This document shows positions 1-64,000 of a DNA stretch of 64,000 bases, piece by piece. The stretch is from contig NC_011901.1 in NCBI RefSeq assembly GCF_000021985.1, forward strand, positions 2,418,001 to 2,482,000, in the 5' to 3' direction. The notes beneath the pieces were generated by a model that was not told where the DNA came from, did not search any database, and was given only the letters and a program-made list of their open reading frames with translations. Source of the stretch: Thioalkalivibrio sulfidiphilus HL-EbGr7. GTDB lineage: Bacteria > Pseudomonadota > Gammaproteobacteria > Ectothiorhodospirales > Ectothiorhodospiraceae. The position numbers and the translations under genes are program-made. Positions within the stretch are counted from its first letter, which is position 1; every line of letters begins with the position of its first letter.

Positions 1-491
1 CCGGCCAGGGCCGTATCCACCTGGGCGGTGCCCAGCAGCAGCCAGGGGAAGCCGGTGAGGAACCAGCCCCGCCACCATTCCCACAGCACCCAGGCGGCCG
101 GGAAACACAGCACCAGGGCCGCAACCGGCAGGCGCGGGGCGAAGCGGGCCAGCAGGTAGCCGAGCAGCGCCGGATACAGGGCCAGCACCGCCACGAACAG
201 GGCGGTGATCAGGGCCGCCAGGGGCGCGATGGCGGAACCGAACAGGTGCAGGCTGTAATAGATCCACGAGACCCCCGCGCCGAACATCCCCAGACCGAAC
301 AGGTAGCCCCGCCACGCGGCCCGGCCCGGCGCCTGGTCCCACCACAGCAGGAACAGCGCCGCCGGCGCCAGCACGGCGAACACGCGCAGTTCATAGGGGG
401 CGAAGGCCAGGCTCAGCGACACGCCAGCGATCAGGGCCAGGAGATGGCCGAGACAGGGACGGGCCTCGAGGAAGGAGATGACCGGGTTCAT
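1..491 (-). CDS. lnt: apolipoprotein N-acyltransferase, 3' part beyond the window
   Basis: Last step of lipoprotein maturation: transfer of a fatty acyl chain to the N-terminal cysteine of apolipoproteins in the inner membrane. I translated 163 N-terminal residues from the ATG at 491. They form hydrophobic helices and contain GVSWIYYSLHLFG and TGFPWLLLG, typical of the Lnt membrane region. The nitrilase-like catalytic domain (Glu-Lys-Cys) lies outside the window, so activity cannot be judged. It follows corC on the same strand, as in the ybeZ-ybeY-ybeX-lnt cluster of E. coli, here separated by a repeat hairpin. Confidence 0.9.
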   Translation of the reverse strand, partial: MNPVISFLEARPCLGHLLALIAGVSLSLAFAPYELRVFAVLAPAALFLLWWDQAPGRAAWRGYLFGLGMFGAGVSWIYYSLHLFGSAIAPLAALITALFVAVLALYPALLGYLLARFAPRLPVAALVLCFPAAWVLWEWWRGWFLTGFPWLLLGTAQVDTALA

Positions 492-553
492 CGGATCAGG
501 CACGGGTTCGGATTCGGCCGGTAGTGTACCGGATGGGCGTGAAGGCAGGATAA

Positions 554-689
554 AAGCCCTGAACGCAAAGACGCGAAGGCGCCAAGAACGCAAAAAAGCT
601 CAATTGATACTTATGAAAACCCGGAACAAAGCATCAGCAAAACCTTCGCGTTCCTTTGCGTCTTCGCGTCTTTGCGTCGAGGGCCTTTA
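554..689. repeat. octamer-unit inverted-repeat hairpin between corC and lnt
   Basis: The left arm (about 561-594) is built of 8-nt units such as ACGCAAAG and ACGCGAAG. The right arm (about 644-680) is roughly its reverse complement (GCGTCTTCGCGTCTTTGCGT). Outer flanks AAAGCCCT and AGGGCCTTT also pair. The element overlaps the corC stop codon and fills most of the gap to lnt. It belongs to the same class as the elements near 4636, 46021, 52170 and 53930. Confidence 0.75.
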
Positions 690-1556
690 CTCCCCGTCCA
701 CCGTCGGCTCCACATCCTCCCGCAGCCGCATCTCCAGCAGGTGCACGCGACGATTGTCAGCGCGCAGGACGCGCACCTGGAAGCGGTCGAACACCAGTTC
801 GTCGCCGCGCTTGGGCACGTGGCCGAAGCGGTTGACCACCAGGCCGCCGATGGTGTCGAACTCCTCCTCGCTGTAGTCGGTGGAGAAGTACTGGTTGAAC
901 TCGTCGATGGGGGTGAGCGCCTTGACCGTGTAGCGGCCGCTGGGGTGACGCATGATGTGGGTGAGGTAGTCCTCGATGTCGTGCTCGTCGTCGATCTCGC
1001 CGACGATCTGCTCCAGCACGTCCTCGATGGTCACCAGCCCCGCCACGCCGCCGTACTCGTCCACCACGATGGCCATGTGGTTGCGGCTGTTGCGGAACTC
1101 CTTGAGCAGCACGTTCAGACGCTTGCTCTCCGGCACGAACACCGCCGGGCGCAGCACGTCGCGCATGTCGAAGTCTTCGGTGTTGCCGTCCACGAAATAG
1201 CGCAGCAGGTCCTTGGCCAGCAGGATGCCCAGCACCTCGTCGCGGCTGTCGCCCACCACCGGAAAACGGGAATGGGCCGACTCGGTGATCACCGGCAGGA
1301 TATCCATCAGCTGTCCGTCGCCGCGCACCACGTCCATCTGCGCCCGGGGCACCATGATGTCGCGCACCTGCATCTCGGCCACCTGCAGCACGCCCTCGAT
1401 CATGCCCAGGGCATCCGGATCCAGGATCTCCCGCTGGTGCGCGCTGCGCAGCAGGTCGATGAGCTGCGCCCGGTCGCGGGGCTCACCGGTGAAGGCAAGA
1501 CTCAGGCGTTCCAGCCAGTTCCTCAGGGGCGGTGCGTTTCTTGATTTGTCGTTCAT
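687..1556 (-). CDS. corC: CorC/HlyC-type CBS-domain protein (YbeX)
   Basis: 289 aa. After an N-terminal stretch (residues 1-50) come two CBS domains (about 60-185; VRDIMVPRAQMDVV, then VVDEYGGVAGLVTIEDVLEQ) and a C-terminal CorC_HlyC domain (about 200-285). The family is linked to Mg2+/Co2+ efflux; in the ybeZ-ybeY-ybeX cluster it is also linked genetically to ribosome maintenance. I start at the ATG at 1556 (MNDKSRNAPP). A longer reading frame to 1598 would add only residues encoded by the adjacent CAAGAGA-type repeat. The stop codon lies inside the next repeat. Confidence 0.9.
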   Translation of the reverse strand: MNDKSRNAPPLRNWLERLSLAFTGEPRDRAQLIDLLRSAHQREILDPDALGMIEGVLQVAEMQVRDIMVPRAQMDVVRGDGQLMDILPVITESAHSRFPVVGDSRDEVLGILLAKDLLRYFVDGNTEDFDMRDVLRPAVFVPESKRLNVLLKEFRNSRNHMAIVVDEYGGVAGLVTIEDVLEQIVGEIDDEHDIEDYLTHIMRHPSGRYTVKALTPIDEFNQYFSTDYSEEEFDTIGGLVVNRFGHVPKRGDELVFDRFQVRVLRADNRRVHLLEMRLREDVEPTVDGE

Positions 1557-1570
1557 AAAAGAAAGCGTTA

Positions 1571-1680
1571 GATACAAGAGACAAGAGACAAGAGGCAAGA
1601 TCGGGGACGCGTGGCTTCGACGGCCTCAGCGTCGACCCCAGGGCCTTTTCTTGCCTCTTGTATCTTGCATCTTGTCTCTA
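1571..1680. repeat. heptamer-unit hairpin (CAAGAGA type) between ybeY and corC
   Basis: The left arm at 1571-1600 is made of CAAGAGA/CAAGAGG units after a GATA lead. The right arm at 1649-1680 is built of CTTGTCT/CTTGTAT/CTTGCAT-like units and is nearly its reverse complement. The intervening loop is about 48 nt. It fills the gap between the corC start and the ybeY stop, so it would be transcribed within the operon unless it terminates or processes the mRNA. A second element of the same unit type lies at 42624-42725. Confidence 0.85.
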
Positions 1681-1685
1681 GTCCT

Positions 1686-2135
1686 TTATTCATAGGGATT
1701 TTCATAACCGAGCCCGGACAGTATCTCTTTTTCGAGGGCCTCCATGCGGGCCGCCTCGGCGTCTTCGATGTGGTCGTGGCCCTGCAGATGCAGCATGCCG
1801 TGGATCACCATGTGGGCCCAGTGGGCCTCGGCGGTCTTGCCCTGCTCGGCGGCCTCGCGCAGCACCACCGGGGCGCAGATCACCAGATCGCCCAGGTGGC
1901 CCTCGGCGAACTCCGGCGGCGCCTCGAAGGGAAAGGACAGCACATTGGTCGGGCCCTGCTTGTGACGGTAGGTGCCGTTGAGTTCGGCACTCTCGGCCTC
2001 GTCCACCACGCGGATCACCACCGAGGCCTCGTCCTCATCGCCCTGCCAGGCGGCGGCGGCCCAGCGTTCCAGGGACGCCTCGACAGGGATGTCCGCGGCC
2101 TCGCTGGCCAGCTGGATCTCGGTGTGCAGCGCCAT
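1686..2135 (-). CDS. ybeY: endoribonuclease YbeY
   Basis: 149 aa. Single-strand-specific metal-dependent endoribonuclease involved in 16S rRNA 3'-end maturation and 70S quality control. The zinc-binding signature HGMLHLQGHDH (three histidines) lies at about residues 114-124, and the upstream GDLVICAPVV strand is typical. The length matches the family. The gene starts 9 nt after the ybeZ stop, indicating co-transcription and probably translational coupling. Confidence 0.95.
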   Translation of the reverse strand: MALHTEIQLASEAADIPVEASLERWAAAAWQGDEDEASVVIRVVDEAESAELNGTYRHKQGPTNVLSFPFEAPPEFAEGHLGDLVICAPVVLREAAEQGKTAEAHWAHMVIHGMLHLQGHDHIEDAEAARMEALEKEILSGLGYENPYE

Positions 2136-2143
2136 GGCGTTGC

Positions 2144-3148
2144 TCAGTCCCCGCCCTTCTTCTCGTCTTTCTCGTAGGCCTCGATGATCCGCTGCACAAG
2201 CGGATGACGCACCACGTCCCGGGAAGTGAAGAACGTAAAGCTCACGCCATTCACGTCCTTGAGCACCTCGATCACGTGGCGCAGGCCGGACTGGCGATGA
2301 TGCGGCAGGTCCGTCTGGGTGACGTCGCCGTTGACCACCGCCGTGGAGCCGAAACCGATGCGGGTGAGGAACATCTTCATCTGCTCGGTGGTGGTGTTCT
2401 GGGCCTCGTCCAGGATCACGAAGGCATCGTTCAGGGTACGCCCGCGCATGTAGGCGAGCGGCGCCACCTCGATGACGTTGCGCTCCATGAGCTTGGCCAC
2501 GGTGTCGAAGCCCAGCATCTCGTAGAGGGCGTCGTACATGGGGCGCAGGTAGGGATCGATCTTCTGGGCGAGATCCCCGGGCAGGAAGCCCAGACGCTCG
2601 CCCGCCTCCACCGCCGGGCGCACCAGCACCAGGCGTCGCACCCGGTCGGTCTCCAGGGCCTCCACAGCGGCGGCCACAGCCAGGTAGGTCTTGCCGGTGC
2701 CGGCGGGGCCGATGCCGAAGTTGAGGTCATGGCTGCGGATGTGCCTGAGGTAGCGCATCTGGTTCGTGCCCCGGCCACGGATGATGCCCTTGCGCAGATG
2801 CAGGGCCATGTCTTCCGGCGCCTGCGCCTCGGCCCGCTCCAGCAGCCGGTCCACGCCGGACTCCTGCAGGTGCAGGTGCACCCGCTGGGGCGACAGGGTC
2901 TCGCGGGCGGTGTCCCGGTACAGGTCCTTGAGCAGCTCCGCCGCCGCCTGGGCGGGGCGGGGATCGCCGATCACGTTGAAGTGGTTGCCGCGGCTGTTGA
3001 TCTCCACACCCAGGCGCTGCTCCAGCAGACGCAGGTGCTCGTCGAACTGGCCGCACAGGTTGGCGAGCCGCAGGTTGTCCGCCGGCTCCAGGACGATTTC
3101 CAGGGTGACGGGCAGATCGGCAGGGGCAGGGTCGGGGGAAGGATTCAA
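2144..3148 (-). CDS. ybeZ: PhoH-like ATPase YbeZ
   Basis: 334 aa. PhoH-family P-loop NTPase. The N-terminal half (about 1-110) holds a KH-like region; the ATPase domain has Walker [12 protein letters not shown] near residue 148 and a Walker-B-like [11 protein letters not shown] near 248. YbeZ is known as a partner of YbeY in rRNA processing, and the adjacent ybeY fits that. Highly charged C terminus ([10 protein letters not shown]). An NTPase of this length and layout in this cluster is unambiguous. Confidence 0.93.
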
Positions 3149-3202
3149 GAGGCCAGGATTACCGGGAATTGAGGACTATGGAAGGATTATAGAACGCAAG
3201 GC

Positions 3203-3286
3203 GATTCAAGATTCAACATTCAAGATTCAAAGGAAAAATCTACCCCTTCAACCCACTTTGAATATTGAATCTTGAATATTGAATTC
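3203..3286. repeat. heptamer-unit hairpin (GATTCAA type) entering the miaB 3' end
   Basis: The left arm at 3203-3233 reads as GATTCAA, GATTCAA, CATTCAA, GATTCAA. The right arm at 3256-3286 is nearly the reverse complement (TTGAATATTGAATCTTGAAT). The miaB reading frame stops at 3248, so its last codons are supplied by the right arm. The element is visibly AT-richer than the surrounding DNA. Confidence 0.85.
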
Positions 3287-4609
3287 GGCGTCAAGCCGCC
3301 CCCTCAGGGAATTGGCCAGCGCCTGCGTGATGTGCACGTCCACGAACCGGCCCGCCAGTTCCGCTGCGCCGTCGAAATTGACCACTCGGTTGTTGGCGGT
3401 GCGTCCGGCCATCTGGGCGGGGTCCTTCTTCGACGGACCTTCCACCAGGATGCGCTGACGGCTGCCCACCATGGACTGGCTGATGGCCTGGGCCATCTCG
3501 TTGATGCGCGCCTGAAGACGCGCCAGGCGTGCCTTCTTCACCTCCAGGGGCACGTCGTCCGGCAGGGAGGATGCGGGCGTGCCGGGGCGGCGGCTGTAGA
3601 TGAAGCTGAAGGACTGGTCGAAGCCCACCTGCTCGATCAGTTCCATGGTGGCCTCGAAATCGGCATCGGTCTCGCCGGGGAAGCCGACGATGAAGTCCGA
3701 GGACAGGGAGATGTCCGGACGGGCCTCCCGCAGGCGGCGGATCTTGGACTTGTATTCCAGCGCCGTGTGGCCGCGCTTCATGGCGGCCAGGATGCGGTCG
3801 GAACCGCTCTGCACCGGCAGGTGCACGTGGCTCACCAGCTCCGGCACCTCGGCGAAGGCCCGGATCAGGCTGTCGGAGAACTCCACCGGGTGGGAGGTGG
3901 TAAAGCGGATGCGCTCGATGCCGTCCACCGCCGCCACGTAGTGGATCAGCAGGGCCAGGTCGGCGATCTCGCCGTCGTGCATGGGGCCCCGGTAGGCGTT
4001 GACGTTCTGCCCCAGCAGGTTGATCTCGCGCACCCCCTGGGCGGCCAGCTGGGCCACCTCGGCGAGCACGTCGTCGAAGGGCCGGCTGATCTCCTCGCCC
4101 CGGGTGTAGGGCACCACGCAGAAGGTGCAGTACTTGGAGCAGCCTTCCATGATGGACACGAAGGCCGAGGGGCCCTCGGCCCGGGGCTCGGGCAGGCGGT
4201 CGAACTTCTCGATCTCCGGGAAGGAGATGTCCACCACCGGCAGGCCCTTGAGGCGCGCCGAACGCACCATCTCCGGCAACCGGTGCAGGGTCTGGGGGCC
4301 GAACACCACGTCCACGAAGGGCGCCCGTTCGCGCAGGGCCTCGCCTTCCTGGCTGGCCACGCAGCCGCCCACGCCGATCACCACCCCCGGGCGGGCCTCT
4401 TTCAGGGCACGCCAGCGGCCCAGCAGGGAGAACACCTTCTCCTGGGCCTTTTCGCGGATGGAGCAGGTGTTGAGCAGCAGCACATCCGCCTGCTCCGGGT
4501 CATCGGTCAGCACCATGCCCTCGGACTCACGCAGCACGTCCAGCATCTTGCCGGAGTCGTACTCGTTCATCTGACAACCGTGGGTCTGGATGTATACCTT
4601 GCTGCTCAT
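3248..4609 (-). CDS. miaB: tRNA-2-methylthio-N6-isopentenyladenosine-37 synthase MiaB
   Basis: 453 aa radical-SAM methylthiotransferase acting on i6A37 of tRNAs. N-terminal UPF0004 domain begins [20 protein letters not shown]; the radical-SAM cluster motif CSKYCTFC lies near residue 155; the C-terminal TRAM domain ends near [13 protein letters not shown] start at the ATG at 4609; upstream in-frame codons run into a repeat and do not resemble the family. The last 12-13 residues ([12 protein letters not shown]) are encoded by the GATTCAA hairpin rather than by family sequence. Confidence 0.96.
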
Positions 4610-4635
4610 GTGTGCTGAATGACCAAAAAGCATGA

Positions 4636-4711
4636 GTCCGCGAATGAACGCAAAATCAACGCGAATAAGACCAGCGCTCTCTTTCGCGTCCATTCGCGTT
4701 CATTTGCGGAC
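4636..4711. repeat. octamer-class hairpin between ssb and miaB
   Basis: Long imperfect palindrome. GTCCGCGAATGAACGCAAAA at 4636-4655 faces CGCGTTCATTTGCGGAC ending at 4711, with arms of about 29 nt and a loop of about 17 nt. It lies between the ssb stop and the miaB start, where it may act as a terminator or mRNA processing site. Composition (GCGAA, CGCAAA) links it to the elements at 554 and 46021. Confidence 0.8.
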
Positions 4712-4725
4712 CCATTACAGGTTTT

Positions 4726-5193
4726 TTAGAACGGAATCTCGTCGTCGAAATCGTCGGACATGGAGGAACGGGCCGGGGCCTCCTGACGGCCACCACCACC
4801 ACCCTGGCGGGACTGGCTGGGCGCATCGTCGAAGCCGCCGGTGCCGCCGCTGCCGCCACGCCCGCCGAGCATCTGCATGTCGCTGGCGATGATCTCGGTG
4901 GTGTAGCGGTCCTGGCCGTCCTGACCCTGCCACTTGCGGGTCTGCAGGCGGCCTTCCACGTAGATCTGGGAACCCTTCTTCAGGTACTCGCCGGCGATCT
5001 CGGCCAGCTTGCCGTAGAAGGTGACCCGGTGCCACTCGGTCTTCTCCTGGCGCTCGCCGCTGTTCTTGTCCTTCCAGCTCTCGGTGGTCGCCAGGCTCAC
5101 GTTGGCCACGGCGTTGCCGCTCGGCATGTACTTGACCTCCGGGTCGTTGCCCAGATTGCCCACCAGAATGACCTTGTTGACGCCTCGTGCCAT
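4726..5193 (-). CDS. ssb: single-stranded DNA-binding protein
   Basis: 155 aa. OB-fold domain in residues 1-110 ([40 protein letters not shown]), then a Gly/Gln-rich flexible linker and the acidic C-terminal tip DDFDDEIPF that recruits replication and repair partners. Full length. It lies downstream of the MFS gene on the same strand, with uvrA divergent, the order also seen in pseudomonads. Confidence 0.97.
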
Positions 5194-5282
5194 GCGCTTC
5201 GCTCCTGTGCTTGGGTGTCGTGCCGGCTCCCTGCCCGCGTGAACCAGAAACCAAAGGGGGATTGTATCAGGCCGCCCCGCCC

Positions 5283-6659
5283 TCAGGCCACGGCAAACCG
5301 GCGCAGGGCCGCCTCGTCCAGGGCGTGGCGCTCCACCTTGAGGTAGGCCATGCCCTCCTCCCCGATCACCACCGCCTCGGCCACCCCGCGCACGGCGGTG
5401 AGCTTCATGGCCAGGCTCTCGGCCTCCTTCTCCGCCAGGGTGCCCACGTTGAGCACGTAGCTAGACAGATACCGGGGCCGGCGCATGCTCATGGCCAGCC
5501 CCAGCCAGATCAGGGTCCCCAGGGCGCCCAGCAGGAACACCCCCTGCACCCCGTACCGGGCATGCAGCAGGCCGCCCACGGCCCCGCCCACGAAGATGCC
5601 CAGGAACTGGGTGCTGGAATAGACCCCCATGGCGGTGCCCTTGCGGTCCGGGGGGGCCATCTTGGCGATCAGGGACGGCAGGCTCGCCTCCAGCAGGTTG
5701 AAGGCGGCGAAGAACACGAACAGGGCCACCACCAGCCAGACCATGGAGCCGCCGTTGCCCGCCAGGGCCAGCTGGGCCACGCCCAGCACGGCGATGGCGC
5801 CCACGAACACCGGTTTCATGCGCCGGTGTTTCTCCGCGTAGATGATGAACGGCACCATGGCGAAGAACCCCGCCAGCAGCACCGGCAGATAGATCCACCA
5901 GTGCTGGGCCGAGTCCAGCCCCAGGCTGTCGCGCAGCAACAGGGGCAGCACCACGAAGTTGGCGGTCAGCACCATGTGCAGCACGAAGATGCCCGCGTCC
6001 AGGCGCAGCAGCTGGGGGTCGCGCAGCACATCGCCGAAGGAGCCCGGCACCGCCTGGGCATCCCGGTGCACCCTGGCCGTCACCGGCGTGGGGATCAGCA
6101 GCAGGGTGATGCCGATGGCCACGATGGCCAGCAGGGCCGTGAGCCAGAAGATCCCCGACACCCCCACCCAGCGGTCCAGCACCGGTCCTGCCACCAGGGC
6201 CACGGAGAAGGACACGCCGATGGTCAGCCCGATGATGGCCATGACCTTGGTGCGATGCTCCTCCCGGGTGAGATCCGCCGCCAGGGCCAGCACCACCGCC
6301 GCGATGGCCCCGGCCCCCTGCAGGGCCCGCCCGGCGATCACCCCGTAGATGGAATCGGACACCGCCGCCAGCACACTGCCCGCCGCGAACACCAGCAGGC
6401 CGGCCACCATCACCGGCTTGCGCCCGACGCGGTCAGAAAGCACTCCCAGCGGGATCTGCAGCAGGGCCTGGGTGAGGCCGTAGATGCCGATGGCCAGCCC
6501 CACCAGGAAGGGGGTCACATGGGCCAGCCCCTCGGCGTACAGGGCAAACACCGGCAGGATCATGAACAGCCCCAGCATGCGCACCGCGTAGATACTGGCC
6601 AGGGCGCCGGAGGCGCGCAGCTCGGCGGGGCTCAGGGAATCGGAATAGCCTGATTGCAT
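5283..6659 (-). CDS. MFS transporter, YajR-like with C-terminal ferredoxin-like domain
   Basis: 458 aa, about 12 membrane helices. MFS motif A is visible between helices 2 and 3 ([11 protein letters not shown] near residues 72-82). The soluble C-terminal region (about 390-458; [20 protein letters not shown]) resembles the YAM domain of E. coli YajR. The substrate is unknown. The conserved placement between ssb and uvrA is positional only and does not show a repair role. The start ATG at 6659 faces the large repeat-filled interval. Confidence 0.85.
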
Positions 6660-6854
6660 GGGGTCTTGGGTGGTCCTTGGATTCTGGGTCTACGCCGGGC
6701 CTGAGGGGGCCCGGACAGGGCGGGTATCTTAGCAGACTGGGGGGCTGGGGGAGGTTTGTCGGGGCTGGGAGGAGTCGTTTTTGGGGGCCGGGCGTCAGAG
6801 GGGTATCGGTGTAGATTGCTGACGGCTGGGGTTTGAGGATTAAGCGAAGATAAG

Positions 6855-7563
6855 GTCAAAGGCTTCCGATCCCCGTTGCACGGGGCTCGGGTTACTTTTG
6901 TTCGGCGCATCCCTGCGCCTCACCCCTTTGGGCTTGCGCGCAAAATCGCTCCCGGCGATTTTGTCTTGCTTGTCCAAGAAAAGTAACCAAAAGAAGGACA
7001 CCCTGATGCCGCACCCGCTGTTCGCGGGTGCCCTGCGTTGCTCGGCTTCGAGGGGGTCGCCTGACAGGCCGTCCATGGCCTGGCAGGCGACGCGCCGCGT
7101 CCCTGCGGCGCCCCTTCGGGCTTTTTCCCTCGAAGCCTGCGCTACTCGGTGCGGCATAAGGGGGGGAGGCAGGTCAAAACCGCTTCGATCTGCTTTGGGT
7201 TTTCATTGTAGGAGCCCCGACCCCGGGGCGAATGGTAGGAAATTCGCCCCGGGGTCGGGGCTCCTACAAAACCAGGCAATACAACACACCTTGTGGGGGT
7301 TGCTGCCTTTGACGTCCCTCCCCGTTTTTCTCGCCGAGCACGGGGGTGTTCCGGGGTTAAAGCCCGCAGGGGCGCCGCAAGGATGCGGCGCGTCGGCTGC
7401 CAGGCCATGGACGGCCTGTCAGCCGACCTCCCCGGAACACCCCCGCGCGCAGGGCACCCCGCAGGGGCGAGAAAGTCGGGTGTCCTTTCTTTGGTTACTT
7501 TCTTTGGACAAGCAAAGAAAGTAACCCGAGCCCCGCGAAAAGCGGGGATCGGAAGCCTTTGAC
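6855..7563. repeat. composite element: two inverted copies of a branched palindromic repeat
   Basis: The left end (GTCAAAGGCTTCCGATCCCC at 6855) recurs in reverse complement at the right end (to 7563). Both copies share a core hairpin, TGACAGGCCGTCCATGGCC, and CGCCGC/GCGGCG and GGTTACTTT/AAAGTAACC pairs. Around the core each copy has its own stems: left, ATGCCGCACC/GGTGCGGCAT (7006-7015/7148-7157) and GGCTTCGAGGG/CCCTCGAAGCC (7044-7054/7127-7137); right, TTTCTCGCC/GGCGAGAAA (7327-7335/7466-7474) and a 15-bp stem (7342-7356/7430-7444). Stem sequences differ but pairing is kept. The left copy has about 60 extra bases after its first GGTTACTTTT. Confidence 0.85.
7207..7268. repeat. REP-like perfect palindrome
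   Basis: 27-bp arms at 7207-7233 and 7242-7268 are exact reverse complements, separated by 8 nt. The arm begins TGTAGGAGCCCCGACCCC. This form (TAGGAGC followed by a GC-rich palindrome) is typical of REP/BIME elements in gammaproteobacteria. It lies exactly between the two copies of the branched repeat. No REP-associated transposase gene is in the window. Confidence 0.85.
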
Positions 7564-7694
7564 TTTGAGGCCCTTGAATCCCCAAAAAACACATCACCCC
7601 TCACCTTAGCCCCACCCCACCCCGCAGTGTTAAGCTAACACGTTTGCGCGACTCCCCTATCCCACGCCCCAACGGCTGCCAGACCCGACACCCC

Positions 7695-10544
<2,850 letters not shown>

Positions 10545-10725
10545 AACACCCGCGAGTGTCGACTTCCTTTACACAACACCAAACACGCAGTTCACGGGCT
10601 CGCACGGCCAACGCCCAACACCACACGCCCATTAAGCCCTGTTTTTCAATGCATTAGAAGAAGACCCGGCGACAGCCAAGGATGCGGGATGTGTGCTAGA
10701 GAGGGATTTCACACAGGCCACAAGA

Positions 10726-10741
10726 TGTGAACCCCATCACA
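10726..10741. promoter_or_regulatory. CRP-like palindromic operator TGTGA-N6-TCACA
   Basis: TGTGAACCCCATCACA matches the CRP/Vfr/Clp-family consensus TGTGA-N6-TCACA in all ten defined positions. It lies about 100 bp upstream of the sigma-54-type promoter, the usual distance for an activator of such promoters, so PrsR could be the true ligand. A similar site occurs at 60973-60988 in the other PEP-CTERM intergenic region. Confidence 0.5.
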
Positions 10742-10833
10742 TTGTCGGGCCGATTAACACTTCTCACCCACTATGGTGAGCATCGCTGAAGTCAGACCAC
10801 ATATCCTATTGTTTTTACTGGTATTTTTAGATC

Positions 10834-10849
10834 TGGCACGGCTAGTGCG
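10834..10849 (+). promoter_or_regulatory. sigma-54-type -24/-12 promoter
   Basis: TGGCACGGCTAGTGCG matches TGGCACG-N4-TTGCW with one mismatch in the -12 element (GTGC for TTGC) and the required GG-N10-GC spacing. It is the only such match I noticed in this interval and lies about 170 bp upstream of the PEP-CTERM start. RpoN/PrsR control of PEP-CTERM genes is known in other species, and a prsR gene is at 54136. Confidence 0.65.
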
Positions 10850-11020
10850 TTATGAAAGACAACTGGACTCAGCTGACCTCTCAGCCCTGAATCACGGACA
10901 GATCCAGACCAGACACAGCAGGGAGGGTGGCACAGATGTCAGAGCAACATCTGAGCCGAAACGGAGGGCTTGAAGACCAAACCCTCATCACAACAGCAAA
11001 TTGACGAAGGAAGTACGACA

Positions 11021-11608
11021 ATGTGCACACGTAACTGGACGCTCTCTCTTGTGATGCTGGTGCTGCTTGCATTTAGTGGTAATGCACAGTCCTTTGAGCT
11101 CACACCCGATGACATGATAGAACGCTATTATCACCCGTCGGGGCAGTGTGCCGGGGAGGCCGCTCAGGCCGGGTGCATTGCCGATGTGTTCGGTCTGGAG
11201 GACGGTAGCAGCCTTAGTCTGCTGTACCGCTCCGACTTCGGTGGTAGCGATAGTGGCGAACTCGCCTCCTCCTACACCACAACCTTCTTCCCAGAAGCGG
11301 GCGATCCCTACAACGCCTACATCAGATGGGAAGGCCCGGATCTTATCTCCTGTCCTGAGTGTTACCTGGTGGTCAAGGATGGAAACACCAACCCCAACTA
11401 CTACTTCTACGCGTTCGAGGTCGGGGACTGGGATGGTATGGAGACTATCAGCCTGCTCGGGTTCTGGGAGGAGACCCGAGGTGCGATCTCTCATGTTTCC
11501 ATCTATGGTGGTAAGCCCGTCGGTGTACCCGAGCCTGGCCCGCTGGCCCTGCTTGGTATCGGTCTCCTGGCCATGACCATGGCAGCCCGCCGCCGCCGAA
11601 ACAACTGA
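11021..11608 (+). CDS. PEP-CTERM sorting-signal protein, unknown function
   Basis: 195 aa exported protein. Signal peptide at residues 1-24 (LSLVMLVLLAFSGNAQS). The C terminus is a complete PEP-CTERM signal: VPEPGPLALLGIGLLAM followed by the basic tail ARRRRNN, predicting processing by an exosortase, which is not in this window. The central part has Asp/Tyr/Gly-rich beta-type sequence and two Cys pairs (CAGEAAQAGC; CPEC) but no domain I recognise. The ATG at 11021 has AAGGAAG about 8 nt upstream. Monocistronic, with its own promoter and terminator. Confidence 0.9.
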   Translation: MCTRNWTLSLVMLVLLAFSGNAQSFELTPDDMIERYYHPSGQCAGEAAQAGCIADVFGLEDGSSLSLLYRSDFGGSDSGELASSYTTTFFPEAGDPYNAYIRWEGPDLISCPECYLVVKDGNTNPNYYFYAFEVGDWDGMETISLLGFWEETRGAISHVSIYGGKPVGVPEPGPLALLGIGLLAMTMAARRRRNN

Positions 11609-11641
11609 TCTGATCATCTGACCCATCAGCAGCTGTACCCG

Positions 11642-11671
11642 CACGGGGCCTTCGGGCCCCGTGTTCTTTTT
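11642..11671 (+). terminator. rho-independent terminator after PEP-CTERM gene
   Basis: CACGGGGCC-TTCG-GGCCCCGTG forms a 9-bp GC-rich stem closed by a UUCG tetraloop and is followed by TTCTTTTTA. It begins 33 nt after the stop codon. Confidence 0.9.
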
Positions 11672-11725
11672 ATCCCCTGCCCGGCGGCAGTAAGCTACCA
11701 GACACTCAGGCAACTCCAGCCCGGG

Positions 11726-12454
11726 TCATGCCACACACCGCACCTCGTCACCCACGCCGACACTCAGCTGCAGATCGGCACGGCCCTGGTTGACCGCGAT
11801 CTCCACCAGCCCGAAGGCGTTCTCGTACCAGAAGGCCGCCCCCGCTGGGACTGCACCGAAGGTCCTCGCATTGGCGACGCGCTGAGATCCCACCCGCAGC
11901 AGCGTATTCTTGTCCAGCTGTTCGGCCCGCAGGCCGGTCATGATGTTGCCGTAGTGATCCACGTAGATGACCTCGGCAAGATCACGCACCCAGCCATACC
12001 CCTGCATCCCGGCAGGGTCCATGGCAATGCATTCGGGCAGCCTGCCCTGCGCCAGCCCGGCCGCCACGGGCGCGAACCAGTCCCTGCCATGGAAGCTCGA
12101 TGAGAGCCATTCAGGACGCCACTGGATGCGCCACAGGCGCACCTCCCGGGCATTGTTGGCAACCCGACTGAGAAGGCCATTGTCGGGCCCTACGAACCAG
12201 CGACCGTCGGCCTCAAGGATCAGGCCGTCACGCTCGGTGCCCACTCCGGGATCCACCACGGCAAGCCAGATGCTGTCGGTGGGATAGAAGGACACCAGGG
12301 AGGCGAGCAGGTAGGCCGAGGCCCGGGCGTCGAAAGCGGGCGCATCAGCGCAGGCGTCCACGACAGGACGCGCAGGATAAGCAGCCTGGAGCACGGCGCG
12401 GACCTGGCCAAGGTAAGGCCCGGCAATGCCGAAGTCGGTGAACAGGACGAACAT
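11726..12454 (-). CDS. SAM hydroxide adenosyltransferase (DUF62 family)
   Basis: 242 aa. This family converts S-adenosylmethionine and hydroxide to adenosine and methionine. Motifs seen: FTDFGIAGPYLGQ at the N terminus, VVDPGVGTERDGL near residue 80, FVGPDNGLL near 101 and YVDHYGNIMTGL near 176. The start is the ATG at 12454 (MFVLFTDFG). Upstream in-frame codons derive from an AAGTGGC tandem repeat and are not family sequence. It is the last gene after rplQ on this strand, beyond the alpha-operon terminator. Confidence 0.85.
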   Translation of the reverse strand: MFVLFTDFGIAGPYLGQVRAVLQAAYPARPVVDACADAPAFDARASAYLLASLVSFYPTDSIWLAVVDPGVGTERDGLILEADGRWFVGPDNGLLSRVANNAREVRLWRIQWRPEWLSSSFHGRDWFAPVAAGLAQGRLPECIAMDPAGMQGYGWVRDLAEVIYVDHYGNIMTGLRAEQLDKNTLLRVGSQRVANARTFGAVPAGAAFWYENAFGLVEIAVNQGRADLQLSVGVGDEVRCVA

Positions 12455-12455
12455 G

Positions 12456-12491
12456 GGGCAAGTGGCAAGTGGCAAGTGGCAAGTGGCAAGG
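12456..12491. repeat. AAGTGGC heptamer tandem array (single arm)
   Basis: Five near-perfect copies of the 7-nt unit AAGTGGC directly abut the start codon of the SAM hydroxide adenosyltransferase gene. Unlike most heptamer elements here, no complementary arm is visible nearby. The same unit, with a second arm, forms the hairpin at 41502-41568. Confidence 0.85.
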
Positions 12492-12531
12492 GAAAGCATA
12501 GGACATGCACGCCTGCTTGACGCTTGTGCAC

Positions 12532-12557
12532 AAAAAAGCCGGCTAATGGCCGGCTTT
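12532..12557 (-). terminator. rho-independent terminator of the alpha operon
   Basis: On the minus strand GAAAGCCGGCCATTAGCC closes a GC-rich stem (AAAGCCGGC/GCCGGCTTT) followed by a T run. It lies about 30 nt beyond the rplQ stop and marks the end of the ribosomal supercluster. Confidence 0.88.
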
Positions 12558-12586
12558 CTTGTGTCTGGCTGTCGCGCCCGGGAAGA

Positions 12587-12991
12587 TCACTCCTCCTTGG
12601 CGGACTCCACGGCAGGGGCTTCCTCGGTGAGCTCGGGACGATCCACCAGCTCGACAAAGGCCATGGGGGCATTATCACCAGGACGGTTGCCGCACTTCAG
12701 GATGCGCATGTAGCCGCCAGGACGGGTCTGGTAGCGGGGACCCAGTTCCTGGAACAGCTTGCCGACCATTTCCTTGTCACGCAGACGGGCGAAGGCGACG
12801 CGGCGCTTGTGCACGTTGTCCACCTTGGCCAGGGTGATCAGGGGCTCGGCCACGCGGCGCAGTTCCTTGGCCTTGGGCAGGGTGGTCTTGATCACCTCGT
12901 GACGGAACAGGGAGGCGGTCATGTTCTGGAGCGTCGCCTTGCGGTGAGCACTGTTGCGGCTCAGCTGCCGCCCACTATTACGATGGCGCAT
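12587..12991 (-). CDS. rplQ: 50S ribosomal protein L17
   Basis: 134 aa. The N terminus [17 protein letters not shown] is diagnostic. The C-terminal tail is acidic (PAVESAKEE), a few residues longer than the 127-aa E. coli protein. Last gene of the alpha operon, 34 nt after rpoA. L17 lies near the peptide exit tunnel. Confidence 0.97.
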
Positions 12992-13025
12992 GGGTGTAAT
13001 TCCTGTCGTTCAAACTTGGGGGACG

Positions 13026-14030
13026 TCAGCCGGAGGCCTTCTTGTCCTGATCCTTGAGACCCGGCGGGGGCCAGTTCTCAAGGCGCATGCCCATGGAAAG
13101 GCCATGGGAGGCCAGCACGTCCTTGATCTCGGTCAGGGACTTCTTGCCCAGATTCGGGGTCTTGAGCAGCTCCACCTCGGTGCGCTGGATCAGGTCACCG
13201 ATGTAGTAGATGTTCTCGGCCTTCAGGCAGTTGGCGGAGCGCACGGTCAGCTCCAGGTCATCTACGGGACGCAGCAGGATGGGGTCGATCTCCATCTGCT
13301 TGCTCTCGGTGACGGTGCTCTCGTCGCCCTGCAGTTCGACAAACGCGGCCAGCTGGCTCTGCAGGATGCCGGCGGCCTGGCGGATGGCGTCATCGGCCTC
13401 CACGGTGCCGTTGGTCTCCAGCTCGATGACCAGACGGTCCATGTCGGTACGCTGCTCCACACGGGCGCTCTCGACCTTGTAGGCCACGCGACGGATGGGG
13501 CTGAAGCTGGCATCCAGCATCAGGCGACCGATGGGACGGTCCTCGGACTCGGAGCTGCGACGGGCGGTCACGGGCTGGTAGCCACGGCCGCGGCCCAGCT
13601 TCAGGCTCATGGACAGCTCGCCGTTCTTGGTCAGGTGGGCGATCACGTGCTCCGGATTGACGATTTCCACGTCATGATCCAGGGTGATGTCGCCGGCGGT
13701 GACCACGCCCGGGCCCTTCTTCTTCAGGGTCAGGGTGGCCTCATCGCGGTTGTGCATGCGCAGGGCGATGCCCTTGAGGTTCAGCAGGATATCGACCACG
13801 TCCTCCTGCACACCCTCGATGGAGGTGTACTCGTGGAGCACACCCTCGATCTCCGCTTCCACCACCGCGGCGCCCGGAATGGAAGACAGCAGGATACGGC
13901 GCAGGGCATTGCCCAGGGTATGGCCGAAACCGCGCTCCAGAGGCTCGAGCACCACCTTGGCCTGCCGATCGCTGACACTGGTGACCTCGATGTGGCGAGG
14001 CTTGAGGAGTTCGTTGACTTTGGTCTGCAT
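13026..14030 (-). CDS. rpoA: RNA polymerase alpha subunit
   Basis: 334 aa. Dimerising N-terminal domain (about 1-230; [20 protein letters not shown]), a linker, and a C-terminal domain (about 250-325; [20 protein letters not shown]) that binds UP elements and activators such as CRP. Full length. It lies between rpsD and rplQ as in other proteobacteria. Confidence 0.98.
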
Positions 14031-14048
14031 TGAAGACCCCGTATTCGT

Positions 14049-14669
14049 TTACTTGGAGTAGAGCTCCACCACCAGAGACTCATTGATCTCGGCTGGCAGT
14101 TCGCTACGTTCCGGAATGCTCTTGAAGACGCCTTCCATTTTCTTGGTGTCCACTTCGACCCACTCGGGGAAGCCGAACTGCTCGGCGAGCGTCAGGGAAT
14201 CCTGGATGCGCACCTGCTTCTTGGCCTTCTCGCGGACAGCCACCACGTCGGAGGGCTGGACCTGGTAGGAGGCGATGTTCACCGCCTGGCCGTTGACCTG
14301 GATGGCCTTGTGGCTGACCAGCTGGCGTGCCTCGGCGCGGGTGGCGCCAAAGCCCATGCGGTAGACCACGTTGTCCAGACGACGCTCCAGCAGCTGCAGC
14401 AGGTTCTCACCCGTGGAGCCCTTCATGCGGGAGGCAGTCTTGTAGTAGTTGCGGAACTGGCGCTCCAGCACACCATAGATGCGGCGCAGCTTCTGCTTCT
14501 CGCGCAGCTGCAGGCCGTAGTCGGACAGGCGGGCACGGCGATCGCCGTGCTGGCCAGGGGCCTTGTCCAGCTTGCACTTGGTGTCGAGGGAGCGGCCGCG
14601 GCCTTTCAGAAAAAGGTCGGTGCCTTCCCGGCGGCTCAGTTTGCACTTGGGACCAATGTATCTTGCCAT
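14049..14669 (-). CDS. rpsD: 30S ribosomal protein S4
   Basis: 206 aa. [20 protein letters not shown] opens the protein; an S4 RNA-binding domain follows near residues 97-160 ([20 protein letters not shown]). Primary 16S rRNA binder; in E. coli it represses translation of the alpha operon by binding the rpsM leader. Position between rpsK and rpoA is standard. Confidence 0.97.
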
Positions 14670-14684
14670 CTGGGGAACTCCGGA

Positions 14685-15074
14685 CTAGACGCGGCGCTTT
14701 TTGGGCGGACGGCAGCCGTTATGAGGAATCGGGGTGATGTCGCTGATGTTCAGGATCTTGAAACCCGCGTTGTTCAGCGCACGCACGGCGGATTCACGAC
14801 CGGGGCCGGGGCCACGAACCAGGACTTCCAGGTTCTTCAGGCCGTATTCCTGGGCAGCCGTGCCGGCACGCTCGGCAGCCACCTGGGCGGCGAACGGGGT
14901 GCTCTTGCGGGAGCCACGGAAGCCGGAACCACCGGAGGTCGCCCAGGACAGGGTGTTGCCCTGGCGATCGGTGATGGTCACGATCGTGTTGTTGAAAGTG
15001 GCGTAAATGTGCGCAATGCCGTCGGATACGGTCTTCTTGACCTTCTTCCGGGTGCGGGTCGGAGCCTGTGCCAT
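14685..15074 (-). CDS. rpsK: 30S ribosomal protein S11
   Basis: 129 aa. [20 protein letters not shown] and the basic C terminus [18 protein letters not shown] identify S11, a platform protein near the decoding site. 15 nt before rpsD. Confidence 0.97.
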
Positions 15075-15102
15075 ATATAAAATGTCCTGTCAGAAAGCAG
15101 TA

Positions 15103-15459
15103 TTACTTGCGAATCGGACGGCGCGGACCCTTGCGGGTACGGGCATTGGTCCGGGTGCGCTGCCCACGCAGGGGCAGTCCGCGGCGATGACGGAGTCCAC
15201 GGTAGCAACCGAGGTCCATCAAGCGCTTGATATTCATGGAAACCTCGCGTCGGAGGTCACCTTCCACCGGGAACTGGCCCACCGCGGCACGAAGCTTTTC
15301 CACTTCCTCTTCAGTGAGGTCGCGGATCTTCATGTCCGGCTTCACGCCCGTCGCCTCGCAGATCTTCTGCGCACGGGTGCGGCCAATGCCGTAGATCGCG
15401 GTCAACGCAATCACGGTGTGCTTGTTGTCGGGGATGTTGACGCCTGCAACACGAGCCAT
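15103..15459 (-). CDS. rpsM: 30S ribosomal protein S13
   Basis: 118 aa. [20 protein letters not shown], a helix-two-turn-helix core ([18 protein letters not shown]) and a basic tail ([11 protein letters not shown]) contacting the P-site tRNA. First gene of the alpha operon. The 67-nt gap from rpmJ is where the S4-responsive pseudoknot occurs in enterics; I could not establish such a fold here by eye. Confidence 0.97.
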
Positions 15460-15526
15460 TCGTAAATCTCCACGAACCGGCGGAAAAGCGCGGTATTGTA
15501 TCCAGTTAGTCCTGCCGAATCAATTC

Positions 15527-15640
15527 TTAGCCCTGGCGCTGCTTGTGGCGCGGATCCTTGCAGATCACGCGAACCACACCATTGCGCCGGATGACCTTGC
15601 AATTGCGGCAGATCGTCTTAACAGAGGCACGTACTTTCAT
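15527..15640 (-). CDS. rpmJ: 50S ribosomal protein L36
   Basis: 37 aa, translated from the ATG at 15640 to the TAA at 15527-15529. Sequence begins [20 protein letters not shown]; the zinc ligands C11, C14, C27 and H32 are all present, so this is the zinc-binding (C+) form. It lies between secY and rpsM, the usual gammaproteobacterial place. Confidence 0.95.
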
Positions 15641-15668
15641 TGCTCTATCCTCAGTCTGGACAGCTGCT

Positions 15669-17024
15669 TCAGCGCAGCATGCCCGATTTACCATAACCCT
15701 TCAGGTTCGCCTTCTTCATGAGCCCTTCGTACTGATGGGACATCAGGTGGGCCTGAAGCTGGGCCATGAAATCCATGACCACAATCACGATGATCAGCAG
15801 GGACGTGCCGCCGAAGTAGAATGGCACATTCCAGTACAGGATCATGAACTCGGGGAGCAGACACACGGCGGTGATGTAGATCGCACCCACCGCGGTCAAC
15901 CGGGTCATGACACCATCGATGTAACGCTCCGTCTGCATCCCTGGACGGATGCCGGGGATGAACGCCCCGGACTTTTTCAGGTTGTCGGCCGTCTCCCGCG
16001 AATTGAACACCAGCGCGGTGTAGAAAAAGCAGAAGAAGATGATCGCAGCCGCATAGAACATCACGTACAGCGGCTGACCCGGGGCCAGCGTGGTCGAGAT
16101 GTCACGCAGCCAGGTCATCCCTTCGGCCTGGCCGAACCAGGTTCCCAGCGTCGCCGGGAACAGGATAATACTCGAAGCGAAGATGGGGGGAATCACACCC
16201 GCCATGTTCAGCTTCAGGGGCAGATGGCTGCTCTGCCCGCCATACACCTTGCGGCCCACCTGGCGCTTGGCGTAGTTCACGGTAATGCGCCGCTGGCCAC
16301 GCTCCACGAACACCACGAAGGCCGTCACTGCCAGGGCCATGATGATGAGCAGCATCACGAAGGCCGGGGACAGCTCGCCGGTGCGGGCCAGTTCCAGGGT
16401 GCCACCAATGGCGGCCGGCAGGCCCGCCACGATGCCCGCAAAGATGATGATGGAGATACCGTTGCCGATACCCCGCTCGGTGATCTGCTCACCCAGCCAC
16501 ATCAGGAACATGGTACCCGTCACCAGGGTCACCACCGTGGTGAAGATAAAACCGGGCCCCGGTGCGATGGCCATGCTCATGCCGCCGATCTGCTGGCCGT
16601 TCAGGGCGATGGCAATACCGATACTCTGGAACAGCGCAAGGGCCACAGTCCCGTAACGGGTGTACTGGGTGATCTTGCGGCGGCCGGCCTCGCCTTCCTT
16701 CTTCAACTGCTGCAGGCTCGGCACCGTGGCGCTGAGCAGCTGCATGATAATGGCAGCGGAGATGTAGGGCATCACGCCCAGGGCGAAGATGCTCAGCCGC
16801 TCCAGGGCGCCACCGGAGAACATGTTGAACATGTCCAGGATGGTGCCGCTGTGCTGGTCGAAAAACTGCGCCATGGCCACAGGGTTGATGCCCGGCACCG
16901 GGATGAAGGTCCCGATCCGGTACACCACCAGGGCCAGCAGCACGAAGACCAGACGCTGCCGGAGTTCAGTCAGCTTGCCGATCCCGCCCAGCGAGCCAGC
17001 CATGCCTGCGCGCGGGTTCGCCAC
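15669..17024 (-). CDS. secY: protein translocase subunit SecY
   Basis: 451 aa, about ten membrane helices. Central channel of the Sec translocon with SecE (42116) and SecG. Characteristic segments: [14 protein letters not shown] near residue 35, [13 protein letters not shown] near 83, and a cytoplasmic loop [20 protein letters not shown] near 255. The start is GTG at 17024, preceded by GAGGAG that overlaps the rplO end, indicating coupling to L15 synthesis. Confidence 0.97.
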
Positions 17025-17028
17025 TTAC

Positions 17029-17460
17029 TTACTCCTCGATCTTGCCGCCGGCGGCCTCGATGGCCTCACGGGCACCCTTGGTCACGGCGACACCCTTCAG
17101 GGTCACGGCCTTTTCCAGCTTGCCGGAAGCGATCACCTTGGCGCGCAGGGTCTGGGCAGGCACGACGCTCGCCTTGATCAGCGCAGCCAGGTCAATGGTG
17201 CCTTCCAGGCCGGCCAGCTCATGCAGGCGGACCTCGGCGACACGCAGGGACTTGCGGGAGTTGAAGCCCACCTTCGGAAGACGGCGCTGCAGGGGCATCT
17301 GGCCGCCTTCAAAGCCCACCTTGTGGTAGCCGCCGGCACGGGCCTTCTGACCCTTGTGACCGCGACCAGCGGTCTTGCCCAGGCCGGAACCGATGCCGCG
17401 GCCCACGCGCTTGGCGCTGGGACGGCTGCCCGGGGCGGGCGCAATGGAATTCAGACGCAT
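17029..17460 (-). CDS. rplO: 50S ribosomal protein L15
   Basis: 143 aa. Gly/Lys-rich N terminus ([20 protein letters not shown]) and C-terminal globular domain ([20 protein letters not shown]). Late assembly protein of the large subunit. Directly after rpmD, as in the spc operon. Confidence 0.97.
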
Positions 17461-17461
17461 G

Positions 17462-17650
17462 TCAGGCTTCCTCCACCTTGAGCATGTAGGAGACCTTGTT
17501 GATCATCCCGCGGTTCTCCGGGGTGTCTTTCACCACCACCGGGCTATGAATACGGCGCACACCCAGGCCACGCACGCAGGCGATATGGGCCTTGAGGCGA
17601 CCGTTGAGGCTGCGCACCAGCGTAACCTTGAGATCTTTTGCATTCGCCAT
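17462..17650 (-). CDS. rpmD: 50S ribosomal protein L30
   Basis: 62 aa from the ATG at 17650 ([14 protein letters not shown]). A TTG two codons upstream is possible but the ATG fits the family better. Conserved [20 protein letters not shown] stretch. Short gaps to rpsE and rplO indicate one transcript. Confidence 0.93.
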
Positions 17651-17656
17651 GATCAA

Positions 17657-18160
17657 TTACCCCAGGATCTCTTCGAGCTTCTTGCCGCGCTTGGAGGCAA
17701 CCAGCTCGGGAGCGTGAACAGCGCCCAGACCGTTGAGGGTGGCCTGAACGACGTTGATCGGGTTGCGCGAGCCGATGCACTTGGCCAGCACGTTACGCAC
17801 ACCGGCCACTTCGAGCACGGCGCGCATGGCGCCGCCGGCGATGATGCCAGTACCCTCGGAAGCAGGCTGCATGAACACCTTGGCGGCACCATGGCGAGCG
17901 CTCACGGCATAGTGCAGCGTACCCTCGTTGAGCGGCACGGTACGCATGTTCTTGCGCGCGGACTCCATGGCCTTGGCGATGGCCAGCGGCACTTCACGCG
18001 CCTTGCCGTAACCCACGCCCACCTTGCCGTTGCCGTCACCCACCACGCTCAGCGCGGTGAAGCGGAACTGGCGGCCACCCTTGACCACCTTGGCCACACG
18101 GTTGACGGTAATCAGCTTTTCCTGCAGGCCGTCGGTCTCGTTGCTCTGAAAACTTGCCAT
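17657..18160 (-). CDS. rpsE: 30S ribosomal protein S5
   Basis: 167 aa. Double-stranded-RNA-binding-like N-terminal domain ([20 protein letters not shown]) and C-terminal domain containing [13 protein letters not shown]. Involved in decoding fidelity and the helicase function of the mRNA entry site. Basic loop residues around 20-30 are intact. Confidence 0.97.
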
Positions 18161-18172
18161 GGGATCACCCTT

Positions 18173-18526
18173 TTAGAATTGCAGTCCGCCTTCACGGGCG
18201 GCATCGGCCAGCGCCTTCACGCGGCCATGATATTTGAAGCCGGAGCGATCAAACGCCACTTCGCTCACGCCCTTGGCCTTGGCGCGCTCAGCGATCACCT
18301 TGCCAATGGCTACGGCGGCGTCCACATTGCCGGTGCCCTTGAGATCCTTGGCCAGTTCGACTTCCACCGTGGAGGCAGCAGCCACCACCTCGGAGCCGTT
18401 GGGCGCGATCACCTGGGCATAGATGTGACGCGGAGTACGATGCACGCACAGCCGATGAACGCCGTTGTGGCGGATCTGATGGCGGGTGCGGGCGGCACGA
18501 CGCAGACGAGCTGATTTCTTATCCAT
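18173..18526 (-). CDS. rplR: 50S ribosomal protein L18
   Basis: 117 aa. [19 protein letters not shown] and the C terminus [20 protein letters not shown] are typical. Binds 5S rRNA with L5 and L25. In standard spc order between rplF and rpsE. Confidence 0.97.
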
Positions 18527-18537
18527 TCCGAGTCACC

Positions 18538-19071
<534 letters not shown>

Positions 19072-19083
19072 GGTCTGAATCCC

Positions 19084-19479
19084 TTAGGCAACGATGCAAA
19101 GGACTTCGCCACCCTGCCCGAGGGCACGTGCGGCACGGTCAGTCATCACACCATTGGACGTGGAGACGATGGCAACACCCAGACCGCCGATCACCTTGGG
19201 AAGCTCGTCCTTGCTGCGGTAGATACGCAGGCCGGGACGGCTCACACGCTTGATCGTCTCGATCACGGGCTTGCCCTGGAAATACTTCAGCTTGATGTTC
19301 AGGACGGGCTTGCCGTCAGCGGCATCGACGCCGTAATCGGCAATGTAGCCCTCGTCCTTCAGCACCTTCGCGATGGACTCCTTGAGCTTCGAGGCAGGCA
19401 TGCTCACCTCGTTCTTGCTGGCGCGCTGACCATTGCGGATGCGGGTCAGCATATCGGCCACTGGATCGGTCATGCTCAT
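19084..19479 (-). CDS. rpsH: 30S ribosomal protein S8
   Basis: 131 aa. [16 protein letters not shown] at the N terminus and the conserved [20 protein letters not shown] near the C terminus. S8 is the autogenous repressor of the spc operon in E. coli, acting near the L5 start; that regulation is known for the family, not shown here. Confidence 0.97.
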
Positions 19480-19493
19480 CTGTATTTATCCTC

Positions 19494-19799
19494 TTACCAG
19501 CTCGCCTTGACCAGGCCGGGGACGTCCCCACGCATGGCGGCTTCACGCAGCTTGTTACGGCCAAGACCGAACTTGCGGTAGTAACCCTTCGGACGCCCAG
19601 TCAGGTGGCAACGGTTACGCTGACGCGACTTGGAAGAATCGCGCGGCAGCTTCTGCAGGGCGATAACCGCCTGCATACGGGTCTCATATTCCGTTTCCGG
19701 ATTGCTGATCGTTGCCTTGAGCTCGGCGCGCTTGTTGGCGTACTTCTTGACCAGCTTGCTGCGCTTGAGCTCACGCTCCAACATGGACGTCTTGGCCAT
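19494..19799 (-). CDS. rpsN: 30S ribosomal protein S14
   Basis: 101 aa, the long zinc-independent form: the C-terminal region [20 protein letters not shown] carries one Cys instead of the four zinc-ligand cysteines of short S14. Starts [20 protein letters not shown]. Confidence 0.97.
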
Positions 19800-19811
19800 T
19801 AATCAAACCTC

Positions 19812-20351
19812 TCAGTGCTTGAAAGGGAAGCTGAACGCTGACAGCAGCGCACGGGCTTCCTCATCATTCTTAGCCGTGGTGGTAATGCTGATGTTCATAC
19901 CACGCAAGGCATCGATCTTGTCGTAATCAACTTCAGGGAAGATGATCTGTTCCTTGATACCCATGTTGTAGTTTCCGCGGCCATCGAAACCCTTCGGGTT
20001 CAGGCCACGGAAGTCACGCACGCGGGGCAGCGCGACGTTCACCAGGCGATCCAGGAACTCGTACATCGCTTCGCGGCGCAGGGTCACCATGCAGCCGATC
20101 GGATAGTCGTCGCGGATCTTGAACCCGGCGATGGACTTGCGAGCCTTGGTCACCACGGGCTTCTGACCCGCAATGGCGGTCATGTCCGACACGGCGTGCT
20201 CGATGATCTTTTTGTCACCGACCGCCTCACCCAGACCCATGTTGAGGGTGATCTTGGTGATGCGGGGGACTTCCATGACGTTGCTGTACTGGAATTTCTC
20301 CATCAGCTGCTTCATCACGGTGTCCCGGTAGAATTCTTTCAGCCTTGCCAT
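19812..20351 (-). CDS. rplE: 50S ribosomal protein L5
   Basis: 179 aa from the ATG at 20351 ([20 protein letters not shown]), preceded by AGGTGG at suitable spacing; a GTG three codons upstream is less likely. Conserved [15 protein letters not shown] and [17 protein letters not shown]. Binds 5S rRNA and contacts P-site tRNA. Confidence 0.96.
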
Positions 20352-20363
20352 CTCAGCCACCTA

Positions 20364-20681
20364 TCAAGCGTCCACAACTTCGTTGTCGGACTTGAAGTAA
20401 CGCACCTTGCGACCGTCTTCCAGAGTCTTGAAACCGACGCGATCACCCTTGCCCTTGGCCGGGTTGAACAGCATCACGTTGGAGACGTGAATCGGCATCT
20501 CCTTGTCGATGATGCCACCGGGCTGACCGGCAGTCGGGTTCGGCTTCTGGTGCTTCTTCACCATGTTGATGTTCTGCACCACGACGCGATCGTCGGTGAG
20601 AACCTTCACCACGGTGCCGCGGCGCCCCTTGTCTTTGCCTGCGGTGACGATGACGTCGTCACCCTGTTTGATCCTTTGCAT
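20364..20681 (-). CDS. rplX: 50S ribosomal protein L24
   Basis: 105 aa. KOW motif at the N terminus ([20 protein letters not shown]) and the conserved [17 protein letters not shown]. Assembly initiator of the 50S subunit. Confidence 0.96.
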
Positions 20682-20698
20682 CTCTCAATACCTCGACG

Positions 20699-21067
20699 TC
20701 AGAGCACTTCGGGTGCCAGGGAGATGATCTTCATGAACTTCTCGCCACGCAGCTCGCGGGTCACGGGCCCGAAGATACGGGTACCGATGGGCTGCAGCTG
20801 GTTGTTCAGCAGCACGGCAGCGTTGCGGTCGAAGCGCACGACGGAACCGTCGGGACGGCGCACACCCTTGGCGGTACGCACCACCACGGCGTTGTACACC
20901 TCGCCCTTCTTCACCTTGCCGCGCGGGATGGCGTCCTTGACGCTCACCTTGATGATGTCACCCACGCTGGCATACCGGCGATGGGATCCACCCAGCACCT
21001 TGATGCACTGAACCTTGCGGGCCCCGCTGTTATCGGCGGCATCCAGAACCGTCTGCATCTGAATCAT
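20699..21067 (-). CDS. rplN: 50S ribosomal protein L14
   Basis: 122 aa. [20 protein letters not shown] and the C-terminal [18 protein letters not shown] are diagnostic. Forms an intersubunit bridge and is the binding site of the silencing factor RsfS. Confidence 0.97.
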
Positions 21068-21103
21068 GGTCTTATCTCACCTATCCGTTACATGGGCGAC
21101 CGG

Positions 21104-21367
21104 TCAGCCGGCGGCCTTCTCCAGCACCTTCACCAGGCGGAAGGTCTTGGTCTTGGACATGGGGCGGCACTCCTGCACCATCACCTTGTCACCCATGCGG
21201 GCCTCGTTGCCCTCATCGTGAACGTGCAGCTTGGTGGAACGCCGGATGTACTTGCCGTACAGCGGGTGACGCACCTTGCGCTCGATGAGGATGGTACGGG
21301 TCTTGTCCATCTTGTCGCTGACGACGCGACCGATGACCGCACGCTGTACTTTTGCTTCTTCACTCAT
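21104..21367 (-). CDS. rpsQ: 30S ribosomal protein S17
   Basis: 87 aa OB-fold protein ([40 protein letters not shown]). Two in-frame ATGs exist, at 21373 and 21367. I prefer 21367 because AGGTG lies 7 nt upstream; the first ATG overlaps the rpmC stop. Either way the two genes are translationally coupled. Confidence 0.95.
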
Positions 21368-21369
21368 GT

Positions 21370-21567
21370 TCATTCACCTGCCACCGAACGCTCGTTCATG
21401 ACGGTCTTGATACGGGCAATATCCTTGCGGATCTTGCTGAACCGATCCGGGCGGGCCAGCTGGCCGGCACCACGCTGCATGCGCAGACCGAACTGTTCGC
21501 GCAGCAGTTCAAGCAGCTCCTTCTTGAGCTCCTCGTTGTTCTTCTCTCGCAGTTCAGAAGCCTTCAT
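21370..21567 (-). CDS. rpmC: 50S ribosomal protein L29
   Basis: 65 aa two-helix protein, [20 protein letters not shown], with the conserved [16 protein letters not shown]. The ATG at 21567 overlaps the rplP stop by one base (TGATG). Sits at the tunnel exit near L23, where trigger factor and SRP dock. Confidence 0.95.
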
Positions 21568-21980
21568 CACATCACCGTCCGGGTCACAAACTGGGTCTTG
21601 ATGGGCAGCTTGGCAGCGGCAAGCTTGAACGCCTCGCGGGCGATCTCCTCGCTGACACCTTCCATCTCATACAGGATTCGGCCGGGCTGGACCTTGCAGA
21701 CCCAGTACTCCACGTTGCCCTTACCCTTACCCATACGCACTTCCAGGGGCTTCTTGGTGACAGGCACGTCTGGGAACACACGAATCCAGATCTTGCCGCC
21801 ACGCTTGATGTGGCGGGTCATGGCGCGTCGGGCGGCCTCGATCTGACGGGCAGTGAGTCGGCCGCGATCCTGAGCACGCAGGGCGTACTCACCGAAGCTG
21901 ACCTTGCCGCCCGAGAACGCCAGGCCACGGTTCTTGCCCGTGAACTGCTTCCGGAACTTGGTCCTCTTGGGCTGCAACAT
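21567..21980 (-). CDS. rplP: 50S ribosomal protein L16
   Basis: 137 aa. [20 protein letters not shown] and [19 protein letters not shown] are diagnostic. R81-type hydroxylation context ([10 protein letters not shown]) is conserved. Contacts A-site tRNA. Confidence 0.97.
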
Positions 21981-21992
21981 CTCGCAAACTCC

Positions 21993-22679
21993 TTAGTTCA
22001 CCGCGGCCTTGCCTTCCTGGCCGCCATCGGTCTTCTGTTCGAAATCGAAAACTTCGCCCTTGAACACCCACACCTTGACGCCAATCACGCCATAGGTGGT
22101 ACGGGCCTCGGCAAAGCCGTAGTCAATGTCGGCACGCAGGGTGTGCAGGGGCACACGGCCTTCGCGGTACCACTCGCTGCGGGCAATCTCGGCGCCGTTC
22201 AGACGACCGGCGACGTGCACCTTCACGCCCAGGGCGCCGAGGCGCATGGCGTTGCCCACGGCGCGCTTCATGGCGCGACGGAACATGATGCGGCGCTCGA
22301 GCTGCTGGGCAATGCCCTCGGCCACCAGCTGCGCATCCACCTCGGGCTTGCGGATCTCTTCGATGTTGATCTTGACGCTGTTCACGTCCAGACCCAGCTT
22401 CGCAGCGGCTTCCTTGCGCAGGGCCTCGATGTCCTCACCCTTCTTGCCGATCACGATACCGGGACGGGCGGTGTGGATGGTGATGAAGGCCTGGCGCGCG
22501 GGGCGGGCGATCTCGATTCGGCTGACGGAGGCCTGGGACAGACGCTCCTTCAGGAATTCGCGGATCTCCAGATCCTTGGCCAGCACGTTGGCGTAGTCAC
22601 GACCATCGGCGTACCAGGTGGAATTCCACTCACTGGAGACACCGAGGCGGAAGCCGACCGGATGTACTTTCTGACCCAT
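21993..22679 (-). CDS. rpsC: 30S ribosomal protein S3
   Basis: 228 aa. Type-II KH domain in the N-terminal half ([20 protein letters not shown]) and a C-terminal domain with the conserved [20 protein letters not shown]. Part of the mRNA entry channel. Confidence 0.97.
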
Positions 22680-22683
22680 GGAC

Positions 22684-23031
22684 TTACCCCTTTACCTTTT
22701 CGCCCACCGCCACGGTGATGTGGCTGGTGCGCTTCAGAATGCGATTGGCCCGACCCTTGGCACGGGCGTGGATGCGCTTGAGGGTCGGCCCCTGGTCAAT
22801 ATAGATCTGGGAGACCTTGAGCTCATCCACATCGGCGCCTTCGTTGTGCTCGGCGTTGGCGATGGCGGACTCAAGCACCTTCTTGACGATGGCAGCACCC
22901 TTCTTGGGGCTGAAGGTCAGCTCCTGCAGCGCACGCTCCACCGGCATGCCACGAATCTGGTCGGCGACCAGGCGGCACTTCTGGGGAGAGATGCGGGCAA
23001 AGCGCAGACGCGCAAACGTTTCGGTTGCCAT
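22684..23031 (-). CDS. rplV: 50S ribosomal protein L22
   Basis: 115 aa. Includes the conserved [19 protein letters not shown] and the beta-hairpin that lines the exit tunnel ([18 protein letters not shown]), a site where macrolide resistance changes occur in other species. Confidence 0.97.
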
Positions 23032-23037
23032 CTCGAC

Positions 23038-23310
23038 TTACCTCGCCTTCTTGTTCGCCACGTGACCCTTGAAGGTCCGGGTGGCGGCAAATTCACCGAG
23101 CTTGTGACCGACCATGTTCTCGTTCACCAGCACGGGGACGTGCTGACGACCGTTGTGCACGGCGATGGTCAGACCGACCATCTGCGGCATGATCATGGAG
23201 CGGCGCGACCAGGTCTTGATCGGACGTCTCTCGTTGTTCGCCACCGCGGCATCCACTTTCTGGAGCAGGTGGTGGTCGATAAACGGGCCCTTCTTGAGTG
23301 AGCGTGGCAC
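23038..23310 (-). CDS. rpsS: 30S ribosomal protein S19
   Basis: 90 aa. [19 protein letters not shown] and [15 protein letters not shown] are diagnostic. The start codon is GTG at 23310, with GAGGGA upstream. Forms a complex with S13 in the small-subunit head. Confidence 0.97.
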
Positions 23311-23324
23311 TGGCCTATCCCTCG

Positions 23325-24149
23325 TTACTTCTTGTTCCGACGACGCACGATCATATTATCGGTGCGCTTGTTCTTGCGGGTCTTGTAACCCTTGGTGGGC
23401 ACGCCCCAGGGCGTGACGGGGTGCTTGCCGAAATTACGGCCTTCACCACCACCATGCGGATGGTCAACCGGGTTCATGGCGGTACCACGAACCGTCGGAC
23501 GAATGCCCAGCCAACGCTTGGCACCGGCCTTGCCGAACTTGCGCAGGCTGTGTTCGCTGTTGCTGACCTCGCCGATGGTGGCACGGCAGTCGGCAGGCAC
23601 CTTGCGCATCTCGCCGGAGCGCAGACGCAGGGTGGCGTGCTGACCTTCGCGGGCCACCAGCTGCACGGCGGCACCGGCGCTGCGGGCCATCTGCGCGCCC
23701 TTGCCGGGCTTCATCTCGATGCAGTGCACCACGGTACCCACCGGGATGTTGCGCAGCGGCAGCGTGTTGCCGGCGCGGATCGGTGCGTTGGTACCGGACA
23801 GCAGCTGGTCACCGGCCTGCACACCCTTGGGCGCGATCACGTAACGGCGCTCGCCGTCAGCGTACAGCACCAGGGCGATGTGCGCGCTGCGGTTCGGATC
23901 GTACTCCAGGCGCTCGACACGGCCGGGGATACCGTCCTTGTCGCGCTTGAAGTCGATGATGCGGTAGCGCTGCTTGTGACCACCACCCACATGACGGGTG
24001 GTGATACGACCCTGGTTGTTACGACCACCGGAGCGGACCTTTTTCTCGACCAGCGGGGCGTACGGCTCTCCCTTATGGAGATCCGGGCTGACCACGCTGA
24101 CCACGAAACGGCGGCCTGCTGACGTGGGCTTGGATTTCACGATCGGCAT
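23325..24149 (-). CDS. rplB: 50S ribosomal protein L2
   Basis: 274 aa. Conserved [39 protein letters not shown] and [12 protein letters not shown]; the last contains the His implicated in peptidyl-transferase structure. Full length. Confidence 0.98.
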
Positions 24150-24161
24150 GATGCGTACCCT

Positions 24162-24458
24162 TTACTCGCTTCCGGCCAGCGCGATGTCCTGGCCGGCTGC
24201 CAGGGTCACATAGGCCTTTTTCCAGTTGTTGCGGCGCCCCTCGAAGCGGCCGAAGCGCTTGCGCTTGCCCTTCATGTTGACGACACGCACGGAAGACACC
24301 TGAACCTCGAAAAACTTCTCCACGGCGGCCTTGATCTCGCCGCGCGTGGCGTCAGGGGCCACCTTGAACACATGCTGATTGGCCGCGTCGGCGAGCACCG
24401 TGGCCTTCTCGGACACGTGGGGGCCCACCAGGACCTTCAAGAGCCTTTCTTCATTCAT
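24162..24458 (-). CDS. rplW: 50S ribosomal protein L23
   Basis: 98 aa from the ATG at 24458 ([20 protein letters not shown]), with GAGGAG 8 nt upstream and a 4-nt overlap (ATGA) with the rplD stop. A GTG three codons upstream lacks such a site. Docking point at the tunnel exit. Confidence 0.95.
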
Positions 24459-25060
24459 GCCAGCCACTCCTCAACCTGCTTCAGCGCCGGCACGGTGATG
24501 AGGACCTTCTCAAAACCCACCAGGCTCACCGGGTCCAGACCGCCCACCTCGGACACGTCGACACCCGGCAGATTGCGGGCGGACAGGTACAGGTTGGCAT
24601 CGGCCTGATCGGTGACGATCAGCGCATTGCTCACACCCAGGCCGCCGAGCTTCTCCAACAGGCCCTTGGTCTTGGGCGCGTCGACCGCGAAGCTGTCGAC
24701 CACCACCAGGCGCTCCTGGCGCACCAGCTCGGAGAAGATGGAGCGCATGGCAGCGCGGTACATCTTGCGGTTCAGCTTCTGGGAGTAGTCCCGAGGACGG
24801 GCCGCGAAGACCTTGCCACCGGTACGCCAGATGGGGCTGCGGATGGTACCGGCGCGGGCACGACCACTGCCCTTCTGCTTCCAGGGCTTGGCGCCGCCGC
24901 CGCTGACATCGGAGCGACCCTTCTGGGCCTTGGTGCCGGCACGACCGCCCGCCATGTAGGCGACCACGGCCTGGTGCACCAGGTCCTCGTTGAATTCACG
25001 ACCGAAGGTCTGATCAGAGACCTCCAGATCCTTCTTGGTGTCTTGTACCTGAAGCTTCAT
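24455..25060 (-). CDS. rplD: 50S ribosomal protein L4
   Basis: 201 aa. Extended tunnel loop visible as [18 protein letters not shown] and the conserved [20 protein letters not shown]. In E. coli L4 attenuates the S10 operon; the hairpin at 25777-25812, after rpsJ, is a possible target here but that is inference. Confidence 0.97.
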
Positions 25061-25065
25061 GACAC

Positions 25066-25710
25066 TTAACCCTTAGCCTTGACGCCGGGACGCACCAGGA
25101 CGTTGCCGCCGGTGGAACCGGGCACCGCGCCCTTGATGAGCAGAAGATTGCGCTCCACGTCGACCCGGACCACCTCCAGGTTCTGCACGGTGCAACGCTC
25201 GTTACCCATGTGACCGGCCATCTTCTTGCCCTTGAACACGCGACCCGGGGTCTGGTTCTGGCCGATGGAGCCGGGGGCACGATGGGACAGGGAGTTACCG
25301 TGGGTGGCATCCTGCATGCTGAAGTTGTGACGCTTGATCACACCCTGGAAGCCCTTACCCTTGCTGATGCCCGTTACGTCGACGATCTGGCCGGCCTCGA
25401 AGATATCCACCTTCAGCTCGGCACCCGTCTCGATCTCGGCACCCTGGTCACCATCCAGACGGAATTCCCACAGGCCACGACCGGCTTCCACGCCCGCCTT
25501 GGCGAAATGCCCGGCGCGGGGCTTCGTCACCCGGGAGGCCTTGCGGGCACCCGTGGTCACCTGCAGGGCGCGATACCCGTCGCGCTCCTCGGTCTTGACC
25601 TGGGTCACGCGGTTCGGGTCCACCTCGATCACCGTTACCGGCAGGGAGGCACCGTCTTCCGTGAAGACGCGGGTCATGCCCAGCTTGCGACCGACCAATC
25701 CGATTGCCAT
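25066..25710 (-). CDS. rplC: 50S ribosomal protein L3
   Basis: 214 aa. [18 protein letters not shown] at the N terminus; central loop [20 protein letters not shown] containing the Gln that is methylated by PrmB in enterics. The gap from rpsJ (134 nt) is unusually wide for this operon. Confidence 0.97.
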
Positions 25711-25776
25711 GACACTACCTCGTTATCCACGCCCGCCCGGGAGCGGGCGCGCGGTTATTCTTGAAAGTCCCAAAAT

Positions 25777-25812
25777 CGTGGCCCGGCACAAGCCAGCCTG
25801 TACCGGGCCACG
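25777..25812 (-). promoter_or_regulatory. strong hairpin between rpsJ and rplC
   Basis: A perfect 10-bp stem CGTGGCCCGG/CCGGGCCACG with a partly self-complementary 16-nt loop, followed on the minus strand by ATTTT. A smaller GC-rich hairpin (about 25732-25749) and a GACAATT/AATTGTC pair (about 25826-25849) flank it. It may attenuate or process the S10 transcript after rpsJ. Confidence 0.55.
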
Positions 25813-25844
25813 GAAAGCAGACAATTATGTCAGAAAAATTGTCG

Positions 25845-26156
25845 TTAGTTAAGCTTAATTTGCACGTCCACACCGGCGGCCAGATCCAGCTTCATCAGGG
25901 CGTCCACGGTCTTGTCCGTGGGGTCCATGATGTCCATGAGCCGCTTGTGGGTGCGGATCTCATACTGATCACGGGCGTCCTTGTTCACGTGGGGCGAGAT
26001 CAGGACCGTGAAGCGCTCCATCTTGGTGGGCAGGGGGATGGGACCCTTGACCCGGGCGCCGGTGCGCTTGGCGGTTTCGACGATCTCACTGGCGGAGCGA
26101 TCGATCAGACGGTGATCGAAGGCCTTGAGCCGGATACGGATTCTCTGCTTGGACAT
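25845..26156 (-). CDS. rpsJ: 30S ribosomal protein S10 / NusE
   Basis: 103 aa. [20 protein letters not shown] and [20 protein letters not shown] are diagnostic. Besides its ribosomal role it couples transcription and translation with NusG (41573) and NusB. Separated from tuf by a heptamer repeat and from rplC by a structured gap. Confidence 0.97.
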
Positions 26157-26180
26157 GTCTCTAATTCTCAGGTTAGGAGT

Positions 26181-26238
26181 AAGGCGGGAGGCGTGAGGTG
26201 CGGCTTGTGGACCTCACCCCTCACCCCTCACCCCTCAC
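26181..26238. repeat. CCTCACC heptamer array with partial opposite arm, between tuf and rpsJ
   Basis: About four tandem CCTCACC units run from 26211 to 26238. A weaker complementary arm (GGGAGGCGTGAGGTG) precedes it at 26186-26200. It directly follows the tuf stop on the minus strand. Confidence 0.75.
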
Positions 26239-26242
26239 ATCG

Positions 26243-27433
<1,191 letters not shown>

Positions 27434-27464
27434 GATGTAACCCCTTCTAAATCAATCTGTTGAA

Positions 27465-29558
27465 TCAGGAAGCCTTCTTGACGGCTTCGACCACGGTGGA
27501 CGGAGCCTCGGCATACTTGGCGAACTCCATGGAGTAGGTCGCACGACCCTGGCTCATGGAACGCAGCGAGGTGGAGTAGCCGAACATCTCGGACAGCGGC
27601 ACCTCGGCGCGCAGGATCTTCAGGCCATGAGCGTCATCCATGCCCTGGATCAGACCACGGCGACGGTTCAGGTCGCCCATCACGTCACCCATGTAATCCT
27701 CGGGCGTTTCCACTTCCACCTTCATGATGGGCTCGAGCAGCACAGCGCCGGCCTTCAGGGCACCTTCCTTGAAGGCCATAGAACCGGCGATCTTGAACGC
27801 CATTTCCGAGGAGTCCACGTCGTGGTAGGAACCGTCATACAGGGTGACCTTGACGTCCACCACCGGGAAACCGGCCAGCACGCCGTTCTTCATCTGCTCC
27901 TGGATGCCCTTATCCACGGCCGGGATGTACTCCTTGGGCACCACGCCGCCGACGACGGCGTTCTCGAACTCATAGCCGGTACCGGCTTCCTTGGGCTCGA
28001 TGCGGATCCAGACGTGACCGAACTGACCGCGACCACCGGACTGACGCACGAACTTGCCTTCCTGTTCGATGGTCTTGCGGATGGTCTCGCGGTAGGCCAC
28101 CTGGGGCTTGCCCACGTTGGCCTCGACCTTGAACTCGCGCTTCATGCGGTCGACGATGATCTCCAGGTGCAGCTCGCCCATGCCGGAGATGATGGTCTGG
28201 CCGGACTCCTCGTCGGTGTGGACGCGGAACGAGGGGTCTTCCTGGGCCAGCTTGTTCAGGGCCAGACCCATCTTTTCCTGGTCGCCCTTGGTCTTGGGCT
28301 CCACGGCAACGGAGATCACGGGATCCGGGAACTCCATGCGCTCCAGGATCACAGGCTTGTCCAGGGAGGACAGGGTGGTACCGGTGGTGACGTCCTTCAG
28401 GCCCACGCAGGCACCGATGTCGCCGGCACGCAGTTCCTTGATCTCTTCGCGGTTGTTGGCGTGCATCTGCAGGATTCGACCCACGCGCTCCTTGTTCGTG
28501 CTCTGGGAGTTGTACACGCTGTCGCCGGAGTTCAGCACGCCGGAATAGACGCGCACAAAGGTCAGTGTGCCGACGAAGGGGTCGGTGGCGATCTTGAACG
28601 CCAGGGCCGCAAAGGGCTCGTCGTCGCTGGACTTGCGCTCGATGGGCTGCTCGGTGTTGGCATCCAGACCCTTGATGGCTGCCACCTCGGTGGGCGACGG
28701 CAGGTAGTCGATCACCGCGTCCAGCATGGCCTGCACACCCTTGTTCTTGAAGGCGGTGCCGCACAGCATGGGGACGATCTCCAGGGCGATGGTGCGCTGG
28801 CGCAGACCCTGCTTGATCTCGGCCTCGGAGAGCTCACCCTCTTCCAGGTACTTGTTCATCAGCTCTTCGCTGGACTCGGCGGCGGCCTCGACCATCTTCT
28901 CGCGCCACTCCTCGGCCAGAGCCTGGAGCTCGGCCGGGATGTCGGCCAGCTCGAAGGTCACGCCCATGTCGGCCTCGCTCCAGTAGATGGCCTTCATCTT
29001 CACCAGGTCGACGACGCCCTTGAAGTTGTCCTCGGCGCCGATGGGGATCTGCACGGGCACGGGATTGGCGTGCAGACGCTCACGCATCTGCTTGTGAACA
29101 TTGAAGAAGTTGGCGCCGGAGCGGTCCATCTTGTTGACGAAGGCCAGACGCGGCACGCCGTACTTGGTGGCCTGGCGCCACACGGTCTCGGACTGGGGCT
29201 GCACGCCGCCCACGGCGCAGTACACCATGCAGGCACCGTCCAGCACGCGCATGGAACGCTCCACCTCGATGGTGAAGTCCACGTGCCCGGGGGTGTCGAT
29301 GATGTTGATGCGGTGTTCCGGGAACTGCTTGTCCATGCCGGACCAGAAGCAGGTGGTGGCCGCGGAGGTGATGGTGATACCACGCTCCTGCTCCTGCTCC
29401 ATCCAGTCCATGGTGGCCGCGCCCTCGTGCACCTCGCCCACCTTGTGGGACACGCCGGTGTAGAACAGGACGCGCTCGGTGGTGGTGGTCTTGCCGGCAT
29501 CAATGTGCGCACTGATGCCGATGTTGCGATAACGCTCGATGGGGGTTTTGCGTGCCAC
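27465..29558 (-). CDS. fusA: elongation factor G
   Basis: 697 aa. GTPase motifs [21 protein letters not shown] and NKMDRSGAN, then domains II-V ending near [16 protein letters not shown]. Catalyses translocation and, with RRF, ribosome recycling. GTG start at 29558 with GAGGAA upstream. Full length. Confidence 0.98.
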
Positions 29559-29597
29559 GGGCAGTTCCTCGGTAACTCTGTGTCTGAAGCGGACCGC

Positions 29598-30068
<471 letters not shown>

Positions 30069-30090
30069 CTATGTACTCAATATCGGGCCG

Positions 30091-30468
<378 letters not shown>

Positions 30469-30485
30469 GAAAGATTTTCTCCTAC

Positions 30486-30523
30486 CCAAAAACAACGACA
30501 GACCGAACCATTACCGGTCTGTC
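30486..30523 (-). terminator. terminator or attenuator between rpoC and rpsL
   Basis: On the minus strand GACAGACCGG closes with CGGTCTGTC over a short loop and is followed by GTTGTTTTTGG. It would end most rif-operon transcripts before the str operon. A second GC-rich inverted repeat lies just downstream of the rpoC stop. Confidence 0.7.
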
Positions 30524-30592
30524 GAGGGTGCGAAAGTTTAGGGAACAGGGCCGCCCCCTGTCAAGCAGGGAACGGCCCGCCACCCCCGGGAA

Positions 30593-34792
<4,200 letters not shown>

Positions 34793-34870
34793 GGTGTCAC
34801 CTCAATTCGGTAGCTGCGGTACGGTATTGGAACAGGGCCGGGATCGCCGGCCCGCGTACTGCATCTACAG

Positions 34871-38947
<4,077 letters not shown>

Positions 38948-39014
38948 TGTGATTCCTCACACTAGAATCCGGTGACCAGCCACTCGTCGGAACGAGCGCC
39001 GGTGCAAGCAGGAA

Positions 39015-39044
39015 GAGGCCGGCGGTGTGGACACCGCCAGCCTC
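39015..39044 (-). promoter_or_regulatory. hairpin in the rplL-rpoB gap
   Basis: An imperfect 13-bp stem (GAGGC-x-GGCGGTGT paired with ACACCGCC-x-GCCTC) lies between rplL and rpoB. E. coli has a partial attenuator and an RNase III site at this junction, which lower rpoB expression relative to L7/L12. There is no T run here, so processing or partial attenuation is more likely than full termination. Confidence 0.55.
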
Positions 39045-39089
39045 CAAACGTCACGCGAAACTGTCGCGAAACAATTACTAACCAATCTA

Positions 39090-39467
39090 TTACTTGAGTT
39101 CGACGCTGGCCCCGGCTTCCTCCAGCTCCTTCTTGATCTTCTCGGCTTCGTCCTTGTTGGCGCCTTCCTTCACGGTGGAGGGAGCACCTTCGACCATGTC
39201 CTTGGCCTCCTTCAGACCCAGACCGGTGATGGCGCGGATCACCTTGATCACGCCCACCTTGTTGGCGCCGAAGCTGGTCATCACCACGTCGAACTCGTCC
39301 TTGACCTCGGCAGCGGCCTCACCACCGGCAGCGGCCACGGGGGCAGCGGCGACGGCAGCAGCGGCGGACACGCCGAACTTCTCTTCCATGGCGGAGATCA
39401 GGTCGACGATCTCCAGCACGGTCATGTTGGAAATGGTTTCCAGAATGTCTTCTTTCGAAACAGCCAT
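39090..39467 (-). CDS. rplL: 50S ribosomal protein L7/L12
   Basis: 125 aa. N-terminal dimerisation domain, an Ala/Gly-rich hinge at about residues 36-54 ([14 protein letters not shown]) and a C-terminal domain with the factor-binding helix ([20 protein letters not shown]). Present as multimers on L10. Start ATG with AGGAGA upstream. Confidence 0.97.
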
Positions 39468-39515
39468 GATGTTCTCCTAAACGGTGTTACCCGATTCAAT
39501 AAACTACGGTAGCGA

Positions 39516-40046
39516 TCAGGCGCTAGCCTGTTTCTGGTCGCGAATGGCGGCGACGGTGCGAACCAGCTTGCCCGGGACCTCGTTGAGGGTGCGCGCGAAC
39601 TTGTCGAGCGGCGCCTTCATCACGGCCATCAGCAAGCTGATCGCCTGGTCGCGGGTGGGCATGCTGGCCAGCCGCTCAAGCTCACCGGGGCCGAGCAGCT
39701 GTCCACCCACGGACACCAGCTTGACCTCGAGCTTTTTGTGCTCCTTGGCGAAATCCTTGACCAGACGGGCGGCGGCACCGGGATCATCCTGCGAGAAGGC
39801 CAGGACCAGGGGTCCCACGAGGCCTTCCTGCATGCAGGCGAAATCGGTACCTTCAACCGCGCGACGGGCCAGAGAGTTCTTGACCACCCGCAGATAGACG
39901 TTGGACTGACGTGCCTTGGCACGCAGCTCGGTCATCTCTGTGACGGTCAGACCGCGGTATTCTGCTGCCACCGCGGAATGAGCACTCGCAGCCACCGCAG
40001 CCACTTCGGAGACAATTGCTTTCTTGTCTTCGAGATTCAGTGGCAC
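39516..40046 (-). CDS. rplJ: 50S ribosomal protein L10
   Basis: 176 aa. I place the start at the GTG at 40046 (PLNLEDKKAIVSEVAAVAAS follows the initiator), preceded by AGGAGG at 8-nt spacing; codons further upstream lie in the leader. The C-terminal helix binds L7/L12 dimers. Autogenous control through the leader is known in the family. Confidence 0.95.
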   Translation of the reverse strand: MPLNLEDKKAIVSEVAAVAASAHSAVAAEYRGLTVTEMTELRAKARQSNVYLRVVKNSLARRAVEGTDFACMQEGLVGPLVLAFSQDDPGAAARLVKDFAKEHKKLEVKLVSVGGQLLGPGELERLASMPTRDQAISLLMAVMKAPLDKFARTLNEVPGKLVRTVAAIRDQKQASA

Positions 40047-40324
40047 GATACCTACCTCCTGTTTGACGACGGGGTTTTCACACCACCGTCGCTGAGTCAT
40101 ACAACCGGACCGGAATCGGTCCGATCACCTTTACGGCGCCCCTCAGCAGGAAGTCCTGAATCGGGTGACACCGTCTGCGCAGGCTGACAGTGCGATTAAG
40201 CCTCGGGCCACCTGCTCCCTCGGCACCTGCGGTCTTGGACGGATACCGGGCCGGGGCGAGCCCCGGCACCGGCAGTCCTACCCAAATTTTCGCGGGCCCC
40301 TGGTGGCGCCCGCGCACATCAGGA
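40047..40324 (-). promoter_or_regulatory. L10 leader region
   Basis: The 278-nt interval between rplA and rplJ is far longer than neighbouring gaps and rich in inverted repeats (for example GACGACGGGG/CACCGTCG and GCCGGGGC/GCCCCGGC). Its position matches the L10 leader of other bacteria, which binds the L10-L12 complex and represses rplJL translation. I did not derive the exact kink-turn fold. Confidence 0.6.
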
Positions 40325-41020
40325 TCAGGCAGACAGGCTGGCCTGATCCACGGCGATGCCCGGCCCCATGGTGGTGGAGACGGTCACCTTCTTCATGTAA
40401 ACACCCTTGGCGGCGGAAGGCTTGGCCTTCTGCAGGTCAGCCAGCAGGGCATTGAGGTTTTCCTTCAGCGCGTCGGGCTCGAAACCCACCTTGCCGATGG
40501 AGCAATGAATGATGCCGGCCTTGTCGGTGCGGTAGCGCACCTGACCGCCCTTGGCATTCTTCACCGCGGTGGCCACATCGGTGGTCACGGTGCCAACCTT
40601 GGGGTTAGGCATCAGGCCGCGGGGACCAAGGATCTGGCCCAGCTGGCCCACCACGCGCATGGCGTCGGGGGTCGCGATGACAACGTCGAAGTCCATGTTG
40701 CCTTTCTTCACCTCGGCGGCCAGATCGTCCATGCCGACGATATCGGCACCGGCGGCCTTGGCGGCCTCGGCGTTGGCGCCCTGGGTGAACACGGCCACAC
40801 GCACGGTCTTGCCGGTGCCGTTGGGCAGCACGGTGGAACCGCGCACCACCTGGTCGGACTTACGGGGATCGACGCCCAGGTTCACGCTCACGTCCACGGA
40901 CTCCGCGAACTTCACCGAGGAGATCTCCTTCAGCAGCGCGAAGGCCTCGTTGGCGGGGTACAGCTTGCCGGCTTCGATCTTCTCGCGGATCGCCCGCATA
41001 CGCTTGGTCAACTTTGCCAT
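40325..41020 (-). CDS. rplA: 50S ribosomal protein L1
   Basis: 231 aa from the ATG at 41020 ([20 protein letters not shown]). Conserved [14 protein letters not shown] and [16 protein letters not shown]1 stalk protein and, in E. coli, repressor of the rplKA mRNA. Confidence 0.97.
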
Positions 41021-41021
41021 C

Positions 41022-41453
41022 TCAGACACCCTCCACTTCAAGGCCCATGCTGCGGGCGCTGCCGGCGATGGAACGCACCGCTGCGTCCAGGTCAGCCGCG
41101 GTCAGGTCGGGCATCTTGGTCTTGGCGATCTCTTCCAGCTGCGCACGGGTCACCTTGCCCACCTTGTTGGTGTTGGGGGTCGCGGAGCCGGAAGTGATGC
41201 CGGCGGCCTTCTTCAGCAGAATGGAGGCCGGCGGGGTCTTGGTGATGAAGGTGAAGCTGCGATCGGAGTAGACAGTGATCACCACGGGGATCGGCAGACC
41301 CGGCTCCAGACCCTGGGTCTGGGCGTTGAAGGCCTTGCAGAACTCCATGATGTTCACGCCGCGCTGACCCAGCGCCGGACCGACCGGCGGGCTGGGATTG
41401 GCCTGACCGGCCTTCACCTGCAGCTTGATATAAGCGTCGATTTTCTTAGCCAT
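41022..41453 (-). CDS. rplK: 50S ribosomal protein L11
   Basis: 143 aa. [20 protein letters not shown] at the N terminus and a C-terminal rRNA-binding domain ([20 protein letters not shown]). Needed for RelA activation and the thiostrepton site. The stop is 1 nt from the rplA start. Confidence 0.97.
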
Positions 41454-41501
41454 TACTTACTCCTAAGCGGGTACAAGCGCCGCGAGGCTCCCCGGTAATT
41501 C

Positions 41502-41568
41502 AGTGGCTAGTGGCAAGTGGCTAGTGGCAAGGAAAATCCTTGAGACTAGCCACTAGCCACTTGCCACT
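41502..41568. repeat. heptamer-unit hairpin (TAGTGGC/AAGTGGC) between nusG and rplK
   Basis: Left arm 41502-41532 is built of alternating TAGTGGC and AAGTGGC units. Right arm 41538-41568 is its near-perfect reverse complement. With a 5-nt loop (AAAAT), it is the tightest of the heptamer hairpins. It ends 4 nt from the nusG stop, where the L1-binding leader of rplK would otherwise lie. Confidence 0.9.
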
Positions 41569-41572
41569 GCTC

Positions 41573-42106
41573 TTAAGCCTTCTCCACCTGGTGGAACTCG
41601 AGCTCCACCGGCGTGGATCGGCCGAAAATCTGTACCGCCACCAGCAGGCGGTTCTTGTCGTAGTTGACTTCCTCAACCACGCCATTGAAATCGTTGAACG
41701 GGCCATCGATGACCCGGACCACCTCGCCCGCCTCGAACAGCACCTTCGGACGGGGCTTCTCGGCGCCTTCCTGCATGCGCTGCAGGATGTTCTGGGCTTC
41801 CTTGTCGCTGATGGGCGTGGGCTTGTCGGCGGAGGCGCCGATGAAGCCGAGCACCTTGGGCACGTCCTTCACCAGGTGCCAGGTGTCGTCGTCCAGTTCC
41901 ATCTGCACCAGCACATAGCCGGGGAAGAACTTGCGCTCACTCTTGCGCTTCTGGCCGTCGCGCATCTCCACGACTTCCTCGGTGGGCACCAGGATCTCGC
42001 CGAACTTGTCCTGCATGCCATAACGCTCAATGCGCTCCTCAAGGGAACGCTTGACATGATTCTCGAAGCCCGAGTAGGCGTGCACGACATACCAACGCAA
42101 AGCCAT
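41573..42106 (-). CDS. nusG: transcription termination/antitermination factor NusG
   Basis: 177 aa. NGN domain ([20 protein letters not shown]) that binds RNA polymerase, and a C-terminal KOW domain ([20 protein letters not shown]) that binds S10 or Rho. Next to secE, as usual. Confidence 0.97.
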
Positions 42107-42115
42107 GTGTATTCC

Positions 42116-42493
42116 TTACCCTCCGGTACCGATGAACATGCGCACACCCCAGGCCAGGAGCATATCCAGCAGCCAGAGGAAGATGCCCACCAGGATCACC
42201 ACCACGATCACGATCAACGTGGTCTGGGTGGCCTCGGCACGGGTAGGCCACACCATCTTGCGCACCTCGGTGCGCGACTCCTTGAGGAAGCCCGCCAGGG
42301 ACTGCCCCAGGGCCGTGGTGAACACGATCCCGATCGCCACCAGGGCCACCGCCAGCAGGCCGAGCACGCGGAACAGCAGCGACTCGTCGGCGTACCAGTA
42401 GAACCCGAGCACGCCCACCACCAGCAGACCAACGGCCACTGCCAGCTTGATGGTATCGAACCCGGAACCCTGCGTTTCTTCCGCCTTAGCCAT
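42116..42493 (-). CDS. secE: preprotein translocase subunit SecE
   Basis: 125 aa, ATG at 42493 (MAKAEETQGSGFDTIKLAVA). Three membrane helices as in enterobacterial SecE, with the conserved amphipathic segment SRTEVRKMVWPTRAEATQT before the last helix. Upstream in-frame codons overlap the tRNA-Trp gene and are not used. Confidence 0.94.
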   Translation of the reverse strand: MAKAEETQGSGFDTIKLAVAVGLLVVGVLGFYWYADESLLFRVLGLLAVALVAIGIVFTTALGQSLAGFLKESRTEVRKMVWPTRAEATQTTLIVIVVVILVGIFLWLLDMLLAWGVRMFIGTGG

Positions 42494-42538
42494 GGATCGT
42501 GAAAGGACCTGTTTCGTTGAGCGCACTGCCCGATGAAG

Positions 42539-42614
<76 letters not shown>

Positions 42615-42623
42615 AGAAATGCG

Positions 42624-42725
42624 CTAGAGACAAGTGAACAGATACAAGAGACAAGAGGTGACGTGTCGCCCATCGTGGCCCGCCACCCCACCTCTTGCAT
42701 CTTGTATCTTGCCTCTTGTCTCTAG
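42624..42725. repeat. heptamer-unit hairpin (CAAGAGA type) between tuf and tRNA-Trp
   Basis: Left arm 42624-42660 and right arm 42689-42725 are near reverse complements built of CAAGAGA/CTTGTCT-type units. Same unit as the element at 1571-1680, 41 kb away, but with a different loop. Confidence 0.88.
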
Positions 42726-42732
42726 CTCTTTA

Positions 42733-43923
<1,191 letters not shown>

Positions 43924-43987
43924 GGTCTAACACCCCAGTTGACGTTCTTTAAGAAGATTGTGGCCAGTACCCGAGACTACTCAAACA

Positions 43988-44063
<76 letters not shown>

Positions 44064-44112
44064 CGAACTCTCTACAACACTTTAATGGACCGCATTGCGG
44101 CCATCAGTTCAG

Positions 44113-44186
<74 letters not shown>

Positions 44187-44380
44187 GTCTTGCACGACCC
44201 GCCGGACCGGCGGCGCCCGGCGCGGGATTCATGCGCCACGGGCTGCCGCGCTTAGTCGCGGCGTTCGGCATCGCTCCCGGCGATGCCGTCGAACCCTGTT
44301 TCGGCTCGAATCCTTCCCCCAGGGGAAGATGGCTCCCGGATGGCCCTGCTGTCGCGGCCCGTCCGGAGGCCCTGAATACA

Positions 44381-44466
<86 letters not shown>

Positions 44467-44482
44467 AAAACGAAAGCCGCTA

Positions 44483-44511
44483 ATTGTGGGCCAGGGACCC
44501 CGGCCTGTCAA
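44483..44511 (-). promoter_or_regulatory. sigma-70 promoter of the tRNA-tuf operon
   Basis: On the minus strand TTGACA (44506-44511) and CACAAT (44483-44488) are separated by exactly 17 bp. The expected start is about 10 nt upstream of tRNA-Tyr. A consensus -35 and optimal spacing fit a stable-RNA promoter. Confidence 0.8.
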
Positions 44512-44684
44512 CCGCAAATCCACCCCAGGGCGTCGCTCCCGGGCGGCCCTGCGACGCCCCCTGCAGCCATTTAATGAAGCGGACACGGGCATCTGCTAGG
44601 ATGCGCGCCATCTGAAGAGCGCGAATCATACGGCAACCGGAACACGGATGCCCGGATTTTTGACACCCAGGAGACATACCCCCC

Positions 44685-46016
44685 ATGAAAGTCACCATCT
44701 ACGGTTCCGGTTACGTGGGACTGGTCACTGGCGCCTGCCTGGCCCAGGTCGGTAACCATGTCATGTGTGTGGATATCGATCCCGCCAAGATCGAGGGCCT
44801 CAAGCAGGGCCAGATCCCCATCTACGAGCCGGGCCTGGAGGACATGGTCCTGGACAACATCCGTGCCGGGCGCCTGACCTTCACCCTGGACCCCGCCGAG
44901 GGCGTCCGTCACGGCCTGTTCCAGTTCATCGCCGTGGGCACCCCCCCGGACGAGGACGGCTCCGCCGACCTCTCCCACGTGCTCACCGTGGCCCGCAGCA
45001 TCGCCGAGAACCTCTCCGAGTACCGCATCGTGGTGAACAAGTCCACGGTCCCGGTGGGCACCGCCGACCGGGTGCGCGAGACCATCCAGAAGGTCCTGGC
45101 GGAGCGCGGCAACGGGGGCGAATTCGACGTGGTCTCCAACCCGGAATTCCTCAAGGAAGGCGCCGCCATCGAGGACTTCATGAAGCCCGACCGGGTGGTG
45201 GTGGGTACCGACAACCCCCGCACCGCCGAGCTGATGCGGGCCCTGTACGCCCCCTTCAACCGCAGCCATGACCGGGTCATCGTCATGGATGTGCGTTCCG
45301 CAGAGCTGACCAAGTACGCCGCCAACGCCATGCTGGCCACCAAGATCAGCTTCATGAACGAGCTGGCCAACCTGGCCGAGAAGCTCGGTGCCGACATCGA
45401 GCAGGTGCGCCAGGGCATCGGCTCCGACCCCCGCATCGGCTACCACTTCATCTATCCCGGTTGCGGCTACGGCGGCTCCTGTTTCCCCAAGGACGTCAAG
45501 GCCCTGGAGCGCACCGCCCGCCAGGTGGGCTACCAGGCCAGCCTGCTGGAGGCCGTGGAGGCGGTCAACGACCGCCAGAAGGAGCGCCTGTTCCAGAAGA
45601 TCACCCGCCACTTCGGCGAGGACCTCTCCGGCCGCACCTTCGCCCTCTGGGGCCTGGCCTTCAAGCCCAACACCGACGACATGCGCGAGGCCTCCAGCCG
45701 GGTGCTCATGGAGGCCCTCTGGGCCGCCGGCGCCAAGGTGCGGGCCTTCGACCCGGTGGCCGAGGAGGAATGCGAGCGGATCTACGGCAAGCGCGACGAC
45801 CTCACCCTGTGCGAGAGCCCTGAACAGGCCCTGGAGGGCGCCGATGCCCTGGCCATCGTCACCGAGTGGAACGTGTTCCGCAGCCCCGACTTCGACCAGA
45901 TCCGCCAGGCCCTCAAGCAGCCCGCGATCTTCGACGGCCGCAACCTCTACGATCCAGAGCACATGGCCTCCATGGGCTTCGACTACTACGCCATCGGCCG
46001 CGGCAAGACGGCGTAA
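44685..46016 (+). CDS. ugd: UDP-glucose 6-dehydrogenase
   Basis: 443 aa. Oxidises UDP-glucose to UDP-glucuronate with two NAD+. N-terminal Rossmann motif [14 protein letters not shown], substrate region [17 protein letters not shown] near residue 155, catalytic cysteine in [13 protein letters not shown] near residue 260, and a C-terminal UDP-binding domain ([16 protein letters not shown]). Starts the plus-strand nucleotide-sugar block. Strongly GC-biased codons, like the housekeeping genes. Confidence 0.97.
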
Positions 46017-46020
46017 ATTC

Positions 46021-46205
46021 AAGGGCCTGTACTCTCGCGGAGGCGCGGAGACGCTGGGAAGATCAAAAACTGGTTTTTCGCAAAGACGCGAAGAAAAAAA
46101 TCGAACAGTTTCAAAAGCTCTTCTTGGCGTCTTCGCGAGAGATATGGTTTTTTGTCTTTCTCAGCGCCTCCGCGCCTCCGCGAGAGAACAAGCCTTTAAG
46201 GTTTT
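46021..46205. repeat. nested octamer-unit hairpins between ugd and galE
   Basis: Outer arms: CTCGCGGAGGCGCGGAGACG (from about 46033) facing GCGCCTCCGCGCCTCCGCGAG (to about 46187), with flanks AAGGGCCTGT and ACAAGCCTTT. Inside is a second inverted pair, CGCAAAGACGCGAAGAA (about 46079) and TTCTTGGCGTCTTCGCGAG (about 46121). This combines the two variants seen separately at 554 and 52170. Confidence 0.8.
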
Positions 46206-46226
46206 ATCATTCAGGGAGTCAGCACC

Positions 46227-47213
46227 ATGTCAGACAAAGGGATCCTGGTCACCGGCGGCGCCGGTTATATTGGCAGCCACGTGGCGCTCATGCTGGCGGA
46301 GGCCGGCGAGCGGGTGGTGGTGCTGGACAACCTCTCCACCGGCTTTCGGGAGGCGGTGCTGCATGGCACCTTCGTGCAGGGTGACGTAGCCGACCGGGAC
46401 CTGGTGGCCGAGACCCTGAAGACCCACGACATCGACACGGTGATGCACTTCGCGGCCCACACCATCGTGCCGGAGTCGGTCTCCGACCCGCTCAAGTACT
46501 ACCGCAACAACACCTGCGCCACCCGCAACCTGCTGGAATCCTGCCGGGACGCCGGGGTGAAGCACTTCGTATTCTCCTCCACGGCGGCCGTCTACGGCAT
46601 CCCCGAAGGCGGGCTCGCCCGGGAAGACACCCCCACCGCCCCCATCAACCCCTACGGCACCTCCAAGCTCATGAGCGAATGGATGCTGCGGGACCTGTCC
46701 GCCGCCTCGAACCTGCGCCACGTGGCCCTGCGCTACTTCAACGTGGCCGGCTCCGATCCGGCCGGGCGCATCGGCCAGTCCACGAAGAACGCCACCCTGC
46801 TCACCAAGGTGGCCTGCGAGGCGGCGCTCGGCAAGCGCAAGGAACTGATCATCTTCGGCACCGACTACCCCACCCCCGACGGCACCGGCGTGCGTGACTA
46901 CATCCACGTCACCGACCTGGCCAGCGCCCACGTCCGCGCCCTGGATTACCTCAGAGACGGCGGCGAGTCCTGTACGCTGAACGTGGGCTACGGCCACGGC
47001 TACAGCGTGCGCGAGGTGATCGAGGCCGTGGAACGCGCCCACGGCGCCCCCCTGCCCGTGCGCGAGGCCGAACGCCGTGCCGGCGACCCGCCCCAGCTGA
47101 TCGCCGTCACCGACGCCATCCGCCAGACCCTGGACTGGAGCCCCGAACTGGATGACCTGGACCGCATCGTGGAGACCGCCCTGGCCTGGGAGCGTAAGCT
47201 GGTAGTCCAGTAG
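46227..47213 (+). CDS. galE: UDP-glucose 4-epimerase
   Basis: 328 aa extended short-chain dehydrogenase. Glycine motif GGAGYIGS at residues 10-17, SSTAAVYG near 120 and the catalytic Tyr-Lys in NPYGTSKLMSE near 145. Interconverts UDP-glucose and UDP-galactose (or N-acetyl forms; not decidable here). It follows ugd across a hairpin. Confidence 0.93.
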   Translation: MSDKGILVTGGAGYIGSHVALMLAEAGERVVVLDNLSTGFREAVLHGTFVQGDVADRDLVAETLKTHDIDTVMHFAAHTIVPESVSDPLKYYRNNTCATRNLLESCRDAGVKHFVFSSTAAVYGIPEGGLAREDTPTAPINPYGTSKLMSEWMLRDLSAASNLRHVALRYFNVAGSDPAGRIGQSTKNATLLTKVACEAALGKRKELIIFGTDYPTPDGTGVRDYIHVTDLASAHVRALDYLRDGGESCTLNVGYGHGYSVREVIEAVERAHGAPLPVREAERRAGDPPQLIAVTDAIRQTLDWSPELDDLDRIVETALAWERKLVVQ

Positions 47214-47293
47214 TGTCCGGTTCACCGACCAGGGCCTATCATGATCTTGTGGCGAACCTTATCACCAGTTCTTGCGCAAGGACCCCGTGAGCA

Positions 47294-48363
47294 ATGATAC
47301 GAACACTTCTTGTCACCGGCGGCGCCGGCTTCATCGGCTCGGCAGTCATCCGCCACCTCATCAGGCATACCGACTACCATGTCGTGAATCTGGACCGGCT
47401 CACCTATGCCGGGAATCTAGAATCCCTGGCCGAAGTTGCCGGCGATGAGCGCTACAAATTCGAACAGCTGGACATCCGGGACCGGAGCGGGTTGGATCGG
47501 GTATTTCGCAAATACCAGCCCAGTGGTGTCATGCATCTCGCAGCGGAATCCCACGTGGACCGTTCCATCGAGGGTCCTGCCGAGTTCATCGACACCAACA
47601 TCGTGGGCACCTACACACTTCTGGAAGCCGCCCGCGCCTACTGGAACGCACTAGCCGGCGAGTCGAAATCAACTTTCCGCTTCCATCACGTATCCACCGA
47701 TGAGGTCTATGGCAGCCTGGGCCAAACAGGCCTTTTCACCGAGGACACGCCCTACCAGCCCAACTCGCCCTATTCAGCCAGCAAGGCAGCTTCAGACCAT
47801 CTCGTACGTGCATGGCACCACACTTACGGCCTTCCCGTGGTGACCAGCAACTGCTCCAACAACTACGGACCCTACCAGTTTCCGGAAAAGCTCATCCCCC
47901 ACATGATTCTTAACGCCCTGGAGGGTAAGGCCCTGCCCATCTATGGTGACGGCAGCAACATCCGGGACTGGCTGTATGTGGATGATCATGTGCGCGCCCT
48001 GGTGCGTATCCTGGAGCAGGGCCGGACGGGGGAGACCTATAACGTGGGCGGTCACAATGAACGCACGAACCTTGAGGTGGTCACCACCCTGTGCGATCTG
48101 CTGGACGACCTGCTGCCCGACTCCCCCCACCGCCCCACAAGAATCTGATGACCTTCGTCAAGGACCGACCCGGTCATGACCAGCGCTATGCCATAGACGC
48201 AGGCAAGATCGAGAAGGAGCTTGGCTGGGTGCCGGACGAAACCTTTGAGACCGGCCTGCGCAGTACCGTACAGTGGTATCTTCAAAACCGGGACTGGTGG
48301 CAGCACGTACTCGACGGCAGCTACCGGTTGCAGCGAATCGGACTCGAGGAACCACAAACATGA
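47294..48363 (+). pseudogene. rfbB: dTDP-glucose 4,6-dehydratase with a frameshift
   Basis: The first frame (47294 to the TGA near 48146) has [17 protein letters not shown] and the active-site [10 protein letters not shown]. It ends abnormally at [11 protein letters not shown]. The rest of the family sequence ([19 protein letters not shown] to LQNRDWWQ) continues in another frame from about 48135 to the stop at 48361. Adding one base in the C-rich stretch near 48126-48139 would restore one protein of about 355 aa. It could be a sequencing error, a real inactivation or a slippage site. The stop overlaps the rfbA start. Confidence 0.85.
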
Positions 48364-49238
48364 AAGGGATCATCCTGGCCGGAGGCTCGGGCACACGACT
48401 GTACCCGGTGACACAGGCAGTCTCCAAGCAGCTGTTGCCCATCTATGACAAACCCATGGTGTATTACCCACTCAGCACGCTCATGCTGGCGGGCATTCGG
48501 GATATCCTGCTGATTTCAACACCCCAGGACACGCCCCGTTTCGAACAGTTGCTTGGTGACGGCAGCCAGTGGGGGATATCCATTCAGTATGCCGTGCAAC
48601 CGCAGCCCCAGGGTATTGCCCAGGCGTTCCTGATCGGCCGTGAATTCATCGGAACCGACGCCTGCACATTGATTCTGGGAGATAACATCTTCTACGGCCA
48701 CGACCTTCAGCGACTGCTCAGGGAAGCCAGCGCCAGGACAGAAGGCGCCACCGTTTACGCCTACCCCGTCAAGGATCCGGAGCGCTATGGCGTAGTGGAG
48801 TTCGACACGGAAGGTCGAGCCATCGGGCTTGAAGAGAAACCGGCCAGACCACGTTCCAGGTACGCCGTAACGGGACTGTACTGTTACGACAACCGGGTGG
48901 TCGAGGCGGCATCCGGACTCAAGCCGTCGGGCCGCGGGGAACTGGAGATCACGGACATCAATCTCTGGTATCTGGCACAGCACGCCCTGCACGTACAGGT
49001 CATGGGACGCGGCATGGCCTGGCTTGATACGGGAACCCACGAATCCCTGCTGGAGGCCTCCACCTACATCGAAACCATCGAGAAACGCCAGGGCCTCAAG
49101 GTGGCCTGCCCCGAAGAAATCGCCTACCGAAAGGGCTACATCGATGCGGAACAGGTGCGCAGACTGGCCGAACCGCTGGGCAAAAATGGCTACGGCCAGT
49201 ATCTGTTGCAAATACTCGAGGACAGGGTGTTCATGTAA
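48360..49238 (+). CDS. rfbA: glucose-1-phosphate thymidylyltransferase
   Basis: 292 aa. [40 protein letters not shown] and [10 protein letters not shown] are diagnostic of RmlA. Makes dTDP-glucose from dTTP and glucose-1-phosphate, normally under feedback by dTDP-rhamnose. ATG at 48360 overlaps the rfbB stop (ATGA). Confidence 0.97.
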
Positions 49239-49251
49239 CCCCCACCGACCT

Positions 49252-49821
49252 ATGAACGTCATAGAGACAACACTACCGGGCGTCCTGTTGATCGAGCCCC
49301 GGGTATTCGGGGACGAACGCGGTTTTTTCATGGAAACCTATCAGGCATCCCGTTACGCCGAAGCCGGTATAGCGGGTCCCTTTGTCCAGGACAATCTGTC
49401 ACTGTCCAGACACGGCATTCTCAGAGGCCTTCACCTGCAACATCCGGGTGCTCAGGGGAAACTCGTTTCAGTCCTGAAGGGCGAAGTGTTCGACGTGGCC
49501 GTCGACGTACGTACAGATTCACCCACGTTCGGGCAATGGGTGGGGGAATACCTCTCCGAAACAAACAAACGCCAGCTCTGGGTGCCCGAGGGTTTCGCCC
49601 ACGGATTCTGCGTCACCAGTGATGAGGCCCTGTTCGCCTACAAATGCACCCGCCTCTATTCGCCACAGACCGAGATCAGCATCCGCTGGGACGATCCGGC
49701 CATCGGCATTCAATGGCCTGTTGATGCACCGGCTCTGTCCCAGAAGGACCAGGCAGGCCTGTTTCTGGCCGACATAGCCCCGGACCAGCTTCCTGCCTAT
49801 ATGTCAGAGACCACATCATGA
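49252..49821 (+). CDS. rfbC: dTDP-4-dehydrorhamnose 3,5-epimerase
   Basis: 189 aa cupin. GILRGLHLQHP contains the catalytic His; GKLVSVLKGEVFDVAVDVR and VPEGFAHGFCV follow. Start ATG at 49252 (MNVIETTLPGVLLIEPRVFG). Overlaps rfbD by 4 nt. Confidence 0.97.
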   Translation: MNVIETTLPGVLLIEPRVFGDERGFFMETYQASRYAEAGIAGPFVQDNLSLSRHGILRGLHLQHPGAQGKLVSVLKGEVFDVAVDVRTDSPTFGQWVGEYLSETNKRQLWVPEGFAHGFCVTSDEALFAYKCTRLYSPQTEISIRWDDPAIGIQWPVDAPALSQKDQAGLFLADIAPDQLPAYMSETTS

Positions 49822-50714
49822 GTGGAGAGACTTTTTCGCGCGCCCTGGAAGGCACAAGAGTCCTCCTCTCCGGTGCAGCAGGCCAGGTGGGCGTGGCGCT
49901 GCGGGACCTCATGCCCGAAGGCGTTGAACTCCTGGCCCTGGAGCGAAGCACGCTGGATATCAGTGATGCTGACAGAGTGACAGAAACCGTGGCTCACTTC
50001 AGACCTCACTGGGTCATCAATGCCGCCGCCTACACCGCCGTAGACAAGGCTGAACATGAACCGGATCTTGCCTTTGCGATCAACCGCGACGGTGCGGCCA
50101 ACCTCGCCCGTGCTGCCCAATCGGTGCGGGCTCGGATGGTGCACATCTCCACCGACTATGTATTCGATGGACGGAAATCATGCCCGTACACCCCCGACGA
50201 CCTTCCGAACCCCATCAATGTCTATGGCGAGAGCAAACTGGCAGGAGAAATCGCCACCCGGGATATCCTCGGCGATAACCTCCTGATCCTGCGCACCGCC
50301 TGGGTCTACGCTCCCCATGGACGGAATTTCCTCACCACCATGCTGCGGCTGCTGCAGGAACGGGATGAACTCAGGGTGGTGGAAGATCAGGTTGGAACAC
50401 CGACACATGCAGCCAGCCTGGCCGAGGTGATATTACGATCGATCTCGCAAGATCTGACCGGCACATACCACTGGACGGATGCCGGTGTTGCAAGCTGGTA
50501 CGACTTCGCCATCGCCATTCAGGAGATGGCCATCTCCACCGGACTGGATGTCGCGACCTGTCGTGTTTCTCCCATACCGACCCGGGACTACCCCACACCT
50601 GCCAGCAGGCCCGCCTACACCGTGCTGGACAAGTCAGCTATCCGTGAGCGGCTTGGCCATCACGGCACTCATTGGCGCGCTCGAATGGAACATTCCAGGC
50701 CGCCCCTGTCCTGA
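49818..50714 (+). CDS. rfbD: dTDP-4-dehydrorhamnose reductase
   Basis: 298 aa. NAD(P)-binding GAAGQVGVALRD near residue 19, STDYVFDG near 112 and the catalytic NVYGESKLAGE near 134. Last step of dTDP-L-rhamnose synthesis. The gene converges on the VanZ gene with 65 nt between stops. Confidence 0.96.
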   Translation: MSGETFSRALEGTRVLLSGAAGQVGVALRDLMPEGVELLALERSTLDISDADRVTETVAHFRPHWVINAAAYTAVDKAEHEPDLAFAINRDGAANLARAAQSVRARMVHISTDYVFDGRKSCPYTPDDLPNPINVYGESKLAGEIATRDILGDNLLILRTAWVYAPHGRNFLTTMLRLLQERDELRVVEDQVGTPTHAASLAEVILRSISQDLTGTYHWTDAGVASWYDFAIAIQEMAISTGLDVATCRVSPIPTRDYPTPASRPAYTVLDKSAIRERLGHHGTHWRARMEHSRPPLS

Positions 50715-50779
50715 ATCAAGCGGCCGCGGCCACGGACTCATTCAACGCATGGAACCCGACGCTCTGGCGCAATATCCGG

Positions 50780-52114
50780 TTAACGCCGCCACCGCAACCC
50801 ATCCAGCATCCACCACAAGGCCAGATAGACCCCGGCCGCCGAGACCACTCCCAGGATCGGCGCCGCCGTGTCAGGCCGCAGCCCCAGCAGAAACAGCTTG
50901 CTCATTTCCAGCGCGCTGGCCAGACAAAAGGCAAACAACGCAGCCCATGCCCCCCGGTGCGCCACGGCACCAGCCGGCCGGCGCAGATCCCAGAGCCACA
51001 GTCCGAGCCCCAGGAAGGCATAGACACCCAGGTTCATGAACACACTGCGGATGGCCTGCCCCTCGGCGATGAAGTAGTGGTAGTAAAGGGGCAGCCAGCG
51101 CAAGGACTGCAACTGCGCCATGGCAGCCTCAAGCGTCGCCCAGCCATCACTCCCCGCGAGCACCACCAGCGACGCCACCAGCAGGTACACCGGCAGCATC
51201 GCCAGCAGCAGACTGCGCAGGTTGGCAGACAGCCACTGCCACGGCAGCCTCTCCCGCCAAGCCCACAGCATCGCCCCCAGCACCGCACCCAGCCCGTGCA
51301 GCAGTACCGAGGCCCCCTCGGAAACCCCCGATACCGTGACCAGCAGTCCCAGTTCCACGAGCAGGCCCAGCAAGACCCCCAGGGCCCCCGCCCACAGCAG
51401 GGACCAGTAACCGGGCACATCCATCCTCCAGGCCACCCAGAGCCCGAGCGGCAGCATCAGCAGCACCTCGAGCACATGCAGGGTCACGCATCGCACGCCC
51501 CACCAGCAGCCCTGCTCGGCCACGAACAGCCCCCACTGGCCGGAGGCCAGCTTGGTGGACCACTCCCTCGCCGAGATCACCAGATCCAGGGGCAGCAGAC
51601 TCACAAACACGTAGGCGGCCACATACACCAGCAGCCAGGCACCCGGACCATGCTGACGCTGGATCAGGCCTCTGGCAGCCTGGCGCACAACCGGCACGCG
51701 CGACACCAGCCAGGCCAGCACCCCGATGACGCCGCCGGTGGCATTGGCACTGATATCCGTCAGGGAGGGGCCACGATTGGGGATCCAGAACTGCAGGAAC
51801 TCCACGCTGGCGGTCACCAGCAGGCAGAAGCCCGCCACCAGCACGGCGCCGCCCCCCTGCAGCCAGGGACTGCGCACGCGATGCAGCCACCAGCCCGCCC
51901 ACAGGAATCCCAGGGGCACGAACATCAGCACGTTGGAGACCCACTGCTGGCGCGCCCGGGGACCGCTGCCGTCGAAGCGGATGTTCTGATACCGCGCCCA
52001 GGCCTCAGCAAGACTCATGTCGCCGAAGGTAAAGGGCAGTAGGGTCAGGTACAGCACGACCCCCAGCCAGGCCAGGGCCGCATATCGCCAGATACGTGTG
52101 GGGATGAGGTTCAA
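50780..52114 (-). CDS. VanZ-family multi-pass membrane protein
   Basis: 444 aa with roughly ten hydrophobic helices. N-terminal VanZ-like part: VVLYLTLLPFTFGD, NVLMFVPLGFLWAG and a conserved SVEFLQFWIPNRGPSLTDIS motif near residues 105-125. The C-terminal half is a second set of helices ending at ILGVVSAAGVYLALWW. VanZ proteins often sit in exosortase and exopolysaccharide loci; a direct role in antibiotic resistance is not implied. Function unknown. Confidence 0.82.
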   Translation of the reverse strand: MNLIPTRIWRYAALAWLGVVLYLTLLPFTFGDMSLAEAWARYQNIRFDGSGPRARQQWVSNVLMFVPLGFLWAGWWLHRVRSPWLQGGGAVLVAGFCLLVTASVEFLQFWIPNRGPSLTDISANATGGVIGVLAWLVSRVPVVRQAARGLIQRQHGPGAWLLVYVAAYVFVSLLPLDLVISAREWSTKLASGQWGLFVAEQGCWWGVRCVTLHVLEVLLMLPLGLWVAWRMDVPGYWSLLWAGALGVLLGLLVELGLLVTVSGVSEGASVLLHGLGAVLGAMLWAWRERLPWQWLSANLRSLLLAMLPVYLLVASLVVLAGSDGWATLEAAMAQLQSLRWLPLYYHYFIAEGQAIRSVFMNLGVYAFLGLGLWLWDLRRPAGAVAHRGAWAALFAFCLASALEMSKLFLLGLRPDTAAPILGVVSAAGVYLALWWMLDGLRWRR

Positions 52115-52473
52115 GGGCCTGTGATGCCGTGGTCTGGGGCCGAGAATGGCAAGCTCAATGTTTTATTCTCTCACGGGGACACAGAGCTCAGAAACATAGG
52201 GCGGACCATGCCCTCCACCCTAAACCCATCCTCTCGCGGAGACGCGGAGACGCAGGGAATGAACAACCGAAATCCTCCCCTATAACGGAGGCACGGGGAG
52301 GGCTGTTTTGATCAGGATGCTTTTTCTCCGCGCCCCAGCGCCTCTGCGAGAGAACAAGCCTTTGATGTTTTCGCAGCTTCACGAAACCAACCTAACCGCA
52401 GTCTCTGCGACAAGACAACATCAAGCATCGGGTTGTCACACTACCTGTCAGCAAGCTCCAGCGTGGCGCGGAT
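52115..52473. other. gene-free stretch dominated by octamer-class repeats
   Basis: About 360 bp. Holds CTCGCGGAGACGCGGAGACG (about 52230) facing CAGCGCCTCTGCGAGAG (about 52335), flanked by a second pair based on CTCACGGGGACACAGAGC and the conserved flank AGAACAAGCCTTTGATG. The remainder (52380-52473) has no feature I can name. Confidence 0.6.
52170..52362. repeat. octamer-unit inverted repeats upstream of the VanZ gene
   Basis: Arms are of the CGCGGAGA type, with outer flanks similar to those at 46021-46205 and 53930-54090. Pairing is less complete than in the heptamer hairpins, suggesting an older or composite element. Confidence 0.65.
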
Positions 52474-52860
52474 TCAAACCCGCTGGATCGGACCAGGATA
52501 AGCGGCGACCTGATCATCGCCGGTCAACAGGAGCATCCCTTCGGATTCAGCCTGGGCAACGAGGATCCTGTCGAACGGGTCCTTGTGGATCGGTGGAAGA
52601 TGACCGACGGCGATGGCATGGGTGCTCGTGATGGGCAACTCCTCGTAACCGTTCTCAACCAAACCACGGCGCAACAGCGCAGGATCCACATGGAAATCGG
52701 TACGACCCAGGCTACGCTTGATCGTGATCTCCCAGAGACTGGCCGCGCTGAACACCAGTCGGTTATCCGGGTTTTCGATCAGCGCCACGGCCTCCTGCGA
52801 GAGCCTGTCCGGCATAGCGGCGGCCCAGAGCAACAGATGCGTATCAAGCAGCAGGTGCAT
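52474..52860 (-). CDS. PIN-domain toxin (VapC-like)
   Basis: 128 aa. Conserved acidic residues in LLLDTHLLLWAAA (Asp6), the mid-protein SLWEITIKRSLGR (Glu) and the C-terminal DPFDRILVAQAESE. These make up the metal site of PIN RNases. ATG at 52860 lies inside the antitoxin gene (17-nt overlap), so synthesis is coupled. Confidence 0.88.
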   Translation of the reverse strand: MHLLLDTHLLLWAAAMPDRLSQEAVALIENPDNRLVFSAASLWEITIKRSLGRTDFHVDPALLRRGLVENGYEELPITSTHAIAVGHLPPIHKDPFDRILVAQAESEGMLLLTGDDQVAAYPGPIQRV

Positions 52861-53101
52861 CGTCCACCCCGAACTGGGCGAGGATCTCCTCTTCCCCCAT
52901 GCGATCAAAGTCATCCGGGACCTGGACCTGGCCCGTCAGGAAGCCAAGCCTCCTCGCTTGCCCCGCTTCAGGCGCATCGATACTGACCACCCGTGCGATG
53001 GGCTTGCCGGCCTTCGCGATGATGAAAGGCTTGCCCTTGCTGACACCGTCGAGCAGCTTCGAGAGCTGGGTTTTGGCTTCGTGAATGTTGACTGTTTCCA
53101 T
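52844..53101 (-). CDS. Phd/YefM-type antitoxin
   Basis: 85 aa. METVNIHEAKTQLSKLLDGV is a typical Phd/YefM N-terminal DNA-binding start; GKPFIIAKAGKPIARVVSID follows. The C-terminal part (DRMGEEEILAQFG) would cover the toxin. Pair with the PIN gene; probably autoregulated at the promoter, which I could not define. Confidence 0.88.
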   Translation of the reverse strand: METVNIHEAKTQLSKLLDGVSKGKPFIIAKAGKPIARVVSIDAPEAGQARRLGFLTGQVQVPDDFDRMGEEEILAQFGVDDAPAA

Positions 53102-53185
53102 GGCGGCAATGCGATCCTCAATAAGGACTTAGCTAACCAGACTTAGTTTATTTACGCGCTCAGCGTATAGCAATAACCCTGTGTA

Positions 53186-53253
53186 TGACCGGTCTACTCT
53201 GTAAACCATGTGACCAGGTTATTCTGTAAACGATGTTACCGGTCTGTACCGGT
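53186..53253. mobile_element. probable insertion-sequence end remnant
   Basis: Two direct copies of a roughly 21-nt motif (TTCTGTAAACGATGTTACCG and CTCTGTAAACCATGTGACCA), partly bordered by ACCGGTCT. Repeated TGTAAAC-x-ATGT boxes resemble multi-site transposase-binding ends of some insertion sequences. No transposase gene remains. Confidence 0.4.
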
Positions 53254-53256
53254 TTC

Positions 53257-53668
53257 TCCCTCTCCCTCAGGGAGAGGGCCGGGGTGAGGGTGGTTTCCTC
53301 AAAGCACGGAATATCTCATCCAGCACAGGCTCGATATCCGCCAAAATCTCATGATTCCAGAACCGAATGACCCGATACCCCAAGGTTTCCAGCTCTGCAC
53401 TCCGACGGGCATCGTATCGCCTCTGCTCCGCATGTTGCCCACCGTCGGCCTCAACGATTAACCTGCCCTCAACGCACAAGAAATCGACGATGTAGGTCTC
53501 GATAACCACCTGGCGCCGGAACTTGTAGCCGGCCAGGCGGCGGCCTCGCAGGTGAAACCACAACAATTGCTCGGCATCAGTTGACTGCTTTCGCAGCAGA
53601 CGTGCATTTTTCAGCAGGCTGTCGCGCCGAGCTTCCCTCACCCTGTCCCTCTCCCCGAGGGAGAGGGG
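53257..53668. mobile_element. DUF559 gene unit bounded by palindromic inverted repeats
   Basis: Left end 53257-53290 and right end 53635-53668 are 34-nt near reverse complements, each containing its own palindrome (CCCTCTCCCTC/GGGAGAGGG type) and a GGGTGAGGG tail. The DUF559 reading frame begins and ends within or just outside these repeats. Whether the unit moves is not known. Confidence 0.5.
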
Positions 53669-53692
53669 AGCCATCGATTTGCTTTTGTTCAT
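53267..53692 (-). CDS. DUF559-domain protein (Vsr/restriction-endonuclease-like fold)
   Basis: 141 aa. Core domain at about residues 30-135: LLRKQSTDAEQLLWFHLRGR, FRRQVVIETYIVDFLCVEGR, LIVEADGGQHAEQRRYDARR and VIRFWNHEILAD. The IVDF...EADGGQH residues correspond to the putative nuclease centre. N- and C-terminal tails (PLSLGERDRVRE; PSPRPSP) are encoded by flanking palindromes. Start uncertain among adjacent codons (53692, 53695); AAGGA fits 53692. Function unknown. Confidence 0.8.
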   Translation of the reverse strand: MNKSKSMAPLSLGERDRVREARRDSLLKNARLLRKQSTDAEQLLWFHLRGRRLAGYKFRRQVVIETYIVDFLCVEGRLIVEADGGQHAEQRRYDARRSAELETLGYRVIRFWNHEILADIEPVLDEIFRALRKPPSPRPSP

Positions 53693-53896
53693 CATCCCAT
53701 CCTTGGGCAATCCCTACGCTCTTAGACGAGGCCAAGTTCTGTAGGATGGGCTAAGCAACGCGTGCCCATGCTGGCAAGGCCTGATGGGTGCGCTGCGCTT
53801 CACCCATCCTACGTTTTTTTCTCCCCGAGGGATGAGGGGACTCTTCGATTTGCCTTGGTTCATATCCCCATCCTTGGGCATCCCTACGCGCTCAGG
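53652..53896. repeat. about 75-bp direct repeat flanking a small palindrome
   Basis: Copy A (53652-53723) and copy B (53819-53896) share CTCCCCGAGGGA, CGATTTGC, TTGTTCAT/TTGGTTCAT and CCATCCTTGGGCA. Copy A includes the DUF559 start region; copy B encodes a related stub (MPKDGDMNQGKSKSPL). Between them lies the palindrome at 53740-53813. Confidence 0.75.
53740..53813. repeat. palindromic element with TGTAGGATGGG ends
   Basis: TGTAGGATGGG (53740-53750) and CCCATCCTAC (53803-53812) are inverted ends around a GC-rich interior with further pairing. Elements with such ends are common in proteobacterial intergenic DNA. It sits between two direct repeats, as an insertion with a long target duplication would. 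Confidence 0.65.
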
Positions 53897-53929
53897 GGTA
53901 GGTAAACCTTTCAATCAACTTCTTTCCTC

Positions 53930-54095
53930 CGTGGCTCTGTGGCCCCGTGAGAGGATATCTGTTGTTGCTTGATCACCCTCGCGTCCCCGCGCCTCTGCGA
54001 GAGAACAAGCTTTAGGCTTTGCGGCGGGCACGGCCCGCCCTATGGCGACTTCTCCGCGTCTCTGCGCCTCCGCGAGAGTAAAAGCCTTTAGAATT
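53930..54095. repeat. octamer-class repeat blocks downstream of prsR
   Basis: Several CGCGGAGAC-like arms on the minus strand (CTCTGCGCCTCCGCGAGAG type), with conserved outer flank AAGCCTTTAG. Similar to 46021-46205 and 52170-52362. Confidence 0.65.
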
Positions 54096-54135
54096 TCTGG
54101 GCTTAACCCGTTCGCCAGAACACCCACCACACGCC

Positions 54136-55497
54136 CTACCGATTCAGATCATGCTTCTTCAACAGGTCATACAGCGTCGGTCGGCTCACCCCCAACAGCT
54201 CGGCGGCCCGGGAGATATTGCCGTCCACGATCTGCAGCGTGCGGCGCAGAGCGCGAGCCTCGGCCTCGTCGCGCACCTGGCGCAGGTTGAGCATCAACGG
54301 ATCCTCACCCTCGGGCGAAAGCTCCAGGTCCTCGACATTGATCTGATTACCCTCCGCCATGATCACCGCCCGCTTCACGCGGTTCTCCAGTTCGCGCACG
54401 TTGCCGGGCCAGGTATGGCGCTCCATGGCCTTGAGCGCCTCGGGCGTGAAACCCTTCAAAGGCCGCCCCTGCTCTCTTGCGTAGCGCTCCAGCAGGGCAC
54501 GGGCCAGGAGATGGGTGTCCCCACTCCGGTCCCGGATGGGTGGAATACTGATGGTCATCTCACTGATGCGGTAATACAGATCTTCCCTGAAACGCCCCTC
54601 CTGGATCAGCGCCGAGAGATCCTGGTGGGTCGCGCAGACCACGCGCACATCCACGGGAATCTCCTCCCGGCCACCCACCCGCTCAACCACCCGCTCCTGG
54701 AGAAATCTCAGCAGCTTGGCCTGCAAGGGCAGCGGCAGATCGCCCACCTCGTCCAGGAACAGGGTGCCGCCATCGGCGTATTCAATCTTGCCCCGGGTCT
54801 GCTTGACCGCGCCGGTGAAGGCCCCCTTCTCGTAGCCGAACAACTCGGACTCCAGCAGATTGTCCGGGATCGCCGCACAATTGATGGCCACGAAGCGGAA
54901 ATCGCTCCGGGGACTCAGGGCATGAATCGCACGGGCGATCACTTCCTTGCCGGTGCCGCTTTCGCCGAGCAACAGCGTCGTCACATCTGTCGGTGCCACC
55001 TTTTCGGTAACCCGACACACCCTGAGCATCTCCGGGCTTGCCGCAATCAGCCCCGGCAGAGGCGACACCCCCTGGTTCTCCCGAAGCCTGCGATTCTCGC
55101 GCTCCAACTCGTACAGGCGCTGGGCGCGCTTGACGATCAGGTTCAGAAGATCCGCATCGACCGGCTTCTGATAGAAATCATAGGCCCCCAGACCCACGGC
55201 CTTGACCGCGTTCTCCCGATCACTGTTGCCGGTGACCACGATGACCTTGGTATCTGGAGCAAGCGTCAGAATCTGCTCCAGCGTGGCGATCCCTTCACTG
55301 GCGCCTCCGGGGTCGGGCGGCAGCCCCAGATCAAGGGTCACCACAGACGGCTCCGATCGACGCAGTTGGGCAATGGCCTCGTCGCGCGTGGTCGCCGTCG
55401 CCACCTCGAAATCCTCGAAACACCAGCGAAGCTGCCCCAGCAACCCTGGATCATCTTCAACAACCAGCAAAGTCGGACGCGTGTCAGCCTCGGCCAT
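54136..55497 (-). CDS. prsR: PrsR, sigma-54-dependent response regulator of PEP-CTERM systems
   Basis: 453 aa. Receiver domain at residues 9-125 with acidic pocket E14-D16, phosphoacceptor D56 (VVTLDLGLPPD), T89 and K111. AAA+ domain: Walker A GESGTGKE near 178-185, the sigma-54-contacting GAFTGA at 225-230 and Walker B TLFLDEVGDL near 248. C-terminal Fis-type helix-turn-helix (ISRAAELLGVSRPTLYDLLK). The extended receiver (LGLPPDPGGASEGIATLEQI) and overall match point to the PEP-CTERM-associated family. The usual partner kinase gene prsK is not adjacent. Confidence 0.9.
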   Translation of the reverse strand: MAEADTRPTLLVVEDDPGLLGQLRWCFEDFEVATATTRDEAIAQLRRSEPSVVTLDLGLPPDPGGASEGIATLEQILTLAPDTKVIVVTGNSDRENAVKAVGLGAYDFYQKPVDADLLNLIVKRAQRLYELERENRRLRENQGVSPLPGLIAASPEMLRVCRVTEKVAPTDVTTLLLGESGTGKEVIARAIHALSPRSDFRFVAINCAAIPDNLLESELFGYEKGAFTGAVKQTRGKIEYADGGTLFLDEVGDLPLPLQAKLLRFLQERVVERVGGREEIPVDVRVVCATHQDLSALIQEGRFREDLYYRISEMTISIPPIRDRSGDTHLLARALLERYAREQGRPLKGFTPEALKAMERHTWPGNVRELENRVKRAVIMAEGNQINVEDLELSPEGEDPLMLNLRQVRDEAEARALRRTLQIVDGNISRAAELLGVSRPTLYDLLKKHDLNR

Positions 55498-56025
55498 TAA
55501 ACCCTCCCGCCGTCAAACCGGCACAAATCCACCAGGCACCTCGGTTGTAATGAATGCCTCATCCCTCAATCCTTGTGTCCATCAAGCTAACCCTGGCCAT
55601 GTGTTCACGGGCATCGCCACAAACCGGATAGTTCATCCAGAAACGCCATGGTGAAATATCCGGGTCAATGCCGAGAAACAGCCGCATTATAAAGACCCGG
55701 TCACGATCCACCGGACGCCCTCAAACAGCAAAACCCATACCCACGCACCGCATCAAGACCAGGCCGCTGCCGATACCCCGCGGTGCTGCAGCGCTGTCAT
55801 CCCGCAGGACTCAGCGCAAAACAGAGGGTACCAGTGATTCGGCAAGCCCGGCTATCACACAGGGCGGCCATGGGCCGCCCCATGCAGACCGCCTCAGATC
55901 AAACCTTCGCACCAGCCTGGAACCGGGGTAGACCCGACACCCGCCAGATGTCAGGATCAAAGCCCTGCCCAGGCAAGCCTGGCACAATCCTGCCCCGACA
56001 CCGGACCCAGAATCATGAGCCCCCA
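55498..56025. other. gene-free region between prsR and the beta-helix lipoprotein
   Basis: 528 bp between divergent genes, so both promoters should lie here. I see a palindrome CCAGGCAAGCCTGG at 55969-55982 just upstream of the lipoprotein, but no clear -35/-10 or correctly spaced -24/-12 element. No credible reading frame. Confidence 0.5.
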
Positions 56026-57447
56026 ATGAGGCCCCACCCGACACTGATCCCCGCCCTGCTCCTCCTGCCCCTGGCCATTCTGATGCTGCAGGGGTGCGAA
56101 CGGGAATCCTTCGAGGCGCGCAGAAGCGCCGACGCCGTTTATGCGGAGCCCATGGCGCCCAGGCGCGCAACCGAAACCATCCCCGGACTCCCGGAGGCCT
56201 TTGATCGGGATGCGCAGTACACGAGAGACCTCTACGTGGCCACGAGCGGTGACGATACCAGCGGCGATGGCAGCCCCGACGCCCCCTTCGCCACGCTCAG
56301 TCGGGCCGCCAGAGACGCGACGCCTGGCACCCGCATCCACCTTGGCGAAGGCGTGTACCCACCCCTGGGCACACTCCCGGAACTCCAGGGTCTGGCGTCA
56401 GCCCCCATCGCCATCCTCGGCCAGGGCAATGCCATCATCGACGGCAGTCAGACCGAAGAGGTGATCGCCGGGCTTCACCTGAGCAATCCACGCTACGTGG
56501 TCATTGAAGGCCTGCACATTCGCAACACCTACCCCCACGGCATCAGCATCGACGATGGTGGTGACTATGCGTCACCCGCTGGCCCCATCATCCTCAGACA
56601 CCTGAAGATCCAGGATGTCGGCCGCGGCCAGAACAACGACTGCCTCAAGTTAAGCGGTGTGGACCACTTCCAGATCCTGGGAAGCGAATTCGCGAATTGC
56701 GATCAAGGCGAGGCCATCGACATGGTCGGCAGCCATCACGGGCTCATTTCCGGCAACACCTTCCGGCAGACCCCCGGCACCGCCGTCCAGACCAAGGGCG
56801 GCAGCAGCGACATCCTTATCCACGGCAATCGCTTCATCGGCGTCACGGCACGTTCCGTCAACCTGGGCGGACACACCGGTACCCCGTACTTCCGCCCGCT
56901 GGACGCCCCCTTCGAGGCCGCACGCATCCGGGTCCTGAGCAACATCTTCTATCGCTCGGGCGATACCGCGATCGCCTTCACAGGCTGCATCGAGTGTCTG
57001 GCCGCCCACAACACCCTCATCGATCCCCAGGGGTACATCGTGCGCCTGCTGGAGGAACACCCGGAGCTGGCCATCGGGCGCGACGGGCAGTTCATCAACA
57101 ACCTGATCGTGTTCAAGGCCTCGGAAACCCGGGGCTATGTGAGCCCCGGCCGCAACTCACACCCGGAAACCTTCACCCTGGGATGGAACCTCTGGTATGC
57201 CCGGGACCGCCAACGCTACAGGGGTCCGCACCATGATCGTCGCCTGGCCATGGAAGAAGGCACGATCAAAGGCCTGGACCCGAAGTTCCTGAACCCTGCC
57301 GCAGGGGATTACCGCCTGGCGGCCGACAGCCCCGCGATTGGTCTCGGGAAAGAGCGTCATGGTGATGCGTTACCAGATTATGATGGTCATTTTTTTGCAC
57401 CTTCACCTGCGATAGGCGCCTACAGTCACACAAGGGTTTCTACGTAA
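56026..57447 (+). CDS. parallel beta-helix lipoprotein, possible polysaccharide lyase-like
   Basis: 473 aa. Lipobox LMLQGC with Cys near residue 21 predicts a membrane-anchored lipoprotein. After DLYVATSGDDTSGDGSPDAP, a right-handed beta-helix: repeated rungs with His/Asn/Gly turns (ILRHLKIQDVGRGQNNDCLK, GLISGNTFRQTPGTAVQTKG, RVLSNIFYRSGDTAIAFTGC), closing with DYRLAADSPAIGLG. Folds of this kind occur in polysaccharide lyases and hydrolases; catalytic residues are not assignable here. I start at the ATG at 56026. Confidence 0.82.
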   Translation: MRPHPTLIPALLLLPLAILMLQGCERESFEARRSADAVYAEPMAPRRATETIPGLPEAFDRDAQYTRDLYVATSGDDTSGDGSPDAPFATLSRAARDATPGTRIHLGEGVYPPLGTLPELQGLASAPIAILGQGNAIIDGSQTEEVIAGLHLSNPRYVVIEGLHIRNTYPHGISIDDGGDYASPAGPIILRHLKIQDVGRGQNNDCLKLSGVDHFQILGSEFANCDQGEAIDMVGSHHGLISGNTFRQTPGTAVQTKGGSSDILIHGNRFIGVTARSVNLGGHTGTPYFRPLDAPFEAARIRVLSNIFYRSGDTAIAFTGCIECLAAHNTLIDPQGYIVRLLEEHPELAIGRDGQFINNLIVFKASETRGYVSPGRNSHPETFTLGWNLWYARDRQRYRGPHHDRRLAMEEGTIKGLDPKFLNPAAGDYRLAADSPAIGLGKERHGDALPDYDGHFFAPSPAIGAYSHTRVST

Positions 57448-57494
57448 CCGCGAACATGGTAAAAACTGCTGATAACTCGCAAGGAAATTTGCCC

Positions 57495-58307
57495 ATGGAC
57501 ACCGAAGCAAGCACTCAGCCCTCAACCCTATCGCGCTCTCGCAGTTCAATCCGGGAGGCGCTGCTGAACACCCAGTGGGGCTTCGACGCTTACATGCGCT
57601 TGCGTTGGGGCGGCACGCGGCGAGATTGGCCCTCCACTGGCCGGATCAACCGGGCGCTCATGAGCCAGGAGGAAGTCTCGCAGAGCGTGGCCGAAGCCAA
57701 TTCCCTCAAATTACCGCCTTGTGAAGACGCACCCAAAACCTGGGACACGCTGGCGGCACTTAGAGCGGTCCTGGAGGCCACAACCACCGATGCGGTCGTA
57801 CTTGATGCTGGTGCGGAAACCTACTCACGATTCCTGCCGTGGCTCTACCTCTACGGGTACCGCAATCTTCATGGCATCAACCTGGTATTTGACAAGCCGT
57901 TTCGCCAAGGCAGTATCCAGTTCGAAAATGGCGATATCACCCGAACCCGTTTCCCTGACGGACACTTCGATGCCATCGCCTGTTTAAGCGTGGTAGAACA
58001 CGGTGTCGACCTGGAGGCCTACTTCCGCGAAATGTCCCGCATCCTCAAGCCTGGCGGAGTACTGATCACATCCACCGATTACTTCGAAACTCCGACCGAC
58101 ACTCAAGGCCTCACGGCCTATGGCGCGCCGATTCATGTTTTTGATCGTGATGAAATTCTACAGGGGGTAGAAATCGCGAAAGGTTACGGCCTTGGGCTGA
58201 CGAGCGATCTGGATCTGCGATGCCAGGACAAAGTGGTACGCTGGCACCCATACGAACACCAGTACACATTTATTTCGATAGGAATGAAGAAGACCGGCAG
58301 CGCCTGA
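57495..58307 (+). CDS. class I SAM-dependent methyltransferase
   Basis: 270 aa. SAM-binding region VVLDAGAETYSRFLPWLYLY near residue 108, then FDAIACLSVVEHGVDLEAYF and LKPGGVLITSTDYFETP (motifs II/III). The classical GxGxG is modified (DAGAETYS). I choose the ATG at 57495 because AAGGAAA lies 9 nt upstream; an ATG at 57456 lacks such a site. Likely modifies a glycan or lipid in the adjacent surface-polysaccharide genes; the substrate is unknown. Confidence 0.75.
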   Translation: MDTEASTQPSTLSRSRSSIREALLNTQWGFDAYMRLRWGGTRRDWPSTGRINRALMSQEEVSQSVAEANSLKLPPCEDAPKTWDTLAALRAVLEATTTDAVVLDAGAETYSRFLPWLYLYGYRNLHGINLVFDKPFRQGSIQFENGDITRTRFPDGHFDAIACLSVVEHGVDLEAYFREMSRILKPGGVLITSTDYFETPTDTQGLTAYGAPIHVFDRDEILQGVEIAKGYGLGLTSDLDLRCQDKVVRWHPYEHQYTFISIGMKKTGSA

Positions 58308-58482
58308 CATTGCGGCCTGGGCGATGAATAACCCTGTTCAGCCTTAATCATCGCCTAACAGTCATATCACCGTAAACGAATCCCAGGAGGAAGCAGAGCC
58401 TGCCCTTCAACGAACAGTTCTCGCTAGCTTCGCTCAAAATACCCGGGAACGGAACTCGGACACTGGTGGACACCCGATACCC

Positions 58483-59745
58483 ATGGCAGTCAACAGACGC
58501 CTAGCACACAAATTCAGACAGGCCACCAAGCTACCCGCACTACTGCTCATATTCGTTGCTTGGATCCCCCTGACCCTGGCCTCACTTCTGCTGTTGCTGG
58601 TACCCCGCAAAAAAAATAATCAGGGTGACACCAACGATCTCACCGTATTGGCGCCGTTCGAACCAGGCAATCGCAGTGGTGGCGCGCAGGCACTGGCCGG
58701 ACTGCAGGATCTATTGAAGCAGCGTTTCAACCCGACATTGCTAGATCTCCTGAAGCTTGACCGCGAATCTGGACTACGCTCGCAGGTTTCCGCATTCCTG
58801 ACCTATCCCATACCGGTCCCTGACCAGTGCAGACCATTACTGCTCAAGCCAGCGATCGCAGCGACCTCTCTGCACGATTGCGAACGTCTGCTGATCGAAT
58901 TCATAGGCCCCGGCCTGTTCCTTTCACTCCAGCCACGCCCGAGTTATCCCGTGATACTCAGAGATCATGAGGTACTGATTCGCAAGCTGGTGATGGATTT
59001 CAACGAATCCCATGGCCTGGAGTCGATTCGGCTGGCACTGAGTATCGCTACCTGTTACCTCATCGGTCTTACCATTTATTCTCGCGCAGACCGCATCATC
59101 GCATTGACCCCGGAAGATGAAGCATATCTGCATGCCTGCTATCCTCACCTCCGGTCTCGGACGAAATCCATTCCTGTGCACTTTCAGTGCGATGGCATTC
59201 CAGAGACCACCGCACTTGTATCGCCCAGGGAACTGTTGTTTGTAGGGAATTTTTTCCACCAACCCAATGTTGATGCACTGAAATGGTTCTGCGAGGAAGT
59301 GGCCCCTCGGCTTGAACCTGGTTTCACCCTACACCTCTGCGGGCTGGACGCGCCCCTCGATCATATCGAACTGGGCAGCCGCAACCTCACAATTATCCGC
59401 CACGGGTTCGTCGATGACCTGGAATCCGGATTCGCCCATGTCGGCATCGCCATTTCGCCGATCGTCTCAGGCGGCGGCGTGCGCATCAAGAATCTCCACC
59501 TCGCCTGCCTCGGCAAGGCCATCGTGAGCACATCACTGGGCAATCAGGGCATCGGATTTGTTGATGGGAAGGATGCGATGATCGCCGACGATGCTATCGG
59601 GATGGCTCAGCGGCTCAACAGGCTGGCAGCGGAACCTCAGGAGATCAGCAGAATGGGACAGGCGGCACGCGCCTTCGTAAAAACAGCCTTTGACGCTGAC
59701 GCCATCCGGGAGCAACTTGAGCGCGTGATTAGGATCAGAGATTAA
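58483..59745 (+). CDS. family 4-like glycosyltransferase
   Basis: 420 aa. N-terminal hydrophobic helix at about residues 17-42, then a two-domain GT-B layout: LLFVGNFFHQPNVDALKWFC opens the C-terminal domain, and SPIVSGGGVRIKNLHLACLG is the nucleotide-sugar binding segment that in GT4 enzymes ends in E-x7-E (here partly degenerate). Ends with a coiled C-terminal helix. No ribosome site is evident before the ATG at 58483, so the true start could be upstream. Confidence 0.78.
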   Translation: MAVNRRLAHKFRQATKLPALLLIFVAWIPLTLASLLLLLVPRKKNNQGDTNDLTVLAPFEPGNRSGGAQALAGLQDLLKQRFNPTLLDLLKLDRESGLRSQVSAFLTYPIPVPDQCRPLLLKPAIAATSLHDCERLLIEFIGPGLFLSLQPRPSYPVILRDHEVLIRKLVMDFNESHGLESIRLALSIATCYLIGLTIYSRADRIIALTPEDEAYLHACYPHLRSRTKSIPVHFQCDGIPETTALVSPRELLFVGNFFHQPNVDALKWFCEEVAPRLEPGFTLHLCGLDAPLDHIELGSRNLTIIRHGFVDDLESGFAHVGIAISPIVSGGGVRIKNLHLACLGKAIVSTSLGNQGIGFVDGKDAMIADDAIGMAQRLNRLAAEPQEISRMGQAARAFVKTAFDADAIREQLERVIRIRD

Positions 59746-59913
59746 GCCCTGATTATCCGCATACGATCTGACAGTTGCCATGAATTGAGAAGATCGCTGT
59801 CGGAGCAAGATCAAGCACAACAATATCCTGTCAAAAATACCGACACCCCATCGCGCCGCACCATTAGATCACCATAAATCCCTGGCCCGCTCAATCTGAC
59901 AATCGCACCAAAC

Positions 59914-59942
59914 GAATCGGGCCGGCATAGCCGGCCCGATTC
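59914..59942. terminator. strong hairpin downstream of the lectin-like PEP-CTERM gene
   Basis: A perfect 13-bp stem GAATCGGGCCGGC/GCCGGCCCGATTC with a 3-nt loop. Lies between two convergent genes (GT4 on plus, PEP-CTERM on minus) and could end both. T runs are weak on either side. Confidence 0.75.
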
Positions 59943-59980
59943 AGGGGTAACACATGCGCAAACTGTCGTGAGGAGACACC

Positions 59981-60613
59981 TCAGCCTTGATTCCAGACCC
60001 TACGCCTGAATGCGGCGAGCAGAACCAGACCAAGCCCCATAAGCATGATCGACGCGGGCTCAGGCACACCAACAGAGGCGCCAGATCGCTCCGCGATGTA
60101 GCCCGTAACACGGGCCACATTCCCCATGTCCTCATGTGCATCATCCCACATCCAGACCATAGCCTCATGCATGGACAGCCACCTCTGCTCCTCGGACAGG
60201 CCATCACTGTCAAAATTGGAATCCCAGTTCGTGTAGTCCCAAGCCTCACCGGTCACCCAGTTCCAACCCTCATAGGCGTTTGCCGCATCCGCGTCTTGCC
60301 AGGCGCCGAGCCAGTATTTCCCGAGACGTGAATATTTATCTCCCTCAGGGGAAAACAGGCTGTTCTCGATGAAGGACTGCTCCGCTGCAGAGGTGATCGT
60401 TGCCAGATGCCAACCACCATCGATTAGAGAAACGGCCTCGTTGGCCTCACTCCAGGTACCCTGGAAATACACTACCATGTACTGGTGCAATTCACCGCTC
60501 GGGTGCTCGTCCCAGATTTCAAAAGCATGGGCAGTCCCTGACATCGCGCCGATCAGAATCGACGCAAACAGCAGGTCTCTCAATACGGCAAGTGGCTTCA
60601 TTGTCCTCTCCAT
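59981..60613 (-). CDS. C-type-lectin-like PEP-CTERM protein
   Basis: 210 aa (or 206 from the ATG at 60601; both starts have ribosome sites). Signal peptide LLFASILIGAMSGTAHA. A lectin-like domain follows: GTWSEANEAVSLIDGGWHLA, SFIENSLF, YWLGAWQD, GWNWVTGEAWDYTNW and GDD/ED-rich Ca2+-type positions. The C terminus is a PEP-CTERM signal (VPEPASIMLMGLGLVLLAAF plus RRR). Probably exported, sorted by an exosortase and binds glycans in the matrix. Sigma-54-type promoter upstream. Confidence 0.9.
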   Translation of the reverse strand: MERTMKPLAVLRDLLFASILIGAMSGTAHAFEIWDEHPSGELHQYMVVYFQGTWSEANEAVSLIDGGWHLATITSAAEQSFIENSLFSPEGDKYSRLGKYWLGAWQDADAANAYEGWNWVTGEAWDYTNWDSNFDSDGLSEEQRWLSMHEAMVWMWDDAHEDMGNVARVTGYIAERSGASVGVPEPASIMLMGLGLVLLAAFRRRVWNQG

Positions 60614-60686
60614 GACTACTCCGTTTTGTGGATTTATCGCCCCGGAGACCCACCACAGAACCCAGGGACACTTCCGTATTCATAAA

Positions 60687-60702
60687 AGCAAATATCGCGC
60701 CA
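60687..60702 (-). promoter_or_regulatory. sigma-54-type -24/-12 promoter
   Basis: On the minus strand TGGCGCGATATTTGCT matches TGGCACG-N4-TTGCW with one mismatch and correct spacing. About 75-90 bp upstream of the lectin-like PEP-CTERM gene start. Together with the promoter at 10834 it supports a PrsR/RpoN regulon. Confidence 0.75.
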
Positions 60703-60972
60703 GAATCCATATCACATTGTATACATTGGCTTTTTCCACCAGACACAAACAGCGGGCAGTATTTGAATGTAAGTTTTTGCGACATACCTCACAAAATTCA
60801 GAGAACTGGCTCTCAGCAATGAGACACACGTATCGAACCAGAATCGCACCCATGCTCAGAGCAAATACCCGAGTCCAGCCACGCAGATAGCGTCAATAAT
60901 TCCGACGGACGACATCGATTCGGCGACGACAAGAATAACGGCACGAATATCCCGACGAAGCGCAACTAACGC

Positions 60973-60988
60973 TGTGATTTGAATCACG
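60973..60988. promoter_or_regulatory. CRP-like operator TGTGA-N6-TCACG
   Basis: TGTGATTTGAATCACG matches TGTGA-N6-TCACA at nine of ten positions. Centred at about 60980; a class II promoter from it would start transcription near 61022, just ahead of the riboswitch. It resembles the site at 10726. Confidence 0.5.
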
Positions 60989-61059
60989 GAGACCAATCGC
61001 CTGATCAGCGACTATTCCTACGTGAAAGCCACTAGCCAAGGCAATTGAGATCCAGGTTT

Positions 61060-61147
61060 CTCGACAAAGGCATACCCAGCCGAAAGGCGGGGACGCAAAG
61101 CTACCGGTCTACGGGACTTTCCCACGACAGCGGGGTTACCGAAATGA
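61060..61147 (+). ncRNA. cyclic-di-GMP-I (GEMM-I) riboswitch
   Basis: Diagnostic segments in order: AGGCATACC (ligand-side G), GCCGAAAGGC hairpin with GAAA tetraloop, GGGACGCAAAGC, a central CCGG...-containing stem, and AGCGGGGTTACCGA with the conserved cytosine of the ligand site. This matches the aptamer consensus of class I c-di-GMP riboswitches closely. It precedes the fibronectin-like lipoprotein gene. Whether c-di-GMP turns expression on or off cannot be read from the sequence. Confidence 0.93.
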
Positions 61148-61365
61148 AACAAATTGTTACAGAACAAACATGCGCGTCAGTCGGACAACGAGCGAATCGC
61201 TCCGGGCAAGAGCACATTCCGACCAATGACTCACGACCCGCTCGGCAGGACGCATCCCAAAATTTCACAAGCAACCCGGGAACAGCTCATCCAGGGCCTT
61301 TCAGCTCAGCCAAAGTGCATGAGCCCACCCTCTTTTGGACACAAAATACGTGTCAGCAGGTGAAA

Positions 61366-61803
61366 ATGAAGCATCGCAGCGTGTTGAGTATACTGGGGAC
61401 ATCAGCACTGGCCATCGCACTTCTCTCCGGATGCGACGCAGGAAACACAAGCAGCAGTAGCGGGAACAGTTCCACCGGAAGCCAGACAACATCCCAGTGG
61501 TACATGGCAGTACGCGCGGTCGACGAAGAGGGTCAACAAGGACCTCTTTCCAATGAGGCATCTGGCCAATTATCTCCTGGTCAGACAGTCACCCTGGCTT
61601 GGAACGCCCCTAATACTTCACTGGATGGCACATGCACCACCGTAGAAGGTTACATCGTGGAAATGGGGCGCAATTCAGGCAGCTATTCGCATGCCTCAGT
61701 CGTGAACACCGGTTACATTGGATTTTATTGTTCGGCAACCGGCTCTAACTATTGCGGAAGCACCTATTCATGCGAAGTGGCCGTAACCATCCCGAACAGC
61801 TGA
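61366..61803 (+). CDS. secreted lipoprotein with fibronectin-type III-like segments
   Basis: 145 aa. Signal peptide and lipobox LSILGTSALAIALLSGC (Cys24) followed by a Ser/Gly linker. The segment QWYMAVRAVDEEGQQGPLSN looks like the C-terminal strands of a fibronectin III domain; VTLAWNAPNTSLDGTC and VEGYIVEMGRNSGSY look like the N-terminal strands of another. Several cysteines near the end (YCSATGSNYCGSTYSC). I start at the ATG at 61366; an in-frame ATG at 61144 directly after the riboswitch would add a non-secretory leader. Confidence 0.75.
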   Translation: MKHRSVLSILGTSALAIALLSGCDAGNTSSSSGNSSTGSQTTSQWYMAVRAVDEEGQQGPLSNEASGQLSPGQTVTLAWNAPNTSLDGTCTTVEGYIVEMGRNSGSYSHASVVNTGYIGFYCSATGSNYCGSTYSCEVAVTIPNS

Positions 61804-61880
61804 ACAGGCTTATTAGGGAGCCCTTCAGACACTCTGCGCGCCGCAGCTGCATTCAGCAGATTTTAAGAGGTCACTTGGAC

Positions 61881-63275
61881 ATGTATCGCTTACTTATCAG
61901 CATCGCTCTTCTACTTCTTCTCTCGACACCCGCTCTATCAAAGACGCTCTACGTGGACGGCACGAGAGGCAATGACAATGTCTCGTATCAAGACAACAGC
62001 GCCGAAATGCCCTGGCGGACGATTGGGCGTGCGGCGTGGGGAAGCACAAATCGAAGCTCGCCAAATCCCTCCGAGGCCGCTCGCGCAGGTGATACGGTTA
62101 TCATCAGGGCAGGCACCTATTCCACTACCGGTACAGGTGTCCGCTACGACCCTGCCTACAATCCAGCGAATAGCGGAACAGCCTCGAACCCGATTGTCTT
62201 CCAGGCAGAAGGCACTGTGATCTTGACTCAAACCGGACGGGGACCGCTGATTGGTGCTAACGGTAATTATGGAGCCAGAGACTACATCTCCTGGAAAGGA
62301 TTCACGATTAACGAAATCGATGCACTATCAACATCCGATACCGGGCCAGTTGTGTTGTGGTCAACGACTGGCTCTACGATCGAAGATTGTGTCATCAATG
62401 GATACGACAATGGCGTGAACGGAGATAATCACAATGGAATCCGTTTGGAAAATACCACCAACGTCGTGCTTAGGAACAATCGCATATTCAATGTCCTAAA
62501 CTTCGGCAACGTACACCACAATGGCGCAGGTATAATGGCTTATTTCAGCCGAGGCGCGCTGATCGAAAACAATGAAATCTACGACTCTGGCGCTGGAATT
62601 TTCGTAAAAGGCGGTGATAACCGAGACTTTACAATACGCAATAATCTGTTACGCAACAATGGCAAAGGTATACTCACCATGTACACCCATCCTGATGGTG
62701 AGCACCGCATCCATCAGAACATTGCCATCAATAACGGAAGCGGCATATCCATAGAACTCAATTCCAAGAATGTTAGCGTGGTCAACAACACGCTAGTTGG
62801 TAACGGAAATGGACTCCGGATCGGATGGTGTGGCGACACCATGAGTAATGTGAGATTTAGAAACAACATCATCGCACATTCTCAAACAGAGGGTTTTTCT
62901 GCAGGAGAATGTGGTTCGACGAACCCCTTCAATATCGACCACAATATCTATCACAACAATCCGCGTGGTTGGAGCATAGCCGGCACACGATACACCAGCA
63001 TAGAAGCATGGCGCGCAGCACTCGGCGGCAAAGAACTAAGCAGCTTTACAAGCGATCCGCGATTTCAGGACATAAGTACGTTGAATTACCGTCTCCAATC
63101 CAGTTCTCCCGCATTTGGAGCAGGCATCGATGTTCTGGACCTCAATAACAACAGTATCACATCCGATGCAATTACAATTGGCGCATATATTACGGGAACA
63201 GAATCCATTGGACTCCTGAGCGGGACAGCTCCCGCCAGTGCACCAAGCGCGCCGCAATCACTAACGTTGCGGTGA
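61881..63275 (+). CDS. secreted right-handed parallel beta-helix protein
   Basis: 464 aa, signal peptide LLISIALLLLLSTPALS, then KTLYVDGTRGNDN and regular beta-helix rungs rich in Asn/Gly/Ile (GIRLENTTNVVLRNNRIFNV, GIMAYFSRGALIENNEIYDS, GISIELNSKNVSVVNNTLVG), closing with the DPRFQD...YRLQSSSPAFGAG cap shared with the protein at 56026. The C terminus APSAPQSLTLR resembles the first strand of a fibronectin III domain that is then cut short. ATG at 61881 with AAGAGG upstream. Probably co-transcribed with the lipoprotein (77-nt gap). Confidence 0.83.
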   Translation: MYRLLISIALLLLLSTPALSKTLYVDGTRGNDNVSYQDNSAEMPWRTIGRAAWGSTNRSSPNPSEAARAGDTVIIRAGTYSTTGTGVRYDPAYNPANSGTASNPIVFQAEGTVILTQTGRGPLIGANGNYGARDYISWKGFTINEIDALSTSDTGPVVLWSTTGSTIEDCVINGYDNGVNGDNHNGIRLENTTNVVLRNNRIFNVLNFGNVHHNGAGIMAYFSRGALIENNEIYDSGAGIFVKGGDNRDFTIRNNLLRNNGKGILTMYTHPDGEHRIHQNIAINNGSGISIELNSKNVSVVNNTLVGNGNGLRIGWCGDTMSNVRFRNNIIAHSQTEGFSAGECGSTNPFNIDHNIYHNNPRGWSIAGTRYTSIEAWRAALGGKELSSFTSDPRFQDISTLNYRLQSSSPAFGAGIDVLDLNNNSITSDAITIGAYITGTESIGLLSGTAPASAPSAPQSLTLR

Positions 63276-63332
63276 CCAACTCGCTCACATCTTAATGTGA
63301 CTAACTTGGTAGAAACTCTACAAGACTATAGA

Positions 63333-63367
63333 AAATGCCCGTGGTAACAACCTAGCCACGGGCATTT
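63333..63367. terminator. bidirectional terminator between convergent genes
   Basis: A 12-bp perfect stem (AAATGCCCGTGG/CCACGGGCATTT) with an 11-nt loop and A/T tracts on both sides. Suits both the beta-helix gene (plus) and the glycosyltransferase gene (minus). Confidence 0.85.
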
Positions 63368-63381
63368 CATTGGACTCTGTA

Positions 63382-64000
63382 TTAATTCATGCGCCAAGGA
63401 TACTTAATAGGTGACATTGCGCGAATAATGTCCGCCGCATTAACACATCGGCACAACTGAACATTGCGACGCTGACTCAGCATAACAGGAAGTGATTTTA
63501 ACGCGTCAGTTTTCGCTTTCAGTATTACTTTCCCGCGTCCGCGCATGACAAATAATACAATCGATGCAAAATTGACAAATACATGAAAAGGAAGGTAGTA
63601 CCAGAAATAACGACCAGGCATATTCTTAACATATGTCCAGACCATGTTTCGATGGGCGTAATAGACAGAAAAATCACTACCTTTGCCACTGCTAGCAGAT
63701 CCGACGTGCCTCACGATGGCATTCGGAATATACATACACCGGCACCCCCGTAGACGCATCCGGAACCCAAAATCCACATCCTCGTGATAACAAAAATAAT
63801 TTACATCAAAGCCGCCGAGGTCAAGGAATACTCGTCTTCGGATCAGTGCCGCACCCCCGCATGGTGAAAATACTTCCTCCTCCTTCAGACCGTAGACGTC
63901 TGCTGGCATACCCTGAAACCTCGGCCACACCCTGCCATCGACTTTATATGAATCGCCTGCCCCATCAATAATAGTCGCGTCCTGCTCACTTAACATCTTC
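63382..64000 (-). CDS. family 2-like glycosyltransferase, C-terminal part
   Basis: At least 204 aa; the N-terminal nucleotide-binding part lies beyond the window edge. FSPCGGAALIRRRVFLDLGG, then YFCYHEDVDFGFRMRLRGC (the ED/acceptor motif) and HVGSASSG are typical of rhamnosyl- or related GT2 enzymes. A hydrophobic helix (YYLPFHVFVNFASIVLFVM) and a basic C terminus follow. The DNA is clearly AT-richer than the rest of the window, suggesting acquisition. Confidence 0.85.
   Translation of the reverse strand, partial: KMLSEQDATIIDGAGDSYKVDGRVWPRFQGMPADVYGLKEEEVFSPCGGAALIRRRVFLDLGGFDVNYFCYHEDVDFGFRMRLRGCRCMYIPNAIVRHVGSASSGKGSDFSVYYAHRNMVWTYVKNMPGRYFWYYLPFHVFVNFASIVLFVMRGRGKVILKAKTDALKSLPVMLSQRRNVQLCRCVNAADIIRAMSPIKYPWRMN

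Follow-up and report, generated by a model that had tools for sequence, protein, structure and literature searches.

The window (the whole stretch of 64,000 nucleotides that was analysed, positions 2418001–2482000 of the single-contig genome G000, 3,464,554 bases) appears to hold two back-to-back promoters in one intergenic region, a reading to which we give a probability of roughly 0.6. Leftward, a PrsR/sigma-54 promoter would serve a PEP-CTERM gene; rightward, cAMP-CRP would drive a transcript on which a c-di-GMP aptamer would occlude the ribosome site. More tentatively, at a little under even odds, we propose that a CRP box followed by a c-di-GMP-I aptamer recurs across Gammaproteobacteria as a two-messenger module, in which CRP would govern transcription and c-di-GMP would gate the message. 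In Thioalkalivibrio the CRP input would also reach the PrsR/sigma-54 promoters of PEP-CTERM genes, giving a three-signal matrix regulon in which the aptamer serves as its own platform, with the Shine-Dalgarno in helix P3 and the start codon at its edge.

The control elements named in the preliminary description of this region were all located in 60614–61365. Profile matches around it in the 64-kb window include prsR, glycosyltransferases and one methyltransferase, and the locus is therefore read as an exopolysaccharide/exosortase locus. PrsR, the PEP-CTERM-box response regulator and sigma-54 activator, is encoded at 54136–55497 on the − strand (TIGR02915, 737.9 bits; cut-off 502.6). The genome also encodes RpoN, outside the window (495.4 bits), a CRP ortholog (332.8 bits; cut-off 266) and 48 GGDEF matches.

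A putative PrsR/sigma-54 promoter leftward

The leftward gene (59981–60613, −) encodes a 210-aa PEP-CTERM protein (TIGR02595, 22.1 bits, cut-off 16; PF07589) with a C-type-lectin-like ectodomain. No Pfam lectin match was found in this protein at 0.01. The best PDB sequence match of the ectodomain is the C-type lectin Reg3-alpha (E = 1.2e-4), and the label "lectin-like" given to the gene earlier is upheld because the ectodomain matches solved C-type lectins.

Upstream of this gene lies a sigma-54 promoter element, TGGCGCG-N4-TTGCT (TGGCGCGATATTTGCT; 60687–60702, −), 73 nt before the start codon, which fits the search pattern without mismatch. Taken by itself, this pattern lacks significance in the window, with 2 matches against 3.92 expected when one mismatch is allowed. 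A further 65 nt upstream there is a 17-nt PrsR-type box, TGTCG-N6-YTTACA (TGTCGCAAAAACTTACA; 60768–60784, −). The window contains a single composite of PrsR box and sigma-54 element and none of 100 shuffles contains one, and box, spacer and GG/GC sigma-54 motif have the layout of PrsR/sigma-54 promoters (17-nt box, 32–92 nt spacer). Across four genomes of the genus there are five such composites (2 in G000, 1 in G003, 2 in G004 and 0 in G002), all five upstream of PEP-CTERM genes, while the backward-pattern control gives 0. G002 has neither a composite nor a PEP-CTERM match. An exact PrsR box is present at five of the seven PEP-CTERM genes found in the genus genomes; the exceptions are one gene of the window, which has a TTAACA variant, and that on G003 contig C20, which has no box.

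The layout agrees with what the 2006 paper, in the part on its cis-element, gives for PEP-CTERM genes: a 17-nt motif ending TTTACA, a spacer (mean 62.8 nt, 65 here) and a sigma-54 motif at a mean of 71 nt from the start codon (73 here) (Haft 2006, PMC1569441). The PrsR/sigma-54 cis-element described for pepA of Aquincola (PMC9850573) has the same layout. Compared with these elements, as set out in the passages cited, the box here ends CTTACA rather than TTTACA, and a CRP-like site overlaps it. The sigma-54-type promoter and the PrsR control element proposed earlier are both supported. Phosphorylated PrsR would bind the box at 60768–60784 and activate sigma-54 polymerase at 60687–60702, and the lectin-like PEP-CTERM gene would be transcribed. 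What signals to PrsK was described as obscure when the protein was named (PMC1569441).

At the other PEP-CTERM gene of the window (region 10726–10741 and 11021 onward), a CRP site that agrees fully with the consensus stops 1 nt short of a degenerate PrsR box (TGTCGGGCCGATTAACA).

CRP-like sites upstream of PEP-CTERM genes and aptamers

The CRP consensus is TGTGA-N6-TCACA, and a CRP-like site was defined as a match with at most one mismatch. Site A (TGCGACATACCTCACA, 60778–60793) overlaps the PrsR-type box. Site B (TGTGATTTGAATCACG, 60973–60988), on the rightward side, has one mismatch, is centred 78 nt before the aptamer and has a counterpart in G004 (locus L021). The 3.46 Mb of G000 contain 36 such sites, against 9 for a backward control. 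Six of the 36 precede PEP-CTERM genes (3 of 3 genes; sites at 2428726, 2478778 and 1040174) or aptamers (3 of 4; 2478973, 1219986 and 3208759). For regions chosen after the fact, this excess has a Poisson probability of 3e-13, or 9e-8 if all sites were confined to 12% of the genome. Thus the rightward CRP-like site of the preliminary description is supported by the genome-wide distribution as well as by its own sequence. The relatives also have such sites, 34 in G004 and 42 in G003. Those of G004 include sites at both of its PEP-CTERM genes and at two of its four aptamers; those of G003 include sites at all three aptamers and at neither of the two PEP-CTERM genes. Placement differs among the G000 sites: the one at 1040174 is downstream of the sigma-54 element and ahead of the start codon, and that at 3208759 overlaps the start of the aptamer, so CRP-like sites need not all act alike.

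Aptamers were compared within and beyond the genus. Aptamers number four in G000, four in G004, three in G003, one in G002 and none in G001, and a class-wide sample of Gammaproteobacteria has them in 67 of 369 genomes. The locus set comprises 49 aptamer loci (21 first loci and 28 new; 12 from the genus and 37 from elsewhere); the 28 added loci are one high-scoring match per genome rather than a random draw, and the set leaves out further class-wide matches that had no locus. A CRP-like site lies within 300 nt upstream of the aptamer at 8 of the 12 genus loci and 7 of the 37 others, whereas 29 permuted palindromes hit a mean of 0.03 and 0.28 loci, respectively (maximum 1 and 3). The 44,860 nt at 400–1400 nt upstream of aptamers contain no CRP-like site. 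Nine of 16 sites are centred at −44 to −78 from the aptamer; outside this zone are those of L005, L007, L012, L018, L023 and L068, and the second of L006.

Class II CRP promoters have 36–37 nt from the site start to the −10 element. A candidate −10 hexamer, GACTAT (61010–61015, +), which is weak (3 of 6 positions), begins 37 nt from the start of site B. The spacing is also 37 nt in L021 and L020 and 36 nt in L024, so that in the four genus loci of the −44 to −78 zone a hexamer resembling a −10 element at 3 to 5 of its 6 positions begins 36–37 nt after the site start. Among the five non-genus loci the best hexamer is at 30–32 nt in four and at 37 nt in one, so these loci do not as a group display class II geometry. 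cAMP-CRP would bind near 60980 and activate transcription in class II geometry, with a start near 61022. A sigma-70 promoter was rejected for the rightward side, the sole scan match being on the − strand.

The sites might instead be bound by another protein of the CRP/FNR family. In favor of this, G000 has six matches to the CRP model with only one over the cut-off; against it, the motif is the CRP consensus and the genome has a CRP ortholog at 332.8 bits. We regard such a binder as quite improbable and keep cAMP-CRP as the proposed regulator. Should transcripts headed by c-di-GMP riboswitches commonly be driven by CRP, two widely used second messengers of bacteria would meet on single mRNAs in many species.

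A predicted c-di-GMP aptamer with a possible start codon at its edge

The rightward class I c-di-GMP aptamer of the preliminary description is recovered at 61059–61143 (+) with 70.7 bits to RF01051, twice the gathering cut-off of 35. It also exceeds the cut-off of RF03167, c-di-GMP-I-GGC (62.2 bits against 59, at 61060–61144), below which two of the four G000 aptamers fall. "GGC" in that name refers to pocket bases. The GGC variant was rejected, as the window has GACGC[A]AA against GACGC[G]AA in the model consensus, and the 11 other genus aptamers also have A in place of this G. Because of the A at the differing position, the window RNA is treated as a parent-class c-di-GMP-I aptamer, with c-di-GMP as its presumed ligand. 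Four loci of genome G047 (L022, L025, L027 and L028) have diverged aptamers in which CCAAACC and ACGGAAA replace GCAAACC and ACGCAAA, which looks like a compensated pair change.

An in-frame ATG stands at the aptamer end, at 61144. The proposed gene (61144–61803, +) encodes a 219-aa pre-lipoprotein with a long N-terminal extension, and a likely Shine-Dalgarno, GGGG (61132–61135, +), lies 8 nt before the ATG, within the strand that forms the 3′ side of helix P3 of the aptamer. The same lipoprotein has an alternative start at an internal ATG (MKHRSVLSILGTSALAIALLSGC; 61366–61803, +), where AGGT stands 4 nt before the codon and an ideal lipoprotein signal comes after it, so either start is possible for the window gene. 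The gene may thus begin 74 codons farther upstream, at 61144 instead of 61366. The right-hand intergenic limit given previously, 61365, may fall within coding sequence.

The position of this ATG recurs in the genus. At 9 of the 12 genus loci an ATG whose offset from the aptamer end is 0 or +1 shares the frame of a secreted protein or lipoprotein (G000 4/4, G004 4/4, G003 1/3; the G000 and G004 counts are not independent because their loci are orthologous), and these loci have GGGG or GGAG 8–9 nt before the ATG, in the 3′ strand of P3. L005 and L013 have no other start codon ahead of the signal peptide, and L007 and L023 have none after codon 5 ahead of the signal-peptide core. Later in-frame GTGs are found in L020 at codons 32, 54 and 61, all without a Shine-Dalgarno, and later candidates are present in L008 and L026 too. 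Substitutions in the extension, counted at first, second and third codon positions, lean to the third in L007/L023 (6/1/9) and L005/L013 (3/2/11), and here the extension behaves as expected of coding DNA; L005/L020 give 23/19/41. The diverged pairs show little or no lean, namely the window locus L006 with L021 (34/32/40) and L008 with L026 (28/31/33).

Outside the genus, 4 of 37 loci have an ATG-led 60-aa frame within −6 to +8 of the end of the aptamer and 33 have none; three of these 33 have less than 180 nt downstream and could not reveal one. Among the four, L076 (340 aa) fits the layout and L062 is ambiguous. L015 was rejected as not having the same layout, its edge frame differing from that of its FN3 lipoprotein, and L018 was rejected as its edge frame opens only 69 aa. 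The L076 frame begins with ATGATG at the aptamer edge and looks sulfotransferase-like by eye.

A start codon touching the 3′ end of the aptamer, with the Shine-Dalgarno in P3, implies that the ligand should block ribosome loading. The 5′ leader would then consist of the c-di-GMP class I aptamer with no separate expression platform, and c-di-GMP binding would directly turn the gene OFF. Ligand-free folding gives a mixed picture: in the window RNA the GGGG is mostly paired (unpaired 0.05, 0.04, 0.29 and 0.43), but in L007 and L008 part of the GGAG is open. A terminator was rejected as expression platform, as none was found in 60600–61900.

The opposite sign would follow if the aptamer were an ON switch with a longer platform, translation starting at 61366 and the 222 nt from aptamer to start rearranging upon ligand binding. 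The AGGT and ideal lipoprotein signal at 61366 fit such a switch, as do the 33 of 37 non-genus loci without an edge frame (including the three too short to show one), and the riboswitch Vc2 of Vibrio cholerae is described, in the text cited, as a positive regulator of a reporter (PMC4545359). The OFF sign is uncertain on account of Vc2. The ON switch is at odds with the 9 of 12 genus loci whose in-frame ATG has an offset of 0 or +1, with L005, L013, L007 and L023, in which no later start precedes the signal peptide, and with the lack of a terminator-like site in 60600–61900. We consider it unlikely, and favor direct occlusion of the ribosome site by the ligand-bound aptamer.

The divergent arrangement and the link between its two sides

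The preliminary description joined both sides in one control region. The leftward elements (60687–60793) and the rightward elements (60973–61143) do not overlap. In G004, the orthologous aptamer-lipoprotein gene lies about 460 bp from the prsR orthologue (neighbour named by eye), with no gene of 110 aa between them, and the gene downstream of the lipoprotein is aldo/keto reductase-like by eye rather than a beta-helix gene. The G004 contig with this riboswitch gene has no PEP-CTERM match; the PEP-CTERM matches of G004 are on contigs 11 and 13, and these two genes appear to be orthologues of the two remaining PEP-CTERM genes of G000. The divergent pair is therefore a local arrangement, absent from the one relative able to test it (1 of 1), and a joint control region as a conserved unit is not borne out.

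It is an even call whether the two genes are simply fortuitous neighbors, a lineage-specific PEP-CTERM gene having landed by a riboswitch gene so that the 750 bp form no functional unit. The prsR neighbor without a PEP-CTERM gene on that stretch of G004, and the apparent orthology of both G004 PEP-CTERM genes to other genes of G000, speak for this; it is compatible with the two-promoter anatomy and denies joint control only. Against it, CRP-like sites occur to the left and to the right alike and recur at PEP-CTERM and riboswitch genes not linked to this locus, which points to a shared regulon instead of a joint region. Judged from these sites, cAMP-CRP is more likely than the shared 750 bp to be what links the two sides.

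Comparison with known systems

Each element of the region is separately of a known kind. In V. cholerae, CRP acts directly at gbpA, upstream of the putative c-di-GMP riboswitch Vc1, and the c-di-GMP effect is independent of Vc1, according to the gbpA results cited (PMC4545359). That leader resembles the rightward side here in having a CRP site, then a c-di-GMP aptamer and then a gene for a secreted surface-binding protein. It differs in that no PEP-CTERM/PrsR side appears in the account cited, and its native ribosome-binding site is outside the deleted riboswitch segment, whereas the likely Shine-Dalgarno here is inside the aptamer. In Methylophaga nitratireducenticrescens GP59 (2025), c-di-GMP riboswitches 4–7 are reported, in the section cited, by one VPLPA-CTERM and three PEP-CTERM genes (PMC12530212). 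The exopolysaccharide/PEP-CTERM neighborhood is alike; in GP59, however, the riboswitches flank the PEP-CTERM genes themselves, and the section cited gives no anatomy of their promoters. In Geobacter, a GEMM riboswitch is placed upstream of the FN3-domain protein KN400_1971 in the excerpt cited (PMC13194489), which resembles the cyclic-dinucleotide riboswitch here with its putatively FN3-type surface protein, but the domain here seems circularly permuted and, in the searches run, has strong matches in G000 and G004 only.

The earlier suggestion that such a coupling had not been described thus fails in part, in view of the cited parts of these papers, for the adjacency of c-di-GMP riboswitches and PEP-CTERM genes (PMC12530212) and for CRP at gbpA (PMC4545359). 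What looks new, as far as the open-licence literature searched goes, is that CRP-like sites recur ahead of c-di-GMP-I aptamers and of PEP-CTERM genes and, among the matches listed, that a start codon lies at the aptamer edge. No paper pairing PEP-CTERM with the cAMP receptor protein was found in the open-licence literature. The elements described here offer a regulatory map for exosortase (PEP-CTERM) matrix systems.

Genes downstream of the aptamers

Both a lipoprotein gene and a beta-helix gene are present on the rightward side, as described previously. The latter (61881–63275, +) encodes a secreted right-handed beta-helix protein (PF13229, 60.5 bits) and is possibly co-transcribed with the lipoprotein gene, no terminator-like site having been found between the two. 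In profile scans neither carries a PEP-CTERM signal at E 0.01.

The last ~100 aa of the lipoprotein mark it as one of a family of six, three from G000 and three from G004, and each of the six is headed by an aptamer. Weak partial matches occur in 2 further genomes among 116 searched. In a scanned contig collection from which the genome of the window may be missing, the domain was confirmed in two records only, each of them from Thioalkalivibrio sulfidiphilus ALJ17. A described domain family was rejected, as profile searches gave no Pfam or NCBIfam match at 0.01 and no PDB match at E 5. The AlphaFold model of the domain is all-beta (pLDDT 85.8), and fold searches turned up nothing at E 0.001 with Foldseek or at Z of at least 8 with VIA-align; both methods are sequential, and a circular permutation could escape them. 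The L015 locus, from another genus of the family, has a canonical FN3 lipoprotein that is itself downstream of an aptamer. The halves of the window domain (61495–61803) match this FN3 with their order exchanged, as none of 500 shuffles did for either half, which suggests that the domain is a circularly permuted FN3. Its match to fn3_4 is weak, at E = 0.15, and E = 0.033 after rotation. Rotation as a way to regain an FN3 match was set aside, since it reached only this value and in one of the two rotated sequences; the L010 domain has no fn3_4 match, rotated or not.

Tandem aptamer-headed paralogues of the window lipoprotein lie 1.4 kb apart at 1219697–1221167 of G000 contig C1 (L010 8941–11344). 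Long Pro-Glu repeats precede the domain in these proteins, and the same pair is found on G004 contig C37. A second aptamer-headed family, seen at L005 (1149–1499, −), L013 and L020, consists of small secreted proteins (116–147 aa) with an edge start codon; residues 1–111 of the 116 in L005 have no Pfam match at E 1. Elsewhere in the window, 52474–53101 (−) holds a toxin-antitoxin-like pair that we take, from its sequence, to be of VapBC type, and its PIN-like protein is also present in G004 (L036 2750–3136).
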